From: Kineococcus aurantiacus | Lineage (GTDB): Bacteria > Actinomycetota > Actinomycetes > Actinomycetales > Kineococcaceae | NCBI RefSeq assembly: GCF_013409345.1 | Contig: NZ_JACCBB010000001.1 | Span: forward strand, 1,054,001 to 1,118,000 | Reading direction: 5' to 3' | DNA: 64,000 nucleotides | In this document: in pieces, positions 1 through 64,000 of the stretch | Numbering within the stretch: position 1 is the first letter of the stretch | Layout: every line of letters begins with the position of its first letter | Made by a program: the position numbers and the translations under genes | The notes under the pieces: generated by a model | The model's input: the letters and a program-made list of their open reading frames with translations, nothing else | What the model was told of the DNA's origin: nothing | Database searches by the model: none

Positions 1-481
1 CGTCGGCCAGGTGGTCGGCCGCCATCGCCAGCGTCAGCGCCTGGACCGCCCCCTTGGTCGCCGAGTACAGCGCCCGCTGCGGCAGGCCCGTCCAGGCCGC
101 GATGGAGCAGGTGTTGACGACGGCGGCGTGCCCGGAGGCCCGCAGGTGCGGCAGGGCGGCGCGGGTGGTGCGCACGATGCCGAGGACGTTGACGTCGTAG
201 ACGCGGTGCCACTCCTCGTCGTCGTTGGCGGTGACGTCGCCGACGGCGCCGACCCCGGCGTTGTTCACGAGGACGTCGAGCCCGCCGAGGTGGGCGACGG
301 CCTCGGCGACGGCGGCGCGCACCGAGGCGTCGTCGGACAGGTCGGCCCGCACGCCGTGGGCGCCGGGCGCGGGGTCGCGGTCCAGGACGACGACCCGCGC
401 GCCGTCCTGCGCGAACCGCCGCACCGTCGCCGCGCCGATGCCGGACGCCCCGCCGGTCACCAGGACCCGCAGCTCCTTCAC
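1..481 (-). CDS. SDR-family oxidoreductase (3' end cut off by window)
   Basis: Partial short-chain dehydrogenase/reductase. The N-terminus reads KELRVLVTGGASGIGAAT, the TGxxxGIG dinucleotide-binding motif of classical SDRs. It is followed by LDVLVNNAGVG (NNAG motif) and YSATKGAVQ, where Tyr and Lys are the catalytic YxxxK pair. The C-terminal part lies beyond base 1. I chose GTG at 481; an in-frame ATG is not present, and the ATG at 546 leads to a stop in another frame. It follows the FAH-family gene by 64 bases on the same strand, so the two are probably co-transcribed. Together they fit an oxidative sugar-acid route (for example L-fuconate or related 2-keto-3-deoxy acids), but the substrate is inference. 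Confidence 0.85.
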   Translation of the reverse strand, partial: MKELRVLVTGGASGIGAATVRRFAQDGARVVVLDRDPAPGAHGVRADLSDDASVRAAVAEAVAHLGGLDVLVNNAGVGAVGDVTANDDEEWHRVYDVNVLGIVRTTRAALPHLRASGHAAVVNTCSIAAWTGLPQRALYSATKGAVQALTLAMAADHLAD

Positions 482-545
482 CGCCGGCCCCCCGCGGGCG
501 CGCGGAGGCGCGCGGCGTCCGGGGCGGGGCTCGTGGACCCGGTCA

Positions 546-1388
546 TCAGGCCGCCCCGAGGACCTGTCGCATGCGGCCGAGGCCGTCGACCTCGCACTCC
601 ACGACCTGCCCGGCGCGCAGGTACGGCTTGGGGTCCGGCCGGCCCAGGGCCACGCCCGCGGGGGTGCCCGTGTTGACGAGGGCACCGGCCTCCAGCACGG
701 TGAACTGCGACAGGTACCGGACGAGCTCGCCGACGCCGAAGACCATGTCCTTCGTCGTGCCGTCCTGGCGCAGCTCCCCGTCCACCCAGCAGCGCAGCCC
801 CAGCGCCGAGGGGTCCCCGACCTCGTCGGCCGTGACGAACCAGGGGCCGAGGGGGTTGAAGGTCTCGCAGTTCTTGCCCTTGTCCCAGGTGCCGCCGCGC
901 TCGATCTGGAACTCGCGCTCGGACACGTCGTGGGACACGACGTACCCGGCGACGGCGGCCAGGCCCTCCTCGGCGGAGTCGAGGTAGCGGACGGTGCGGC
1001 CCAGGACCACGCCCAGCTCGACCTCGTAGTCGGTCTTGACCGAACCGCGCGGCACGAGGACCTCGTCGTAGGGACCCACGACGGTGGAGGGGATCTTGAG
1101 GAAGACCACCGGCTCGTCGGGGACCGGCGCGCCCGTCTCGGCGGCGTGGTCGCGGTAGTTCAGCCCGATGCACACGACCGCGTGCGGGCGCGGGACCGGC
1201 GAGCCGACCCGCAGGCCGCCGGCGTCCAGCGCGGGCGCGCCCGCGAGGGCGGCGCGGGCCCGGTCCAGGTCGGCGAACGACCAGGCGACGTCGGGGTCCA
1301 GCACACCGGACAGGTCCGCGTACGTGCCGTCCTCGCGCAGCGCGACGGGTCGTTCGGCACCCGGGGGGCCCAAGCGCAGGAGCTTCAC
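546..1388 (-). CDS. Fumarylacetoacetate hydrolase family protein
   Basis: A 280-residue FAH-fold hydrolase. The usual metal ligands are visible as E122 and E124 (YEVELGVVLG) and D154 (SHDVSERE). A lysine follows in DKGKNCETFNPLGPW and the family signature NTGTPAGV sits at 239-246. Relatives cleave acylpyruvates or 2,4-diketo acids, and the DKGKN-FNPLGPW stretch resembles 2,4-diketo-3-deoxy-L-fuconate hydrolases. The downstream partner is an SDR, which would supply such a diketo acid. Members of this fold also include oxaloacetate decarboxylases and HHDD isomerases, so the substrate remains open. About 170 bases upstream hold no gene. Confidence 0.88.
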   Translation of the reverse strand: MKLLRLGPPGAERPVALREDGTYADLSGVLDPDVAWSFADLDRARAALAGAPALDAGGLRVGSPVPRPHAVVCIGLNYRDHAAETGAPVPDEPVVFLKIPSTVVGPYDEVLVPRGSVKTDYEVELGVVLGRTVRYLDSAEEGLAAVAGYVVSHDVSEREFQIERGGTWDKGKNCETFNPLGPWFVTADEVGDPSALGLRCWVDGELRQDGTTKDMVFGVGELVRYLSQFTVLEAGALVNTGTPAGVALGRPDPKPYLRAGQVVECEVDGLGRMRQVLGAA

Positions 1389-1558
1389 GGTGTCTGCCTC
1401 TCCAGGGGTGCGGGGTCCGGCGGCCGCCGGGGCCGGGCCTCCGCGACGTCGGTGTCACTGCGGCGGGCCGCACGGAGCGCCGAGGGAGACCTCGGACGTC
1501 TGAAGCCTGTCCCGCGCTCGGTCGGCGCGTCAAGTGGGGAGATCCCCGGTCTCCCTCC

Positions 1559-2209
1559 TCAGGACGTCAGATGTCTGGCGGGCCACAGCCGCAGCACGAC
1601 CGACCGGGCGACGTCGTAGGCGAGCGTCGCGGCCTTCAGCCCCCACCGCTCCCCGAGCCGGTGGTCGGCGGCCGGGACGAGCCGGGCGGCCAGGTCCGGG
1701 CGCTGCCGGGCCACGTACCGGCGCGCCCGCCAGGCGTGCACGGGCGAGGAGGCGATCGCCAGGTACCGCCCGGCCTCCAGCCCGGCGAGGGAGAACTCGA
1801 CGTTCTCCCACGTCGTGCGCGCCTCCTCCTCGGTGCGGGTCCGGCCCGGCGCGACGCCCAGGACGTCGCGGGCGTGGGCGGCCATCACGGCGGCCTCGCT
1901 CGGGCCGCCGTCGCGGGCGTACCCGGAGAACACCAGCTGCGCCGTCGGCGAGGTGCGGACGGCGATCTCGGTGCGCCAGCGCTGCATGCGGCTGACCGAG
2001 CCGTCCGCGCGCGGCGGGCAGCCCAGGACCAGCACCACGTCCGGGGCGACGCGGCGGCGGCCACCGGGGAAGCCCCGGCGCGACGCGAGCGCGTGGACGG
2101 CCTCCACGCCCACCAGGACACCGGCCACGAGGCCCAGCACGAGACCCGGCACCAGACCCGGCACGAGCGCCGAGGACCCCGCGCCGAGGGGTCCTGCGGT
2201 CCGGGGCAC
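1559..2209 (-). CDS. YdcF/SanA-like DUF218 protein
   Basis: A 216-residue protein with an N-terminal hydrophobic segment (about residues 14-38, rich in repeated PGLV/GLV) followed by a DUF218 domain. The typical opening is seen as VVLVLGCPPRADGSVS near residue 57, then VFSGYARDGGPSEAAVM and EEEARTTWENVEFS, the conserved acidic and Asn positions of the family. DUF218 proteins such as SanA and YdcF are linked to envelope integrity, but no reaction is firmly known. Start is GTG at 2209. The gene stands alone, divergent from the aminotransferase gene, with a 12-base palindrome GGTAGCGCTACC at 2248-2259 between them. Confidence 0.8.
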   Translation of the reverse strand: MPRTAGPLGAGSSALVPGLVPGLVLGLVAGVLVGVEAVHALASRRGFPGGRRRVAPDVVLVLGCPPRADGSVSRMQRWRTEIAVRTSPTAQLVFSGYARDGGPSEAAVMAAHARDVLGVAPGRTRTEEEARTTWENVEFSLAGLEAGRYLAIASSPVHAWRARRYVARQRPDLAARLVPAADHRLGERWGLKAATLAYDVARSVVLRLWPARHLTS

Positions 2210-2348
2210 GACCTCACCCTGGCCCGCCCACCGGCGGCGGGCAACCGGGTAGCGCTACCGTCCGACACTCCGGCGTGCCACCCCCGTCCCCGGGGGCGAC
2301 CCGGCGTGCCAAGCTGGTCGGGCCCAGGACGTCCCGAGAAGGCCGGTC

Positions 2349-3557
2349 ATGAAACTCGCGCAGTCGGACAAGCTCGCCAACGTCCTCTACGACGTGCGGG
2401 GGCCCGCGCTGCGGCGGGCCCAGCAGCTGGAGGAGGCCGGGCACCGCATCCTCAAGCTGAACATCGGCAACCCGGCCCCGTTCGGCTTCGAGGCCCCCGA
2501 CGAGCTGCTGCAGGACATGATCGCCAACCTGCCCGTCGCGCAGGGCTACAGCGACTCCAAGGGCATACCGTCCGCGCGCCGGGCCGTCGTGCAGTCCAGC
2601 CAGCTCAAGGGCGTCCCCGACGTCGACGTCGCCGACGTCTACATGGGCAACGGCGTCAGCGAGCTCATCGTCATGGCGATGCAGGCCCTGCTCAACGACG
2701 GCGACGAGGTGCTCGTCCCGGCCCCGGACTACCCGCTGTGGACGGCGGCCGTCAGCCTGGCCGGGGGCCGGGCCGTGCACTACCTGTGCGACGAGTCCCA
2801 GGGCTGGGAACCGGACCTGGACCACCTGCGCTCGCGGGTCACCCCCCGCACCAAGGCGATGGTCGTCATCAACCCGAACAACCCCACCGGCGCCGTCTAC
2901 GGCACGCAGGTGCTGGAGGGGATGCTCCAGGTCGCCCGCGAGCACGGGCTGCTCGTCCTGTCCGACGAGATCTACGACAAGATCCTCTACGACGGCGCCG
3001 TGCACGTCTCGACCGCGTCGCTGGCCCCGGACCTGCTGTGCATCACCTTCAACGGCCTGTCGAAGGCGTACCGCGTGGCGGGTTTCCGCTCCGGGTGGAT
3101 GTACCTGTCCGGCCCGAAGGCGCACGCGGCGGGGTTCGTCGAGGGCCTGGACCTGCTGGCCAACATGCGCCTGTGCGCCAACGTCCCCGCCCAGCACGTC
3201 GTGCAGGCCGCGCTGTCCGGGCACCAGTCGATCGGCGACCTCGTGCTGCCCGGCGGCCGGCTGGCCGACCAGGCCCACCGCACGTGGGAGCTGCTCAACG
3301 CGATCCCCGGGGTCAGCTGCGTCAAACCGCGCGGCGCCCTGTACTGCTTCCCGCGGCTGGACCCCGAGGTGCACCGCGTCGAGGACGACTACCAGTTCAT
3401 CGTCGACCTGCTGGAGGACCAGCACGTGCTCGTCGTGCAGGGCACGGGGTTCAACTGGCCGAAACCCGACCACTTCCGCATCGTGACGCTGCCCCGCGTG
3501 GAGGACCTGGAGAACGCCGTGGGCCGGATCGGGACGTTCCTGGCGTCCCGGCGCTGA
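2349..3557 (+). CDS. PLP-dependent aminotransferase, AlaA-like
   Basis: A 402-residue class I/II aminotransferase. Sequence marks of the fold are NPNNPTG at 175-181, SDEIYDK at 205-211 and the PLP lysine K239 in GLSKAYRVAGFRSGW, with the Arg of FRSGW binding the substrate carboxylate. The short N-terminus (KLAQSDKLANVLYDVRGP) and NIGNPAPFGFEAP resemble E. coli AlaA (YfbQ), the glutamate-pyruvate aminotransferase, better than AspC. Expected role is alanine formation from pyruvate and glutamate in the cytoplasm. ATG at 2349 is preceded by GAGAAGG. It stands as a single gene, convergent with the LysR gene. Confidence 0.87.
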   Translation: MKLAQSDKLANVLYDVRGPALRRAQQLEEAGHRILKLNIGNPAPFGFEAPDELLQDMIANLPVAQGYSDSKGIPSARRAVVQSSQLKGVPDVDVADVYMGNGVSELIVMAMQALLNDGDEVLVPAPDYPLWTAAVSLAGGRAVHYLCDESQGWEPDLDHLRSRVTPRTKAMVVINPNNPTGAVYGTQVLEGMLQVAREHGLLVLSDEIYDKILYDGAVHVSTASLAPDLLCITFNGLSKAYRVAGFRSGWMYLSGPKAHAAGFVEGLDLLANMRLCANVPAQHVVQAALSGHQSIGDLVLPGGRLADQAHRTWELLNAIPGVSCVKPRGALYCFPRLDPEVHRVEDDYQFIVDLLEDQHVLVVQGTGFNWPKPDHFRIVTLPRVEDLENAVGRIGTFLASRR

Positions 3558-3575
3558 CGGGGGACCCCACCGGCC

Positions 3576-4610
3576 CTACGCGCCGGTGACCGGCGGGTCC
3601 GGCGCGCGGCCGCGGGCCCGGCCCGTCGGCACCGCCGCACGGCCCGGGGTCACGGACCCCGGGCCCACGGACCCCAGCTGCCCCGACCCGGAGGTCTCCA
3701 GGGACAGGGTGGACGTGGCCTCGCGGAAGTACCCGACGATCGCGCGCGCCGCGGGCGAGGACCCGCGGTCGCGCAGGTGCGCCAGCAGGATCCGCCGCGA
3801 CGCGACCCGGTCGGAGGCCGCCGGGTGCACCAGGCGGACGTCGTCGCGCAGGTTCGTCAGGCCCAGGCGCGGGGCGAGGGCGATGCCGAGACCGGCGGCG
3901 ACCATCGCCTGCGTCTCCTGGTAGTCCTGCGCCTGGTAGGCGATCGTCGGCTCGAACCCCCGGGCGAGGCAGCTGCGCAGCAGGACCTCCCCCACCGGGT
4001 GCCGGCGCGACCGGACGATCCACGGCTGGTCGCGCAGCGACGCGATGGAGACGTCCGACCGGCCCGCCAGCGGGCCGTCGCGCGGCACCACGAGGACCGA
4101 GGGGTCGTCGAGCAGGACCGAGGACGTGACGTCCGCGTCCGCGAACCGGTTCCAGGGGTAGTCCCACAGCAGCGCGAGCTCCACCTCGCGCGTGTGCAGC
4201 GCCTCCACGAGGTCGTCCTGCAGGGCGCTGCGCACGTGCAGCGCGACCCCGGGGTGGTCGCGCAGGAAGCGGCTGAGCACGAGCGGCAGCAGCGAGGAGC
4301 TCGCCGTGGGGAAGGACCCCAGCCGCAGGGTGCCGCCCCGCAGGCCCGAGAGGCCGTCGAGCTCGGCCTGCGCCGCCCGCAGCTCCAGCGCGATGCGCCG
4401 CGCCCGGGCCGCGAGCACGGCGCCGGCGTCGGTGAGCCGCACCCCGCGCGGGAGACGTTCCAGCAGCGGCTGGCCGACCTCCTCCTCGAGGCGGCGGACC
4501 TGCTGGGAGACCGCGGACACCGTGTAGTTCAGCTTCTCCGCCGCCGCCGTGAGGGACCCGGCGTCGGCGACGTCGGCGAGCAGCGCCATCCGGCGCACGT
4601 CGAGAGCCAC
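3576..4610 (-). CDS. LysR-family transcriptional regulator
   Basis: A 344-residue LysR-type regulator with an N-terminal winged helix-turn-helix (LTAAAEKLNYTVSAVSQQ, about 20-37) and a standard effector-binding domain. The last ~45 residues are a Pro/Gly/Arg-rich tail beyond the usual ~300-residue length. It is transcribed divergently from the PrpF-like/ABC importer operon, with 125 bases between starts. That layout is classic for a LysR protein that controls the neighbouring operon and itself, so the ligand may be the imported acid or its isomer. The ATG start is unambiguous from the position of the HTH. Confidence 0.9.
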   Translation of the reverse strand: MALDVRRMALLADVADAGSLTAAAEKLNYTVSAVSQQVRRLEEEVGQPLLERLPRGVRLTDAGAVLAARARRIALELRAAQAELDGLSGLRGGTLRLGSFPTASSSLLPLVLSRFLRDHPGVALHVRSALQDDLVEALHTREVELALLWDYPWNRFADADVTSSVLLDDPSVLVVPRDGPLAGRSDVSIASLRDQPWIVRSRRHPVGEVLLRSCLARGFEPTIAYQAQDYQETQAMVAAGLGIALAPRLGLTNLRDDVRLVHPAASDRVASRRILLAHLRDRGSSPAARAIVGYFREATSTLSLETSGSGQLGSVGPGSVTPGRAAVPTGRARGRAPDPPVTGA

Positions 4611-4735
4611 CCCGACCCTCCAGTTCTGCTACAGGGCGTTGAACCAGATCGACATTGTACTGAAGGGTGCGGCGTCGCATCCTGGACCGGTCGACGACGC
4701 CGCACCGGCTGTCGTCCGTCGAGGAAGGACCGGAC

Positions 4736-5848
4736 GTGGACATCAAGGCGACGCTCGTGCGCGGGGGGACCAGCAAGTGCTGGCTCTTCTCCGCGGTGGA
4801 CGTGCCGCGTGAACGCGACACCCTCGAAGCCCTCCTGCTCGCGGCCTACGGCGCCGCGGACCGCCGGCAGATCGACGGCGTGGGAGGCGCCACCTCCACG
4901 ACCTCCAAGGCCGCCGTCGTCGGCCGCTCGCGCACCCCCGGCGTCGACGTCGACTACCTGTTCGCCCAGGTCGGGATCGGGGAGAACGTCGTGGAGTGGG
5001 GCAGCAACTGCGGCAACTGCGCCACGGCCATCGCCCTGTACGCCGTCACCAAGGGCCTGGTCCCCACGACGGGGGACGTGACCCGCGTGCGGTTGCACAA
5101 CCTCAACACCGGCGCCCGCCTCGACGGCCTCGTGAGCACCCCGGGCGGCCTCGTCCCGGCCGAGGGGACGGCGACCGTCCCGGGGACCGAGGCCGCCGGC
5201 GTGCCCGTCGGGTTGTCCTTCCTGGACGCCGACGGCGGCACCACGGGCCGGCTGTTCCCCACCGGCGAGCGCCGCCAGCGCCTCGTGAGCGGATCCCTGG
5301 CGGTGGAGGCGACGCTCGTGGACGCGGGCGCGCCCCTGGCCCTGGTCACCGCCGCCGACCTGGGCCTCAGCGCCACCGAGAGCGTCGAGGACCTGCGGTC
5401 GCGGCTGGGCGACCTCATCGACCTGCGCGCGGCGGCCGCCGTCCGGATGGGTCTGCGCACCGCCGACGAGCCCGTCCGGCACGCCGTGCCCAAGGTCGGC
5501 GTCGTCGGGCCGCCCGCCGAGCACAAGACCAGCGAGGGGCACGTCGTCGGCGAGGACGAGCACGACGTCGCCGTCCGCATGCTGTCGATGTTCGACGTCC
5601 ACCCCGTCATCGGGCTCACCTCCGCCGTGGGGGTCGCGACGGCGGCCCTCGAGGAGGGCACCGTGGTGGCCCGCGCGGCGCGCCGGCGCACCGGCGGCAC
5701 CGTGCGGCTGGGGACCCCCGGCGGCGTCGTCACCGTCACCGTCACCGGTCCGGCCGCGACCGACGGGGCACCCCGCCGCGAGGTCACCGTGCAGCGCGCC
5801 GCGCGCGTCATCGCGGACGCCACCATCTACACGCCCGCCCTCGTCTGA
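4736..5848 (+). CDS. PrpF-family isomerase (2-methylaconitate / oxalomesaconate type)
   Basis: A 370-residue PrpF-like protein. Diagnostic segments are LVRGGTSKCW near the N-terminus, STTSKAAVVG (K58, matching the catalytic Lys of PrpF) and GSNCGNCATA (C92, matching the active-site Cys region). Known members isomerise or tautomerise unsaturated tricarboxylates: trans-2-methylaconitate (PrpF), 4-oxalomesaconate (GalD), 3-methylitaconate. I chose GTG 4736 because GAGGAAGGA lies just upstream. The next genes are a full ABC importer, so I infer that the imported compound is a tricarboxylate-like acid that PrpF channels onward. No aconitase or methylcitrate genes are nearby, so the propionate pathway is not supported. 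Confidence 0.85.
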   Translation: MDIKATLVRGGTSKCWLFSAVDVPRERDTLEALLLAAYGAADRRQIDGVGGATSTTSKAAVVGRSRTPGVDVDYLFAQVGIGENVVEWGSNCGNCATAIALYAVTKGLVPTTGDVTRVRLHNLNTGARLDGLVSTPGGLVPAEGTATVPGTEAAGVPVGLSFLDADGGTTGRLFPTGERRQRLVSGSLAVEATLVDAGAPLALVTAADLGLSATESVEDLRSRLGDLIDLRAAAAVRMGLRTADEPVRHAVPKVGVVGPPAEHKTSEGHVVGEDEHDVAVRMLSMFDVHPVIGLTSAVGVATAALEEGTVVARAARRRTGGTVRLGTPGGVVTVTVTGPAATDGAPRREVTVQRAARVIADATIYTPALV

Positions 5849-5931
5849 GGGCACCCCCAGCACCACCGCGCCACCGCACCACCGCCCCCGCACCCCCACC
5901 GCACCACCCGCAGCGTCGCGAAGGAGCAGTC

Positions 5932-7038
5932 ATGGAAGTCACGCTCGAGAACGTCTCGATCGCCTACGGCGGGGCGGTCGCGGTGAAGGACCTGAGCATC
6001 CACATCAAGGACGCCGAGTCGCTCGTCCTGCTCGGCAAGTCCGGGTGCGGCAAGACGACGACGATGCGCAGCATCGCCGGCCTCGAGACCCCCGTCGCCG
6101 GCCGCATCACCATCGGGGACCAGGTCGTCTTCGACAGCGCCGCGGGCATCGACGTGCCCTCGTACAAGCGGCAGGTGGGCATGGTGTTCCAGTCCTACGC
6201 GGTCTGGCCCCACCGGACGATCTTCCAGAACGTGGCGTTCCCGCTGAAGATGCAGAAGCTCGGCCGCCGCGAGATCGCCGAACGCGTCGGCGAGGTCCTC
6301 GAGGTCGTCGGCCTCAGCGACTTCGCCGACCGCGGGGCGAGCCTGCTGTCCGGCGGTCAGATGCAGCGGGTGGCCCTGGCCCGCAGCCTCGTCATGCGTC
6401 CCCGGGTGCTGCTGCTCGACGAACCCCTCTCGAACCTCGACGCGCGGCTGCGCGAGCGGCTGCGGGTCGAACTGCGGTCCATCCAGCAGAAGCTCGACCT
6501 CACGTGCGTGTACGTCACCCACGACCAGACCGAGGCGATGGCGCTCGCGGACCGCGTCGCCCTCATGCAGTCCGGTCGCATCGTGCAGTGCGCGGCGCCG
6601 GAGGAGGTCTACGAGCGCCCCGTGAGCGCCTCGATCGCCGACTTCCTCGGGGTCAGCAACATCCTGCCCGTCGAGGCCGACGGCACCGACCGCCGGTTCC
6701 GCCTGGCCAGCACGAGCCTGGAGCTGGAGTGCGGGGACGTCTGCGGCGCCGGTCTGCCCGGTGCCGGGACCGAACTGCGCGCCTGCATCCGGCCCGAGGA
6801 CCTGCACCTCGACGCCGACCGCGGACCGGGCCGGCAGCCGAACTGCTGGGCCGGGGTCGTCGACGTCGTCAGCTACCAGGGCGCCACGACCGTCTACCAG
6901 GTGGTGCTCGACGACGGGCCGAGCCTGCAGGTCGCCTCCCCGCGCCGCCTGGGCTCCCCCTTCGTCAAGGGCGACCGCGTCCGCACCTCGATCGCGGCCC
7001 GCGACGTGCAGGTGCTCCCGGCGGAGGTGGCCGCGTGA
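5932..7038 (+). CDS. ABC importer ATP-binding subunit (FbpC/PotA-like)
   Basis: A 368-residue ABC ATPase of the iron/spermidine/sugar class. Walker A GKSGCGKTT is at 35-43, Q-loop VFQSY at 86-90, signature LSGGQ at 139-143, Walker B VLLLDEP at 159-165 and the switch His in VTHDQTEAMALADR (H197). The C-terminal ~120 residues form a TOBE-like regulatory domain (ACIRPEDLHL). ATG 5932 has a strong AAGGAG site. It sits 83 bases after the PrpF gene, and its stop overlaps the permease start (GTGA). It energises import through the downstream permease. Confidence 0.92.
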   Translation: MEVTLENVSIAYGGAVAVKDLSIHIKDAESLVLLGKSGCGKTTTMRSIAGLETPVAGRITIGDQVVFDSAAGIDVPSYKRQVGMVFQSYAVWPHRTIFQNVAFPLKMQKLGRREIAERVGEVLEVVGLSDFADRGASLLSGGQMQRVALARSLVMRPRVLLLDEPLSNLDARLRERLRVELRSIQQKLDLTCVYVTHDQTEAMALADRVALMQSGRIVQCAAPEEVYERPVSASIADFLGVSNILPVEADGTDRRFRLASTSLELECGDVCGAGLPGAGTELRACIRPEDLHLDADRGPGRQPNCWAGVVDVVSYQGATTVYQVVLDDGPSLQVASPRRLGSPFVKGDRVRTSIAARDVQVLPAEVAA

Positions 7039-8816
7039 GCACCGGCACCCTGCCCCGCAGCCAGACGCCTCCCACCCTGACCCGCACCCCCAGCGGTCCG
7101 GGCCGCCGGCGCCGTGCGCTGAGCCTGACCCGGCGCAGCACCTTCACCGGCGTCCAGCTCCTCCTGCTGGCCCTGCTGGTGGTCGTCCCGATGGCCCTCA
7201 TCGTGCTGGCGGCGTTCTCGGACGAGGTGCCGCGGCCCGGGGCCGCGACGCTCGGCGGGCTGACCCTCGGCAACTTCTCGATCGTCGTCTCGCACGCCTC
7301 GCTCGTCGCGCTCGGGAACTCCGTCCTCATCGCGGGGTGCGCCTCCGTCGGCGCGATGGTCATCGGGTGCGGGCTGGCGTTCCTCGCCGCCCGGACCGAC
7401 GTGCGCTGGAAACTCCTCGTGTACTTCGCGGGCATCGCCCCGATGTTCCTGCCCTCCCTCGTCGGGGCGCTGGCCTGGTCGCTGCTGGCCGGTCCCGGCA
7501 CGGGGTACCTCAACGTGGTGCTGCGCTCGGTGGGGATCGGCAACGTGTTCGACGTCTACTCCCACCTCGGGATGGTCTTCGTCCTCACGCTGTACTACGC
7601 GCCCTACGCGTTCCTGCTCGTGTACGGCTCGCTCGCCCTCATGAACCCCGACCTGGAGGACGCCGCCGGCGTCCACGGCGGCAGCATGCGCAGCACGCTG
7701 CGCGAGGTCACGTTCCCGCTGGCCCTGCCCGCGGCCCTGGGGTCGGGCGTGCTGATCTTCGCCCTGACGATGGAGAACTTCCCCGTCGCCCAGATGATCG
7801 GGACGCCCGGTCAGGTCGAGACGCTCCCGACGTTCATCTACCGGCTCATGAACGCGGCCCCCGCCCGCGGCACGGAGGCCGCCGCCGTCGCCGTCGTCCT
7901 GACGCTCGTGCTCATGGTCGTCACCGCGGTCCAGCAGCGGGTCGTCCTCAAGCGCAAGTTCACGACCGTCTCCGGCAAGGGCATGAAACCCCGCGTCCTG
8001 GCGATCGGCCGGTGGCGCACGATCGGCCTGGTCCTGGCCGCGGCCTACCTGTTCCTGGCCCTGGTGCTGCCGGCCCTGGCGCTGCTGCTGGCCTCGCTGC
8101 AGAGCTCCCCGTACCTGTCGGACCTGAGCCAGCTGACGACGGCGGGCGGTCTGTCCTTCTGGTCCCTCGGCCACACCGCGATCGACCCGGAGTTCCTGCA
8201 CGCGCTGCGCAACAGCCTGCTGGTGGCGGTCGTCGCCGCGACCGTCGGCACGACGCTCAGCTTCGTCGTCGGGTACACCGTCTACCGCACCACGAGCCCG
8301 GGCCGGAAGGTCCTGGAGTACGTCGCGATGGCGCCGCTGGCCGTGCCCGCGATCGTCATGGGCCTGGGCCTGCTGTGGACGTGGGTCGCCGCCCCCGTGC
8401 CGGTGTACGGGACCGTCGCCGTCCTCGTCATCGCCTTCGTCGGGATCTACCTGCCGCAGGGGTACCGCGGCACCACGGCGAGCATCCTGCAGGTCGACGA
8501 CGACCTGGAGGACTCCGCGGTCCTGCTCGGCGCCCGCCGGTTCCGGGCCGTCCGCACGGTGACCGTGCCCCTCATGCGGACGGGGTTGCTGTCCACCCTC
8601 CTGCTGCTGCTCATGCTGTCGATGCGCGAACTGTCGGCCGCCCTGTTCCTCTTCACCTCCGACACCCGGTTGCTGTCGATCGTGGTCTTCGACGAGTACG
8701 ACAACGGGGCGCTGCGCGACGCGGCGTCCACCAGCCTCCTGTACTGCCTCGCGATCATGGTCGTCGTGCTGCTGGCCCGACTCCTCGGGGCCCGCCCCGC
8801 GAACGGAGCACGCTGA
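7035..8816 (+). CDS. ABC importer permease, two fused transmembrane domains (FbpB-like)
   Basis: A 593-residue inner-membrane protein made of two complete binding-protein-dependent permease domains in tandem. Each half carries an EAA coupling loop: EDAAGVHGGSMRSTLREV in the first half and EDSAVLLGARRFRAVRTV in the second. About twelve hydrophobic segments are visible after a 35-residue cytoplasmic, Arg-rich leader. A single fused polypeptide replacing a permease pair is typical of FbpB/SfuB ferric and 2-aminoethylphosphonate importers. Start GTG 7035 overlaps the ATPase stop, and its own stop overlaps the next ATG (TGATG), so the three proteins should be made in step. Confidence 0.9.
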   Translation: MSTGTLPRSQTPPTLTRTPSGPGRRRRALSLTRRSTFTGVQLLLLALLVVVPMALIVLAAFSDEVPRPGAATLGGLTLGNFSIVVSHASLVALGNSVLIAGCASVGAMVIGCGLAFLAARTDVRWKLLVYFAGIAPMFLPSLVGALAWSLLAGPGTGYLNVVLRSVGIGNVFDVYSHLGMVFVLTLYYAPYAFLLVYGSLALMNPDLEDAAGVHGGSMRSTLREVTFPLALPAALGSGVLIFALTMENFPVAQMIGTPGQVETLPTFIYRLMNAAPARGTEAAAVAVVLTLVLMVVTAVQQRVVLKRKFTTVSGKGMKPRVLAIGRWRTIGLVLAAAYLFLALVLPALALLLASLQSSPYLSDLSQLTTAGGLSFWSLGHTAIDPEFLHALRNSLLVAVVAATVGTTLSFVVGYTVYRTTSPGRKVLEYVAMAPLAVPAIVMGLGLLWTWVAAPVPVYGTVAVLVIAFVGIYLPQGYRGTTASILQVDDDLEDSAVLLGARRFRAVRTVTVPLMRTGLLSTLLLLLMLSMRELSAALFLFTSDTRLLSIVVFDEYDNGALRDAASTSLLYCLAIMVVVLLARLLGARPANGAR

Positions 8817-9955
8817 TGTCCTCCACCCGCTCCACCACCCGCCTCTCCCGCCGGACGGTCCTGGCCGCCGGCACGCTGTCCGCCGCCGGTCTGGGCGCGG
8901 CCGCCTGCGCCCCGCCGCCCTCGTACCAGCTCGTCAGCCCCGCCTCCTCCGTCGAGACGACCTCCGGTCTGGTCGTCGACGGCGAGCTCATCGCCGACGC
9001 CGCCCTGTTCGCGGCGGCGAAGGCCGAGGGCCGGGTCAGCCTCTACACCGGCTACGTCGAGAACAGCGAGAAGGAGGTCGTCCGCGCCTTCACCGCCGAC
9101 ACCGGCATAGCGGTCGACGTGATCCGCCTGGTGCCGAACCGGCTCCTGGAACGCGTCCTCAGCGAGCAGGGCGCCGGCCGGTTGCGGGCCGACGTCGTCC
9201 GCTCCTCCGACCCCGCCAACGTCCTGCGGATGCAGGAGGCCGGTGTGTTCGCCCCGCACGTCGTCCCCGGGTACGACGAGCTGGACGACACCGTCCGGTA
9301 CGCCGACGGCAGCTACTACCGCTGCTTCGACCCGGCCTTCACGTTCGGGTGCAACACCGCCCTGGTGGAGGAGGACGAGCGCCCCCGCAGCTGGCACGAC
9401 CTCGTCGACCCGAGGTGGAAGGACCGCCTCGGCATCACCCAGGCCGGCGCCGGCGGCAGTTCGCTGTCGCTCACGAGGTTCCAGCTGGAGGTCCTGGGCC
9501 CGGACTGGCTGGAGGCGCTGGCCGCGAACAGCCCGCGCATCTTCGACAGCTCCGGGGCCATGCAGGAGAGCCTGGCCCGCGGGGAGATCCACGCCTCGAC
9601 GGCGGTCGTGTCGAGCCTGAACATCGCGATGGCCAAGAACGCGCCCGTGCAGTTCGTCGTCCCCGAGGAGGGGTTCGCGCTCTACGACTACTTCGCGGGC
9701 GTGGCCGCCGCGGCCCCGCACCCCAGCGCCGCCCAGGTGTTCCTCAACTGGAACATGAGCCGTCGCGGCGGCGCCGTGTTCGCCGACATCGGCGAGTACT
9801 CGACCAACCCCGACGCCGACCCGCCCACGGTGCACGGCACCACGCTGCCGACGGTCGCCACCGGCCTGCCGCACCGGCCCGACCCCCGGGACCTGGCCGC
9901 GCACCAGGCCTCGGACCAGGAGCTGTGGAACGCCGCCTTCGGCTACGTCGGCTGA
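8816..9955 (+). CDS. Tat-exported lipoprotein, ABC substrate-binding protein
   Basis: A 379-residue extracellular solute-binding protein of the FbpA/AfuA/PotD fold. The leader has a twin-arginine motif (SRRTVLAAG, R12-R13) and a lipobox ending in C31 (GLGAAAC), so it is expected to be folded before export and then lipid-anchored. The mature part begins with a YQLVSP spacer. It contains VSLYTGYVENSEKEV, a segment like the first strand and hinge of FbpA-type receptors. The ligand cannot be read from sequence. FbpA homologues bind iron or organic acids, and the PrpF neighbour favours an organic acid or its metal complex. The 3' end overlaps the convergent methyltransferase gene by 13 bases. Confidence 0.88.
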   Translation: MSSTRSTTRLSRRTVLAAGTLSAAGLGAAACAPPPSYQLVSPASSVETTSGLVVDGELIADAALFAAAKAEGRVSLYTGYVENSEKEVVRAFTADTGIAVDVIRLVPNRLLERVLSEQGAGRLRADVVRSSDPANVLRMQEAGVFAPHVVPGYDELDDTVRYADGSYYRCFDPAFTFGCNTALVEEDERPRSWHDLVDPRWKDRLGITQAGAGGSSLSLTRFQLEVLGPDWLEALAANSPRIFDSSGAMQESLARGEIHASTAVVSSLNIAMAKNAPVQFVVPEEGFALYDYFAGVAAAAPHPSAAQVFLNWNMSRRGGAVFADIGEYSTNPDADPPTVHGTTLPTVATGLPHRPDPRDLAAHQASDQELWNAAFGYVG

Positions 9956-10674
9956 CCGCGCCGCCGGGCCGGGGCGCTGGTGGCCTCGACCACGAGCTCC
10001 AGCCCCGGCCGGTCCGGGGCCTGCCCCACGTCCTGGACGGTGAACCCGCGGCGGTGCAGGGACTCCTCGAGCTCGGGCAGGTCCCGGAACCGCAGGGTCG
10101 ACTCCGAGACGACGACCGTCCCGGCGAGGTCGAAGGTGTCGCGGAAGGAGACCAGGGCGCCGGTGACGTCGAGGAGCTCGGAGCGCTTGGTGACGTGACC
10201 GGTGCCCGCCACGTCGCGGTGCTGCGGGGCGGTCGACCAGTTCTCCCAGTCGCGCGCCGCGGGGCGCCGGGTCTCGAACACGAACCGGCCACCGGGCCGC
10301 AGGGCGCGCGCCACCCCGGCGAGCGCCGCGTCCCACCCGGCGTCGGTGGTGAAGACCTGGGCGACGTTGCCCGTCATGAGCGCCAGGTCGGCGTCGAGGG
10401 CCGGCAGGTCCGCGGCGGGCAGCTGCAGCCAGCGCACGTCCACCCCGCGGGCCCGCGCCACCCGCAGGCTCGCCGCGGCCGGGTCGGCGCCGACGACGTC
10501 CACCCCGCGCCGGGCCAGGCGCGCGGCCAGGACGCCGGTGCCGCAGCCGACGTCCAGGACGCGCCCGGCGCCCACGGCCCGGGCCTCGTACGGCGCGAGG
10601 TCGGGGCGGTCGGGGTCCTCGAAGAGGTCGTGCAGGGGCGCCAGCCGCGGATCGGCGAACAGGGGGTCGGGCAC
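9943..10674 (-). CDS. Class I SAM-dependent methyltransferase
   Basis: A 243-residue methyltransferase. Motif I is clear as VLDVGCGTGVLAARLARRG, with the acidic end of strand 2 in VDVVGADPA. The motif IV region reads LALMTGNVAQVF and the post-motif region ALRPGGRFVFET. This matches Methyltransf_11/25-type small-molecule methyltransferases; the substrate is unknown. I chose GTG 10674 (PDPLFADPRLAPLHDLF), because the open frame further upstream runs through the divergent VOC gene. It converges on, and slightly overlaps, the importer operon. Confidence 0.82.
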   Translation of the reverse strand: MPDPLFADPRLAPLHDLFEDPDRPDLAPYEARAVGAGRVLDVGCGTGVLAARLARRGVDVVGADPAAASLRVARARGVDVRWLQLPAADLPALDADLALMTGNVAQVFTTDAGWDAALAGVARALRPGGRFVFETRRPAARDWENWSTAPQHRDVAGTGHVTKRSELLDVTGALVSFRDTFDLAGTVVVSESTLRFRDLPELEESLHRRGFTVQDVGQAPDRPGLELVVEATSAPARRRGQPT

Positions 10675-10749
10675 GTCCCGATGGTGGCGCAGCGCGCCGG
10701 GCGCGTCACCGGGGTTCCGCGCTCCCCCGGCCGGTGGCACCGTGGGGCC

Positions 10750-11100
10750 GTGGCCACCGCACGCTTCAAGGACCTCTGCCTCGACGCCACCGACCACCAG
10801 GCGCAGGCCGACTGGTGGTGCCGGGTGCTGGGCTACGTGCGGCGCGCCGGCGACCGGCCCCCCGCCGACCCGGTGGTGCTGGACGACCCCTCGGGGGCGG
10901 GACCGGCGCTGTGGGTGGTGCCCGTCCCCGAGCCCAAGACGGTGAAGAACCGCATGCACCTCGACGTCGTCGGGCGGCGCGAGGACCTCCTGGCCGCCGG
11001 TGCGACGCTCCTGCGGGCCCGGGGGGAGGGCCGGCCGTGGGACGTCCTGGCCGACCCCGAGGGCAACGAGTTCTGCGCGTTCGACCCCGCCGACGCCTGA
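10750..11100 (+). CDS. VOC (glyoxalase/bleomycin-resistance) superfamily protein
   Basis: A 116-residue single-domain VOC protein of the Glyoxalase_6 type. It opens with ARFKDLCLDATDHQAQADWW, then ALWVVPVPEPKTVKNRMHLDV and closes with DPEGNEFCAFDP, the usual H...DPEGNEFC pattern of this subfamily. Such proteins are metal-binding dimers with varied roles (isomerases, dioxygenases, antibiotic binding), so no reaction is assigned. GTG 10750 is used; it is 76 bases from the divergent methyltransferase start. Confidence 0.8.
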   Translation: MATARFKDLCLDATDHQAQADWWCRVLGYVRRAGDRPPADPVVLDDPSGAGPALWVVPVPEPKTVKNRMHLDVVGRREDLLAAGATLLRARGEGRPWDVLADPEGNEFCAFDPADA

Positions 11101-11111
11101 GCGCGGCTCGG

Positions 11112-11351
11112 TCAGCGCACGGAGCTGAGGAAGTCGGTCAGCCCGCGCGGCTGCACGTGCACGACGATGCGGCGCAGGTCGCCGTCGACGTCGAAGGCGA
11201 CGGCCACGTCGGGCACGTGGACGCCGTACAGCTGCAGGTCCAGGGCCAGGGACTCGGACAGGAAGTCACCGGGCTCGACCTCCAGGACGTCGCGCCGGCC
11301 GCGCGCGTCGAGCGAGGCCCACCACCGCGCGAGGGCATCGGTCTGGTTCAC
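11112..11351 (-). CDS. Small protein of unknown function
   Basis: A 79-residue acidic protein starting NQTDALARWWASLDARGRRD. I do not recognise a family. The composition looks like a real folded protein: a WW pair near the N-terminus, then EVEPGDFLSESLALDLQLYG and VPDVAVAFDVDGDLRRIVVH, which suggests a short alpha plus beta domain. It ends 11 bases from the convergent VOC gene. The start (GTG 11351) is uncertain because no strong ribosome-binding site is visible. Confidence 0.5.
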   Translation of the reverse strand: MNQTDALARWWASLDARGRRDVLEVEPGDFLSESLALDLQLYGVHVPDVAVAFDVDGDLRRIVVHVQPRGLTDFLSSVR

Positions 11352-11453
11352 GCCCGGTCCATCGCGGGGCGGCCGCCGCGCGTTGCAGGTGGTCCCCCGT
11401 CCGGAGCAGGGCGCCGGGGTGCGGGCCGGGGACGAGAGCGCTAGGCAGGACGC

Positions 11454-11960
11454 ATGGACGCCAAGGACCTCCTGCTCGACCTCTACGGGCGCATCCCCGA
11501 CGCCGTGCACGCCGCGGTGGACGGCCTGGACGACGACGCGCTGACGACCCGCCTCGACGAGGGCGCCAACAGCATCGCGTGGCTGGTCTGGCACCTGGCC
11601 CGCGTGCAGGACGACCACGTCAGCGAGGTCGCCGGCCAGGAGCAGGCGTGGACGACGCAGGGCTGGGCCCGGCGGTTCGCGCTGCCCTTCCCCGACGGGG
11701 AGACCGGCTACGGGTTCACCTCCGAGCAGGTGGGGCAGGTCCGGGCCCCGGCCGAGCTGCTGACGGGGTACCTCGACGCCGTGCACCTGCGGACCGTCGA
11801 CTACCTCTCGACCCTGCGCGAGGCCGACCTGGACCGGATCGTCGACGTCCGCTGGGACCCGCCGGTGACGCTGGGGGTGCGGCTGGTCAGCGTCGCCGAC
11901 GACGACCTCGAGCACGCGGCGCAGGCGGCCTTCGTGCGGGGCGTCCTGGAACGGCGGTAG
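11454..11960 (+). CDS. DinB/DUF664 family protein
   Basis: A 168-residue DinB-superfamily four-helix protein. The metal-site histidines characteristic of the fold are seen in WLVWHLARVQDDH near residue 47 and DDDLEHAAQAAFVRG near the end. Actinobacterial members use mycothiol or bacillithiol as co-substrate (thiol-S-transferases, maleylpyruvate isomerase relatives), so this may be a mycothiol-dependent enzyme. ATG 11454 lies six bases after TAGGCA, so the mRNA is probably leaderless. A second DUF664 gene lies at 18705-19229. It is followed by a strong bidirectional terminator. Confidence 0.75.
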   Translation: MDAKDLLLDLYGRIPDAVHAAVDGLDDDALTTRLDEGANSIAWLVWHLARVQDDHVSEVAGQEQAWTTQGWARRFALPFPDGETGYGFTSEQVGQVRAPAELLTGYLDAVHLRTVDYLSTLREADLDRIVDVRWDPPVTLGVRLVSVADDDLEHAAQAAFVRGVLERR

Positions 11961-11966
11961 ACGCAG

Positions 11967-12001
11967 AACGACCCCCGTCCCACGAGGGGACGGGGGTCGT
12001 T
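11967..12001. terminator. Perfect 15-bp hairpin, bidirectional terminator
   Basis: Arms 11967-11981 (AACGACCCCCGTCCC) and 11987-12001 are perfect complements around a five-base loop. The outer AA/TT pairs provide a short U tract on either strand. It lies between the converging DinB gene and cold-shock gene and should stop transcription from both. Confidence 0.85.
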
Positions 12002-12016
12002 CCGGTGATCAGACGA

Positions 12017-12220
12017 TCAGAGACGCACGACGTTCGCGGCCTGGGGGCCCTTGGCGCCCTGGGTCACCTCGAACTCGACGGTGTCGTTCTCCTCGAGGTT
12101 GCGGTAGCCGCTGCCGCTGATCGCGGAGTAGTGGACGAAGACGTCCGGGCCGCCGTCGGTGGGGGCGATGAAGCCGAAGCCCTTCTCACCGTTGAACCAC
12201 TTGACAGTTCCCTGAGCCAT
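12017..12220 (-). CDS. Cold-shock domain protein CspA type
   Basis: A 67-residue cold-shock protein, a single OB-fold that binds single-stranded RNA/DNA. RNP1 is KGFGFIAP and RNP2 is VFVHYSAI; the opening [10 protein letters not shown] is typical of actinobacterial CspA. ATG 12220 is preceded by GAGGAGG. The ~170 bases upstream up to the desaturase gene are long enough for the structured leader common to csp mRNAs. A close paralogue, also 67 residues, is at 50186-50389. Its neighbour is a membrane-lipid desaturase, a plausible partner in cold adaptation. Confidence 0.95.
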
Positions 12221-12390
12221 GAGGCCTCCTCGGGTCTTGCGCCCCACACGAGGTGGGACTCGCCGCCGAGGGTGCTGACCTTTGTGGCCGAGCGTGCGTG
12301 CCCCTCGGTGATCCCCCGGGCGCTACAAGCACGACGAGAAACTGCGACTGCCGCCTAACGTAGCACGTCCCGGCTGATCCGTCTGCCCCC

Positions 12391-13467
12391 TCAGCCGGCG
12401 CGCAGCTGCGAGACCAGCGGGCAGCGGAACGGGTCGCGGGCGGCCAGGCCCACCTCGTTGAGGTACCCGACGATGTCGGCGAAGGCCCGCGGCAGCGACG
12501 TCTCGGTGTAGGAGATGCCGTGCTCGGCGCAGAAGCGGCGCACGAAGGGGCGCGCGGCCCGCAGGTTGGGCCGGGGCATGCTCGGGAAGAGGTGGTGCTC
12601 GACCTGGTGGTTGAGCCCGCCCATGAACAGGTCCACGAACCAGCCGCCGCTGATGTTGCGCGAGGTCAGCACCTGGCGGCGGATGTAGTCGACCTTCGCC
12701 TCGCGCGGCACGATCGGCATCCCGACGTGGTTGGGCGCGAAGGCCCCGCCCATCGCCAGGCCGAAGGCGGCCATGTGCACGCCGAAGAAGGCCGCGCCGC
12801 GGCCCGGGCCCAGCAGCAGGACCAGGGCGGCGCCGTAGACGGCCCAGTGCACGACGATGAAGGCGGTGTCCAGCCAGCGGCGCTTGCCGGAGCGGCCGCG
12901 CACCATCGTGCGCACCGAGTCGGCGTGCAGGTTCAGGCCCGCCAGCAGCAGCAGCGGCCAGAACCACCAGCCCTGCGTGCGGGTGGCCCAGCGCAGCGGG
13001 CCCCGGCGGCCGGCGGCGGCCTCGGGGTGGAAGGAGACGACGTCGGACTCGATGTCGGTGTCGGTGCCGCGCTTGTTGGGCGCCTGGTGGTGGCGGGTGT
13101 GCTTGCCCATCCACCAGCCGTAGCTCAGGCCCGTCAGCAGCGCGGCGAAGACGCGGGCGGCCCACTCGTTGCCGCGGTGCGTGGCGAAGATCTGCCGGTG
13201 CGCGCCGTCGTGGCCCAGGAAGGCGAACTGGGTCAGGACGACGGCCAGCGGGGCGGCCGTGAGCAGCACCAGCCAGGACTCCCGCAGCAGGTACGCGCCG
13301 GTCACGACGGCCGCGAAGGCCACCGACGTCGCGGCGATGCGCCCCCAGTAGTGGCCGGTGCGCCGGCGCATCAGCCCGGCCTCCTGGACCTCGGCGGTCA
13401 GCGCCGCGTAGGGGGTCGTCCGGCGGGGCGCGCGGGCAGGGGTGGGCTCGGTGGGCAGGGCGGGCAC
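12391..13467 (-). CDS. Membrane fatty-acid (acyl-CoA/acyl-lipid) desaturase
   Basis: A 358-residue integral membrane di-iron desaturase. Three histidine boxes are present: HDGAH, HTRHHQ and HQVEHH (the last followed by LFPSMPRPN), with four or more hydrophobic segments between them. The HQVEHH third box groups it with FADS/linoleoyl-type front-end and delta-9-like enzymes. It would introduce double bases into fatty acyl chains and so maintain membrane fluidity. I chose GTG 13467 because GAGGAG lies just before it. It lies upstream of cspA on the same strand, and its promoter faces that of the helicase gene. Confidence 0.88.
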   Translation of the reverse strand: MPALPTEPTPARAPRRTTPYAALTAEVQEAGLMRRRTGHYWGRIAATSVAFAAVVTGAYLLRESWLVLLTAAPLAVVLTQFAFLGHDGAHRQIFATHRGNEWAARVFAALLTGLSYGWWMGKHTRHHQAPNKRGTDTDIESDVVSFHPEAAAGRRGPLRWATRTQGWWFWPLLLLAGLNLHADSVRTMVRGRSGKRRWLDTAFIVVHWAVYGAALVLLLGPGRGAAFFGVHMAAFGLAMGGAFAPNHVGMPIVPREAKVDYIRRQVLTSRNISGGWFVDLFMGGLNHQVEHHLFPSMPRPNLRAARPFVRRFCAEHGISYTETSLPRAFADIVGYLNEVGLAARDPFRCPLVSQLRAG

Positions 13468-13708
13468 GGGACTCCTCGCGGGCGGTGGAGGACGTCCCGG
13501 GGCCGGGTGCGTCCTGAGCGGTGCCCGGGAGGTGGACCCGTGGGAGGACACAGCGGTGCAGGCGGGAGTTGCGACCTCGCGCAGCGTTCCTCCCGCCGGT
13601 TCAACGTACCGGTCCGCCGATCGGTGCCCGCGGTCCCGCGTCTACTCTTCTTCGGTGCCGTTCGGCGCACGCACCGCGCACCGTGCCAGTTCGAGGAGAG
13701 CCGCCCGA

Positions 13709-15988
13709 GTGAGCCAGTCGACCGACCCGAGCCTGACCGACGGCGGCCCGGACGCCACCGGGACCGACACCGAGGTCCAGCGCGAGGACGCCCACGTCGG
13801 TGCGCTCTACGCCCGCCTGGACGCGCTGCGCGAGCAGACGGCGGCCCAGCTGGCCGAGGTGCGGCGGACGCTGGCCACCGGGACCCACCAGAACCGCTTC
13901 GAGCGCGACGCGTTCGCGACGCTGTACGAGGACCGGCTCTCGCAGCTGTGGTCGGTGGAGAACCGGCTGTGCTTCGGCCGCCTGGACCTGCGCCCGGGCA
14001 CCCAGGACCCCCGCCGCTACGTCGGGCGGCTGGGGCTGTCCGACGAGCGCGGCAGCCAGATCCTCGTCGACTGGCGGGCCCCCGCGGCCCAGGACTTCTA
14101 CCAGGCCACCGCGGCCGCCCCCCGCGACGTCGTCCGCCGCCGGCACCTGCTGACCTCCGGGCGCCACGTCACCGGCCTCGACGACGAGGTCCTCGTCGCG
14201 GCCGACGGCGAGCGCACCACGGGCGACGCGGCGCTGCTGGCGGCCGTGACGGCCCCGCGCACGGGCCGCATGGGCGACATCGTCGCCACGATCCAGGCCG
14301 AGCAGGACCGCGTCATCCGCGCCTCCGACCGCGGGGTGCTCGTCGTCCAGGGCGGGCCCGGCACGGGCAAGACGGCCGTGGCGCTGCACCGCACGGCCTA
14401 CCTGCTCTACACGCACCGCGACCGGCTGGCCCGCAGCGGCGTGCTGCTGCTGGGCCCCAGCCCGGTGTTCCTGCGCTACGTCGAGCAGGTCCTGCCCGCC
14501 CTCGGCGAGACGGGCGTGGTGACGCTGACGCTGGGCGAGATGCACCCCGGGGTCGTGGCCCGGGGCGAGGACTCCCCCGAGGCCGCCCGCCTGAAGGGCT
14601 CGCTGCGGATGGTCGACGTCCTGGAGGCCGCCGTCGCGGCCCGCGAACGCGTCCCCGCCCAGCCGCTGCGCTTCGAGCTCGACGGCACCCGCGTCCAGCT
14701 GCGGCCGGAGGTCATCGCCTCGGCCCGCGCGCGGGCCCGGCGCACCCGCAAGCCGCACAACGTGGCGCGCGTGACGTTCGTGCGCGAGGTCCTGAACTCC
14801 CTCGTCAACGCCCTGGCCCGCGCCCGCGGCGTCGACCTCGGCGAGGAGCGCGAGGACCTCGTCGCCGAGCTGCGCGAGGACCGCGACGTGCGCCGCGAGG
14901 TCAACCTGTGCTGGATGCCGCTGACGCCGGAGAAGGTCCTGGCCGGGCTGTACGCCAGCCCGGAGCGGCTGGAGGCCGTCGCCCCGCAGCTGTCCGCGCG
15001 CGACCGGGCGGCCCTGCACCGCGAGGACGCGACCGCGTGGTCGGAGGCCGACGTGCCGCTGCTCGACGAGCTGGCCGAGCTGCTCGGGCCGCTGGAGGAG
15101 AGCGCCACGGCGGCGCGCGCGGCGGCCGACCGCGAGGAGCAGGTCGCGTACGCCCGCAAGGTCCTGGAGGACTTCGAGGCGTCGGGGGTGGGCAACCCCC
15201 TGGTCAGCCCCGAGCTGCTCGCCGACCGGTTCGCCGGCGGCGGCCCCAGCGGCACCGTGGCCGAGCGCGCCGCCGCCGACCGGACGTGGGCCTACGGGCA
15301 CGTCGTCGTCGACGAGGCGCAGGAGCTGTCGGCGATGGCGTGGCGGCTGGTGGAGCGGCGCTGCCCGTCGCGGTCGATGACCCTCGTCGGCGACGTCGCC
15401 CAGACCTCGAACCCGGCGGGCGCGCGCAGCTGGGCGCAGGCGCTCAAACCCGTCGTCGACGACCGGTGGCGGCTGGAGGAGCTGACGGTCAACTACCGGA
15501 CCCCGGCGAGGATCTCCCGCGTGGCGGCCGACGTGCTGCGGGCCGCGGGCATCGCGGCCAACCCCCCGACGCCCGTGCGCGAGGGCGAGCACGAGCCCGT
15601 CGCGGTCCCGCTGACCGGCGCGGCCTCCGTGGTGGACCACGTGCGGGACCGGTTCGCCGCGCTCGACGAGGGCCGGATCGCCGTCATCGCCGCCGAGGAG
15701 CACGGCCCGCTGGGCTCGGACGCGCTGCGCGCGGCCGTGGGCGCGGTGCTGCCGCCGGGGTCGGTCGCGGCCTCCCCCGACGACCTCGACGCGAGCGTGT
15801 CGGTCCTCGACGTGCACCGGGCCAAGGGGCTGGAGTTCGACGTGGTCGTCCTCGTCGAGCCCGCGGCCGTGCTGCGCCGCCCGCGCGGGGCGAACGACCT
15901 GTACGTGGCGCTGACCCGCGCGACGCAGGAGCTGCACGTCCTGCACGCCGAGCCGCTGCCGGCCGGGATGACGATCGCGGGCAGCTGA
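13709..15988 (+). CDS. helD: HelD/HelR-like UvrD-family helicase (RNA-polymerase recycling ATPase)
   Basis: A 759-residue superfamily-1 ATPase. The N-terminal ~80 residues (HVGALYARLDALREQTAAQL, then the ENRLCFGRLDL segment) form the coiled coil typical of HelD. Walker A is GGPGTGKTAVALHR (215-228), the Walker B region VVVDEAQELSAMAWR (~531), and the late motifs include VHRAKGLEFDVVVLV and YVALTRATQELHVL. HelD proteins remove stalled RNA polymerase from DNA; actinobacterial HelR can also protect against rifamycins. GTG 13709 follows GAGGAG. Length and the coiled-coil start favour HelD over UvrD or Rep. Confidence 0.82.
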   Translation: MSQSTDPSLTDGGPDATGTDTEVQREDAHVGALYARLDALREQTAAQLAEVRRTLATGTHQNRFERDAFATLYEDRLSQLWSVENRLCFGRLDLRPGTQDPRRYVGRLGLSDERGSQILVDWRAPAAQDFYQATAAAPRDVVRRRHLLTSGRHVTGLDDEVLVAADGERTTGDAALLAAVTAPRTGRMGDIVATIQAEQDRVIRASDRGVLVVQGGPGTGKTAVALHRTAYLLYTHRDRLARSGVLLLGPSPVFLRYVEQVLPALGETGVVTLTLGEMHPGVVARGEDSPEAARLKGSLRMVDVLEAAVAARERVPAQPLRFELDGTRVQLRPEVIASARARARRTRKPHNVARVTFVREVLNSLVNALARARGVDLGEEREDLVAELREDRDVRREVNLCWMPLTPEKVLAGLYASPERLEAVAPQLSARDRAALHREDATAWSEADVPLLDELAELLGPLEESATAARAAADREEQVAYARKVLEDFEASGVGNPLVSPELLADRFAGGGPSGTVAERAAADRTWAYGHVVVDEAQELSAMAWRLVERRCPSRSMTLVGDVAQTSNPAGARSWAQALKPVVDDRWRLEELTVNYRTPARISRVAADVLRAAGIAANPPTPVREGEHEPVAVPLTGAASVVDHVRDRFAALDEGRIAVIAAEEHGPLGSDALRAAVGAVLPPGSVAASPDDLDASVSVLDVHRAKGLEFDVVVLVEPAAVLRRPRGANDLYVALTRATQELHVLHAEPLPAGMTIAGS

Positions 15989-15996
15989 GCCGCCGG

Positions 15997-16776
15997 TCAG
16001 AACCGCCGGTTCGCCAGCACGGGCAGGCCGGCCCGGGCGGCCCGGACCTGCTCGAGGTCCAGGTCGACGACGAGCCGCCCCGGGGCCGCGCCGAGCTCGG
16101 CCACGACGGCCCCCAGGGGCCCGGCGACGAGGCTGTGCCCCACGCCCGTGGGGGCCGACCCGTGCGCGGTGGGCGGCTCGGCCTGGCCGCAGGCCAGGAC
16201 GAAGCACGTGGAGTCCAGCGCGCGGGCCCGGGCCAGCAGCCGCCACTGCTCGACCTTGCCCGGCCCGGCCCCCCAGGAGGCGGCCACGACGACGACCTGC
16301 GCCCCCGCGTCGGCCAGGGCCTGGAACAGGCCGGGGAAGCGCACGTCGTAGCAGGTGGTCAGCCCCACGCCGACCCCGTCGACGTCGACCACCACGGGCC
16401 GCGCACCGGGTTCGACGGTGTCGGACTCGGCGAAGCCGAACGCGTCGTACAGGTGGACCTTGTCGTAGTGGGCGTGCACGCCGGCCCCGCGGACCAGGAG
16501 GGTGTTGCGCACCCGCCCGCCCTCCCCGGGGGAGAAGGCACCGGCGACGACGGTGATCCCGGCCGCGTCGGCGAGCTCGCCCAGCCGCGTGGCCCACGGC
16601 CCGTCGACGGGTTCGGCGACCGGTCCGAGGGGGACGCCGAAGCGGCAGGAGAACGCCTCGGGCAGGACCAGCAGCCGGGCCCCGGCGTCGGCGGCGGCCG
16701 CGATCTCCGCGGCGGCCAGGTCGAGGTTGGCGGCGGGGTCGGTACCGCTGTTCAGCTGCGAGAGGGCGACGCGCAC
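15997..16776 (-). CDS. Carbon-nitrogen hydrolase (nitrilase superfamily, omega-amidase-like)
   Basis: A 259-residue nitrilase-fold amidase. The Glu-Lys-Cys triad is visible as E41 in VLPEAFSCRFG, the Lys in YDKVHLYDAFGF and the Cys in TTCYDVRFPG. KVHLYDAFGF and CYDVRFPGLFQ are close to omega-amidase/Nit1-type proteins that hydrolyse alpha-ketoglutaramate or deaminated glutathione. GTG 16776 lies six bases after TAGGCA, suggesting a leaderless mRNA. A very long inverted repeat (16818-16866) lies 42 bases upstream of the start and may control this gene. Confidence 0.85.
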   Translation of the reverse strand: MRVALSQLNSGTDPAANLDLAAAEIAAAADAGARLLVLPEAFSCRFGVPLGPVAEPVDGPWATRLGELADAAGITVVAGAFSPGEGGRVRNTLLVRGAGVHAHYDKVHLYDAFGFAESDTVEPGARPVVVDVDGVGVGLTTCYDVRFPGLFQALADAGAQVVVVAASWGAGPGKVEQWRLLARARALDSTCFVLACGQAEPPTAHGSAPTGVGHSLVAGPLGAVVAELGAAPGRLVVDLDLEQVRAARAGLPVLANRRF

Positions 16777-16817
16777 GGCCCCTGCCTACCACGCGGGCGA
16801 GCGGGCGGCGGGGTCGT

Positions 16818-16866
16818 CATCGTTGTGACAACGCTGCCGGTGATCGGCAGCGTTGTCACAACGATG
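16818..16866. promoter_or_regulatory. 22-bp perfect inverted repeat made of two TTGTnACAA-type palindromes
   Basis: Arms 16818-16839 and 16845-16866 are perfectly complementary around a five-base centre (GTGAT). Each arm contains its own 13-base palindrome, CGTTGTGACAACG or CGTTGTCACAACG. The segment is much less GC-rich than its surroundings. It lies between the TauE/SafE permease stop and the nitrilase start on the same strand. It could be a double operator for a TetR- or GntR-like repressor, or a terminator for the permease mRNA. The nested palindromes favour an operator, but this is inference. Confidence 0.6.
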
Positions 16867-16892
16867 GCAACCCCGTCGGCCCGCCCCGCCGG

Positions 16893-17639
16893 TCAGCGCG
16901 CGAGGAGGAGCCGCACCGCCAGCGCGAACCCGGCGACCGCGACCACCCCGCGCAGCAGCCGCGGGTCGACGCGGCGGACGAGGACGGGGCCGACCCGCCC
17001 GCCCGCGACGCACCCGGCGCCCAGCGCGAGCGCGGCCCACCAGTCGACCGGGCCGAACGCGGCGAACCCCGCGGCGGCCACGGTGTTCGCGGCGCCCGTG
17101 AGCATGTTCTTCAGCGCGTTGTTGCGGGCCAGGGACTGGGCGTGCAGGACCTCCGTCAGGGCGAGCATGAGCACGCCCGCCGCGGCGCCGAAGTAGCCGC
17201 CGTAGACGCCCACGAGGAAGATCGCGGCCAGCACGAGCGGGTTGCGGGCGGACAGGCGCCCGGGCTGCAGCCGCTTGATCCGGGGCTGCAGCAGCAGCGT
17301 CGCCGACGCACCGGCGACCAGGAACGGCACGACGAGCTCGAAGGCGCCCGCCGGCAGCGCCAGCAGCAGCAGGCACCCCACCGCTCCCCCGGCCGCGGCC
17401 AGCGGCACCAGCCGCAGCAGCCGGGCGCGCTGACCGGCCAGCTCGGGCCGCGAGCCGGCCGCCGTCCCCGCGGTGACCCCCGTGAGCGCGACGGTGTTCG
17501 TGACGTTGGCCGCCAGCGGCGGCAGCCCTGCCAGCAGCAGCGCGGGGTAGGAGACGAGCGAGGCCAGCCCGGCGGTGCTGCCGACCAGCCCGGACAGGAC
17601 GCCCGCGAGCAGCAGCAGCGGGACCTCGGCGGACGGCAC
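16893..17639 (-). CDS. TauE/SafE-family membrane permease
   Basis: A 248-residue membrane protein with about eight hydrophobic segments. TauE/SafE features include LAGVLSGLVGSTAGLASLVSYP at the start and its half-repeat FLVGVYGGYFGAAAGVLMLA. LARNNALKNMLTGAANTVA also matches the family. These transporters export sulfite, sulfoacetate or related small organic anions; the substrate here is unknown. GTG 17639 gives the expected start of the first membrane helix. The nitrilase gene follows after 116 bases, with the long palindrome between. Confidence 0.87.
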   Translation of the reverse strand: MPSAEVPLLLLAGVLSGLVGSTAGLASLVSYPALLLAGLPPLAANVTNTVALTGVTAGTAAGSRPELAGQRARLLRLVPLAAAGGAVGCLLLLALPAGAFELVVPFLVAGASATLLLQPRIKRLQPGRLSARNPLVLAAIFLVGVYGGYFGAAAGVLMLALTEVLHAQSLARNNALKNMLTGAANTVAAAGFAAFGPVDWWAALALGAGCVAGGRVGPVLVRRVDPRLLRGVVAVAGFALAVRLLLAR

Positions 17640-17701
17640 GGGCCACCATCCAACCAGGGGGCGCCGCGTGCTCCCGTCGTGTCGGGGCCCTGTGCTGTGC
17701 T

Positions 17702-18700
17702 GTGCGTGTGACGACGACCACCGGTGCTCTCACCCCCGACGAGCTCGAACCGCGGCTGGCCGCGCACCGCGCGGAGCTCACCGGCTACTGCTACCGCATG
17801 CTCGGGTCCGCGTTCGACGCCGAGGACGCCGTGCAGGACACGATGGTCCGCGCCTGGAAGGGCGTGGAGGGGTTCGAGGGCCGCTCGGGGCTGCGGTCCT
17901 GGCTGTACCGGATCGCGACGAACGTGTGCCTGACGATGATCGAGACCCGCGGCAAGCGGGCCCGGCCGATGGACCTGTCGGCGGCGGCGTGGGAACCGGT
18001 CGAGGCGTCGCTGGCCCGCAGCCGGCCCGAGGACACCTGGCTGGAACCGATGGTCGACGAGCGCGTCCTGCCCGAGGCCGGGGACCCGGCCGACATCGCG
18101 GTGGCCCGGGAGTCGATCCGGCTCGCGTTCGTGGCGGCGCTGCAGCACCTGCCCCCGCGCCAGCGCGCCGTCCTCATCCTGCGCGACGTGCTGCGCTGGA
18201 AGGCCGACGAGGTCGCCGGGTTGCTGGGGACGACGACGGCGTCGGTGAACAGCGCGCTGCAGCGGGCGCGGGCCACGCTGGCCGAACGTCCCGACGTCGG
18301 GCGCACCGAGGTCCTCGACGACAGCCACCGGGCGCTGCTGGAGGAGTACGTGCGCGCCTTCGAGGCGTACGACATCGAGGCGTTCGTGGAGCTCCTGGCC
18401 GCCGACGTCACGCAGAACATGCCGCCGTTCGAGCTGTGGCTGGCCGGGGCCGACGACATCGCCGCCTGGATGCTCGGCCCCGGCCACCAGTGCCGCGGGT
18501 CGCGGCTGGTGCCCGTGACGGCGAACGGCTCCCCCGCGTTCGTGCACTACAAGCCGATCGGCGCGCACGGGGAGCTGGTGCCGTTCGCGATCCAGGCCCT
18601 GGAACTGGCCGACGGGAAGATCGCGCGGATCACCTCGTTCCTGGACACGCGGCTGTTCGGGCTCTTCGGGTTCCCGGCCGAGCCGCCCGCGCGGGGCTGA
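17702..18700 (+). CDS. ECF sigma factor with C-terminal SnoaL-like domain (SigG/TIGR02960 type)
   Basis: A 332-residue sigma-70 family factor. Region 2 is LTGYCYRMLGSAFDAEDAVQD; region 4 is LPPRQRAVLILRDVLRWKADEVAGLLGTTTASVNSALQRAR. After region 4 a ~130-residue SnoaL/NTF2-like domain follows (ALLEEYVRAFEAYDIEAFVELL). Such fused tails regulate ECF41/ECF56-like factors without an anti-sigma protein. The overall layout resembles mycobacterial SigG. No anti-sigma gene is adjacent; a DinB gene converges four bases downstream. The start could be GTG 17702 or GTG 17708. Confidence 0.87.
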   Translation: MRVTTTTGALTPDELEPRLAAHRAELTGYCYRMLGSAFDAEDAVQDTMVRAWKGVEGFEGRSGLRSWLYRIATNVCLTMIETRGKRARPMDLSAAAWEPVEASLARSRPEDTWLEPMVDERVLPEAGDPADIAVARESIRLAFVAALQHLPPRQRAVLILRDVLRWKADEVAGLLGTTTASVNSALQRARATLAERPDVGRTEVLDDSHRALLEEYVRAFEAYDIEAFVELLAADVTQNMPPFELWLAGADDIAAWMLGPGHQCRGSRLVPVTANGSPAFVHYKPIGAHGELVPFAIQALELADGKIARITSFLDTRLFGLFGFPAEPPARG

Positions 18701-18704
18701 ACCC

Positions 18705-19229
18705 TCAGCCCATGGACTTGCGCCCGTCGATCGTCTCCCGCAGCACGTCGGCGTGCCCGGCGTGCTGGGAGACCTCGGCCAGCAGGTGCAGGAGCACCCG
18801 CCGGGCGCTCCACCGCTCGTGCTCGAACCACGGCGCCTCCGGCAGGTCGTGGGCCACGTCGAGGTCGACCGTGCGGACGAGGTCGTCGGTGCGGGCCGCG
18901 ACGGCGGCGTAGTCGGCCAGCACCCCGGCGACGGTCTCCCCCGGCAGCATCCGGAACGAGTCGGCGCGCGCCTGCCAGTCGGTCTCCTCCGGGGGCGTGA
19001 AGGCCGCCGGCCCCTCCTGGACGAACCGCACCCACTGGGCCTCGGTCTGCCCGACGTGCTTGACCAGCCCGCCCAGGCACAGCTCGCTGACGGTGGGACG
19101 GGAGGCGGCCTGCTCGTCGGTCAGGCCGGTCAGGGTGGCGGTGAGGAGCCAGCGGTGCTTCCCCAGCGCGGACAGGAGCTCGCGACGTTCGGGCGACAGC
19201 GCCCCGTCGGTGGTCGTGTCGGTGGTCAT
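18705..19229 (-). CDS. DinB/DUF664 family protein
   Basis: A 174-residue DUF664 protein. Metal-binding histidines are in GGLVKHVGQTEAQW and LLHLLAEVSQHAGHADVLRE, the standard DUF664 layout. The family belongs to the DinB fold and often acts with mycothiol in actinobacteria; no specific substrate is known. ATG 19229 is six bases after TACCGT, consistent with leaderless transcription. The gene converges on the ECF sigma gene and may belong to its stress regulon. Confidence 0.8.
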   Translation of the reverse strand: MTTDTTTDGALSPERRELLSALGKHRWLLTATLTGLTDEQAASRPTVSELCLGGLVKHVGQTEAQWVRFVQEGPAAFTPPEETDWQARADSFRMLPGETVAGVLADYAAVAARTDDLVRTVDLDVAHDLPEAPWFEHERWSARRVLLHLLAEVSQHAGHADVLRETIDGRKSMG

Positions 19230-19282
19230 GGCCGAACGGTAGGGGCGGGCCCGGACACGCGGCGGACCTAAACTGGCCGGTG

Positions 19283-21649
19283 ATGCCCACGGCCCCAGCC
19301 CCGCGCACCCTCGCCGAGGACCTGCGCGCCCGCCCGGACGAGGACCTGCAGGCCCTCTTCACGGCCCGCCCCGACCTCGCCGCGCCGCTGCCGACGTCCT
19401 CGACGGCCCTGGCCACCCGCGCGACGACCCGCGCCAGCACCCAGCGGGCCCTCGAACGCCTCGACACCCCCACCCTGCAGGTCGCCGAGGTGCTCGCGGT
19501 CCTGCCGGACCCCACGAGCGTGACGGCCGTCTCGAAGGCGTGGGGCGCCAAGGCCGGGGAGGTCGTGGCCGACCTGCGGCGGCGGGCCCTGGTGTGGGGC
19601 CCGGACCGGCGGCTGCACCTGGTGGCCGCCGTCCGCGACCTGCTGGGCCCGCACCCGGCGGGGCTGGGCCCGACGCTGGCCGACGCGCTGGGGCGCCGGT
19701 CCCCGCAGCGGCTGGCCGAGCTCCTGGAGGACCTCGGCCTGGAGGTCAGCCACGACCCGGAGGTCGCGCTGCGGCGGCTGACCGCGCACCTGGCCGCGCC
19801 GGGCACCGTGCGGGCGCTGCTGGACACGGCCCCCGAGGGGGTGTCGGCGGTCCTGGACAAGCTGACGTGGGGGCCGCCGACGGGTGCCGTCGAACGCGCC
19901 GACCGGCAGGTCCGGGCGGCCTCCAGCACCGGGCCCGTGGAGTGGCTGCTGTCCCGCGGGCTGCTGGCGGTGTCCGGCCCGGGCACCGTCGTGCTGCCCC
20001 GCGAGGTCGCGCTGGCGCTGCGCGGCGGGCGCGTCCACCGCACCCCCGAGCGGTCCGCCCCGGAGCTGACGGTGACCGCCCACCCGCACGACCGGGTGCT
20101 GGCGGCCTCCGCCGCGGCCGCCGCCGAGGCGTGCCGCCTCGTCGCCGACCTCGGCCGCTGGTGGGGTTCGGCCGGGCCGTCGGTGCTGCGCGCCGGTGGG
20201 CTGGGCGTGCGGGACCTGCGGCGCACGGCGACCGCGCTGGAGGTCGACGAGGCCACCGCCGCCCTCGTCGTGGAGACCGCGCGGGTGGCCGGGCTGGTCG
20301 CCGACGACGGCGAGGTGGAACCGCGCTGGCTGCCGACCCCCGCCTTCGACGGCTGGCTGGAGGAGGACGTCCCGGCGCAGTGGCTGACGCTGGCGACGGC
20401 CTGGCTGCCCTCGACGCGCGTCCCGGCGATGGTGGGGACCCGCGACGCGCGGGACTCGGCCCGCAACGCGCTGGGCCCGGACCTGGACCGGGCCTCGGCG
20501 CCCGCGGTGCGCCAGGCCGTCCTGGCCGAGCTGGCGGCCCTGCCCGCCGACGCCTCGGCCCCCGCCGACGAGCTCGCGGCCCGGCTGCGCTGGGCCGCCC
20601 CGCGCCGGGCGAGCAGGCTGCGCGACGACCTCGTCACCTGGACGCTGCGCGACGCCGGCTGGCTGGGGGTCCTGGGGGCCGGGGCCCTGGCCCCGGCGGG
20701 CCGGGCGCTCCTGGCTGGGGACGAGGACGCGGCCCTGCGGGCGCTGGCGTCCGCGCTGCCCGAACCGGTGCGCGAGGTGCTGCTGCAGGCCGACCTGACG
20801 GCGGTGGCGCCGGGGCCGCTGGAGCCCGCGGTGGCGCGCCGGCTGGAGACGCTGGCGCGGGTGGAGAGCCGCGGCGGGGCGACGGTCTACCGCTTCGACG
20901 CGGCCTCGGTGCGGCGCGGCCTGGACGAGGGGCAGACGGCCGACGAGGCGCTGGCCTTCCTGGCGCGGCTGTCCGCCACGGGTGTCCCGCAGCCGCTGGA
21001 GTACCTCCTGCGCGACGTCGCCCGGCGGCACGGGCGGGTGCGGGTGGGCCGGGCCGGCGCGTACGTGCGGGCCGAGGACCCCGCCCTGCTGGCCGAGCTC
21101 GTCGCCGACAAGCGGTGCGCCGGGCTGGGGCTGCGGGCGCTGGCGCCGACGGTGCTGGCGGCCGCGGCGGACCCGGACGAGGTGCTGGCGGTGCTGCGCG
21201 AGCTGGGGGTCGCGCCCGCGGCGGAGGGGCCGGCCGGTGAGCTGCTGGTCCGCCGTCCCCCGGCCGCGCGCTCGGGTCCCACGCCCCCGCCCGCGCCGGT
21301 CACGGGCGAGCCCCCCGCGCCGGGTCCCTCCCTGCTGGCGGCGGCCGTGCAGACCGTGCGCGGCGGGGACGAGGACATCGCCGAGCTCGAGCGCCGCCGC
21401 GACCGGCTCAAGGACGCCCCGGCGCTGCCGGCGATGGACCCGGCGACGTCGCTGTCGGTGCTGCGCGACGCCGTCAGCCGGCGGCAGCCGGTGTGGATCG
21501 GCTACGTCGACGCCACGGGCGCCGCGGGGCGGCACCTCGTCGAGCCGCTGGGCGTCGACGGCGGCCGGGTGACGGTGTTCGACCAGGCCGAGCGCACGGT
21601 CCGGTCCTTCTCCGTGCACCGCATCACCGGGGTGGTCCAGGGCGGCTGA
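19283..21649 (+). CDS. Helicase-associated domain protein with C-terminal WYL-like domain
   Basis: A 788-residue, Ala/Leu-rich protein matching the actinobacterial family annotated as helicase XPB/Ssl2 N-terminal domain proteins. The ~620 N-terminal residues form many predicted helices (repeated winged-helix-like units) with no Walker motifs, so it is not itself a helicase. The last ~70 residues, LRDAVSRRQPVWIGYVD to RSFSVHRITGVV, look like a WYL-type sensor domain. It lies two genes upstream of the XPB-type helicase at 22555, the usual neighbour, so the two may act together in DNA repair. Start is ATG 19283, or GTG 19280 directly before it, behind TAAACT. Confidence 0.78.
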   Translation: MPTAPAPRTLAEDLRARPDEDLQALFTARPDLAAPLPTSSTALATRATTRASTQRALERLDTPTLQVAEVLAVLPDPTSVTAVSKAWGAKAGEVVADLRRRALVWGPDRRLHLVAAVRDLLGPHPAGLGPTLADALGRRSPQRLAELLEDLGLEVSHDPEVALRRLTAHLAAPGTVRALLDTAPEGVSAVLDKLTWGPPTGAVERADRQVRAASSTGPVEWLLSRGLLAVSGPGTVVLPREVALALRGGRVHRTPERSAPELTVTAHPHDRVLAASAAAAAEACRLVADLGRWWGSAGPSVLRAGGLGVRDLRRTATALEVDEATAALVVETARVAGLVADDGEVEPRWLPTPAFDGWLEEDVPAQWLTLATAWLPSTRVPAMVGTRDARDSARNALGPDLDRASAPAVRQAVLAELAALPADASAPADELAARLRWAAPRRASRLRDDLVTWTLRDAGWLGVLGAGALAPAGRALLAGDEDAALRALASALPEPVREVLLQADLTAVAPGPLEPAVARRLETLARVESRGGATVYRFDAASVRRGLDEGQTADEALAFLARLSATGVPQPLEYLLRDVARRHGRVRVGRAGAYVRAEDPALLAELVADKRCAGLGLRALAPTVLAAAADPDEVLAVLRELGVAPAAEGPAGELLVRRPPAARSGPTPPPAPVTGEPPAPGPSLLAAAVQTVRGGDEDIAELERRRDRLKDAPALPAMDPATSLSVLRDAVSRRQPVWIGYVDATGAAGRHLVEPLGVDGGRVTVFDQAERTVRSFSVHRITGVVQGG

Positions 21650-21731
21650 GCGGCGGGAGGTGCCCGTCGCAGCCGTGGGCTAGCGTCGTCCCCCGACCAG
21701 CGACAGCCTTCCGATCGGAGCACGGACCACC

Positions 21732-22517
21732 ATGAGCGAGCGCGAGCAGGGCGACGGACAGCGGTCCTGGTGGGAGAAGCCCGACTCCGAGCCGGCCGCG
21801 CAGGACCCGTACGCCCCCCGCGACGGCGGCGCCGAGGACGCGCACGACCCGTACCGCACGGGCGGCTCCACCCGGGCCCCCGGGCCGGGCCCGGAGGGGG
21901 CGTCCGGTCAGGAGCACCCGCCGGTGACACCGCCGACCGAGAGCCTGCCCCGGTACGGGGAGCCCTCGCCGTACGCGCAGCAGCAGTCCCCGTACGACCA
22001 GCAGTACGGGCAGCCCCAGTACGGGCAGCAGCAGTACGGCCAGCCCCAGTACGGGCAGTCGTACGGCCAGCCCCAGTACGGCCAGTCCCCGTACGGCCGG
22101 CAGCACCCCGCGCAGGGCGACCAGCCGAACCAGCAGTACCCCCGGTACGCCGACCAGTCCTTCGGCCAGGTGCCCGTGGCCGGCACGGCGCACGCGGTGC
22201 TGTGGACGGCCGTCGGCGGCCTGGTGCTGAACTTCTTCAGCGCGGGGACGCTGGGCTGGATCGCCTCGGTCGTGGCCCTGGCCCTGACCCCGGGGGCGCG
22301 CCGCGACGTCCTGGCCTCGAACGGGGCCAAGCGCGGCCTGGGGTACCTGCTGGCCGGCAAGATCTGCGCCTGGGTCAACATCGGCCTCAGCGTCCTGGCC
22401 GTCGCCGTCGTCGTCGGGCTCCTGGTGTGGGCCGCCTCCCAGGGCGGCACCGGCACCGGCTCCACGTTCGACACCTTCGACACGTCCGACGCGGTCGGCG
22501 TCGCGTTCGCGCGCTGA
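21732..22517 (+). CDS. Membrane protein with YGQ-rich disordered N-terminus (DUF4190-like)
   Basis: A 261-residue protein. Residues 1-150 are hydrophilic and disordered, with low-complexity repeats of QYGQP and PQYGQ. The C-terminal part has two or three hydrophobic segments (AVLWTAVGGLVLNFFSAG, IASVVALALTPGAR, VLAVAVVVGLLVWAA) in the arrangement of DUF4190 small membrane proteins. No function is known. A TAGCGT -10-like box at 21681-21686 precedes a ~40-base leader. It lies between the helicase-associated gene and the XPB helicase gene, all on the same strand. Confidence 0.75.
   Translation: MSEREQGDGQRSWWEKPDSEPAAQDPYAPRDGGAEDAHDPYRTGGSTRAPGPGPEGASGQEHPPVTPPTESLPRYGEPSPYAQQQSPYDQQYGQPQYGQQQYGQPQYGQSYGQPQYGQSPYGRQHPAQGDQPNQQYPRYADQSFGQVPVAGTAHAVLWTAVGGLVLNFFSAGTLGWIASVVALALTPGARRDVLASNGAKRGLGYLLAGKICAWVNIGLSVLAVAVVVGLLVWAASQGGTGTGSTFDTFDTSDAVGVAFAR
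21990..22100 (+). repeat. Tandem coding repeat encoding QYGQP-type units
   Basis: Within the DUF4190-like gene, a CAGTACGGSCAGCCC unit recurs about seven times with small variations. It is an in-frame protein repeat and not a separate element. The near identity of units makes length variation by slippage likely. Confidence 0.8.
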
Positions 22518-22554
22518 CCGGAAGTTCCCCAGCCCCCACGGAGTTGACCCTCAG

Positions 22555-24225
22555 GTGACCGACGGCCCCCTCATCGTCCAGAGCGACAAGACGCTGCTGC
22601 TCGAGGTCGACCACCCGCGCGCCGCGGCGTGCCGGGCGGCGATCGCCCCCTTCGCCGAGCTCGAGCGCGCCCCCGAGCACGTGCACACCTACCGGCTGAC
22701 GCCGCTGGGGCTGTGGAACGCGCGCGCGGCCGGGCACGACGCCGAGCAGGTCGTCGACACCCTGCTGGAGTTCTCCCGCTACTCCGTCCCGCACGCCCTG
22801 CTGGTCGACGTGGCCGAGACGATGGCCCGCTACGGCCGCCTGCAGCTGGTCAAGGACCCCGCGCACGGGCTGGTGCTGCACTCCCTGGACACCCCGGTGC
22901 TGGAGGAGGTCCTGCGCAGCAAGAAGGTCGCCCCGCTGCTGGGCGCGAAGGTCGCCCCCGACACGGTCGTGGTGCACCCCAGCGAGCGCGGCAACCTCAA
23001 GCAGGTCCTGCTGAAGCTGGGCTGGCCCGCGGAGGACCTCGCCGGGTACGTCGACGGCGAGGCCCACCCGATCGACCTGGCCCAGGACGGCTGGACGCTG
23101 CGGCCCTACCAGGAGCAGGCCGTCGAGGGGTTCTGGCACGGCGGGTCCGGGGTCGTCGTCCTGCCCTGCGGGGCGGGCAAGACGATCGTCGGTGCGGGGG
23201 CGATGGCGCGGGCCCGCGCGACGACCCTCATCCTCGTGACGAACACGGTCTCGGCCCGGCAGTGGCGCGACGAGCTGATCCGGCGCACGTCGCTGACCGA
23301 GGACGAGATCGGCGAGTACTCCGGGGCCCGCAAGGAGATCCGCCCCGTGACGATCGCGACGTACCAGGTCGTGACGACGAAGCGGAAGGGCGTCTACCCG
23401 CACCTGGAGCTGTTCGACGCCCGCGACTGGGGGCTCATCGTCTACGACGAGGTCCACCTGCTGCCCGCGCCGATCTTCCGCATGACCGCGGACCTGCAGG
23501 CCCGCCGACGCCTCGGGCTGACGGCGACGCTCGTGCGCGAGGACGGCCGCGAGGGCGACGTGTTCTCCCTCATCGGCCCCAAGCGGTACGACGCGCCGTG
23601 GAAGGACATCGAGGCGCAGGGCTACATCGCCCCGGCCGACTGCGTCGAGGTGCGCGTGACGCTGCCGGACTCCGAGCGCCTGGCGTACGCCACGGCCGAG
23701 GACGACGAGAAGTACCGGCTGTGCTCGACGTCGGACGCGAAGTCCCGCGTGGTGGAGAAGCTCGTCGCCCAGCACCGGGGCCAGCCGACGCTCGTCATCG
23801 GCCAGTACATCGATCAGCTCGACGACCTCGGGGACCGGCTGGACGCCCCCGTCATCAAGGGCGACACGAGCGTCAAGGAGCGGCAGCGGCTGTTCGACGC
23901 GTTCCGGCACGGGGAGATCACGACGCTCGTGGTGAGCAAGGTCGCGAACTTCTCGATCGACCTGCCGGAGGCGAAGGTCGCCATCCAGGTGTCGGGCTCG
24001 TTCGGGTCGCGGCAGGAGGAGGCCCAGCGCCTGGGCCGGGTCCTGCGCCCCAAGGGCGACCACGGCGCGGCGCGCTTCTACACGGTCGTCTCCCGCGACA
24101 CCAAGGACCAGGACTTCGCCGCGCACCGGCAGCGGTTCCTGGCCGAGCAGGGGTACGCCTACCGGATCGTGGACGCCGACGACATCGACGGCGGGGTCCC
24201 GGACGCCGACGGCGTGCTCCCCTGA
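22555..24225 (+). CDS. XPB-type DNA repair helicase (superfamily 2)
   Basis: A 556-residue 3'-5' helicase of the bacterial/archaeal XPB family. After an N-terminal damage-recognition-like domain come LPCGAGKTIVGAGAMA (Walker A, ~205-212), YDEVHLLPAP (DEVH in place of DEAH, ~298-301) and GLTATLVRED (motif III). Further on are LVIGQYIDQLDDLGDRL and GSRQEEAQRLGRVLRPKG (motif VI). Mycobacterial XPB is an ATP-dependent helicase linked to DNA repair. Start GTG 22555. A 17-bp inverted repeat just after the stop marks the end of the transcription unit. Confidence 0.93.
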   Translation: MTDGPLIVQSDKTLLLEVDHPRAAACRAAIAPFAELERAPEHVHTYRLTPLGLWNARAAGHDAEQVVDTLLEFSRYSVPHALLVDVAETMARYGRLQLVKDPAHGLVLHSLDTPVLEEVLRSKKVAPLLGAKVAPDTVVVHPSERGNLKQVLLKLGWPAEDLAGYVDGEAHPIDLAQDGWTLRPYQEQAVEGFWHGGSGVVVLPCGAGKTIVGAGAMARARATTLILVTNTVSARQWRDELIRRTSLTEDEIGEYSGARKEIRPVTIATYQVVTTKRKGVYPHLELFDARDWGLIVYDEVHLLPAPIFRMTADLQARRRLGLTATLVREDGREGDVFSLIGPKRYDAPWKDIEAQGYIAPADCVEVRVTLPDSERLAYATAEDDEKYRLCSTSDAKSRVVEKLVAQHRGQPTLVIGQYIDQLDDLGDRLDAPVIKGDTSVKERQRLFDAFRHGEITTLVVSKVANFSIDLPEAKVAIQVSGSFGSRQEEAQRLGRVLRPKGDHGAARFYTVVSRDTKDQDFAAHRQRFLAEQGYAYRIVDADDIDGGVPDADGVLP

Positions 24226-24243
24226 CGGACGCTGCCCCGACGA

Positions 24244-24278
24244 CCTGCCCGCGGGCCGGGGCCCGGCCCGCGGGCAGG
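24244..24278. terminator. 17-bp GC-rich inverted repeat between converging genes
   Basis: Arms 24244-24260 (CCTGCCCGCGGGCCGGG) and 24262-24278 are perfect complements around one base. In practice this forms a ~15-bp hairpin with a small loop. It lies between the converging XPB helicase and oxidoreductase genes and probably terminates both. It has no U tract, as is common in actinobacteria. Confidence 0.7.
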
Positions 24279-24285
24279 GGGCGCG

Positions 24286-25302
24286 TCAGCCGACGTCGAT
24301 GAGGACCTTGCCGACGACGCCGTCCTCGACGGCGTCGTGGGCGGCGGCGGTGTCCGCCAGGGCGAAGCGGGTCAGCGGCAGGCCGTGCTCCTCGCCGACG
24401 CCGAACGCCCCGTCGCGCAGGGCGGCGGTGACGTCCTGCGCCGCCGCGGCCAGGGCCTGCGCGCCCATCGTGTACATGAGGATGAACTGCCACCGGGCGT
24501 TGGTCACCATGTTGGGGCGCACGTCGAGCCGCACCTCGTCGCCGCCGTTGTTGGCGTAGACGGCGATGGAGGCGCGGGGCCGCACGACCTGCAGGTCGAG
24601 CGCGGCGTTCTGCGCCGGGGCCACCTCGACGACGAGGTCGACGCCGTCGGGGGCGACCTCGCGGACCGCGGCGGCCGGGTCGCCCTCGCGGTAGTTCACG
24701 ACGTGGTGGGCGCCGGCGGCGCGCGCCAGGTCGGCCTTCGTGGGGCTGCTGACGGTGGTGACGACGGTCGCGCCGGCCCAGCGGGCGAGCTGGATCGCGG
24801 CGTTGCCCACCGCGCCGGCTCCCCCGGCGACGAGGACGGTGCGGCCGGCGAGCGCGCCGGGCGCGAGCCGGCTCGGGCCGTCCTCGGCGACGGTCAGGGC
24901 GCGGTGGGCGGTGACGGCGGGCACGCCGAGGGAGGCGCCGACGTCGAAGGAGACCCCGTCGGGCAGGCGGGTGACGCGGTCGGCGGGCAGGACGGTGTGC
25001 TCCTGGGCGGTGCCGGTGGGCCGGCCCTGCGCGGCCATGCACGTCCACACCCGGTCGCCCACGGCGAGGTCCTCGACGCCGGGGCCGACGGCGTCGACGA
25101 CACCCGCACCGTCCTGGTTGGGGGTGGCCTCGGGGAACGCGAGGCTGCTGGTGGCCCCGGAGCGGGACTTCCAGTCGGTGGGGTTGACGCCGGAGACGAC
25201 GACGCGCAGCCGCACCTCCCCGGGGCCGGGTTCGGGCAGCGGGCGGTCGACCAGGCGCAGGACGGAGCTGGGGCCGGTCTGGGAGTAGACGATCGTCTTC
25301 AC
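24286..25302 (-). CDS. Zinc-free MDR-family NADPH:quinone oxidoreductase
   Basis: A 338-residue medium-chain dehydrogenase/reductase of the quinone-reductase type. The catalytic domain shows VVSGVNPTDWKSRSG and DGAGVVDAVGPGVEDLAVGDRV. The Rossmann motif is AGGAGAVGNAAIQLARWAGA. No structural or catalytic zinc cysteines are present, as expected for QOR/zeta-crystallin proteins. It probably reduces quinones or enones with NADPH. GTG 25302 opens KTIVYSQTGPSSVL. It diverges from the secreted nuclease gene; a GTGACGTCAC palindrome (25359-25368) lies between them. Confidence 0.88.
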   Translation of the reverse strand: MKTIVYSQTGPSSVLRLVDRPLPEPGPGEVRLRVVVSGVNPTDWKSRSGATSSLAFPEATPNQDGAGVVDAVGPGVEDLAVGDRVWTCMAAQGRPTGTAQEHTVLPADRVTRLPDGVSFDVGASLGVPAVTAHRALTVAEDGPSRLAPGALAGRTVLVAGGAGAVGNAAIQLARWAGATVVTTVSSPTKADLARAAGAHHVVNYREGDPAAAVREVAPDGVDLVVEVAPAQNAALDLQVVRPRASIAVYANNGGDEVRLDVRPNMVTNARWQFILMYTMGAQALAAAAQDVTAALRDGAFGVGEEHGLPLTRFALADTAAAHDAVEDGVVGKVLIDVG

Positions 25303-25418
25303 GACTGCTCGCCAACCCCGGCCGGTCGCGCCCGATTCCGGTTCACCTCCCGGACACAGTGACGTCACACACCGCACCTAGCGTGCGACCGTCCGTCGTC
25401 ACTCCCGGAAGGACCCGC

Positions 25419-28073
25419 ATGTTCCTCGTCCCCGGCCGCCTGGGTGCCTGCACCCGGCGCGCCGCCGTCGGTGCCGCCGCCGTCTCGCTGACGGCCCTGG
25501 GCCTGCCCGTCGTCGCTGCGCTCCCGGCCTCGGCGGCCACCCTGGCCACCCCCTTCGTCTCAGAGCTCCACTACGACAACGACGGCACCGACAGCGGGGA
25601 GTTCGTCGAGGTGCAGCTGCCCGCGGGCACCAGCTCGGCGGGGCTGTCGGTCGTGCTCTACAACGGCGGCAACGGCGCGGTGTACGACACCGACGCCCTG
25701 CCCGCGGTGACGGCCCCGGCCGGCGCCCCCGCCGTGGCGGTGGTCCAGTACCCCGCCAACGGCGTGCAGAACGGTTCCCCCGACGGCGTCGCCCTCGTGG
25801 GCGCCGACGGCGCGGTGCTGGAGTTCCTCAGCTACGAGGGCCCCCTGACCGCCGTCGGCGGTCCCGCCGCCGGGCTGACCAGCACCGACGTCGGCGTCGC
25901 CGAGAGCGCCACCACCCCGGTCGGGCAGTCCCTGCAGCGCACCGTCGACGCCTCCGGAGCCCTGGTGTGGTCGGGCCCGGCCACCGCCAGCCCGGGGGCG
26001 CTCAACACCGCCGCCGCCGGCGACGGCCAGGAGCCGTCGGGTTCCTGCGACAGCGCCCCCACCCACGAGGTCGGCCAGGTCCAGGGCAGCGGCGCGACGA
26101 CGCCGCTGGCCGGGCAGCGGGTCACCGTGCGCGGGACCGTCGTGGGCGCCACCCCGGGCCTGTCGGGCTTCTACCTCCAGGACCCCGACGGCGACGGCGA
26201 CGCCACCACCTCCGACGGCGTCTTCGTCCACAGCGACGTCGCCGTCGGTCTGGGCGACACGGTGAGCGTCACCGGGACCGCGCAGGAGTACTACGACCAG
26301 ACCCAGGTCGACGCCGGTGCCGCCGTGGCGGTCTGCGCGGACGGGACGGCGGCCGACCTGCCCGCCCCGGCCGTCCTCGACCTGCCCGCCGGGGACGCCG
26401 CGCGCGAGGTGCTGGAGGGGGTGCTCGTGGTCCCCGCCGACGAGCTGACCGTCAGCGAGGTGTACGCCCTGACCTCCTACGGGGAGCTGACGCTGTCGCA
26501 GGGTGGGCTCCTGGTCCAGCCCACCGAGCTGGCCCGGCCGGGCAGCCCGGAGGCGGTCGCGCTCGCCGCGGCCGACGCCGAGCGCCGGGTCCTGCTCGAC
26601 GACGCGGTCAGCGCCCGCACCAGCGCCACCGCCCGCCCGTACCTGTCGCCGGACTCCCCCGTGCGCGTGGGCGACGTGGCGCAGCTGCGCGAACCGGTCG
26701 TGCTCGGGTACGGCTTCGACGAGTGGCGCCTCGTCCCGGCCGAGGGCACCGCCGACGGCCTGCTCGCGCCGCAGGACACCCGTCCCGAGGCGCCCGCCGC
26801 GGTCGGCGGGGACCTGCAGGTCGGGGCGTTCAACGTCTTGAACTACTTCCTCACCTTCGGCGGCGCCGGGCGCGGGGCCGCGAACCAGGCCGAGCTGGAC
26901 GAGCAGGCCGGCAAGATCGTCCCGGCGGTCCGCGGGCTGGGCGCCGACGTCGTGACCCTCCTGGAGATCGAGGACACCGACTCCACGGGCCTGACCCCGG
27001 GGAACGCGGACACGGCGCTGGCCGACCTCGTCCGGCGGCTCAACGCGGCCGAGGGCTCGGACGTGTGGGCGTACGTGCCGCTGCCGGCCGAGCTGTACGC
27101 CGTGGACCGCGACGTCATCCGCAACGGGATCGTCTACCGCACCGACGCCGTCGAACCGGTCGGGGCCCCGGTGGGCCTGGTCGACGAGACCGTCTGGTCC
27201 AACGCCCGCGAGCCGATCGCCCAGACGTTCCGCGCCACCGCCGAGGGTGACGTGCTCACCGTGGTGGCGAACCACTTCAAGTCCAAGAGCCCCGGGGCGC
27301 CGACGGGCGACAACGTCGACGCCGGCGACGGGCAGGGCCAGTGGAACGGCGACCGCACCCGGCAGGCGGCGTCGCTGGCCGCGTTCGTCGAGCGGCTGCG
27401 GCAGAGCAGCGGTGACCCCGACGTGGTGGCCCTGGGCGACTTCAACGCCTACTCGCAGGAGGACCCGGTCGTGGCGCTGCACGACGCGGGGCTGACCGAC
27501 CTCGGGGCGCAGTTCGACCCGGGCCGCTACAGCTACGTCTTCGACGGGCTGTCCGGTTCCCTCGACCACGCCTTCGGCACCGCCGAGCTCACCGCGAAGG
27601 TGACGGGCGTGACGCACTGGAACATCAACGCGGTGGAGTCGTTCGCCTACCAGTACGCCGGTGACCCGGCGCTGTACGCGGCCGACCCGTACCGCTCCAG
27701 CGACCACGACCCGCTGGTGCTCGGCCTGGAGCTGCAGCCGCCGGCCCCGCCGACCTGCCAGGGCCTGACGCCCACGCTCGTCGGCACCCCCGGGGACGAC
27801 GTCCTGCGCGGCACGAGCGGCCGGGACGTCGTCGTCGGCCTCGGTGGCGACGACGTCATCACCGGCGGCAACGGCGACGACGTGCTCTGCGGCGGGGACG
27901 GGGACGACCGCGTCTCCGGCGGCAGCGGCGACGACGTCCTGCTCGGCGGCGCCGGGGACGACGTCCTGAACGGCGACAACGGCTCCGACCGCCTGCTCGG
28001 CGGAGCGGGGGACGACGTGCTGGTGCAGGGTCGCGGCACGGGCGTGGAGGACCCCGGCGGTCCCGCCGCCTGA
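25419..28073 (+). CDS. Secreted ExeM/NucH-like nuclease with lamin-tail domain and RTX repeats
   Basis: An 884-residue exported protein. It has a Sec signal (TRRAAVGAAAVSLTALG, cleavage near LPASAAT), a lamin-tail domain (~45-190: PFVSELHYDNDGTDSGEFVE) and an OB-fold-like segment (~215-340). The endonuclease/exonuclease/phosphatase domain spans ~465-770 (LQVGAFNVLNYF, TLLEIEDTDSTG, VANHFKSKSPG, ALGDFNAYSQEDP, SSDHDPLVLGLEL). Eight or so RTX-type nonapeptides (GGDGDDRVSG, GGAGDDVLNG) fill ~790-870 and should bind calcium. It likely degrades extracellular DNA for nutrient or biofilm purposes. ATG 25419 follows GGAAGGA, and TAGCGT at 25379 gives a short leader. Confidence 0.9.
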   Translation: MFLVPGRLGACTRRAAVGAAAVSLTALGLPVVAALPASAATLATPFVSELHYDNDGTDSGEFVEVQLPAGTSSAGLSVVLYNGGNGAVYDTDALPAVTAPAGAPAVAVVQYPANGVQNGSPDGVALVGADGAVLEFLSYEGPLTAVGGPAAGLTSTDVGVAESATTPVGQSLQRTVDASGALVWSGPATASPGALNTAAAGDGQEPSGSCDSAPTHEVGQVQGSGATTPLAGQRVTVRGTVVGATPGLSGFYLQDPDGDGDATTSDGVFVHSDVAVGLGDTVSVTGTAQEYYDQTQVDAGAAVAVCADGTAADLPAPAVLDLPAGDAAREVLEGVLVVPADELTVSEVYALTSYGELTLSQGGLLVQPTELARPGSPEAVALAAADAERRVLLDDAVSARTSATARPYLSPDSPVRVGDVAQLREPVVLGYGFDEWRLVPAEGTADGLLAPQDTRPEAPAAVGGDLQVGAFNVLNYFLTFGGAGRGAANQAELDEQAGKIVPAVRGLGADVVTLLEIEDTDSTGLTPGNADTALADLVRRLNAAEGSDVWAYVPLPAELYAVDRDVIRNGIVYRTDAVEPVGAPVGLVDETVWSNAREPIAQTFRATAEGDVLTVVANHFKSKSPGAPTGDNVDAGDGQGQWNGDRTRQAASLAAFVERLRQSSGDPDVVALGDFNAYSQEDPVVALHDAGLTDLGAQFDPGRYSYVFDGLSGSLDHAFGTAELTAKVTGVTHWNINAVESFAYQYAGDPALYAADPYRSSDHDPLVLGLELQPPAPPTCQGLTPTLVGTPGDDVLRGTSGRDVVVGLGGDDVITGGNGDDVLCGGDGDDRVSGGSGDDVLLGGAGDDVLNGDNGSDRLLGGAGDDVLVQGRGTGVEDPGGPAA

Positions 28074-28091
28074 CCCGCCGGGGTTCCGGGG

Positions 28092-30131
28092 TCAGACGCC
28101 GTCGAGGCCGCGCCGCCGCAGCAGCGGCTCCAGGCGCGCGTCGCGGCCCCGGAACTCCCGGTAGGCGGCCAGCGGGTCCACCGACCCCCCGCGCGCCAGG
28201 ACGGTCCGGCGGAAGTGCTCGCCGTTCTCCCGGCGCAGTCCGCCGTTCTCGGCGAACCACTCGACGGTGTCGGCGTCGAGGACCTCGCTCCACACGTAGG
28301 AGTAGTAGGCCGCCGCGTACCCGCCGCCGAAGACGTGGTGGAAGTAGGTGCTGCGGTAGCGGGGCGGGACGGTCTCCAGCCCGACCCCGGCCTCGGCGAG
28401 CGCGGCGGCCTCGAAGCGGCCGACGTCGTCGGGTTCGGCGCCGTCGAGGGCGCCGGGGCCGACGCGGTGCCAGGCCTGGTCGAGCAGGGCCGCGGCCAGG
28501 TACTCGGTGGTGGAGAACCCCTGGCCGTACCCGCGGGCCGCGCGCAGCTTGGCGACCTCCTGCTCCGGCAGCGGTTCCCCGGTCTCCACGTGGCGGGCGT
28601 ACCCGGCGAGCACCTCCGGCTCGAAACCCCAGAACTCGTTGACCTGGGAGGGGAACTCGACGAAGTCGCGCGGGACGCTCGTGCCGGAGAACCGGGGGAA
28701 GTGCACGTCGGACAGCAGCCCGTGCAGGGTGTGGCCGAACTCGTGGAAGAGGGTCTCGACCTCGTCGACCGTGAGCAGGGCCGGGTCGCCGGGGGCGGGC
28801 CGGGGCACGTTGAGGCAGTTGACGACGACGGGCCGGGTGCCCAGCAGCCGGGACTGCTCGACGAACGAGCTCATCCACGCCCCGCCGCGCTTGGAGGGGC
28901 GGGCGTAGGGGTCGAACAGGTACAGGCCCAGCGGCCCGGACTCGTCGGCGACCTCGAAGGCGCGCACGTCGGCGGAGAACACGGGCACGTCGGGGCGTTC
29001 GGTGAACGTCAGCCCGTACAGGGCGGTGGCGGTGGCGAAGACGCCGTCGACGAGGACCCGTTCGAGCTCGAACCAGGGTTTGAGGGCGTCGGTGTCGACG
29101 GCGAACCGCTCGCGGCGCAACCGGCCGGCGTAGTACGCCCAGTCCCACGGTTCCAGCGGCCCGTCGAAGCCGTCGGCGTGCAGCAGCTCGGTGAGCTCGG
29201 CCTCCTCCCGGCGGGCGTTGGCGACGGCGGCGGGCGCCAGGCGGCGCAGCATCCCGGCGGCGGCCTCGACGTCGCCGGCGGTCTCGTCGGCCACGACCCA
29301 GGAGGCGTGGTCGGGGTGGCCGAGCAGCGCGGCGCGCTCGGCGCGCAGACCCGCGATCCGCTGGAGGGTCGCGCGGGTGTCGTGCGGGCCGCCGCGCCCG
29401 CCGCGCAGCACCGACGCCTCGTGCACGCGGCGGCGGCTGTCCCTGCGCCGCAACGACTCCAGGACGGGCTGACCGGTGGGCAGGACGAGCGGGACCACGT
29501 ACCCCTCGCCGTCGCCGTCGGCCAGCCGCGCCAGCTCCGCGGGCGACAGGCCCTCCAGCTCGGCGGCGTCGGTGAACCGGACGGCGAGGTCGTTGGTGTC
29601 GGCGAGCAGCTCGACGTCGAAGGCCGTGGTCAGCCGGGACAGCTCCTCGTTGAGGTCGCGCAGCCGGGACTGCCCGGCCTCGTCGAGCAGCGCCCCGGAG
29701 CGGGCGGCGTCGCGGTGCAGCCGCTCCAGCAGCCGCAGCTGCTCGGGGTCCAGGTCCGCGGGCGGGTCCTCGTGCAGCGCCCGGACCCGCTCGACGAGCC
29801 GGGGGTCCAGGCGCACGGCGTCGTGGTGGGCCGACAACCGCGGGGAGTACTCGGCCTGGACGGCGCGCAGCGCGTCGTCGGCGTCGGTGCCGACGAGGTT
29901 GAAGAACACCGCCTCGGCGCGGCCCAGCAGCTGCCCGGCCGACTCCAGGGCGTCGAGGAACCGCGCGGCGGGCAGGTCGCGCTCCAGCAGCGCGTCGAGC
30001 TCGGCGCGGTGCTCGGCCATGCCCGCCTCGAAGGTCGGCGCGTAGTGCTCGACGCGCACGCGGTCGAAGGGCGGCACCGCGAACGGCAGCTCGCTGGGGG
30101 CGGCGAAGGGGTTCGCGGGGTCCAGAGCCAT
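28092..30131 (-). CDS. M3-family zinc metallopeptidase (peptidyl-dipeptidase/oligopeptidase)
   Basis: A 679-residue cytoplasmic M3 peptidase. The zinc site is HEFGH at 463-467 in TLFHEFGHTLHGLLS, with the third ligand Glu in DFVEFPSQVNEFW. Substrate-binding histidine/tyrosine residues follow in YFHHVFGGGYAAAYYSYVWSE. The length matches E. coli Dcp/PrlC-type enzymes. It would cut short peptides released by proteases. ATG 30131 agrees with the family N-terminus (NPFAAPSELPFAVPPFD). It is 28 bases downstream of the DUF3037 gene on the same strand, so it may be read from the same mRNA. Confidence 0.93.
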   Translation of the reverse strand: MALDPANPFAAPSELPFAVPPFDRVRVEHYAPTFEAGMAEHRAELDALLERDLPAARFLDALESAGQLLGRAEAVFFNLVGTDADDALRAVQAEYSPRLSAHHDAVRLDPRLVERVRALHEDPPADLDPEQLRLLERLHRDAARSGALLDEAGQSRLRDLNEELSRLTTAFDVELLADTNDLAVRFTDAAELEGLSPAELARLADGDGEGYVVPLVLPTGQPVLESLRRRDSRRRVHEASVLRGGRGGPHDTRATLQRIAGLRAERAALLGHPDHASWVVADETAGDVEAAAGMLRRLAPAAVANARREEAELTELLHADGFDGPLEPWDWAYYAGRLRRERFAVDTDALKPWFELERVLVDGVFATATALYGLTFTERPDVPVFSADVRAFEVADESGPLGLYLFDPYARPSKRGGAWMSSFVEQSRLLGTRPVVVNCLNVPRPAPGDPALLTVDEVETLFHEFGHTLHGLLSDVHFPRFSGTSVPRDFVEFPSQVNEFWGFEPEVLAGYARHVETGEPLPEQEVAKLRAARGYGQGFSTTEYLAAALLDQAWHRVGPGALDGAEPDDVGRFEAAALAEAGVGLETVPPRYRSTYFHHVFGGGYAAAYYSYVWSEVLDADTVEWFAENGGLRRENGEHFRRTVLARGGSVDPLAAYREFRGRDARLEPLLRRRGLDGV

Positions 30132-30159
30132 GCGCCCGATCCTGCCCCACGGGCCCGCC

Positions 30160-30552
30160 TCAGCGCAGGGGCAGCACCAGCGCCTCCAGGAGCCGGGTCA
30201 CCTCGGCGGCGGGGTCGGCCGTCAGCCCGCAGTGCACGGGCGAGGTCTGCAGCACGGTCGAGCGCGGGGCGACGAGCCAGCGGAACCGGGCCCCCTTGGC
30301 CTCGCTCGTCGCGGCGCCCGCGGCGGGGTCCCCCGCGCAGACGGCCTCCAGGGCCCGCAGGTGCCGGGTCAGGGCCTCGACGTCCAGGTCGGCGCCCAGG
30401 GCGCGCAGCCGGGCGGTGTCCAGCGCGGTGCGGGCCTGCAGGTGCTCGCGGGCGCGGCACCACAGGACGACCCCGGCGTTGAGGAACTCGGCGCGGTCAA
30501 CCCGCGGGACGACCCGCACGACGGCGTACTCGAAGACGTCCAGCTCAGCCAC
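30160..30552 (-). CDS. DUF3037 protein, partner of HipA-like kinase
   Basis: A 130-residue protein matching DUF3037: FEYAVVRVVPRVDRAEFLNAG, VLWCRAREHLQARTALD, then a C-terminal RFRWLVAPRSTVLQTSPVH. Function is unknown. Its GTG start at 30552 lies inside the end of the HipA-like gene (8-base overlap), a sign of tight co-translation. HipA-like/DUF3037 pairs are, to my knowledge, a recurrent arrangement in bacteria, which suggests that DUF3037 modulates or is a target of the kinase. The M3 peptidase gene follows after 28 bases. Confidence 0.85.
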   Translation of the reverse strand: MAELDVFEYAVVRVVPRVDRAEFLNAGVVLWCRAREHLQARTALDTARLRALGADLDVEALTRHLRALEAVCAGDPAAGAATSEAKGARFRWLVAPRSTVLQTSPVHCGLTADPAAEVTRLLEALVLPLR

Positions 30553-31357
30553 GGGTGGCCTCCGCCTGGGTGCGGGCCAGGTCGGCGACCCAGCCGGTCG
30601 CGGCCAGCCGGGCGGTGAACCAGTCTAGGTAGGCGCCCCGCAGGGCCCCGGCGTCCTCGAAGCCCGGTTCGTCCTCGACCCACTCGGCCGGCACCGCCTC
30701 GACGGCGGCGCGCAGCACCTGCGGGGTCAGGACGGCCGCGCAGCGGTCGGCGACGGTGTCCAGCGGTGCGGCCGCGCGCAGCAGCAGGTGGTCCTCGGCG
30801 TGCCGCAGCGGCCGGTCGACGCTGGCGGCCGCCCGCGGCCAGTCGTGGTGGAAGTACAGGGCCGCCCCGTGGTCGATGAGCCAGGGCCGCCCGCCCCACC
30901 ACAGCGAGTTCGGGTTGCGCCAGGACCGGTCGACGTTGAGGACGAAGGCGTCGAACCACAGCACGGCCGCCGCCCACGCGGGGTCGACGGGGTCGACGGC
31001 CGGGTCGAACGACAGCGCCCCGGGCAGGAAGTCCATCCCCAGGTTGGCCCCCGGGGAGCGCAGCAGCAGGTCCTGGACCTCCTCGTCGGGTTCGCCGCGG
31101 CCGATGACGGGGTCGACGTCGGCGACGACGAGCTCGGGCACCGCCAGGCCCAGGGCGCCGGCGAGCGCGGCGGCGAGCACTTCGGCGACCAGGACCCGGC
31201 GGCCCTGCCCGGCGCCGTGGAACTTCACGACGTACGTGCCGAGGTCGTCGGCCTCGCACAGGCCCGGCATGCTGCCGCCCTCGCGCAGCGGCAGGACGTA
31301 GCGGGTGGCGGTGACCCGGCGCAGGGCGGCGGGCGGCTCGGGGGACGCGGGCAGCAC
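30545..31357 (-). CDS. HipA-like (HipA_2-type) kinase-fold protein
   Basis: A 270-residue protein with a compact HipA-like kinase fold and no N-subdomain 1. Likely ATP lysine is K45 in TYVVKFHGAG. The catalytic loop reads FDAFVLNVDRSWRNPN (D143, with N148 or N150 as metal ligand). The DFG-equivalent is LIDHGAALYF (D162). HipA proteins phosphorylate a serine in tRNA synthetases or related targets and cause persistence, but this short variant lacks a HipB-like partner here and pairs with DUF3037 instead. GTG 31357 follows GAGGATCGGGG. It diverges from the two-component operon with 96 bases between. Confidence 0.82.
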   Translation of the reverse strand: MLPASPEPPAALRRVTATRYVLPLREGGSMPGLCEADDLGTYVVKFHGAGQGRRVLVAEVLAAALAGALGLAVPELVVADVDPVIGRGEPDEEVQDLLLRSPGANLGMDFLPGALSFDPAVDPVDPAWAAAVLWFDAFVLNVDRSWRNPNSLWWGGRPWLIDHGAALYFHHDWPRAAASVDRPLRHAEDHLLLRAAAPLDTVADRCAAVLTPQVLRAAVEAVPAEWVEDEPGFEDAGALRGAYLDWFTARLAATGWVADLARTQAEATRG

Positions 31358-31453
31358 CCCCCGATCCTCACACGGTCGATCTTCGCAGTTCCCACGCACC
31401 GTTCCGGGCGGGTCCCCAGCGTGCTCCCAGGCGCCGGGCGCAGACTGGCCGGC

Positions 31454-32173
31454 GTGAGATCTGCGAGTTCCGCACCGGAAGCGCGCCTGCTCGTCGTCGA
31501 CGACGAGCCGAGCATCCGCGAGCTGCTGGCGACGAGCCTGCGCTTCGCCGGCTTCGAGGTCGCCTCGGCCGCCGACGGGGCCGAGGCGCTCAAGCTCGCC
31601 GAGGACTTCCGCCCCGACCTGGTCGTCCTGGACGTCATGCTGCCCGACCTCGACGGCTTCACCGTGACGCGCAAGCTGCGCGAGCGCGGCCGTCCCGTCC
31701 CGGTGCTGTTCCTCACCGCGCGCGACGACACGGCCGACAAGGTCGCCGGGCTGACCGTCGGCGGTGACGACTACGTCACCAAGCCGTTCAGCCTGGAGGA
31801 GGTCGTGGCCCGCATCCGCGCGGTGCTGCGCCGCACCGGCGCGGCCGACGGTCCCGACACCGGCCGCCTGGTGTTCCACGACCTGGAGCTGGAGGAGGAC
31901 TCGCACGAGGTGCGGCGCGCCGGCCGGGAGGTCGAGCTGTCCCCCACCGAGTTCAAGCTGCTGCGCTACCTCATGCTGAACCCGAACCGGGTGCTGTCGA
32001 AGGCGCAGATCCTGGACCACGTCTGGGACTACGACTTCAACGGCGAGGCGGGGATCGTGGAGTCCTACATCTCCTACCTGCGCCGCAAGCTGGACACCGA
32101 GGGCCTGGAACCGCTGATCCACACCAAGCGCGGTGTGGGGTACGTGCTGCGCGTGCCGCAGACGGTGGGATGA
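31454..32173 (+). CDS. OmpR/MprA-type response regulator
   Basis: A 239-residue response regulator. The receiver has the acidic pair D16-D17 (VVDDEPS), the phosphoacceptor D60 (VVLDVMLPDLDG) and the conserved Lys in DYVTKPF. The C-terminal winged helix shows ELSPTEFKLLRYLMLNPNRV and VESYISYLRRKLD. It is followed by a histidine kinase with an ATGA overlap and then by an HtrA-like protease. That order matches mycobacterial mprA-mprB-pepD, a cell-envelope stress system in which the regulator activates the protease gene. GTG 31454 lies seven bases after CAGACT. Confidence 0.92.
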   Translation: MRSASSAPEARLLVVDDEPSIRELLATSLRFAGFEVASAADGAEALKLAEDFRPDLVVLDVMLPDLDGFTVTRKLRERGRPVPVLFLTARDDTADKVAGLTVGGDDYVTKPFSLEEVVARIRAVLRRTGAADGPDTGRLVFHDLELEEDSHEVRRAGREVELSPTEFKLLRYLMLNPNRVLSKAQILDHVWDYDFNGEAGIVESYISYLRRKLDTEGLEPLIHTKRGVGYVLRVPQTVG

Positions 32174-33777
32174 GCCGGGTCGCCGACCGGCTGCGGGCGG
32201 CGCGGGCGCGGGCGCTGGCCGCCGAGGCGCGGCTGCCGCTGCGGGTGCGGCTGCTGGTGATCGTCGTGGTGCTGCTGGTGCTGGCGATGAGCGTCACGAG
32301 CGTGGTGTCGCTGCAGCTGCTGCAGCGCAACCTGCGCGACCAGGTCGACGAGGAGCTGCTGTCCAAGGGGCAGGCCGCGGTGGAGACGTCCTTCGCGAAC
32401 CTCAACCAGACGCAGTCGCGGGCGCTGTGGCTGTCCGACTACTACGTCCAGGTGGCCGACGCCGAGGGCGCGAACCCGATCGAGGCGTGCGAGCGGACCG
32501 GGTCGCAGGACTGCACGAGCCGCCCGGACCTGCCCCTGCTGACCTCGGCCTACGCGTCGGCGCGCGCGGGCAGGCCCTTCACCGTCGCCGACGACGAGGG
32601 CGGGGACCCGTGGCGCGTCCTGCTCTTCCAGGGCCGGATCGGGGGCTCCTCGACGGTGCTGAACTTCGCGGTGGCCCTGCCGCTGTCGGGGGCGACGCGC
32701 ACGATCTCCGACTTCCGCTCGATCGCGCTCCTGGTCGCCGCCGGCGCCATCCTGCTGGGCGGGTTCTTCGCCGCCCTGGCGATCCGCCGCAGCTTCCGCC
32801 CGCTGGACGACATCGAGCAGACGGCGTCGGCCATCGCGGCCGGCGACCTGTCGCGCCGCGTCCCGGGCGCCCCGGCCGGCACGGAGATCGGGCGGCTGTC
32901 GACGGCGCTGAACGCGATGCTGACCCAGATCGAGTCCTCGTTCCGGGCCCAGCAGCGCTCGGAGGAGCAGATGCGCCGGTTCGTCGCCGACGCCAGCCAC
33001 GAGCTGCGCACCCCGCTGGCCGCGATCCGCGGGTTCGCCGAGCTGTACCGGCAGGGCGCGGTGCGCGAACCGGCCGACGTCGCGCACGTCATGGGGCGCA
33101 TCGAGGGCGAGTCGACGCGGCTGGGCCGGCTGGTGGAGGACCTGCTGGCGCTGGCCCGGCTCGACGAGGCCCAGCGGGCCCGGACGGCCGCGCGCGAGCC
33201 GGTGGACCTGGCGGTGGTGGCCTCCGACGCCGTCCACGACGCCCGGGCCCTGGCCCCGGACCGCGCGGTGCGGCTGACCGGCCTGCACGAGGGGGTGGGC
33301 CCGAACTCCGCGGTGGTGCTGGCCGACGACGCCGGGGTGCGGCAGGTGCTGACGAACCTGCTGGCCAACGCCGTGCACCACACCCCGGCGGGGACGCCGA
33401 TCGAGGTGGCCGTGGGACCGGTGCAGGGGCCCTCGGGGCCGGAGTCGGTGGTGGAGGTCCGCGACCACGGGCCCGGCCTGACCCCGGACCAGGCCGAGAA
33501 GGTCTTCGAGCGCTTCTACCGCGTCGACTCCTCCCGCCGCCGCGGGACCGGCGGCGGTTCCGGGCTGGGGCTGGCGATCGTGGCCACCATCGTCGACCTG
33601 CACGGCGGGACGGTCTCGGTGCTGCCGACCGAGGGGGGCGGGGCGACGTTCCGGGTGCGGTTCCGCGCCGGGGAGCAGCCCGTGGCGGTGGCCGACGACC
33701 CGGACGACGACCCTGACGACACCCTGGACGGCACCCCGGACGAGGACCGGACCGGGAGCGCGGGGTTTCACAGCTAG
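32170..33777 (+). CDS. Sensor histidine kinase (MprB/TrcS-like)
   Basis: A 535-residue membrane kinase. It has TM1 at ~25-48 (LLVIVVVLLVLAMSVTSVV), a ~130-residue extracytoplasmic sensor with one Cys pair (ACERTGSQDCTS), TM2 at ~180-205 and a HAMP segment. The dimerisation/phosphoacceptor helix is FVADASHELRTPLAAIRGF (H277). N box LTNLLANAVHHTP, G1 VRDHGPGL and G2 RGTGGGSGLGLAI complete the ATPase domain. The C-terminal ~40 residues are strikingly Asp-rich (DDPDDDPDDTLDG), outside the standard domains. It should signal to the upstream response regulator. Confidence 0.93.
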   Translation: MSRVADRLRAARARALAAEARLPLRVRLLVIVVVLLVLAMSVTSVVSLQLLQRNLRDQVDEELLSKGQAAVETSFANLNQTQSRALWLSDYYVQVADAEGANPIEACERTGSQDCTSRPDLPLLTSAYASARAGRPFTVADDEGGDPWRVLLFQGRIGGSSTVLNFAVALPLSGATRTISDFRSIALLVAAGAILLGGFFAALAIRRSFRPLDDIEQTASAIAAGDLSRRVPGAPAGTEIGRLSTALNAMLTQIESSFRAQQRSEEQMRRFVADASHELRTPLAAIRGFAELYRQGAVREPADVAHVMGRIEGESTRLGRLVEDLLALARLDEAQRARTAAREPVDLAVVASDAVHDARALAPDRAVRLTGLHEGVGPNSAVVLADDAGVRQVLTNLLANAVHHTPAGTPIEVAVGPVQGPSGPESVVEVRDHGPGLTPDQAEKVFERFYRVDSSRRRGTGGGSGLGLAIVATIVDLHGGTVSVLPTEGGGATFRVRFRAGEQPVAVADDPDDDPDDTLDGTPDEDRTGSAGFHS

Positions 33778-33870
33778 GTTCCAGCCGGCTCCAGGTCCAC
33801 CTGCAGCGTGGTGTCCGTCAATGGGGGTACGGCAAGACCGCCCCAGACCGACCCGCAGAGGTGAGCAAGG

Positions 33871-35328
<1,458 letters not shown>

Positions 35329-35394
35329 CCCGCCCCCCGCCCCTCAGCCCCGCTCCCGCTCCCCAGTCCCGCTCCCCAGTCCCGCCCAACGCAC

Positions 35395-35486
35395 GCGAAG
35401 AGCCCTCGCCGGCCGCCCGGCGGGGGCTCTTCGCACGGTTCGGGCCCTCCCGGACGGCCGGCGAGGGCCCGAACCGTGCGAAGAGC
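35395..35486. repeat. Composite palindromic element, copy 1 (shares 20-base core with 45.7 kb)
   Basis: Two mutually exclusive hairpins. The first pairs 35395-35412 with 35417-35434 (one mismatch). The second pairs 35426-35449 with 35463-35486, a perfect 24-bp stem. GCGAAGAGC thus occurs three times in alternating orientation. The core GCACGGTTCGGGCCCTCCCG is identical to one in the 45694-45772 palindrome. It lies between the converging protease and DUF4031 genes, so it can act as a bidirectional terminator. The shared core, though, suggests a dispersed repeat family. Confidence 0.75.
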
Positions 35487-35531
35487 GGGAACTCAGGGGG
35501 ACGGGGAGGACGGGGGGATGAGCGGGGCGGG

Positions 35532-36119
35532 TCAACCGGGGTGCAGCAGGGGGGTCCACCAGCGGTCCGGGAGGCGGCCGGGGAACCGGTCGGCGAGGAG
35601 CACGACGCCGTCGTGGTGCAGGGTCAGGCCCGCCGGGGTGCGGGTCCAGCGCCGCCGGAACCCCGCGACGACACCGGGCTGGACACCGGGGACGGCACCG
35701 GGGTGCGCCACCCGGGGCAGGTCGCCGTCGTCGGTGAGGTCGAGGCGACCCCCGACGAGGCGGGCGACGCGGTGCTCGCCGTGGGGGGCGGGGACGCCCG
35801 CGGAGCGGACGACGTCGACGCGGTGACCGTCGACGACGGCGGTGGACAGCACCTTCTCGCCCCGCCGCTTGGGCGTGCGGAGCCCCGCCGCGCGGACGCG
35901 GGCGAGCAGTTCGCGGGTGGTGACGAGCTCGGCGCCGAGGGCGACGGCCTCGGGGATGCGCTCGACGGGCACGTCGTAGTGGTCGCCCTCGAAGGCGCGG
36001 CGCGGGACGCCGAGCAGGTCGGCGAAGGCGTGCAGCTCGGCGCTGGAGGTGTCGCTGGCCAGGTGCGCCCACCACCGTCCGTGCGCGGGGATGCGCGCGG
36101 TGTCCACCAGGACGGTCAC
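35532..36119 (-). CDS. DUF4031 protein
   Basis: A 195-residue protein whose first ~85 residues match DUF4031 (VLVDTARIPAHGRWWAHLASD, then ELHAFADLLGVPRRAFEGDHYDVP). The remainder, including LDLTDDGDLPRVAHPG and RFPGRLPDRWWTPLLHP, I do not recognise. DUF4031 proteins have no established function. GTG 36119 places the domain at the very N-terminus; earlier in-frame codons would add a low-quality leader. It diverges from the WXG100 gene. Between them lies a CACAGGGC...GCCCTGTG inverted repeat with an inner CCGGGGGCCCCCGG palindrome. Confidence 0.8.
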   Translation of the reverse strand: MTVLVDTARIPAHGRWWAHLASDTSSAELHAFADLLGVPRRAFEGDHYDVPVERIPEAVALGAELVTTRELLARVRAAGLRTPKRRGEKVLSTAVVDGHRVDVVRSAGVPAPHGEHRVARLVGGRLDLTDDGDLPRVAHPGAVPGVQPGVVAGFRRRWTRTPAGLTLHHDGVVLLADRFPGRLPDRWWTPLLHPG

Positions 36120-36283
36120 GCCGCCGCCGTCCCCGCGTGCACAGGGCGGCCGGGGGCCCCCGGACCACCGGGCCCTGTGGACAGCATCCGTCCTCCGCTC
36201 GTGCGCCGACCTAGCTTCTCCCCCGGGGGCGGCCACCGGGCCGGCCACGGGACCGCGGACCGCCGCGGGGAGGAGAGGATCCC

Positions 36284-36574
36284 ATGAGCAGGTTCGAGGT
36301 CGACAGCGCGCGGGTGGAGCAGGCCAGCGCGGCCGTGGCCACGTCGGCGGGCAACCTCGCCGCCGAGGTGGACGGCATGATGCGCCACCTGCTGGACCTG
36401 GAGTCGTGCTGGAAGGGGCAGGCGGCCAGCGGGTTCCAGCACCTGTCGGCGCAGTGGCGGCAGACCCAGGACCGGGTGCGCACGACGCTGGAGGAGATCC
36501 AGCGGGCGCTGGCGCAGGCGGGCCGGCAGTACGCCGACGTCGAGGCGGCCAACGCCCGCATGTTCGCCGGCTGA
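36284..36574 (+). CDS. WXG100 (ESAT-6-like) family protein
   Basis: A 96-residue helical-hairpin protein with the turn motif W43-K-G45 (LESCWKGQAASGFQ). It has the usual length, no signal peptide and no cysteine pattern beyond C42. The C-terminal part (QYADVEAANARMFAG) carries a YxxxD-like sequence (YADVE) close to the secretion signal YxxxD/E of type VII substrates. No EccC ATPase, second ESX protein or toxin gene is adjacent, so it is an orphan in this window. ATG 36284 has GGGGAGGAGAGG upstream. A 16-bp terminator hairpin follows its stop. Confidence 0.93.
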   Translation: MSRFEVDSARVEQASAAVATSAGNLAAEVDGMMRHLLDLESCWKGQAASGFQHLSAQWRQTQDRVRTTLEEIQRALAQAGRQYADVEAANARMFAG

Positions 36575-36584
36575 CCCCGGGAGC

Positions 36585-36620
36585 GCCGGAGGCCCCACGC
36601 GGGAGCGTGGGGCCTCCGGC
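36585..36620. terminator. Perfect 16-bp hairpin after WXG100 gene
   Basis: Arms 36585-36600 (GCCGGAGGCCCCACGC) and 36605-36620 pair perfectly around a GGGA loop. It lies between the WXG100 gene and the convergent 49-residue protein gene and should serve both. Confidence 0.85.
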
Positions 36621-36633
36621 GGTGGGGGTGGGG

Positions 36634-36783
36634 TCAGGCGGCTCGGGACAGCGGCGCGTGCGCCCCGGCGATGCTCCAGCGCATCTCCAGGTGCGGGCGG
36701 CCGGACGCGTCCCGGACCGTCACCCAGTGCACGGCGGGCTTGGTGCTCGTCTGCTGAGTGGACTTCGTTCCGATGTTGGCCAT
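36634..36783 (-). CDS. 49-residue basic/aromatic small protein
   Basis: A short gene with a very strong ribosome-binding site (AGGAGGTGG, about six bases before ATG 36783). The protein starts MANIGTKSTQQTSTKPAVHW, continues VTVRDASGRPHLEMRWSIAG and ends AHAPLSRAA. The VHWVTVRDASGRPHLEMRW core looks like a small beta domain. I do not recognise a named family, though the ribosome-binding site, codon pattern and terminator on its 3' side support a real gene. It diverges from moaA. The promoter region holds three ACTTT-type motifs, including an interrupted ACTTTC...GAAAGT inverted repeat (36841-36865). Confidence 0.72.
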   Translation of the reverse strand: MANIGTKSTQQTSTKPAVHWVTVRDASGRPHLEMRWSIAGAHAPLSRAA

Positions 36784-36929
36784 GTGCCACCTCCTGTTCA
36801 TCTGGAGTTCACTTTAGCGGACGTGACCCGCTCTTGACCAACTTTCGGCGCGAATCGCGGAAAGTGACCAAACCGATACTGATCGCCCTGCGGGCGGGAC
36901 CGGCCGGTCCCGCGGCCTACCCTGGGCCG

Positions 36930-38027
36930 GTGACGACGGTCGATCTGGGTGTCCCGCGGGTGCGCAGCGCCCCGCCGTCGGCGGGTCCCGCTGACCCGCG
37001 CTTCACCACCGGGCCCCTGCGCGACCGCCACGGCCGGGTGGCCCGGGACCTGCGGGTGTCGCTGACCGACCGCTGCAACCTGCGCTGCCACTACTGCATG
37101 CCCCCCGAGGGCCTGCCCTGGCTGGCCTCCGACGACGTGCTGTCCGACGCCGAGGTCGTCCGGCTCATCGAGGTCGCCGTCCGCGACCTCGGCGTGCACG
37201 AGGTGCGCTTCACCGGCGGCGAGCCGTTGCTGCGCAAGGGGCTGGAGGACGTCGTGGCGGCGGTCTCCCGGCTGCGGACCGACGGGGGCGACCCCGTGCG
37301 CACCTCCCTGACGACCAACGGCATCGGGCTGGAGCGGCGGGCGCCCGCCCTGGCCGCCGCGGGTCTGACCCGCGTCAACGTCTCGCTGGACACGCTGCGC
37401 GCGGACCGCTTCGCCGGCATCACCCGCCGGGACCGGCACGCCGACGTCCTGGCCGGCCTGGCGGCGGCCACCGCGGCCGGCCTGGCCCCGGTGAAGGTCA
37501 ACGCCGTGCTGCTGCGCGGGACGAACGACGACGAGGCGGCCGACCTGCTGCGCTGGGCCCTGGAGGCGGGGTACCGGCTGCGGTTCATCGAGCAGATGCC
37601 GCTGGACCCGCACGGCACGTGGGACCGCGCGCAGATGGTGACGGCCGAGGAGGTCCTGGCCGCGCTGCAGGAGGAGTTCACCCTCGTCCCGCGCCCGGGC
37701 ACGGCGCGCGGGTCGGCGCCGGCGGAGACCTGGGACGTGCTGGACGCCGCGGGCGGGCGCCGGGGCGACGTGGGGATCATCGCCTCGGTGACGCGCCCCT
37801 TCTGCGGCGACTGCGACCGGACCCGGCTGACCGCCGACGGCCAGGTCCGCACCTGCCTGTTCTCCACCTCGGAGACCGACCTGCGCACGGCCCTGCGCGG
37901 CGGGGCCGACGACGCGACCCTGGCCGCGACGTGGCGGGCGGCGATGTGGGGCAAGCTGCCCGGCCACGACATCGACGACCCGGGGTTCCTGCACCCCACC
38001 CGGCCCATGAGCGCCATCGGCGGATGA
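36930..38027 (+). CDS. moaA: GTP 3',8-cyclase MoaA
   Basis: A 365-residue radical-SAM enzyme for the first step of molybdenum cofactor synthesis, converting GTP to 3',8-cyclo-GTP. N-terminal cluster cysteines are C49, C53 and C56 (TDRCNLRCHYCM). The C-terminal cluster lies in FCGDCDRTRLTADGQVRTC. The chain ends MSAIGG, and the terminal GG is needed for activity. GTG 36930 sits six bases after TACCCT, so the message is probably leaderless. The moaD gene follows directly; moaE lies at 42624-43088, and no moaC is in the window. Confidence 0.96.
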   Translation: MTTVDLGVPRVRSAPPSAGPADPRFTTGPLRDRHGRVARDLRVSLTDRCNLRCHYCMPPEGLPWLASDDVLSDAEVVRLIEVAVRDLGVHEVRFTGGEPLLRKGLEDVVAAVSRLRTDGGDPVRTSLTTNGIGLERRAPALAAAGLTRVNVSLDTLRADRFAGITRRDRHADVLAGLAAATAAGLAPVKVNAVLLRGTNDDEAADLLRWALEAGYRLRFIEQMPLDPHGTWDRAQMVTAEEVLAALQEEFTLVPRPGTARGSAPAETWDVLDAAGGRRGDVGIIASVTRPFCGDCDRTRLTADGQVRTCLFSTSETDLRTALRGGADDATLAATWRAAMWGKLPGHDIDDPGFLHPTRPMSAIGG

Positions 38028-38062
38028 GCGCCCCCAGGAGTGGACAGGAGGTGGACGTCCCC

Positions 38063-38308
38063 GTGCAGCTGACGGTGCGGTTCTTCGCCGGCGCCGCCGC
38101 GGCCGCCGGTCACGAGTCCGAGCAGGTCCTCGTCGCCCCGGCGAGCACCCTCGGCGAGCTCGTCGACGAGCTCGGCGCCCGCGACCCGGCGCTGGCCCGC
38201 GTCCTGACCGCGTGCAGCTTCCTCGTCGACGGGGTCGCCGCCCGCCGCGAGGACCGGCTCGCCGACGGCACGACCCTCGACGTCCTGCCCCCCTTCGCGG
38301 GGGGTTAG
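38063..38308 (+). CDS. moaD: Molybdopterin synthase sulfur carrier MoaD
   Basis: An 81-residue ubiquitin-like sulfur carrier ending DVLPPFAGG; the C-terminal GG is adenylated and thiocarboxylated to donate sulfur to MoaE. I prefer GTG 38063 (QLTVRFFAGAAAAAGHES), behind AGGAGGTGG. ATG 38024 overlaps the moaA stop (ATGA) and would add 13 residues. Co-transcription with moaA is clear either way. Confidence 0.9.
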   Translation: MQLTVRFFAGAAAAAGHESEQVLVAPASTLGELVDELGARDPALARVLTACSFLVDGVAARREDRLADGTTLDVLPPFAGG

Positions 38309-38315
38309 CGAGGGG

Positions 38316-38993
38316 TCAGCGGCGGGCGAGCCGCGCGATGGAGTTCGCCAGGTGGACCCGCATGGCGGCCCGCGCCGTCTCGGCGTCGCGGCGGGCGACG
38401 GCCGCCACGACGGCCCGGTGCTCGGCCACGACGTCCGACACGCCGCCGGACCCGCTGCGCAGCCGGCCCGCCGGCATCGCGATCATCGGCTCCCCCAGCG
38501 TCTGCAACACCTCCAGCAGGTAGCGGTTCTCGGAGGCGGCCGCGACCGCCACGTGGAACCGGAAGTCGGCCCCGACGGCGTCGGTGGGGCGGTCGGCGGC
38601 GTCGGCGAACCCCTCCGCGGCCCGGTGCAGCGCCGCGAGCCGGGCGTCGTCGTGCCGGGCCGCGGCCAGCGCCGCGGCCTCGGTCTCCACCGCCAGGCGG
38701 AACTCCAGCAGCTCGGTGCGCCCGGCCGCCGAGCGCAGGCCGCTGACGTCGACGTCGAAGGTCCTGTCGCTGGGCCGGGCCAGCACGAAGGACCCCTTGC
38801 CGCGCAAAGTCTCCACGAGCCCGGCGGCCTGCAGGCGGGACATCGCCTCGCGCACGACGGTGCGCGAGACGCCGAACTCGGCGACGAGGTCGCTCTCGGA
38901 CGGCACGGCCTGGCCGGAGACGAGCTCGCCCTCGACGATCCGCGCGCGCAGGACGTCGACGAGGGCCTGGGTCCGGGTGGTCGGGGCGCTCAC
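38316..38993 (-). CDS. GntR/FadR-type (FCD) transcriptional regulator
   Basis: A 225-residue regulator. The N-terminal winged HTH is seen in SESDLVAEFGVSRTVVREAMSRLQAAG, and the FCD ligand domain spans ~85-215. FCD metal-site residues fit FRFHVAVAAASENRYLLEVL and [21 protein letters not shown] 38993 overlaps the stop of the dehydratase gene (GTGA), so both are made together. A FadR-type operator, TTGTCCTACAA, stands just before the dehydratase start, so autoregulation of this two-gene unit is likely. The inducer is probably a hexarate or its keto acid. Confidence 0.92.
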   Translation of the reverse strand: MSAPTTRTQALVDVLRARIVEGELVSGQAVPSESDLVAEFGVSRTVVREAMSRLQAAGLVETLRGKGSFVLARPSDRTFDVDVSGLRSAAGRTELLEFRLAVETEAAALAAARHDDARLAALHRAAEGFADAADRPTDAVGADFRFHVAVAAASENRYLLEVLQTLGEPMIAMPAGRLRSGSGGVSDVVAEHRAVVAAVARRDAETARAAMRVHLANSIARLARR

Positions 38994-40120
38994 GCGACGC
39001 CGAAGGCGACGGAGTCGGTGGTCCAGGCGCGCGCCTGGTCGGTGAGGGTGAAACCCAGGCCGGGGCGGTCGGGCACGACCATCCGGCCGTCGACCGTCTC
39101 GAGGCGTTCCTCGAACAGCGGGTTGAGCCACTCGAAGTGCTCGACCCACGGCTCGCGGGGGTAGGTCGCGGCCAGGTGCAGGTGGATCTCCATGGCGAAG
39201 TGGGGGGCGAGGTCCAGCCCGGCCTGGTCGGCGATGGCGGCCAGCCGCAGGAAGGGGGTGATGCCGCCGATGCGGGGGGCGTCGGGCTGGATGACGTCGG
39301 CCGAGCGGTGCTCGACGAGGGCCAGGTGCTCGCTGACGCTGGACAGCATCTCCCCCGTCGCGATCGGGGTGTCGAGGGCGCGGGCGAGGTCGGCGTGCCC
39401 GACGGCGTCGTAGGCGTCGAGGGGTTCCTCGATCCAGACGAGGCCGAACTCCTCGAACGCGCGGCCCATCCGCAGCGCCGAGGTGCGGTCCCACTGCTGG
39501 TTGGCGTCGACCATGAGCGGGACGTCGGGTCCGAGGTGCTCGCGGACGGCGCTGACGCGGCGCAGGTCCTCGCGCCGGTCGGGCTGGCCCACCTTGACCT
39601 TGATGCCGCCGATGCCGGCGGCCAGGGACTCGTCGGCGCGGGCGAGCACCTCCTCCAGCGGGGCGTGCAGGAAACCCCCGGAGGTGTTGTAGGTGCGCAC
39701 CGAGTCGCGGTGGGCGCCCAGGAGCTTGGCCAGCGGCAGCCCGGCGCGCTTGGCCTTCAGGTCGTACAGGGCGATGTCGAGGGCCGCGAGGGCCTGGGTC
39801 GCCACCCCGCTGCGGCCCACGGAGGCCCCCGACCAGAGCAGCTTGGTGTAGACCTTCGCGATGTCGTTGGGGTCCTCGCCCAGCAGGCCGGCGGCGACCT
39901 CGCGGGCGTGGGCGTACTGGGCGGGTCCGCCGGCGCGCTTGGAGTAGCTGAAACCCAGCCCCTCGAAACCCTGCTCGGTGCGGATCCGGGCGAAGAGGAA
40001 CACGATCTCGGTCATCGGGCGCTGGCGGCCGGTGAGCACCTTGGCGTCGCTGACGGGTGTCGCCAGCGGCAGGGTGGCGGTCGAGAGTTCCACGTACCGG
40101 ATGCTGTCCACGGCACTCAT
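38990..40120 (-). CDS. L-talarate/galactarate dehydratase (enolase superfamily)
   Basis: A 376-residue mandelate-racemase-type dehydratase. The KxK pair is K174/K176 (GIGGIKVKVGQP); metal ligands are D205, E231 and E257 (VDANQQW, WIEEPLDAYD, IATGEM); the second base is H307 (LAPHFAMEIHLHL). Segments such as PLATPVSDAKVLTGRQRP, FEGLGFSYSKRAGG and LLWSGASVGRSG match, from memory, the Salmonella TalrD/GalrD enzyme closely. It removes water from L-talarate or galactarate to give 2-keto-3-deoxy-glucarate-type acids. No downstream aldolase is next to it. It is controlled with its GntR partner. Confidence 0.9.
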   Translation of the reverse strand: MSAVDSIRYVELSTATLPLATPVSDAKVLTGRQRPMTEIVFLFARIRTEQGFEGLGFSYSKRAGGPAQYAHAREVAAGLLGEDPNDIAKVYTKLLWSGASVGRSGVATQALAALDIALYDLKAKRAGLPLAKLLGAHRDSVRTYNTSGGFLHAPLEEVLARADESLAAGIGGIKVKVGQPDRREDLRRVSAVREHLGPDVPLMVDANQQWDRTSALRMGRAFEEFGLVWIEEPLDAYDAVGHADLARALDTPIATGEMLSSVSEHLALVEHRSADVIQPDAPRIGGITPFLRLAAIADQAGLDLAPHFAMEIHLHLAATYPREPWVEHFEWLNPLFEERLETVDGRMVVPDRPGLGFTLTDQARAWTTDSVAFGVA

Positions 40121-40136
40121 CGTACGAGTCGAGTTA

Positions 40137-40149
40137 CTTGTCCTACAAG
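40137..40149. promoter_or_regulatory. FadR-type GntR operator before the dehydratase gene
   Basis: CTTGTCCTACAAG is a perfect 5-3-5 palindrome whose inner 11 bases fit TNGTNNNACNA, the FadR-subfamily consensus. It begins 17 bases upstream of the ATG at 40120 and overlaps the last codons of the monooxygenase gene. The cognate regulator is most likely the FCD protein encoded in the same unit. Confidence 0.7.
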
Positions 40150-41603
40150 AAGGGCGCGGGGTCGAACGTCCCGTTGCGGCGGCGGAACTCCGTGGCCGTA
40201 TCGGGCCACAGCAGCGTCAGCCGCCCGCTGCGCCGGTCCACGTACCAGCTCGAGCACCCGCCCCGCAGCCACACCGACTCCCCCGCCGCGGCGTCGATCT
40301 CAGCGGTGTAGCGCCGCTGCGCCGCCGCGCTCACCTCCAGCGGACCGACCCCGCCCGCCAGGTGGTCCAGCGCCCCCAGCAGGTACCCGATCTGGCTCTC
40401 GATCACGTGGATCGCCGAGTTGTGCCCCAGGCTCGCGTTCGGGCCGTCGAGCACGAACAGGTTCGGGAAACCGTGCACGACGGTCGAGGCGTGCGACACC
40501 ATCCCCCCGGCCCACGCCTGCGCCAGCGTCGTCCCGTCGCGGCCGTGCACGCGCGCCGCGTACGGCTGGACGGTGGAGTGGAAACCCGTGGCCAGCACGA
40601 GGGCGTCCAGCCGGTGCACCGAACCGTCCCGCGCCGTCACCGACCCCGGCCCGGCGCTGCGCACCGCCGAGGGCACCAGCTGGACGTCGGGGCGGAGCAG
40701 CGCCGGGTAGAACGTGTCCGACAGCAGCACGCGCTTGCAGCCGATCTCGTAGTCCGGCGTCAGCGCCGCCCGCAGAGCCGGGTCGGGCACCTGCGCCGCC
40801 AGGTGGTCCAGCGCCGTGCGCCGCAACGACTCCAGCGCGTCGCGGTCCATCCGGCGGGCCCGCAGCCCCTGCTCCATCTCCGCGAACGTGCGCGAGCGCG
40901 ACGCCGCGACCACGGCGGGGTCCCCGGCGTGCCGGGCCCGTTCGCCCGCGCTGAAGGCGCGGTCCCCGCGCGGGACGACCCACGCGGGGCTGCGCTGGAA
41001 CACGCTGACGTGCGCGGCCCGGCCGGCCAGCTCGGGCACGACCTGCACGGCCGAGGCCCCCGTGCCGACCACCCCCACCCGTAACCCCTCCAGCGCCACC
41101 GCGTGGTCCCAGCGGGCGGTGTGGAGCACCGGCCCGGCGAAGTCGGCCAGCCCCGGCACGTCGGGCACCCGCGGCTCGGTGAGCCGGCCCGCGGCCAGGA
41201 CCAGGACCCGCGCCCGCACCGGCCCCGTCGACGTCGCCAGCTCCCACCACCCCGCCGGCGACCACCGCGCCCGCAGCACCTCGCAGCCCAGCCGCAGGTG
41301 GTCGGCGACCTCGCGGGCGCACCCGCGCAGGTACCGCTGGATCTCCGCCCCGGGGGCGAAGACCCGCGACCAGCCGGGGTCGGGGGCGAAGGAGAACGAG
41401 TACAGGTGCGAGGGGACGTCGCACGCCACCCCCGGGTAGGTGTTGTCCCGCCACGTCCCGCCGACCTCCCCGGCGCGTTCCAGGACGACGAAGCTGTCCC
41501 GGCCCCGGCGGTGCAGCCGGATCGCCGCGCCGAGCCCGGCGAACCCCGCGCCCACGACCGCGACGTCGAGGACCGGCGCGGCCTCGGGGACGGGTGCGCT
41601 CAC
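40143..41603 (-). CDS. Type I Baeyer-Villiger-like flavin monooxygenase
   Basis: A 486-residue FAD/NADPH monooxygenase. FAD motif VVGAGFAGLGAA is at ~15-26, the BVMO fingerprint is FAGPVLHTARWD (FxGxxxHxxxW/D), and the NADPH motif is GVVGTGASAVQVVPELA. A late LVLATGF motif is also typical. Such enzymes insert oxygen next to ketones or oxidise N/S atoms; the substrate is unknown. GTG 41603 overlaps the stop of the CofH-like gene (GTGA), so the two are coupled. Its 3' end carries the GntR operator of the next gene. Confidence 0.9.
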   Translation of the reverse strand: MSAPVPEAAPVLDVAVVGAGFAGLGAAIRLHRRGRDSFVVLERAGEVGGTWRDNTYPGVACDVPSHLYSFSFAPDPGWSRVFAPGAEIQRYLRGCAREVADHLRLGCEVLRARWSPAGWWELATSTGPVRARVLVLAAGRLTEPRVPDVPGLADFAGPVLHTARWDHAVALEGLRVGVVGTGASAVQVVPELAGRAAHVSVFQRSPAWVVPRGDRAFSAGERARHAGDPAVVAASRSRTFAEMEQGLRARRMDRDALESLRRTALDHLAAQVPDPALRAALTPDYEIGCKRVLLSDTFYPALLRPDVQLVPSAVRSAGPGSVTARDGSVHRLDALVLATGFHSTVQPYAARVHGRDGTTLAQAWAGGMVSHASTVVHGFPNLFVLDGPNASLGHNSAIHVIESQIGYLLGALDHLAGGVGPLEVSAAAQRRYTAEIDAAAGESVWLRGGCSSWYVDRRSGRLTLLWPDTATEFRRRNGTFDPAPFL

Positions 41604-42607
41604 GCCCGCGCCGGCACGCCGTACCGGGTCGTGCGCTGCCGCAGCGGCCTGCCCCCCGCGAGCGCCGCCGCGGCCCGCGGGGTCAGGGTGTTCCCGGCCT
41701 CCTGGCCCGCGGCCGGGTCCAGGGCGCCGTCCAGGAGCAGCCCGCCCAGGTCGTCGGCCCCGCCGCGCAGCAGCTGCGCCACGAGGGCCGGCTCGTGCCG
41801 GGGCCAGGCCGCCTGCACGTGGTCGACCGCGCCGTCCAGCAGCAGCCGGGCCACGGCGTGCAGGGCCCGCGTCGCGCGCGGGGACGGGGCCCGCAGGGGC
41901 GAGGGCATCGCGATGAACTCGGTGATCCCGCCCGTCTCGCGGGCGAGGGCGGCCAGGAGGCGCAGGTGCGCGACCTGCTGGGCGGGGGTCTCCGGCCCGC
42001 CGTGCACGAGCGTGGAGGTGGAGGTGAGCCCGACCTCGTGGGCCGTGCGCAGCACCTGCACCCACCGCGCGACCGGCAGGTCGGGGACGCCGCCGTTGAG
42101 CGCGGTGCGCACGTCGTCGTCCAGGACCTTGGCCGCGGTGCCCGGGACCGACCCCAGCCCCGCCGCGCGGGCCGCGGCGAGGAACTCGCGCACGCCCGAC
42201 CCGCGCCGGCGCGCCGCGTCGAGCACCTCCGGCACCCGGAAGGCGTGCAGGTGCACCCCCGGCCCGGCGGAGGCGACGGCCCGCACCAGGTCCAGGTAGC
42301 CCTCGGGCCCGGCCGCGGCGGGCAGCTCGCCCTGCACGCAGACCTCGGTGGCCCCCAGGGCGACGGCCTCGGCGACGAGCTCGCGGACGTGGGCGAGGTC
42401 GGCGCCCACGCGCGTCCCGTCGAGGTTGCGGTTCACCACGAACGTGACGTCGTCCCCCGTGCGGGCGCGGCGCAGCTCGTCGGCGGTCGCGGCGAGCCGC
42501 TCCAGGTCCGCGCCGTCGGCGGCCAGCAGGCTCACCGCCTGCGCGTCGGTCAGCCGGTGGGGGTCCGAGGCGGCCACGGCCAGGGCCTCGGGGAGAGCGT
42601 CGGGCAC
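41600..42607 (-). CDS. CofH homologue lacking the radical-SAM CxxxCxxC motif
   Basis: A 335-residue protein that aligns with CofH/MqnC-type radical-SAM enzymes over VTFVVNRNLDGTRVG, GATEVCVQGELP and HLHAFRVPEVLDAA. It also aligns over GSVPGTAAKVLDDDVRTAL and GLTSTSTLVHGGPET. CofH joins a tyrosine-derived radical to 5-amino-6-ribitylaminouracil in F420 synthesis. In true CofH the NRN motif is followed by CxxxCxxC and ~45 further residues; here that stretch is missing, and C90 is the only cysteine in the protein. It cannot bind the usual 4Fe-4S cluster. It is translationally coupled to the monooxygenase gene. Either it has a new role or the gene is decaying, though the reading frame is intact. 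Confidence 0.85.
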   Translation of the reverse strand: MPDALPEALAVAASDPHRLTDAQAVSLLAADGADLERLAATADELRRARTGDDVTFVVNRNLDGTRVGADLAHVRELVAEAVALGATEVCVQGELPAAAGPEGYLDLVRAVASAGPGVHLHAFRVPEVLDAARRRGSGVREFLAAARAAGLGSVPGTAAKVLDDDVRTALNGGVPDLPVARWVQVLRTAHEVGLTSTSTLVHGGPETPAQQVAHLRLLAALARETGGITEFIAMPSPLRAPSPRATRALHAVARLLLDGAVDHVQAAWPRHEPALVAQLLRGGADDLGGLLLDGALDPAAGQEAGNTLTPRAAAALAGGRPLRQRTTRYGVPARA

Positions 42608-42623
42608 CGCCCGAGGCTAACCC

Positions 42624-43088
42624 TCAGGGGCAGGCGACCCACTCGGAGGTGCCGTCGGTGAAGTGCTGGTGCTTCCACACCGGCAGCCGGTCCTTGACCT
42701 CGTCGACGAGCCGGGCGCACGCGGCGAAGGCCTCCCCGCGGTGGGCGGCCGAGACCGCCACCGCGAGCGCCACGTCGCCGATCGCCAGGTGCCCGAGCCG
42801 GTGGCTGACGGCGACCGCGTCGACGTCGGCCCCGGCGGTCACCTCGGCGACCACGGCGGCCAGGACCCCGGCCGCGCCGGGGTGCCCCACGTACTCCAGC
42901 TCCCGCACCCCCCGGCCGTGGTCGTGGTCGCGCACCACCCCGGCGAACGTCACCACCGCCCCCGCGGCGGCGTCGCCGACCAGCCGCGCGTGCTCGGCGA
43001 CGTCGAGAGTCTCGGGGCCCACCGCGGTGCGCACGACGCGCCGGGCGGGCGCGGTCAGGCGCCCCTGGTCCTGCTCACCGGTCTGCAC
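42624..43088 (-). CDS. moaE: Molybdopterin synthase catalytic subunit MoaE
   Basis: A 154-residue MoaE. Conserved elements are GAVVTFAGVVRDHD, LEYVGHPGAA, SHRLGHLAIGDVALAVAV, the basic active-site stretch LPVWKHQHF and the closing DGTSEWV. It adds two sulfurs from MoaD to precursor Z to form molybdopterin. GTG 43088 lies six bases after TACCCT on its strand, indicating leaderless transcription. It diverges from cofC and ends 16 bases before the CofH-like gene. It is separated from moaA/moaD by about 4.3 kb. Confidence 0.93.
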   Translation of the reverse strand: MQTGEQDQGRLTAPARRVVRTAVGPETLDVAEHARLVGDAAAGAVVTFAGVVRDHDHGRGVRELEYVGHPGAAGVLAAVVAEVTAGADVDAVAVSHRLGHLAIGDVALAVAVSAAHRGEAFAACARLVDEVKDRLPVWKHQHFTDGTSEWVACP

Positions 43089-43139
43089 GGGAGCAGGGTA
43101 GGTGTTCCGGGCGCGGCGGTCGTGGGGGAGACTCCCCCG

Positions 43140-43781
43140 GTGACGCACGTGAGCGGCTGGCGGATCGTCGTCCCGGTCAAGGGCGGGGACGAGGCGAAGA
43201 CGCGGCTGGCGCTGCCGCCGGACCAGCGGCGGGGCCTGGCCCTGGCGATGGCCCTGGACTGCCTGGCCGCCTGCCTGGCCACGCCCGGGGTCGGGCTCGT
43301 GGTGTGCGTCAGCGACGACCCCGTCGTGCTGCGCTCGGCCCGGGCCGCCGGGGCCGTCACGGTCTCCCCCGGCCGCCCCGGGCTGGCCCGCGCCGTCGAC
43401 GCGGGCCTGGCGAGCCTGGAGCGGGGCCCGACGGCCGTGCTGCTCGGCGACGTGCCGGCGCTGCGCCCGCGGGACCTGGCGACGGCGCTGGAGGAGGCGC
43501 TGGGCGTGCCCGGCCCGGCGCTGGTCACCGACACCGAGGGGACGGGCAGCGTGCTGCTGGCCGAGGTGGGCGGGGACGTCCCGCACCGCTTCGGGCCCGA
43601 CTCGGCCCGTCACCACCTGCAGGCCGGGGCCCGCGCGCTGACCGCGCCGGTGCCCTCGCTGCGCCGCGACGTCGACACCCTGGCCGACCTGGCGGCCGCC
43701 CTCGGCCTGGGCGTGGGGCCCCGCACCCGCCAGGCCGTGCCCCCGGACCTGCTGGCGCCGTGCGCCGGACGTCCCTGCTGA
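43140..43781 (+). CDS. cofC: 2-phospho-L-lactate (or phosphoenolpyruvate) guanylyltransferase CofC/FbiD
   Basis: A 213-residue nucleotidyltransferase. It shows [18 protein letters not shown] (nucleotide-binding loop with Lys), [25 protein letters not shown] (metal site Asp) and [11 protein letters not shown]. It activates 2-phospholactate or phosphoenolpyruvate with GTP, an early step of coenzyme F420 assembly. GTG 43140 has GAGACT six bases upstream. The cofG gene follows 19 bases later, so F420 synthesis genes form one unit here. Confidence 0.88.
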
Positions 43782-43800
43782 CCACCCACCGGAGGAGCAC

Positions 43801-45093
43801 GTGAGCACCACCCTGCCGACCCCCCGCCGCCGCCACGCGGCGCCCGCCGAGACCGCCCCGGGACCGGAGGCGGTCGCCGCGGCGCTGGCCGCGGCCCGCG
43901 CGGGCGACCTGGGCCGCCGCGACGCCGAGGTGCTCCTGCACGCCCGCGGGGACGCCCTGGAGCAGCTGTGCGCCCTGGCCCGCCCCGTCCGCGACCAGGC
44001 CCTGGCCCGGGCCGGGCACCCGGGGGTGATCACCTACTCGCGCAAGGTGTTCGTCCCGATCACTCGGCTGTGCCGCGACCGCTGCCACTACTGCACGTTC
44101 GCGACCGTCCCGGGCCGGCTGCCCGCGGCGTACCTGTCCGAGGACGAGGTGCTGGCCATCGCCCGCGACGGCGCCGCCGCCGGGTGCAAGGAGGCCCTGT
44201 TCACCCTCGGCGACGCCCCCGAGGACCGCTGGTCGCAGGCCCGCACCTGGCTGACCGAGCGGGGCTTCGCCTCGACCCTGGACTACGTCCAGCACCTGGC
44301 CCGCCGCGTCCTGGACGAGACCGGCCTGCTGCCGCACCTGAACCCCGGGGTCATGTCGCACGAGGCGCTGCTCACCTCCCGGCCCCTGGCCCCCTCGATG
44401 GGGATGATGCTGGAGACCACGTCGAAGCGGCTGTGGCTCGAACCGGGCCAGGTCCACCACGGCTCCCCCGACAAGGACCCCGACCTGCGGCTGCAGGTGC
44501 TGCGCGACGCCGGCCGCGCCCGGGTCCCCTTCACGACCGGGGTCCTCGTCGGCATCGGCGAGACGTACGCCGAGCGCGTCGACTCCCTCCTGGCGATCCG
44601 GGACGTGGCGGCCGAGTCCGGCGGCGTGCAGGAGGTCATCGTGCAGAACTTCCGCGCCAAGGACGACACCGCGATGCGCGGCGAGGCCGACCTCGAGCAC
44701 CCCGAGTACGTCGCCACCCTGGCCGTGGCCCGGCTGCTGCTGGGCCCGGGGGTCTCGCTGCAGGCCCCGCCCAACCTGTCCGACGCCGCCCAGCGCCGTC
44801 AGCTGCTCGACGCCGGCGTCGACGACTGGGGCGGGGTCTCGCCGCTGACCCCCGACCACGTCAACCCCGAGCGCCCCTGGCCGCAGATCGACGACCTCGC
44901 CGAGACGACCCGCGAGGCCGGGTTCCACCTCGCCGAGCGCCTCACCGCCCACCCCCGGTTCGTGCTCGACGCCCTCGCGGGCCGCGACACGTGGATCGCC
45001 CCGGAGCTGCACGGGGCCGTCGCGGCGCTCGCGGACCCGGTGACGGGGCTGGCGCGGGAGTCCGCGGTGCCCGTGGGGCGGGTGGCCGCCTGA
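43801..45093 (+). CDS. cofG: 7,8-didemethyl-8-hydroxy-5-deazariboflavin synthase subunit CofG
   Basis: A 430-residue radical-SAM protein equal to the N-terminal half of FbiC. Cluster cysteines are C91, C95 and C98 in [13 protein letters not shown]. Other CofG landmarks are [41 protein letters not shown] and [14 protein letters not shown]. It closes the deazaflavin ring with CofH. Most actinobacteria carry a CofG-CofH fusion, so a stand-alone CofG implies a separate CofH. The only CofH-like gene nearby (41600-42607) lacks its cluster motif. GTG 43801 has GGAGGAG upstream. The next gene overlaps by TGATG. Confidence 0.95.
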
Positions 45094-45683
45094 TGGGGGC
45101 GTTCGACCCGCCCACCGACGCCGAGGTCCGCATGGCCCGGTTCGTCGGCGAGCAGCTCGTGCCCGACGGCCGGCCCGAGATCGAGGACTTCCTCAGCCGC
45201 GACGAGACGCTGCTGCTGGACGTCCTGACCGCCGAGGACGCCCCGGCGCCGGGGTGCACGTCCGTCTCGACGCTGTCGATGCACCGCTACCCCAACGTCG
45301 TGGCCGGTACCGACGTGCGCGTGGAGCTGGTGACGGTGCTGCAGGACGTCGAGCGGCGGCTGGCCACGGGCCTGCTCGTGGCGTCGGCGTTCGCCGCGAT
45401 CGGCGAGCCGTGGGCGCTGTCGCCGGGGACGGTCTTCCCCGGGATCGTCGCGGACCTGCTCGGCGGGCGCACCGAGCACCTGCTGTTCACCGCCCCGGGC
45501 AACTTCGCGCACCTGTCGCGGTACCCCCTGGAGCCGGGGCTGGACGTGCACTGGCTGCAGGCCGTCCCGGTGCACGAGAGCGAGCGCGGGTTCCTGCTGG
45601 AGCACGGCCTGGACGCCCTGGAGCGGCGGTTCGAGGACGCCGAGGTGCCCTTCCTCGACGTGCGGCGCGACGCCGTCGTCTGA
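45093..45683 (+). CDS. Suppressor-of-fused (SUFU) domain protein
   Basis: A 196-residue SUFU-domain protein. TSVSTLSMHRYPNVVAGTDVRVEL and FTAPGNFAHLSRYPLEPGLDVHW match the bacterial SUFU/DUF-type domain, which ends HGLDALERRFEDAEVPFLDV. Bacterial versions often act as immunity proteins in polymorphic toxin systems or are of unknown role; no toxin gene is near. It is coupled to cofG by a TGATG overlap, an unexpected partner. A very long palindrome follows. Confidence 0.75.
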   Translation: MGAFDPPTDAEVRMARFVGEQLVPDGRPEIEDFLSRDETLLLDVLTAEDAPAPGCTSVSTLSMHRYPNVVAGTDVRVELVTVLQDVERRLATGLLVASAFAAIGEPWALSPGTVFPGIVADLLGGRTEHLLFTAPGNFAHLSRYPLEPGLDVHWLQAVPVHESERGFLLEHGLDALERRFEDAEVPFLDVRRDAVV

Positions 45684-45693
45684 GGCCCCGCCG

Positions 45694-45772
45694 CCGTTCC
45701 CCGCTCGAAGCACGGTTCGGGCCCTCCCGACGCGCTCGGGAGGGCCCGAACCGTGCTTCGAGCGGGGAACGG
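45694..45772. repeat. 37-bp perfect palindrome, copy 2 of the GCACGGTTCGGGCCCTCCCG element
   Basis: Arms 45694-45730 and 45736-45772 are perfectly complementary around a CGCGC loop, giving a 37-bp stem. The inner core equals that at 35433-35452. It lies between the converging SUFU and groEL genes. It can terminate transcription both ways, but the stem is far longer than a terminator needs. Confidence 0.85.
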
Positions 45773-45876
45773 GAGCGGGGAACGGGAGCGCGGAACGGGG
45801 CGCCGAACGCCACGAGGGCGGCCCTCCGGGGAGGACCGCCCTCGCGGGTGGTGCGGTGGTGCGGGTCAGGCGTGGA

Positions 45877-47604
<1,728 letters not shown>

Positions 47605-47645
47605 TCACCGCACCGGCCTAGGAGCTTCGCTCCCGGGTCGAGGTG

Positions 47646-47672
47646 CTGTCACTCTCGACTCGAGAGTGCCAA
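47646..47672 (-). promoter_or_regulatory. CIRCE element 1 (HrcA operator), degenerate left half
   Basis: CTGTCACTC-N9-GAGTGCCAA on the given strand. It fits the actinobacterial CIRCE consensus TTGGCACTC-N9-GAGTGCCAA with two or three mismatches in the left half. It is ~145 bases upstream of the groEL start. Confidence 0.75.
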
Positions 47673-47680
47673 CGCCAATG

Positions 47681-47707
47681 TTGGCACTCTCCCCCCACGA
47701 GTGCAAA
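47681..47707 (-). promoter_or_regulatory. CIRCE element 2 (HrcA operator)
   Basis: TTGGCACTC-N9-GAGTGCAAA on the given strand: a perfect left half and one mismatch on the right. It is spaced eight bases from element 1. The juxtaposed right and left halves form the more obvious but misleading GAGTGCCAAC...GTTGGCACTC repeat. Confidence 0.85.
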
Positions 47708-48337
47708 CCCCCCGCCGGGGCCGTTCGCCCGCGGCGGACCCCCGCCGGCGGCTCGGTCCTCGAGCCCGGCGTCGAGGTCGGCGTCCACGACGCAGCGCTG
47801 GAGGACCGGCTGGACGACCACCAGCAGGACGACCGGACGAAGGTCGACAGCTCCCCCTCGACCCGTCGAGGCAGGCGGCCGCGCCGCGTCCTCGGGGTCG
47901 CCGTCGTCGAAGGCCACGACGTGGCCGCTCTCGAGCGGCGCGTCCGGGTCGGCGCCGGAGGTCCACACCGACCCGGGCGTGACGACGTCGTCGTCGAGGT
48001 CGACGAACTCCTGCAGCGCGGCCGGGGTGGCGCCGACAGCCGGGAGGTGCTCCTCGTCGCGCCCTCGCCACCGGCGGCCGATCCCTCTACCTCGCAGGCG
48101 GTCCGGGTGGTACCGGCGGTGGCCGCGGCGAGGGGGCCGCGGAGGACGGGACGCCGGCTCGTGCGGGTGGGGCTCAGGTGTCGACGTCCTCGTCCCCCGG
48201 TCCTCAGCCGTCCCCCACCCGTCGTCGGGCCGGCAGTTCGCGGGAGGTGTCCGGTGGGGGTTCACCGGTCGAGGCGCCGAGCCGTCGCGGACCGGACGGC
48301 TTCACGTCAGGTCAACCGCACGCTAGCGTCGCCGCTG
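47708..48337. other. Stretch of ~630 bases without an assignable gene
   Basis: Between the CIRCE boxes and the heparinase-like gene I see no recognisable gene. A minus-strand frame (48265 down to 47618) contains a protein-like patch, [19 protein letters not shown] followed by [19 protein letters not shown]. It degrades into low-complexity sequence, runs through both CIRCE boxes, and has no good start or ribosome-binding site. It may be a decayed gene remnant. The final 15 bases hold a TAGCGT box for the next gene. Confidence 0.4.
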
Positions 48338-50131
48338 GTGGCGCACCGTCGCCCCGCCGAGCAGGTGCCCGCCCCCGCCGGCGCCCCCTCCCTCCCCCAG
48401 GACGCAGCCGTGCACCCCTCCGCCGCCGACGCCGTGGACGAGCCCTTCACCCGCGCCCTCGCCGCCGACCTGGACCGCGGCGTGGCGGTCCTGCTGGCCG
48501 GCCGGGCCCCGGCGCTCAGCCCCCTCGCGCACCGGGAGACGACCGCGCGCCTGAAGGCGCTCGTCACCGCCTTCCACCACCCCGCCTCGGCCCACCACCA
48601 CGACCTGGCGCTGCTCGAGGTCGCGGACCGAGTGCTGGCCCAGCTCGCCGCGGCGCAGACCGCGACCGGCCTGTTCGACAGCACCAACCTGGCCTCCCCG
48701 CCGGACACCGCCTTCACCGTGAACGACCTGTGCCTGACCGCGCAGGTCGCGGCCCGCGAACCGGCGCTCGCGGACGTCGTCGCGGGGTTGCGCGCCGTCG
48801 GCGAGCGGGCCCTGCCGCCGCTGCTGACCGGCGGGGTGCACACGCCCAACCACCGCTGGGAGCTGTCCAGCGCCCTGGCCCGGCTCGGCGCCCTGCTCGG
48901 GACGCCCGAGGCCGTCCGCCCCCGCGTCGAGCAGTGGCTGGCCGAGGGCGTCGACCTCCAGCCGGACGGCATGTACTCCGAGCGCAGCCCCCTGTACGCC
49001 GCCGCCGTCACCAACCCCTCGCTCCTGGTCCTGGCCGACGTGCTGGACCGCCCCGACCTGCTGGACCCGGTGCGCCGCAACCTCGAGGCGTTCCTGCCCC
49101 TGCTGGACCCCGACGGGGACGTCGAGTCGGTGCACTCCCGCCGCCAGGACCAGCGCACCCCCGGCCACCCCGGCGGCCCGTTCCTGCTGCACTACCGGCG
49201 GCTCGCCCTGGAGGAGGACCGCCCCGACTTCGCGGCCGCGGCGCGGACGCTGCGGTCGCGGGGCGTGGACGGCCGCCGGGACCTGCCCGAGGTGGTGGTG
49301 CGGCCGGGTCTGGCCGCCCCCCTGCCGCCGGGGCCGGCGCTCGCGTGGGAGGGCACCGCCGCGTACCCCGCGTCCGGTCTGGTCGTCAGCGCCCGGGGAC
49401 GGACCCGCACGACGGTCTTCGGCGGCAGCGACCAGCCCGCGGTGCGCGCGGTCCGCTCCGGCACCGCGAACTCGGCGACGTTCCTGCGGGTGCGCCACGG
49501 CGAGGCCCTGCTGCGGTCCGTGCGGCTGTCGACGGAGTTCTTCGGCCTCGGCCCCTTCCGCAGCGCCGTCCTGGAGCACGGGCCCGGCGGCGTCCTGGTG
49601 CTGCGCCAGTCCCTGCGCGCGGGCTACTACCAGCCGCTCGCGGCCGCCGACCGGGCCCCGGACGGGGCCTACCCGCTCGGCGACGAGGGCCGGTTCCACG
49701 CCGCCATGGCCTTCGAGCGCCGCGCCGTCGACGAGGTGGAGCTCACCACCGAGATCACGGTCGGCCTCGTGCCGGACGGCGCGGACCTGACGATCCGCTC
49801 GACCGGCGCGGCGACGTCCTTCGCCCTGGAACTGACCTTCCGCCCCGGCGGCACCTTCGAGGGGGTGCAGGAGGGACCCGACGGCACCCGGCGGCTGACC
49901 GGCGCGCAGCTGCGCTGCACCGTGGGCACCGACGAGCTCGTCGTGGGCACCGACCAGCCGGCCGTGGGCCCCGGCGGGGGCGACGGCCACGACCAGCCGG
50001 CGCGCTTCGACCCCGGCGAGCAGTACACCTACCTGGGCGCCGACGACGCCGCGACCGGCGAGGTCGTCCTCGTCACGGGCCGCACCCCGGGGGTCCGGCA
50101 CCTGCGCGTGCGCGGGCGCTCGACGGCGTAG
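48338..50131 (+). CDS. Heparinase/polysaccharide-lyase-like protein
   Basis: A 597-residue protein without signal peptide. The N-terminal ~330 residues look like an alpha/alpha toroid ([54 protein letters not shown]). The C-terminal ~250 residues look like a beta sandwich ([20 protein letters not shown] and [18 protein letters not shown]). That pairing is typical of heparinase II/III-like lyases and related glycan-acting proteins, but I see no certain catalytic set. Start GTG 48338 is eight bases after TAGCGT (leaderless); GTG 48410 with an AGGA before it is the alternative. It stands alone. Confidence 0.65.
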
Positions 50132-50185
50132 GCCCGGGGCGGGCGGCGGGGAGCCCGGGGCGGCGGCGCCACCCCGGGCCGGCGG

Positions 50186-50389
50186 TCAGAGGCCGCGCAC
50201 GCTCTCGGCCTGGGGGCCCTTCTGGCCCTGCCCCACCTCGAACTCGACGCGCTGACCCTCTTCGAGGGAGCGGTAACCGTCCGCGACGATGGCCGAGTAG
50301 TGCACGAACACGTCCGCGCCACCGTCGTCGACGGTGATGAACCCGTACCCCTTCTCGGCGTTGAACCACTTCACGGTGCCCTGAGCCAT
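50186..50389 (-). CDS. Cold-shock domain protein CspA type (second copy)
   Basis: A 67-residue cold-shock protein with RNP1 KGYGFITV and RNP2 VFVHYSAI. It shares the opening [10 protein letters not shown] with the 12-kb copy but diverges in the second half ([24 protein letters not shown]). It binds RNA as a chaperone; constitutive and cold-induced paralogues commonly coexist. ATG 50389 has AGGAGAAG before it. A long leader region (to ~50540) precedes it. Confidence 0.95.
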
Positions 50390-50625
50390 TGCTTCTCCTG
50401 TGGTGCAGCGAGCGGAAGACGCCTCCGGCGCGCGCCGGACACGGGTCTCACGCTGCCCGCGGCCACGCGGCCGTGAGCGACGCCCGACGTGCGCTCCCCG
50501 AGCAGAGGACGTGCTCATCGAACTGATCGACCGGGGCCCACGTTAGTGCGGGGAGGGGCTGGTGGGACAGGGTTCGACCAACAGCGTCTTCACGAAACGG
50601 TCACGACGCGGGCGCCCCGGGACGC

Positions 50626-50808
50626 TCACAGGACGCCGCGGACCGTCTCCAGGAGCGGGCCCAGCAGCGAGCGCAGACCCACGACCAGCCCCGCGCCGAC
50701 CACGGCCGCGAGCAGCAGCCAGGCCAGCACGACCAGCACGACGCCGGCCGGACCGCGGCGGGTGCGGTGCGCGCCCCGGCGCGGGGCCAGCTGGCGGGCC
50801 CGGCTCAG
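50626..50808 (-). CDS. Possible small single-pass membrane protein
   Basis: A ~60-residue frame directly after the DUF3263 gene: SRARQLAPRRGAHRTRRGPA, one membrane helix (VVLVVLAWLLLAAVVGAGLVVG) and the short tail LRSLLGPLLETVRGVL. The positive-inside pattern fits a small membrane protein. The only start that gives the full basic leader is CTG 50808 in a CTGA overlap with the upstream stop; a GTG inside the helix is the alternative. Function is unknown and the start is doubtful. Confidence 0.4.
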   Translation of the reverse strand: MSRARQLAPRRGAHRTRRGPAGVVLVVLAWLLLAAVVGAGLVVGLRSLLGPLLETVRGVL

Positions 50809-51122
50809 GGCTGCACGCCCAGGCGCCGGGCCGAGCGGGCCCGCTGCCGGCTGGAGCGCATCCGGCGCAGCCGCTTGACGAGCATCGGGTCGTGGGCCAG
50901 GGCGGCCGGGGAGTCGATGAGCGCGTTGAGCAGCTGGTAGTAGCGCGTGGGCGAGAGGTCGAACAGCTCCCGCACGGCCTGCTCCTTGGCCCCGGCGTAC
51001 TTCCACCACTGGCGCTCGAAGGCGAGGATCTCGGCGTCCCGGCGGCTCAGCCCCTCGGGCAGCTCCCCCGCCCGTCCGTGCTGGTCGCGCTCGGTGCGCG
51101 CCGTCGCCTCGGACCGCTCCAC
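50805..51122 (-). CDS. DUF3263 protein
   Basis: A 105-residue actinobacterial DUF3263 protein. The conserved core is LSRRDAEILAFERQWWKYAG, then AKEQAVRELFDLSPTRYYQLLN. The RELFDLSPTRYYQLLN stretch looks like a helix-turn-helix. The C-terminal tail is very basic (RLRRMRSSRQRARSARRLG), which suggests nucleic-acid binding. GTG 51122 is preceded by GGGAG. It diverges from the uracil-DNA glycosylase gene, a neighbour also seen with DUF3263 in other actinobacteria as far as I recall. Confidence 0.85.
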   Translation of the reverse strand: MERSEATARTERDQHGRAGELPEGLSRRDAEILAFERQWWKYAGAKEQAVRELFDLSPTRYYQLLNALIDSPAALAHDPMLVKRLRRMRSSRQRARSARRLGVQP

Positions 51123-51250
51123 GTCTCCCACCCCTCTCGGCGCGGCCCCGTCCGGCCGCTGCGTGGCGAGTCTAGGAGGGCCCACCGACACTCCCGGCGA
51201 CCCCGCGCCGCGCGTCGCGGGGCGTTCGGGAGCTGGGTAGCGTCCCGTGC

Positions 51251-51964
51251 GTGACTCCCGACGCACCCTCCCCACGGTTCCCGCAGACCCCGCAGGACCC
51301 GGCCGGTCTGGGCCTGGACGACCTGGACCCGGGGTGGGCGCGGGCCCTGCTGCCGGTGCGCGCGCAGCTGGAGCAGCTGTCCGCCGCGCTGGCCGCGGAG
51401 ACCGAGCCGTGGCTGCCCGCGCCGGAGGCGGTCCTGCGCGCCTTCCGCCAGCCCTTCGAGGCGGTCCGCGTCCTGCTCGTGGGCCAGGACCCCTACCCCA
51501 CCCCCGGTCACCCGATCGGGCTGAGCTTCGCCGTCGAGCCGCACGTGCGGCCGCTGCCGCGCAGCCTGGTGAACATCGGCCGCGAGCTGCGCGAGGACGT
51601 CGGGGTCGCGCCCCCCGCGCACGGGGACCTGACGGCGTGGACCGAGGCGGGGGTCCTGCTGCTCAACCGCGTCCTCACCGTGCGCGCCGGGGCCTCCGGC
51701 TCGCACCGCCGGCTGGGGTGGCAGGCCGTGACCGACGCGGCCGTGCGGGCGCTCGCGGCCCGCGGCGGTCCCCTCGTGGCGCTGCTGTGGGGCAAGGACG
51801 CCCAGCAGGTCACCCCGCTGCTGGAGGGGGTGCCCGTCGTGGCCGGCGTCCACCCCAGCCCCCTGTCGGCCTCGCGGGGGTTCTTCGGCTCGCGCCCGTT
51901 CAGCCGCGTCGACGCGCTGCTGCGCGAGGCCGGCGGGGACGGGATCGACTGGCGCCTGGCCTGA
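51251..51964 (+). CDS. ung: Uracil-DNA glycosylase (family 1)
   Basis: A 237-residue DNA-repair enzyme that removes uracil from DNA. The water-activating motif is [11 protein letters not shown] (78-88), the form usual in actinobacteria in place of GQDPYH. The DNA-intercalation motif is [17 protein letters not shown] (201-217). [12 protein letters not shown] and WGKDAQQ are also standard. GTG 51251 is seven bases after TAGCGT, so the mRNA is likely leaderless. High GC genomes suffer frequent cytosine deamination, making this a housekeeping gene. Confidence 0.96.
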
Positions 51965-52028
51965 GGGCCGGCCGGGCCGGGGTGCCCCTGGCGTCGGCGG
52001 CGGGCAGGGGTAGGGCACGATCGGCCCC

Positions 52029-53099
52029 ATGACGGCGACGGTGCACAGCTCCCCCTTCGGCCGGACCCGCCGCGGGGAACCGGTGGAACGCTGGGAGCTG
52101 CGGCTGCCCTCGGGCGCGAGCGCGGCCGTGCTGACCCGCGGGGCGACGCTGCAGCAGGTCCGCGTGCCGGACGCCGCGGGGGCCCTGGGCGACGCGGTCG
52201 TCGCGCTGCCGGACGTCGCGGCCTACGAGAACGCCTCCGGTTACCCCGGGGCGGTCGTCGGCCGCGTCGCGAACCGCGTCGCGGGCGGGCGGTTCACCCT
52301 CGACGGGGTCGAGCACCGGGTGCCGCTCAACGACGGCGTCAACGCGCTGCACGGCGGGGTGGAGGGTTTCGACCAGCGCGTGTGGTCGGCCTCGGAGGTG
52401 GACGTCGACGGGGTCCCGGGGGTCCGGTTCGCCCTGCGCTCCCCCGACGGCGACATGGGGTTCCCCGGCACGCTCGAGGCGGCCGTCACGTACTCGCTGC
52501 GCGCGGAGGGCTCCGCGGTGGTCCTGCGCCTGGACCACTCGGCGACGACCGACGCCCCCACCCCGGTGAACCTCACGAACCACGCGTACTTCGCCCTCGA
52601 CGGGGCCGGGTCCGTGGAGGACCACGTCGTGCGGCTGGCCGCCTCCCGGTACCTGCCGGTCGACGCGGACCTCATCCCCACCGGGGAGCTCGCCGCGACG
52701 GCCGGCACCCCGTTCGACTTCTCGGCCCCCACCCGGATCGGCGACCGGCTGCGCGAGGCCGACGAGCAGCTGCTGCGGGCCGGCGGCTACGACCACTGCC
52801 TGGTGCTGGACGGGCCGGGGATGCTGCGGGAGGTCGGCTCGGTCACCGGGCCCCGCTCGGGGCGGACCGTCACGGTGCGCACGGACCTGCCGGGTCTGCA
52901 GCTGTACTCCGGCAACTTCCTCGACGGGTCCTGGCGGACCGTGGAGGGCCGGCCCGTCCGCCAGGGCGACGCCCTGTGCCTGGAGACGCAGCTGCTGCCC
53001 GACGCGGTGAACCAGCCGTCCTTCGCGGAGCTGGGCGACTCGGTGCTGCGGCCGGGCGGGGAGTTCCGCACGACGACGGAGTACGTGTTCTCCGCCTGA
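52029..53099 (+). CDS. Aldose 1-epimerase (GalM/YihR-like)
   Basis: A 356-residue mutarotase interconverting alpha and beta anomers of aldoses such as galactose or glucose. Active-site segments include NRVAGGRFTLDG, VNALHGGVEGFDQRVW (His), VNLTNHAYFALDG (catalytic His) and LETQLLPDAVNQPSF (catalytic Glu). ATG 52029 fixes the start; there is no clear ribosome-binding site. It is read alone after ung, and a hairpin follows. No Leloir-pathway genes are nearby. Confidence 0.93.
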   Translation: MTATVHSSPFGRTRRGEPVERWELRLPSGASAAVLTRGATLQQVRVPDAAGALGDAVVALPDVAAYENASGYPGAVVGRVANRVAGGRFTLDGVEHRVPLNDGVNALHGGVEGFDQRVWSASEVDVDGVPGVRFALRSPDGDMGFPGTLEAAVTYSLRAEGSAVVLRLDHSATTDAPTPVNLTNHAYFALDGAGSVEDHVVRLAASRYLPVDADLIPTGELAATAGTPFDFSAPTRIGDRLREADEQLLRAGGYDHCLVLDGPGMLREVGSVTGPRSGRTVTVRTDLPGLQLYSGNFLDGSWRTVEGRPVRQGDALCLETQLLPDAVNQPSFAELGDSVLRPGGEFRTTTEYVFSA

Positions 53100-53127
53100 G
53101 CCCCGGCGCGCCCCGGTGGCAGCACGA

Positions 53128-53156
53128 CGCCCGCGCCCCCCTGGGGGACGCGGGCG
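53128..53156. terminator. GC-rich hairpin between converging genes
   Basis: CGCCCGCG (53128-53135) pairs with CGCGGGCG (53149-53156). CCCCC/GGGGG in the interior extend the stem with a small bulge. It lies between the converging epimerase and SDR genes. Confidence 0.6.
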
Positions 53157-53174
53157 CGCGGGCGGGGCGGGGCC

Positions 53175-53936
53175 TCAGTTGATGTGCTTGCCGCCGTCGA
53201 CCTGGTAGCTGACGCCGTTGACGAAACCGGCCTCCTCGGACAGCAGGAACGCGACCACCGCGGCGATGTCGCCCGGGGTGCCGACGCGGCCCACGGGGAT
53301 GCCCTCCGACATCTGCGCCTTGCGCTCGTCGGTGAGCTTGCCGCCCATGATGTCGGTGTCGATCGGCCCGGGCAGGATCGCGTTGGCGGTGATGCCGTGC
53401 GGACCCAGCTCGCGCGCCGCGCCGCGGGTCAGGCCCAGGACGGCGGCCTTGGCCGCGGCGTAGGCGGTCTTGGAGAACGTCCCGCCGCCGTCGACGGCGG
53501 TGATGGAGGAGGTGTTGACGATGCGCCCCACCCCGACCTCGACCATCCGGCGCGCGGCGGCCTGGACCATGAGCAGCGACCCGGTGGCGTTGACGGCCAT
53601 CGTGCGGTCCCACTCGGCGAGGGTGATCTCGAGCAGGGGCGTCGGGTTGGCGATCCCGGCGAGGTTCACCAGGCCCACGACGGGCGGCAGGGCGGTGTCG
53701 AACTCGGCGAACGCCGCCGCCACCGAGTCCGGGGAGGAGATGTCGGTGGTGACGCCGTGGACGTCGGCCCCGGCCTCGCGCAGCTCCTGCGAGATCTCCG
53801 CCACGCCGTCGGCGGAGATGTCGACGAGGCCCAGGCTCCAGCCGTCCCGCGCCAGGCGGCGGGCGACGACCCGGCCGATGCCTCGCGGGGCGCCGACCCC
53901 GGTGACGACGGCGGTGCGGCGGGCGGGGAACTCCAT
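53175..53936 (-). CDS. SDR-family oxidoreductase
   Basis: A 253-residue classical SDR. Cofactor motif TGVGAPRGIGRVVA is slightly extended, then LVNLAGIANPTP (a NNAG variant), NTSSITAVDGGG with the catalytic Ser, YAAAKAAVLG (YxxxK) and PGPIDTDIMGG. It most likely oxidises a hydroxy acid or sugar acid with NAD(P). ATG 53936 has AGGAGA upstream. It is 41 bases downstream of an MFS acid transporter and shares its operon, so the transported compound is probably its substrate or precursor. Confidence 0.9.
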   Translation of the reverse strand: MEFPARRTAVVTGVGAPRGIGRVVARRLARDGWSLGLVDISADGVAEISQELREAGADVHGVTTDISSPDSVAAAFAEFDTALPPVVGLVNLAGIANPTPLLEITLAEWDRTMAVNATGSLLMVQAAARRMVEVGVGRIVNTSSITAVDGGGTFSKTAYAAAKAAVLGLTRGAARELGPHGITANAILPGPIDTDIMGGKLTDERKAQMSEGIPVGRVGTPGDIAAVVAFLLSEEAGFVNGVSYQVDGGKHIN

Positions 53937-53977
53937 GCTGGTCTCCTGGGGTGCGGGCGGGTGCGGGCGGTGGGGTG

Positions 53978-55315
53978 TCAGCGGGCGGCCGCGGCGGGGC
54001 GGGTCTCGTCCTGCGGGGCGGTGCTCATGAGCTTGGTGCCCAGCAGCAGCAGCGCGCCGAGCACGGCGATCCCGCCGAGGACGAACAGGCCGGCGGTGGT
54101 GGAGTCGAACGTCTCCTCGGCCCAGACGCGGATGTTGGGGGCGATGAAGCCGCCGAGGTTGCCGAGGCCGTTGATGAGGCCGAACCCGGCGGCCAGCGCG
54201 GCACCGCTGAGGTAGCGCGTCGGCAGGGTCCAGAACAGCGGCTGGCAGGTGACGAAGCCGATGGCGGCCACGCACAGGGCCACGATGGCGAGCACGGCGT
54301 TGCCGGCCACGGCCGAGACGGCGATCCCGGCGCCGGACAGGACGAGCAGCGCCGCGCCGACCTCGCGGTGGCGGCGGTGGCGGTCGACGATGCGGGGCAC
54401 GACCGCGATGGTGACCAGGGCGCAGGCCCACGGGATGGAGGTCAGCAGACCCACCGTGAACCCGACCTCGCGGCCGGTGATGGCCGAGACCTGGGTGGGC
54501 AGGAAGAACGTGAGCCCGTAGACGGCGGCCTGGATGCACAGGCAGACGAGGCAGAAGTACAGGACGCGGGGGTTGAGCAGCGCCTTGCCCCAGCCCAGGT
54601 GGCCGCCGGTCTCGCCGCGGGCGGCGTCGTCGGCGGCGAGGCGGTCCGCGAGCGCGGCCTTCTCCTCGGCCGGCATCCACCGGGCCTTCTCGGGGCGGTC
54701 GGTGAGGACGAACACGGCGACGACGCCGACGACGACGGCGAACAGGCCCTCGACCATGAACAGCCACTGGTACCCGGCCAGGCCCGCGAGCCCGTCCATC
54801 TCCAGCAGCCCGCCGGACAGGGGCCCGCCGACGATGTTGGCCAGGGGCAGGCCCATCTGGAACAGCCCGGTGGCGAAGGCGCGGCGGCTCTCGGGGAACC
54901 AGTAGGTGAGGTAGAGCAGGACGCCGGGGAAGAACCCGGCCTCGGCCACGCCGAGCAGGAACCGCAGGACGTAGAACATCGTCTCGCCCTGGACGAACAT
55001 GAAGGCCGTGGCGATGAGGCCCCAGGTGACCATGATCCGGGCCATCCACCAGCGGGCGCCGACCTTGTGCATGATCAGGTTGCTGGGCACCTCGAAGACG
55101 GCGTAGCCCACGAAGAACAGCCCGGCGCCGAAGGCGTAGGCGGCGGCCGACAGGCCGATGCTGACCTCGAGCTCCTCCTTGGCGAACCCGACGTTGCTGC
55201 GGTCGAGGAACGCGATGACGTACATCAGCAGCAGGAACGGGATGAGCCGCTTGGCCGTGCGGCGGACGGCGGAGTCGACGAGGCGGTCGGCTTCCGGCGG
55301 GGCGGGGTTGCTCAC
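53978..55315 (-). CDS. MFS transporter, anion:cation symporter (hexuronate/tartrate-like)
   Basis: A 445-residue major-facilitator protein with twelve hydrophobic segments. It shows the ACS-family signature around helix 1 (LLMYVIAFLDRSNVGFAKEE) and GVAEAGFFPGVLLYLTYWFP in helix 4. Relatives (GudP, ExuT, DgoT, TtuB) import glucarate, galacturonate, galactonate or tartrate by proton symport. GTG 55315 has GGAGAG before it. A CCAATAGGATATTGG palindrome ~85 bases upstream and a GntR gene further upstream point to induction by the imported acid. Confidence 0.92.
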   Translation of the reverse strand: MSNPAPPEADRLVDSAVRRTAKRLIPFLLLMYVIAFLDRSNVGFAKEELEVSIGLSAAAYAFGAGLFFVGYAVFEVPSNLIMHKVGARWWMARIMVTWGLIATAFMFVQGETMFYVLRFLLGVAEAGFFPGVLLYLTYWFPESRRAFATGLFQMGLPLANIVGGPLSGGLLEMDGLAGLAGYQWLFMVEGLFAVVVGVVAVFVLTDRPEKARWMPAEEKAALADRLAADDAARGETGGHLGWGKALLNPRVLYFCLVCLCIQAAVYGLTFFLPTQVSAITGREVGFTVGLLTSIPWACALVTIAVVPRIVDRHRRHREVGAALLVLSGAGIAVSAVAGNAVLAIVALCVAAIGFVTCQPLFWTLPTRYLSGAALAAGFGLINGLGNLGGFIAPNIRVWAEETFDSTTAGLFVLGGIAVLGALLLLGTKLMSTAPQDETRPAAAAR

Positions 55316-55399
55316 GTGCTCTCCAGACAACGTCGTCGTTCACAGAGACCGTCCGCGTGGACGGGAGGGCGGCTGGCGTCGCCGCGGGCGCAACCTAAC

Positions 55400-55416
55400 A
55401 TCCAATAGGATATTGG
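55400..55416. promoter_or_regulatory. AT-rich palindrome, probable GntR operator of the MFS/SDR operon
   Basis: CCAATA-GGA-TATTGG (55402-55416) is a perfect 6-3-6 palindrome overlapping a second one, ATCCAATAGGAT (55400-55411). It is strikingly AT-rich for this genome and lies between the GntR gene and the transporter start. It probably binds the adjacent FCD regulator. Confidence 0.6.
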
Positions 55417-55478
55417 CGTCAAGGCGACCTGATCCGGCCCCGGCCCCACCGGGCGGGCCGGCGGCTCCGGCGGGGAAC

Positions 55479-56186
55479 TCAGGCGGGGGTGTCGAGCCCC
55501 ACCGCGGCGCGGTCCTCCAGGGCCCGGCGCCGCACCGCCTCCAGGTGCTCGCGCATGCGCGCGGCCGCCGCCGCCCCGTCCCGCGCGCGCAGCGCGTCCA
55601 CGACGGCCCCGTGCTCGGTGATGGCCGGCTGCGCGTCGGTCACCCCGCGCTGGACGAGCCGGAGCCGGAAGCGCTGCAGCTGGCCGTTCAGGCCCTCGAA
55701 GGCGTCGGCCAGGAAGCGGTTGCCGCCGGCGTGGTTGACGAGCCGGTGGAACTCGTTGTCGGCCCGGTGGTAGTCCTGGTAGTCGAGGAACGAGGGCCCC
55801 TTGGGGGCCCGCGCCATGCGCTCCATCGTCCCGGCCAGCCGGTCCAGCAGGTCGTCCCCGGCGTGCGCGGCCGCCGCGGAGACGTTGTGGCACTCCAGGA
55901 GCACGCGCGCGTCCATCAGCTGGTCGACCTCGCTGCGCGAGAGCAGGCCCGCCACCCGGTAGCCGCGCATGGCGACCCGCTCCACCAGGCCCGTCGACTC
56001 GATCCGCGCCATCGCCTCGCGCACCGGGGTCGGGGACACCCCCAGCAGCCGGGCCAGGCCGTCGATGCTCAGCGACTCCCCCGGCTCGGCGTTGCCGTCC
56101 ATGAGCCAGGCCAGCAGCGAGGCGTGCACCGAGTCGGCGAGCGACGCGCGCGCGGGGGTGGACGGCGGCGCGGGGCGGGCTGGCAC
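55479..56186 (-). CDS. GntR-family (FCD) transcriptional regulator
   Basis: A 235-residue regulator. The HTH lies in SIDGLARLLGVSPTPVREAMARIESTGLVE, and the C-terminal FCD domain has metal-site histidines in HRADNEFHRLVNHAGGN and EHGAVVDALRARDGAA. It should repress the MFS/SDR operon transcribed in the same direction 163 bases downstream. GTG 56186 lies six bases after TACGAT, another leaderless-type start. Its own operator may be elsewhere, since the palindrome found lies downstream. Confidence 0.92.
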   Translation of the reverse strand: MPARPAPPSTPARASLADSVHASLLAWLMDGNAEPGESLSIDGLARLLGVSPTPVREAMARIESTGLVERVAMRGYRVAGLLSRSEVDQLMDARVLLECHNVSAAAAHAGDDLLDRLAGTMERMARAPKGPSFLDYQDYHRADNEFHRLVNHAGGNRFLADAFEGLNGQLQRFRLRLVQRGVTDAQPAITEHGAVVDALRARDGAAAAARMREHLEAVRRRALEDRAAVGLDTPA

Positions 56187-56227
56187 CGCGCGATCGTACC
56201 CACCGACCCCGTGCGGGCCCGGACCGC

Positions 56228-57115
56228 TCAGAACGACTCGAGCAGCGCCGCCACCGACGGCCGCTCGTCGTCGGCCAGGCCGGCCAGCAGCAGGCGCAGC
56301 GGTTCGAGGTCGCGCAGCTCGACGTAGGCCAGGTCGTCGGAGCGGTGCGCCGCGGCGACGGCCTCGGACGTGATGGCCATCGCCCGGCCGGTCGCCACGA
56401 CCGCCAGCATCTCCTCCACCGTCCGCGCGGCCGGCCCCACCGCCCGCGGCGCGGCCCCCGACGGGCGCGGGTCGACCAGCCACACCTCCCGGTCGCTGCC
56501 GGCGTCGACGATCGGCTCGTCGTCGAGGTCGGCGATGGACAGGGACGGCTCCCGGGCCAGCCGGTGGCCGCTGGCGAAGACGGCCACGCGCCGCACCCGC
56601 GCCACGTCGACGGCCCGCACCCGCGGGTCGGCCCCGGCCCCGGCCGGGACCTGGAGGAAGACGACGTCCACGGTGCCGTCGACGAGGTCGGCGACCTCCT
56701 GCCCCCACCGCACGTGCCGCAGCACGACGTCGAGCCCGGGGCTCTCCTGGGCGTCGGCCACCAGCCGCGTGGAGACCCAGCGCGGCGTCGAGGTGCCGAT
56801 GCCGACGGTCAGCCGCTCCCGCTCCCCCGAGGCCGCGACGCGCCGGGCCCGCACCAGGGCCCGGTCGAGCAGCTCGGTGATGCGCCCGGCGTCGGCGAGC
56901 AGCGCCTGCCCCGCGGGGGTCAGCGCCGAGCCCTCGCGCGCGACCCCGCGGGCGTCGCGCACCACGAGGCGGCCGCCGACGAGGGACTCCAGCCGGGCCA
57001 CGGCCTGGCTCAGCGCCGGCTGCGACATCTGCAGCGAGGCGGCGGCGGTCGTGAAGCTGCGGTCGCGCGCGACGGCCTGGAGGTAGCGCAGCGACCTCAC
57101 GTCGAGCTCGCCCAC
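56228..57115 (-). CDS. LysR-family transcriptional regulator
   Basis: A 295-residue LysR regulator with an N-terminal HTH (FTTAAASLQMSQPALSQAVARLE) and a standard effector domain. It is divergent from the amidohydrolase/monooxygenase/permease operon. A T-N11-A palindrome, CATCCACACCGTGGATG, lies between them. GTG 57115 is my choice; GTG 57139 lies inside the palindrome and GTG 57100 is also possible. The effector is probably a nitrogen heterocycle or its breakdown product (inference from the operon). Confidence 0.9.
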   Translation of the reverse strand: MGELDVRSLRYLQAVARDRSFTTAAASLQMSQPALSQAVARLESLVGGRLVVRDARGVAREGSALTPAGQALLADAGRITELLDRALVRARRVAASGERERLTVGIGTSTPRWVSTRLVADAQESPGLDVVLRHVRWGQEVADLVDGTVDVVFLQVPAGAGADPRVRAVDVARVRRVAVFASGHRLAREPSLSIADLDDEPIVDAGSDREVWLVDPRPSGAAPRAVGPAARTVEEMLAVVATGRAMAITSEAVAAAHRSDDLAYVELRDLEPLRLLLAGLADDERPSVAALLESF

Positions 57116-57132
57116 GCCCCGCCCGTTGCGCC

Positions 57133-57149
57133 CATCCACACCGTGGATG
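57133..57149. promoter_or_regulatory. LysR-type T-N11-A box
   Basis: CATCCAC-ACC-GTGGATG is a perfect 7-3-7 palindrome containing T-N11-A (57135-57147). It lies in the 90-base gap between the divergent LysR gene and the amidohydrolase operon, the expected recognition site. Confidence 0.65.
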
Positions 57150-57205
57150 CTCTCAGAGGGGACTCCTGTGCGACAGGGAGGGCCGGTGCTGCCTACGTTG
57201 ACGGC

Positions 57206-58213
57206 GTGCGTCCCCTCGCCCAGCTGCCCAAGGCCCACGTGCACGCGCACCTCGACGGTTCGTACCCGCGCCGGGCCGTGCTGGACCTGGCCCGGCGCCG
57301 GGGGGTGCAGGTCGACCTGCCCGTGCGCCCGGGCGCGGCCGGGGGCCCGGACGGCTGGCGCGACGTCTGGGAGTTCTTCGACGCCTACGGCCGGGTGCCG
57401 GCGCTGGTGTCCGACCTGGACGACCTGGCGGGGCTGTGCGAGGCCCTCGTCGAGCAGGAGGCCGCCGAGGGCGTCCTCTACTTCGAGCCCGCCGTCGAGC
57501 CGCAGCTGTACGCCCCCCGGCTGGGCACGCTGCGCGACGTGACGCGCGTCGTCCTGGACGCCCTGACCACCGCGGGCCGCCGGCACGGCGTCGAGGTGGG
57601 GGCCCTGGTCACCGTCAACACCGACCAGGACGAGCCCGTCGCGGCGCAGCTGGCCGCGCTCGCCGCCGAGTTCGCCGGGGCCGGCGTCACCGCGTTCGGG
57701 ACGGCGGGCTTCGTCGAGCCCTCCGGGCTGGAGCGGTTCGCCGCGTGCGCCGCGACCGCCCGGGCCGCGGGGCTGCCGGTGGTCGCGCACGCGGGCCAGA
57801 CGGGCGGGTGGGAGTGCGTCGCCGAGGCCGTCGACGTCCTGGGGGCCACCCGCATCGCGCACGGCGTCCGCTCGGTGGAGGACCCGGCGTTCGTGCAGCG
57901 GCTCGTCGAGACCGGCGTCGTGCTGGACGTCGCGCCGGTCTCCAACGTCGCCCTGGGGATCGTGCCGGACCTGGCCTCGCACCCGGCGCCGCAGCTGCAC
58001 GCCGCCGGCGTCGGGGTGACCCTCAACGCCGACGACCAGCTGTGGTTCGGCCGCGGCGTGACCGACCAGTACGCCGTGGCCCGGCACGTGTGGGGGCTGC
58101 CCGACACCGAGCTCGCCGCGCTGGCCGGCAACGGGCTGCGGGTGGAGGGGGTGAGCGCGGCGACGCGGCAGCGGTTCGGCACCGCCCTGGCCGCCTGGCT
58201 GGCGGCGCCGTGA
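57206..58213 (+). CDS. Adenosine-deaminase-like amidohydrolase with Glu-to-Gln change in the active site
   Basis: A 335-residue member of the adenosine/AMP deaminase clan. The metal ligands H13 and H15 are in KAHVHAHLDGS, the third at H195 (VVAHAGQTGGWE), then H219 (TRIAHGVRSVED) and D276/D277 (TLNADDQLWF). In deaminases the H195 motif reads HAGE, where Glu protonates the purine ring; here it is HAGQ. DP after the Asp pair is also changed to DQ. The chemistry may therefore differ from purine deamination. GTG 57206 sits six bases after TACGTT. It is coupled to the next gene by a GTGA overlap. Confidence 0.85.
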   Translation: MRPLAQLPKAHVHAHLDGSYPRRAVLDLARRRGVQVDLPVRPGAAGGPDGWRDVWEFFDAYGRVPALVSDLDDLAGLCEALVEQEAAEGVLYFEPAVEPQLYAPRLGTLRDVTRVVLDALTTAGRRHGVEVGALVTVNTDQDEPVAAQLAALAAEFAGAGVTAFGTAGFVEPSGLERFAACAATARAAGLPVVAHAGQTGGWECVAEAVDVLGATRIAHGVRSVEDPAFVQRLVETGVVLDVAPVSNVALGIVPDLASHPAPQLHAAGVGVTLNADDQLWFGRGVTDQYAVARHVWGLPDTELAALAGNGLRVEGVSAATRQRFGTALAAWLAAP

Positions 58214-59595
58214 GCGACCCGCCCCGGCCGCTGCTGCTGTCCGCGTTCGAGGTCAGCGGCCCGAACCTGACCAGCCAGGGCCTGTGGGCGCACCCCGAGC
58301 AGGAGACGCTGCGCTACAAGGACCTCGACCACTGGCTGCGCCTGGCGACCCTCCTGGAGGAGGGGGGTTTCGACGTCCTCTTCCTCGCCGACTCCCCCGG
58401 CTACCCCGTGCTGGGCGGCCGCACGCCGGACGTCGTGTTCGAGCAGGCCGTCGAGATGCCGACGAACGACCCGCTGCTGCTGGTCCCGGCGATGGCGACG
58501 GTGACGCGGCGGCTGGGCTTCGCCGTGACGTCCTCGACGACGTTCGAGGGCCCCTACCCCAACGCGCGCCGCTTCGCGACGCTGGACCACCTCACGCGCG
58601 GGCGCATCGGCTGGAACGTGGTGACGACGAGCTCACCGGTGGTCAGCGACCTGCACGGCCGCGAGCGGCTGCCCCCGCACGACGTGCGCTACGACGTCGC
58701 CGACGAGCACCTGGAGCTGAGCTACCGGCTGTTCGAGGGCGGCTGGGAGGACGGTGCGGTGCTGGCCGACAAGGCCGCCCGCCGGTACGCCGACCCCGCC
58801 CGCGTCCACCCCGTGCACCACGACGGGCGCTGGTTCACCTCGCACGGCTACTTCAAGGTCGAGCCGTCCCCGCAGCGCACGCCGGTCCTCTTCCAGGCCG
58901 GGTCCTCCGCGCGGGGCCGGGAGTTCGCCGCCACCCACGCCGAGGTCGTGTTCCTGCAGGGCCGCGACGCGGGCACCCTGCACGCCCAGGTGCTGGACCT
59001 GCGGGCCCGGGCCGCCGCCCACGGGCGCGACCCGTCCTCGCTGCGGACGCTGGCCGGGCTGACCGTCGTCGTCGGCCGCGACCGCGACCACGCCCGGCGC
59101 CGCCTGGAGGAGTACCTGTCGTGGGTCGACGAGGACGCCGCCCGCGCCTACTTCGCCTCCATGACGGGGATCGACCTCGCCGCGCTGGACCCCGCGGGCC
59201 GCTTCGCGGACCTGCGCACCGAGGGCGGGCGCACGCAGGTCGAGCGCTACGCCGGGGAGACGGTGGCCCGGGCGCGGGCCGACTTCCTGCGGTTCGGGAT
59301 GCGCGAGTTCGTCCTGACCGGCTCCCCGGTGGACGTCGCCGACCAGGTCGAGCAGCTCGCCGCGCGGACCGGCGTCGACGGGTTCAACCTCACCCCGTTC
59401 GTCGTGCCCGGCTCCTACGCGGAGTTCTGCGAGCACGTCGTGCCCGAGCTGCGCCGGCGCGGTCTGGCGCGTGAGCCCGGCAGCGTCCCGGCAGGCTCTA
59501 CGCTGCGGGAAGCGATCTTCGGTGCGGGCCGCCGCCGGCTGCCCGCCGACCACCCGGCGGCCCGGTTCCGCCACGTCCCCGAGGAGCAGGCGTGA
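58210..59595 (+). CDS. FMN-dependent LLM monooxygenase (NtaA/SnaA/DszA family)
   Basis: A 461-residue bacterial-luciferase-like monooxygenase. Family landmarks are WAHPEQETLRYKDLDHW, GFDVLFLADSP, TSSTTFEGPYPNARRFATLDHLT, GRIGWNVVTTSSP and YFKVEPSPQRTPVLFQAGSS. Relatives use FMNH2 from a separate reductase to open or oxidise chelators, sulfones or heterocycles. No flavin reductase gene is adjacent. It overlaps both its neighbours by GTGA, so the three proteins likely form one catabolic unit for an imported nitrogen compound. Confidence 0.92.
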   Translation: MSDPPRPLLLSAFEVSGPNLTSQGLWAHPEQETLRYKDLDHWLRLATLLEEGGFDVLFLADSPGYPVLGGRTPDVVFEQAVEMPTNDPLLLVPAMATVTRRLGFAVTSSTTFEGPYPNARRFATLDHLTRGRIGWNVVTTSSPVVSDLHGRERLPPHDVRYDVADEHLELSYRLFEGGWEDGAVLADKAARRYADPARVHPVHHDGRWFTSHGYFKVEPSPQRTPVLFQAGSSARGREFAATHAEVVFLQGRDAGTLHAQVLDLRARAAAHGRDPSSLRTLAGLTVVVGRDRDHARRRLEEYLSWVDEDAARAYFASMTGIDLAALDPAGRFADLRTEGGRTQVERYAGETVARARADFLRFGMREFVLTGSPVDVADQVEQLAARTGVDGFNLTPFVVPGSYAEFCEHVVPELRRRGLAREPGSVPAGSTLREAIFGAGRRRLPADHPAARFRHVPEEQA

Positions 59596-61103
59596 GCGAG
59601 GTCCCCACGACACCCCGGACGCGCGTCGGCGGTGTCGACGTCGAGCTGAACGGCGTCAACGCCGTCAGCGAGGCCGAACGGCACGGCCGGCCCCGGGACC
59701 TGTTCTGGCCGTGGTTCGCCGCCAACGTCTCCGTCCTGGCCGTCAGCTACGGCTCCTTCGTGCTGGGTTTCGGCATCTCCTTCTGGCAGGCGACGCTCGT
59801 CTCGGTGGCCGGTGTCGTCGTGTCCTACGTCGTCGTCGGGCTCGTCGCCATCGCCGGCAAGCGCGGGTCGGCGCCGACGATGACGTTGTCGCGCGCCGCC
59901 TTCGGGGTGGACGGGAACCGGCTGCCCTCGCTGGTGTCGTGGCTGCTGACGCTGGGCTGGGAGACGTCCCTGGCCGCCGTGGCCGTCCTGGCCACCGCCA
60001 CCGTCCTGGGCCGGCTCGGCGCCGGCGGCGGCACGGGCACCAAGCTCGTCGCCCTCGTGATCGTCGTCGGGCTCATCGTCCTGGGCGGCACGCTGGGGTT
60101 CCGGGTCATCATGCGCATGCAGCGCTGGATCACCGTGGTCACCGCCGTCCTGACGGTGCTGTACATCGCCTTCGCGGCCGGCTCGGTCGACTGGGGGACG
60201 GTCTCGGCGATCCCGGCCGGCGACACCGCGGCCGTCGTGGGCGCGTTCACCATGGTCATGACGGGGTTCGGGCTGGGCTGGGCCAACGCCGCGGCCGACT
60301 ACTCCCGCTACCTGCCGCGGGACGCCTCCAGCGGCGGGGTGGTGCTGTGGACGACGCTGGGGTCCTCGCTGGGGCCGGCGGTGCTGCTGGTCTTCGGGGC
60401 GCTCGTCGTGGGCTCGCAGCCGGACCTGAGCGCGCGCGTGGCGGCCGACCCGGTGGGGGCGCTGACCGACATCCTGCCGACGTGGTTCCTCGTGCCGTTC
60501 GCGGTCGTGGCCGTCCTGGGCCTGGTCGGCGGGGCGGTCATGGACATCTACTCCTCGGGGCTGGCCCTGCTCAACGTGGGCCTGCGGGTGCCCCGGCCGG
60601 TGGCGGTGCTCGTCGACGCGTGCCTCATGGTCGCCGGCGCGATCTACATCGCGTTCTTCTCGGTGGACTTCCTCACCCCGTTCCAGGGGTTCCTCATCAC
60701 CCTGGGCGTGCCGATCGCGGCGTGGGCCGGCATCTTCCTGGCCGACCTCGCGACGCGGCGCGCCGGCTACGCCGAGGACGAGCTGCTCGACGCGCGGGGC
60801 CGCTACGGGTCGGTGCGCTGGCTGCCGGTCCTGACGATGGCCGGGGCGACGGCGATCGGCTGGGGGCTGGTGTCGAACGCCAACGCCTCGTGGCTGGCCT
60901 GGCAGGGGTACTTCTTCGAGCCGCTGGGGCTGGCGACGTGGGTGCCGCCGTCGGGGCAGGACGCGGGGTACTGGGACGGCGACTGGGGGTACGCGGGCCT
61001 GGGCGTGCTGCTGGCCTTCGCCCTCGGCTTCGTCGTCGTGGCCGTGTTCGGCCGGGGCGCCGTCCGCGCCCAGGAGTCGCGGTCGCACGACTCCCGGGCG
61101 TGA
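59592..61103 (+). CDS. NCS1-family permease (cytosine/purine/allantoin type)
   Basis: A 503-residue membrane protein with about twelve hydrophobic segments. NCS1 features are FWPWFAANVSVLAVSYGSF, RAAFGVDGNRLPSLVSWLLTLGWE and TGFGLGWANAAADYSRYLP. CodB/PucI/FurD relatives import cytosine, uracil, allantoin or hydantoins with Na+ or H+. It is the last gene of the operon and should bring in its substrate. GTG 59592 overlaps the monooxygenase stop. The OsmC gene converges four bases after its stop. Confidence 0.93.
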   Translation: MSEVPTTPRTRVGGVDVELNGVNAVSEAERHGRPRDLFWPWFAANVSVLAVSYGSFVLGFGISFWQATLVSVAGVVVSYVVVGLVAIAGKRGSAPTMTLSRAAFGVDGNRLPSLVSWLLTLGWETSLAAVAVLATATVLGRLGAGGGTGTKLVALVIVVGLIVLGGTLGFRVIMRMQRWITVVTAVLTVLYIAFAAGSVDWGTVSAIPAGDTAAVVGAFTMVMTGFGLGWANAAADYSRYLPRDASSGGVVLWTTLGSSLGPAVLLVFGALVVGSQPDLSARVAADPVGALTDILPTWFLVPFAVVAVLGLVGGAVMDIYSSGLALLNVGLRVPRPVAVLVDACLMVAGAIYIAFFSVDFLTPFQGFLITLGVPIAAWAGIFLADLATRRAGYAEDELLDARGRYGSVRWLPVLTMAGATAIGWGLVSNANASWLAWQGYFFEPLGLATWVPPSGQDAGYWDGDWGYAGLGVLLAFALGFVVVAVFGRGAVRAQESRSHDSRA

Positions 61104-61107
61104 GGGT

Positions 61108-61611
61108 TCAGGCGCGCTGGACGCTGACCTTCGGCGGCGTCTGCAGCGTCTGGGCGATGACGCAGTAGCGCTCGGCCAGGGAGACCATCTTGGCCTCGGT
61201 CGCCTCGTCGGCGTCGGAGGAGAAGTCGAAGGTGATGGTCACGTCGGTGATGCCGACGGGGACCTCGCGCGCGACGCCCAGGGTGCCGCGGGCGTCCCAG
61301 TGCGCGTCGACCGTGACGGAGGCGTTGCGCAGCTCCACGCCCATCGCCGTGGCGACGCTGCGCAGCGTCACCCCGGCGCAGGCCGCCACGGCCTCGCACA
61401 GCATGTCCGCCGAGCACGCCTCGGTGCCGTCACCGCCGGCGGCGGGGTGCAGCCCGGCGCGGGTGGTGCCCGCGAAGCCGTCGACCGAGACGCCGATGGA
61501 CTGGCCGTCCAGCACCGCCACGGCCCGGGCCGGGACCAGCGCCTGCGCGGGGTCCTCCCGGTAGGCGTCCTTCAACGGCTTCTGCAGGGCCCTCAGTTCG
61601 GTCGAATCCAC
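61108..61611 (-). CDS. OsmC-family peroxiredoxin-like protein
   Basis: A 167-residue OsmC/Ohr-type protein. The redox cysteines fit SADMLCEAVAACAGVTLRSVA (first Cys) and LAERYCVIAQTLQTPPKV (second). It would reduce organic hydroperoxides with a thiol cofactor. GTG 61611 is six bases after TAAGCT on its strand. It converges with the permease gene and diverges from a protein of unknown function. Confidence 0.87.
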   Translation of the reverse strand: MDSTELRALQKPLKDAYREDPAQALVPARAVAVLDGQSIGVSVDGFAGTTRAGLHPAAGGDGTEACSADMLCEAVAACAGVTLRSVATAMGVELRNASVTVDAHWDARGTLGVAREVPVGITDVTITFDFSSDADEATEAKMVSLAERYCVIAQTLQTPPKVSVQRA

Positions 61612-61667
61612 CGGGGAAGCTTAGGCCCCGCTGCCGTTGCCGTCGCAACTTCCGCGAGACTGCCCCT

Positions 61668-62282
61668 GTGAAGTGGAGCACCGCCCTGAAGACCCTGCAG
61701 GACGTCGCCGACGGCTGCGCGCACGTGGGCCGCCAGCCCGAGGGGATCGTCCGGCTGAGGGTCTTCCAGGCGTGGGTCTTCGGGACCCTGCTGGGGCCCC
61801 GGACCGACGACGTCGACGACGCCACCGGGGTCCGGGTCGCCCTCGTGACCAACGCCCGCGAGGGCGAGTGCGCCTTCGGCACCCGCCCGCCCGCGGCCGG
61901 GCACTGGCTCGCCGCCTCGGGGCTGGCGACGAGACCGGCCCAGCTGTTCTTCCGGTCCGGCGAGGTGCCCGTGTGGAACCACGTCGTCGACCGCCCGGTG
62001 CGGTTCTGGACGCGCGAGGAGGGTCTCGACGCGGACGTGCTGGAGCGGCTGCGCGCCGGGGAGGGGGCCGCGCTGCGGGGCGAGCCGCCGACGCCGGCCG
62101 AGCTGGCCGCCCGCCTGGACGCCGAGCTCGCCGTGAGCCTGGAGGCGTTGCGCCGCACGGCCTCGGAGTACGACGCGAAGCGGTGGTCACCGGGTTCGCC
62201 GGAACGGCGCGGCGACGCCCTGGCCGACGCCGCGCTGGGGTACCTGGACCTGCGGACGGCCAGGGGTACCCTCCGGCCATGA
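61668..62282 (+). CDS. Protein of unknown function
   Basis: A 204-residue soluble protein starting MKWSTALKTLQDVADGCAHV (GTG start). The middle part (VFQAWVFGTLLGP, VALVTNAREGECAFGTRPPAAGHW, PVWNHVVDRPVRFWTREEGLD) looks like a compact alpha/beta domain, and the C-terminal ~70 residues are helical. I do not recognise a family with certainty. The final codons overlap the next gene by ATGA, and that gene has its own TACCCT box inside this coding region. GAGACT lies six bases before its GTG. Confidence 0.7.
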   Translation: MKWSTALKTLQDVADGCAHVGRQPEGIVRLRVFQAWVFGTLLGPRTDDVDDATGVRVALVTNAREGECAFGTRPPAAGHWLAASGLATRPAQLFFRSGEVPVWNHVVDRPVRFWTREEGLDADVLERLRAGEGAALRGEPPTPAELAARLDAELAVSLEALRRTASEYDAKRWSPGSPERRGDALADAALGYLDLRTARGTLRP

Positions 62283-62470
62283 GCGACGAGACCGTCCCGG
62301 ACAAGCTCGCCTACCGCCTCCTCACCGGGCCCGACGACCGGTCCTTCTGCGAGAAGGTCAGCGCGGCCCTGGCCGACGGGTACGTGCTGCACGGCAGCCC
62401 GTCGGTGACGACGACCGACGGGCGCACCGTCGCCGCCCAGGCCGTCGTCCTCCCCCACGTCCTGGGCTGA
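62279..62470 (+). CDS. DUF1737 small protein
   Basis: A 63-residue protein matching DUF1737: LAYRLLTGPDDRSFCEKVSAAL then DGYVLHGSPSVTTTDGRTV and AQAVVLPHV. The domain has no known function. ATG 62279 lies six bases after TACCCT (62267-62272), so it may have its own leaderless transcript besides read-through from the upstream gene. A GC-rich hairpin (62480-62497) follows. Confidence 0.85.
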   Translation: MSDETVPDKLAYRLLTGPDDRSFCEKVSAALADGYVLHGSPSVTTTDGRTVAAQAVVLPHVLG

Positions 62471-62517
62471 GCGCCCGGCGGCCCCCGGGCGGGGGCCCGT
62501 TGCGGCACCCGTGACCG

Positions 62518-62546
62518 TTACCGCTGTCTGACAGGCGGTGTTAAGG
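62518..62546 (+). promoter_or_regulatory. Probable sigma-70-type promoter of the met operon
   Basis: TTACCG (62518-62523), a 17-base spacer and TTAAGG (62541-62546) precede the riboswitch by about eight bases. Spacing and position fit a housekeeping promoter whose transcript begins at the aptamer. Confidence 0.55.
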
Positions 62547-62554
62547 TGCGGGCA

Positions 62555-62665
62555 GGTCATGAGTGACAGCGAGAAGCCCTGGCTGGCTGTCCGGCAACCC
62601 TCCCCCGCGGCGGGGTGCCCCAGGTGAGGACCTGGCCGGACGATCCCGTCCGGCAAGCGCGGATC
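62555..62665 (+). ncRNA. SAM-IV-type riboswitch upstream of methionine importer
   Basis: The leader contains GGTCATGAGTGACAGCG, CCGGCAACCCTCC and GCGGGGTGCCCCAGGTGA, followed by a GGCAAGCGCGGATC tail. This matches, from memory, the SAM-IV class found in actinobacteria. P1 can form between CAGGTC (62553-62558) and GACCTG (62629-62634). It senses S-adenosylmethionine and should turn the metQ operon off when SAM is plentiful. About 70 bases of expression platform separate it from the metQ start. Confidence 0.88.
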
Positions 62666-62732
62666 GCCGGACGTCGTCGATCACGGCAGCTGCGAGCCGC
62701 GCGCCCGCCCGCACGACAACCGGAGTGTCCTC

Positions 62733-63680
62733 GTGTCCACCGCCCCCGCCCTGCCCGACAAGCCCAAGCGCCGCGGCCTGCTCTACGGCCTGATCGCCGC
62801 CGTCGTCGTCATCGCCGTCGTGATCGTCGCGATCGTCCTGGGCACCCGCGACGACTCCACCAGCACCTCGGCCTCCGGCGGTGAGGCCAGGACGGTGAAG
62901 ATCGGCGTCGCCGACAAGTCGCTGCCGTACTGGACGACCTACACCGAGCTCGCCGAGTCCAAGCTCGGCGTGACGGTCGAGCTGGTGAACTTCTCCGACT
63001 ACACGCTGCCGAACCCGGCGCTGTCGCAGGGGGAGCTGGACCTGAACCAGTTCCAGCACATCCAGTACCTGGCGAACTACAACGCCACCGCGGACGACGA
63101 CCTGCAGCCCATCGGCGCGACCGCCGTGTACCCGCTGCCGCTGTACTCCCTCACCGCGAAGTCCGCCGCCGAGCTGCCCGCCGACGCGCAGGTCGCGATC
63201 CCCAACGACGCCATCAACGAGGCCCGCGGCCTCCTCGTGCTGCAGCAGGCCGGCCTGGTCACGCTGAAGGACGGCGGCACCGCGTTCTCCACGACGAACG
63301 ACATCGAGTCCTCGAAGGTGAAGGTCACCACCGTCGCCGCCGACCAGACCGCCAGCGCCCTGCAGTCCGGGTCGGTCGCCGCCGCCATCGTCAACAACAA
63401 CTACGCGACCGCCGCGAAGCTGTCCGACGAGAACATCATCGTCAAGGACGACCCGACCGCCGCCGCGGCCGCGCCGTACGTCAACATCTTCGCCGCCCGC
63501 AAGGCCGACGTGGACGACGAGACCTACCTCGACCTGGCCGCGCTGTGGCACGACCCGGCCGTGCAGGAGGTCTTCCTGCAGGACAACCCCAGCGCGGTCG
63601 TGCAGGACACCCCCGCCGCGGACCTGCAGGCGGAGACGGTGAAGGTCGAGGCCGACGCGAAGGCCGCCCAGGGCAAGTGA
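62733..63680 (+). CDS. metQ: Methionine-binding protein MetQ/NlpA, membrane-anchored form
   Basis: A 315-residue NlpA-family receptor. Ligand-domain marks are VKIGVADKSLPYWTTYTELAE, LNQFQHIQYLANYN, AIPNDAINEARGLLVLQQAG and AAIVNNNYATAA. Instead of a lipobox the N-terminus has one uncleaved-looking membrane helix (LLYGLIAAVVVIAVVIVAIV) after KPKRRG. I found no cysteine in the protein, so it cannot be a lipoprotein. It would present methionine to the MetI/MetN importer. GTG 62733 lies 67 bases after the SAM riboswitch; the stop overlaps metN by GTGA. Confidence 0.92.
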   Translation: MSTAPALPDKPKRRGLLYGLIAAVVVIAVVIVAIVLGTRDDSTSTSASGGEARTVKIGVADKSLPYWTTYTELAESKLGVTVELVNFSDYTLPNPALSQGELDLNQFQHIQYLANYNATADDDLQPIGATAVYPLPLYSLTAKSAAELPADAQVAIPNDAINEARGLLVLQQAGLVTLKDGGTAFSTTNDIESSKVKVTTVAADQTASALQSGSVAAAIVNNNYATAAKLSDENIIVKDDPTAAAAAPYVNIFAARKADVDDETYLDLAALWHDPAVQEVFLQDNPSAVVQDTPAADLQAETVKVEADAKAAQGK

Positions 63681-64000
63681 CCGCGCTCATCACCCTGGAG
63701 AACGTCTCCAAGCGCTTCGACCGCCGCGACGGGTCCTCCGTCGCGGCGGTCGACGCCGTTTCGCTGGAGGTGCGGACCGGTGAGGTGCTCGCGGTCATCG
63801 GGTACTCCGGTGCCGGCAAGTCCACCCTGGTCCGGCTGCTCAACGCCCTGGAGAAGCCGACGTCGGGCAGCGTCCTCGTCGGCGGCCAGGACCTGACGAA
63901 GCTGTCCGAGGGGGAACTGCGGGCGGCCCGCTCGAAGATCGGGATGATCTTCCAGCAGTTCAACCTCTTCCGGTCCCGGACCGTCGCCGGGAACGTCGCC
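63677..64000 (+). CDS. metN: Methionine importer ATPase MetN (5' part, cut off by window end)
   Basis: The first 108 residues of an ABC ATPase. It opens TALITLENVSKRFDRRDGSS, has Walker A GYSGAGKSTL and the Q-loop MIFQQFNLFRSRTVAGNVA, all as in MetN. The remaining signature, Walker B and ACT-like regulatory domain lie outside the window. It follows metQ with a GTGA overlap and is under the same SAM-IV riboswitch; metI is expected next. Confidence 0.93.
   Translation, partial: MTALITLENVSKRFDRRDGSSVAAVDAVSLEVRTGEVLAVIGYSGAGKSTLVRLLNALEKPTSGSVLVGGQDLTKLSEGELRAARSKIGMIFQQFNLFRSRTVAGNVA

Follow-up and report, generated by a model that had tools for sequence, protein, structure and literature searches.

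An operon in Kineococcus aurantiacus encoding a HAGQ deaminase and a riboflavin-lyase-clade monooxygenase, with a possible role in the breakdown of modified purines

Closest described systems

The Rut pathway of pyrimidine breakdown employs an FMN-dependent monooxygenase of the LLM type together with a nucleobase permease. The ADA (cog1816) family includes the adenine deaminases AAur1117 (3RYS) and 3OU8, the latter of which we take to be Pa0148. The cytokinin deaminase Patl2390 (cog1816, group 3) has been presented as a case in which ADA relatives can act on N6-substituted adenines, and the same source describes the degradation of modified purine bases as not established even in E. coli (PMC13296781). 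RcaE of Microbacterium maritypicum (PDB 5W48) is described as converting riboflavin to lumichrome and ribose, i.e., as cutting the C–N bond between an N-heterocycle and its side chain (PMC12746152).

The window (the whole 64,000-nucleotide stretch of DNA from the soil bacterium Kineococcus aurantiacus that was analysed) contains, at positions 57206–61103, a three-gene set encoding an ADA-like deaminase, an LLM, and an NCS1 permease (Table 1). The components are all of known kinds; for the pairing of the deaminase with the LLM, no description was found, and a literature search of titles and abstract openings retrieved no paper describing the deaminase/LLM/permease gene set. The window LLM scored 39.7 bits against the RutA model, far under the cut-off of 498.3, and the Rut pathway was therefore ruled out, as the sequence-only reading had already suspected. 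RcaE belongs to the same TIGR03860-type family and the same clade as the window LLM (support 100/99) and shares an aromatic residue at the site of Tyr65, where it has Trp, but it occupies a long branch of its own. The best sequence and fold matches of the window deaminase, and the solved structures closest to it, are the adenine deaminases AAur1117 and 3OU8; the metal-site residues are kept, but identity is 28–29% and Gln replaces the catalytic Glu. Patl2390 shares the broad family with the window deaminase and is likened to it by description only. The urate/allantoin catabolic cluster hosts a paralogous LLM/ADA/ABC module (L040), whereas the window operon stands apart from such genes.

Table 1. 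Features of the operon and its upstream region (positions in the window).
Feature	Position	Strand	Remarks
LysR-family regulator, divergent	56228..57106	-	HTH_1 and LysR_substrate domains
LysR-type T-N11-A dyad, ATCCAC-ACC-GTGGAT	57134..57148	.	Perfect in the window
TACGTT, -10-like hexamer	57194..57199	+	6 nt 5' of the deaminase GTG start
ADA-like deaminase, Gln replacing the catalytic Glu	57206..58213	+	335 aa; PF00962, 206.6 bits
HAGQ codons, residues 195-198	57788..57799	+	
DDQ codons, residues 276-278	58031..58039	+	Third residue variable among orthologs
NtaA/DmoA-type FMN-dependent monooxygenase (LLM), riboflavin-lyase (RcaE) clade	58210..59595	+	461 aa; TIGR03860
Tyr65 codon of the LLM	58402..58404	+	Tyr/Phe/Trp at the site in 36/36 clade members, 0/9 rows outside
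NCS1-family permease	59592..61103	+	503 aa; PF02133, 137.5 bits

Organization and conservation of the operon

All three genes start with GTG, and a 4-base GTGA overlap was confirmed at each of the two junctions; the divergent LysR gene and the T-N11-A box that the sequence-only reading had described were also present. With one mismatch or fewer, the dyad was found at 3 of 7 Kineococcus loci, counting that of the window. The window LysR protein was 73–84% identical to its Kineococcus orthologs and 39–42% identical to those of the Agromyces and Herbiconiux loci. A -10-like hexamer lies approximately 6–7 nt 5' of a GTG in the seven Kineococcus loci (TACGTT in six, TAGGTT in one); in the window, the mRNA is likely leaderless.

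The order LysR|ADA(HAGQ)–LLM–NCS1 was observed in six of the seven Kineococcus genomes carrying the HAGQ deaminase, and Kineococcus G398 has kept the deaminase and the NCS1 gene without an orthologous LLM. All three loci from Agromyces, Herbiconiux, and G1124 showed the order ADA(HAGQ)–LLM–AKR accompanied by NMT1 ABC and LysR genes, i.e., with an NMT1-type ABC transporter in place of NCS1 and with an additional aldo/keto reductase (AKR). In total, an LLM adjoins the HAGQ deaminase in 9 of 10 distinct orthologous loci, where L037 (the same contig as L068/L089) and L039 (the same as L206) were each entered once, and where gene limits at unannotated loci come from a caller that relies on codon usage and had nine window genes as its training set. 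The arrangement is conserved in relatives, so that the lack of conservation which the sequence-only reading had named as a refutation did not materialise; what is retained is the deaminase/LLM pair, and the permease lies outside this core. A plasmid search with the deaminase returned 83 records, every one with <60% identity, and the annotations of the six examined name no LLM beside the deaminase, several genes being called just "hypothetical" or "oxidoreductase".

The window permease scored 83.6 bits against TIGR00800 (cut-off 353.1) and gave a weak match to the CytX model, at 51.3 bits against a cut-off of 309.85. Allantoin permease models were absent among its matches at E 0.001, and an identity as an allantoin permease was rejected. 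The permease of the paralogous module L040 does match these models, with scores below their cut-offs.

The altered deaminase and its monooxygenase partner

The window deaminase just passed the TIGR01430 (adenosine deaminase) cut-off (219.4 versus 216.55 bits). HAGQ, noticed earlier as a replacement of HAGE, was fixed in all 10 distinct orthologs (seven from Kineococcus and three from the Herbiconiux family), which have Gln in place of the catalytic Glu of adenosine deaminases. In a 35-row alignment of ADA-like proteins, Glu occupied this column in 25 of the 26 other rows; the sole exception was own_L005, encoded in the same genome as the window, which has HCDVDQ there. By alignment, then, Gln would also occur in a second, separate ADA-like lineage, and for this reason the loss of Glu alone does not single out the proposed pathway. 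Because own_L005 is a far lineage with a different motif, it has no bearing on the pairing of deaminase and LLM genes. In the tree of ADA-like proteins that the sequence-only reading had called for, the HAGQ proteins formed a single clade (support 100/100). This clade was separate from the adenine-deaminase-like rows own_adenineDA, Arth_ERGS, and G033 in a tree built without the PDB adenine deaminases. No characterised HAGQ subfamily was found in the literature search or among the nearest solved structures.

The rest of the active site is well preserved. The zinc-site residues H11, H13, H15, H195, H219, D276, and D277 were invariant in four aligned orthologs. The altered DDP motif noted earlier is present in the window as DDQ, but the change is not conserved: the three non-Kineococcus orthologs have DDA, DDP, and DDS, and DDQ was dropped as a family feature because its third residue varies. 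An AlphaFold model of the deaminase (pLDDT 88.9) had the adenine deaminase 3rys as its top Foldseek match (TM 0.86–0.88). The loss of Glu could mean a different chemistry, and its fixed replacement by Gln in an otherwise intact deaminase site poses a clean mechanistic question.

The window LLM passed the TIGR03860 cut-off (451.2 versus 279.7 bits). In the LLM tree, it was located in the clade containing RcaE, with LadA, DmoA, and HcbA1 outside; RcaE was flagged there as a long branch of unsure placement, and by raw score the best PDB match of the window LLM was LadA rather than RcaE. A second tree differed from the first by the removal of four distant LLM rows and the addition of four PDB rows and 18 selected rows from further loci. 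The AlphaFold model of the LLM was poor (pLDDT 65.1) and was left unused. A search of the class at E 1e-125 that used the window LLM as query gave hits in 2 of 394 genomes, its own and G1025, and one with a paralogous LLM at E 1e-105 in 3 of 394, its own, G589 (two LLMs), and G385; the G1025 and G385 proteins were placed in the LadA/DmoA group of the LLM tree. The RcaE clade has one characterised member in our trees, and its ties to deaminases and transporters narrow the genes and substrates worth testing to a few.

Purine context of the paralogous modules and the proposed pathway

The pairing recurs within the genome: counting that of the window, three of its seven ADA-like genes have an LLM no more than two genes away (binomial P 5e-6 to 4e-4, a rough figure that assumes 4700 genes and a distance picked after the fact). 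One of the paralogous modules, the LLM/ADA-like/NMT1 ABC module L040, is embedded in the urate cluster, with genes for uricase, HIU hydrolase, OHCU decarboxylase, an XdhC-like protein, and allantoate amidohydrolase as neighbours, and a further LLM/ADA-like pair lies beside PucR, two CDA-type deaminases, and NCS1. Around the operon itself, within positions 53000–64000 (the part read), no adjoining purine gene was found, and membership among urate catabolism genes applies to L040, not to the window operon. Among neighbourhoods of related LLMs, an ADA-like gene was present in 19 of 39, compared with 0 of 19 controls (one-sided Fisher test, 7e-5, uncorrected for relatedness), and was not seen in the other 20; an NMT1 binding protein was encoded in 18 of 39, compared with 0 of 19. 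These denominators include the short neighbourhoods L150, L154, and L199, several neighbourhoods come from a common genome or genus, and one of the 20 intended control regions did not exist.

The uncharacterised N-heterocycle pathway that had been proposed from the letters of the DNA is supported by these results, because the gene pair is conserved, its paralogs occur in a purine context (the urate cluster and the PucR/CDA/NCS1 locus), and the LLM clade contains a riboflavin lyase. Confidence in the link to purines is fairly good. We favour, tentatively and as somewhat short of probable, the reading that the operon serves the uptake and breakdown of an N-substituted purine base or a close purine analogue. 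The substrate would be imported by NCS1 or, in relatives, by the NMT1-type ABC transporter. With reduced FMN and O2, the LLM would oxidise a carbon bound to nitrogen, either in the ring or exocyclic, and thereby break the C–N bond, releasing a free heterocycle together with an aldehyde or similar fragment. The HAGQ deaminase would then remove an amino (or alkylamino) group hydrolytically, and the product would enter xanthine or urate catabolism. The analysis establishes the order of the genes, their conservation, the protein families, the placement of the LLM in its tree, and the purine setting of the paralogous modules; the substrate class, the C–N cleavage, the order of the steps, and the activity of the HAGQ protein as a hydrolase are what we infer. 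Several observations weigh against the reading: the lack of an orthologous LLM in G398, the 20 neighbourhoods of related LLMs in which no ADA-like gene was seen, the higher raw score of LadA and the unsure placement of RcaE, the sparseness of aldehyde-handling genes, the loss of the catalytic Glu, and the absence of an adjoining purine gene in the part read.

That RcaE falls in the same LLM clade also fits a breakdown of flavins, pteridines, or deazaflavins, in which the LLM, like RcaE, would remove the ring side chain, leaving the pyrimidine part of the product to the altered deaminase. We consider this unlikely, given that the paralogous modules have urate genes, PucR, and CDA-type deaminases as neighbours and that no P450 or catechol dioxygenase genes came to notice there on inspection without a family search. 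The purine context of the paralogs likewise tells against a pathway for another N-heterocycle (a pyrimidine, hydantoin, thiamine-pyrimidine, or xenobiotic) carried by the permease and NMT1 proteins. The NCS1 and NMT1 families do also transport pyrimidines, hydantoins, and thiamine precursors, and the CytX match, weak as it is, points the same way, but this alternative seems improbable to us.

Ordinary purine salvage, with a diverged adenosine or adenine deaminase co-transcribed by chance with a functionally unrelated monooxygenase and permease, is harder still to reconcile with the pairing of LLM and ADA-like genes, which recurs across the ADA tree in several lineages and exceeds the control level, with the absence of Glu from every ortholog, and with the separate adenine-deaminase-type gene (L043) in the same genome. 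It is distinctly unlikely in our judgement, even though the narrow pass of the TIGR01430 cut-off, the adenine deaminase fold, and the retention of deaminase and permease without the LLM in G398 speak for it.

In a bolder form of the reading that we favour, the operon would represent an undescribed actinobacterial route for modified purines, such as cytokinins or RNA-derived methylated bases. In this route, an FMN-dependent enzyme of the riboflavin-lyase clade would act as an N-dealkylase alongside an ADA-fold hydrolase of a new class, in which Gln could replace Glu because the ring nitrogen adjacent to the reacting carbon of its substrate would not have to be protonated; we regard this form as possible but rather doubtful.

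In the favoured reading itself, the aldehyde fragment might be handled by the aldo/keto reductases or aldehyde dehydrogenases (ALDH) encoded beside some related LLMs. Such genes are not general beside related LLMs: AKR genes occurred in 3 of 39 neighbourhoods and 2 of 19 controls, and ALDH genes in 6 of 39 and 0 of 19 (P 0.08). In favour of the reading, a set of ADA-like, ALDH, LLM, ThDP, and GMC genes was present in 5 of 18 group-B neighbourhoods.

Organization and distribution of the operon

The operon is carried by a genome of 5.03 Mb in two contigs and consists of overlapping genes for an adenosine-deaminase-like (ADA-like) protein, an NtaA/DmoA-type FMN monooxygenase (LLM; TIGR03860), and an NCS1 permease. 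The GTGA overlaps and the divergent LysR gene described in the sequence-only reading are both present, GTGA occurring at each of the two junctions. The T-N11-A box proposed in that reading is a perfect dyad in the window, but it was kept with at most one mismatch in only three of the seven Kineococcus loci, the window included. Given the conservation of a hexamer so close to the GTG start of the deaminase gene, this transcript is probably leaderless. Immediately upstream of the LysR gene are genes for an MFS transporter (HpaX/D-galactonate-like, with matches below the cut-offs) and a GntR/FCD regulator, which seem to form a locus of their own.

Coordinates of the features discussed (window positions unless a locus or contig is named)
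Feature	Position	Strand	Remark
MFS transporter and GntR/FCD regulator	53978-56228		
LysR gene	56228-57106	-	divergent
T-N11-A dyad	57134-57148		perfect
TACGTT hexamer	starts 57194 (region 57194-57205)		6 nt upstream of deaminase GTG start; TACGTT in 6/7 Kineococcus loci, TAGGTT in the seventh
ADA-like deaminase	57206-58213	+	HAGQ at residues 195-198
LLM	58210-59595	+	
NCS1 permease	59592-61103	+	
HCD(V/I)DQ protein, locus L005	G000:C1:2579297-2580271		same genome
HCD(V/I)DQ protein, locus L115	L115, 13403-14434		
TetR-like regulator, locus L040	L040, 9047-9634		same genome
NtaA-type LLM genes or pieces	G000:C1:2313890-2331523		same genome, outside the window
Rieske oxygenase locus L045	G374:C1:630000-647000		distant genome of the phylum

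Among 12 family members, 11 of them in the same genus, seven genomes (the own genome counted) had an ortholog of the HAGQ deaminase, and the six other Kineococcus orthologs were 78–87% identical to the window protein. All seven genomes that passed an order-wide search of 396 genomes (E 1e-58) belonged to this genus. A search of genome contigs recovered K. vitellinus (the same contig as genome G405), an Agromyces MAG, and Herbiconiux. Two of 103 Herbiconiux-family genomes also gave a match, namely G1124 and G1195, the latter being the Herbiconiux contig already recovered; counting only distinct orthologs gives n = 10. This rare and patchy occurrence suggests that the gene has spread by horizontal transfer.

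When the three-gene order was sought in other genomes, the pairing of deaminase and LLM held in 9 of the 10 distinct loci, but the permease did not: it was NCS1 in all seven Kineococcus loci and was replaced by an NMT1-type ABC transporter in Agromyces, Herbiconiux, and G1124. The gene order in Agromyces and Herbiconiux (ABC genes of the latter named by sequence) was LysR / NMT1 binding protein, ATPase, permease, deaminase, LLM, and aldo/keto reductase, followed in Agromyces by a flavin reductase gene; G1124 differed in that the NMT1 binding protein gene lay beside the LysR gene on the opposite strand, the order of the remaining genes being unchanged. The locus without the LLM was that of Kineococcus G398, where the deaminase and permease genes are retained <100 bases apart and the best LLM of the genome is 48% identical, suggesting that these two can be useful without an orthologous LLM.

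The HAGQ deaminase

The substitution of HAGQ for HAGE, first noticed in the window sequence, was found in 10 of 10 distinct orthologs, and the HAGQ proteins formed a single clade (support 100/100) in a tree of 35 ADA-like sequences, nine of them HAGQ (G1124, found later, was left out). The metal-site residues of the HAGQ deaminase were intact, and 25 of the 26 other ADA-like sequences had Glu at the catalytic column. The one exception, the L005 protein of the same genome, reads HCDVDQ and was placed among adenine-deaminase-like sequences. This protein and that of L115 (54% identical to each other) represent a separate ADA-like lineage with HCD(V/I)DQ instead of HAGE. The AlphaFold model of the window deaminase (pLDDT 88.9) was nearest to adenine deaminase 3RYS and to 3OU8. 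In adenosine deaminase, the catalytic Glu protonates the ring nitrogen next to the reacting carbon, and the Gln therefore points to a different substrate or protonation state.

The monooxygenase and its genomic neighbors

In a first LLM tree (27 sequences), all 17 deaminase-linked LLMs fell in one clade (100/97), whose one additional member was an LLM from G398, with no deaminase in its short window. In a second tree (45 sequences), the riboflavin lyase RcaE of Microbacterium maritypicum (PDB 5W48) fell inside the deaminase-linked clade (36 sequences, 100/99), and LadA, DmoA, HcbA1, and six other LLMs fell outside it. All 36 clade members had Tyr, Phe, or Trp at residue 65, and none of the nine outside sequences did; one of the latter had His. 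RcaE forms a long branch, so its exact position in the clade is unsure, and by raw score against the PDB the window LLM matched LadA best (398 bits), ahead of RcaE (359 bits). According to PMC12746152, RcaE splits riboflavin into lumichrome and ribose; by analogy, a similar C–N cleavage is a natural guess for the window LLM.

We compared 39 windows around related LLMs (21 of a closer group and 18 of another, group B) with 19 control windows. ADA-like genes were present in 12/21, 7/18, and 0/19 windows, respectively, NMT1 binding proteins in 15, 3, and 0, cog0402 amidohydrolases in 8, 1, and 0, nucleoside hydrolases in 3, 0, and 0, aldehyde dehydrogenases in 0, 6, and 0, flavin reductases in 2, 3, and 0, and aldo/keto reductases in 1, 2, and 2. 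Some queries came from censused loci (L115, L123, L131, and L136), which favored matches, the deaminase queries were from Kineococcus and one Sinorhizobium, and the P values computed for these counts are too small because related genomes are not independent. In five group-B windows (L115, L186, L196, L200, and L201), the LLM gene occurred together with genes for an ADA-like protein, an aldehyde dehydrogenase, a GMC oxidoreductase, and a ThDP enzyme of two subunits, the families being determined for L115. Among the 21 ADA-like matches aligned, 20 covered the catalytic site; none had HAGQ, 19 had Glu, and one in L115 had HCDIDQ. An LLM close to that of locus L114 (E 1e-100) was present in 33 of 299 Herbiconiux-family genomes.

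Probable links to purine catabolism

The own genome contains seven ADA-like genes, three of which have an LLM no more than two genes away (for two of the remaining four, the reading extended to 1.5 kb only). At L040, an LLM, a deaminase, and an NMT1 ABC set are surrounded by genes for uricase, HIU hydrolase, OHCU decarboxylase, allantoate amidohydrolase, and an XdhC-like protein, as well as for a racemase of the hydantoin type and an NCS1 protein resembling allantoin permeases (the XdhC and NCS1 matches were below their curated cut-offs). At L041, PucR, NCS1, and two CDA-type deaminases accompany an LLM and a deaminase, and Kineococcus G400 and G405 have an additional LLM–deaminase–LLM arrangement with ABC genes. 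L040 also encodes a regulator with GSNNRMLLYYFGS that is TetR-like by sequence and matched no Pfam family at E 1e-5; similar genes adjoin many LLMs of the RcaE-containing clade and probably encode a shared regulator. Elsewhere in the genome, a stretch of 18 kb gave ten matches to genes, or pieces of genes, for NtaA-type LLMs.

The gene order, conservation, families, clade, and genomic context established here for the window operon are best fitted by a pathway in which a transporter would take up the substrate, oxidative C–N cleavage by the LLM and deamination by the ADA-like enzyme would follow in either order, and the product would feed xanthine/urate catabolism. Every part of the operon belongs to a known family; a literature search of open-licence papers found no description of RcaE-clade LLMs paired with ADA-like deaminases or of the HAGQ clade.

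Similar partner genes accompany different oxygenases at L045. The oxygenases there are two Rieske enzymes with the C-terminal domain of vanillate O-demethylase (VanA-type) and one TauD-type dioxygenase; with them lie three ADA-like genes and genes for two amidohydrolases, a molybdopterin oxidoreductase, an NMT1 protein, and a nucleoside hydrolase. L045 perhaps encodes a demethylase-based route for modified purines.
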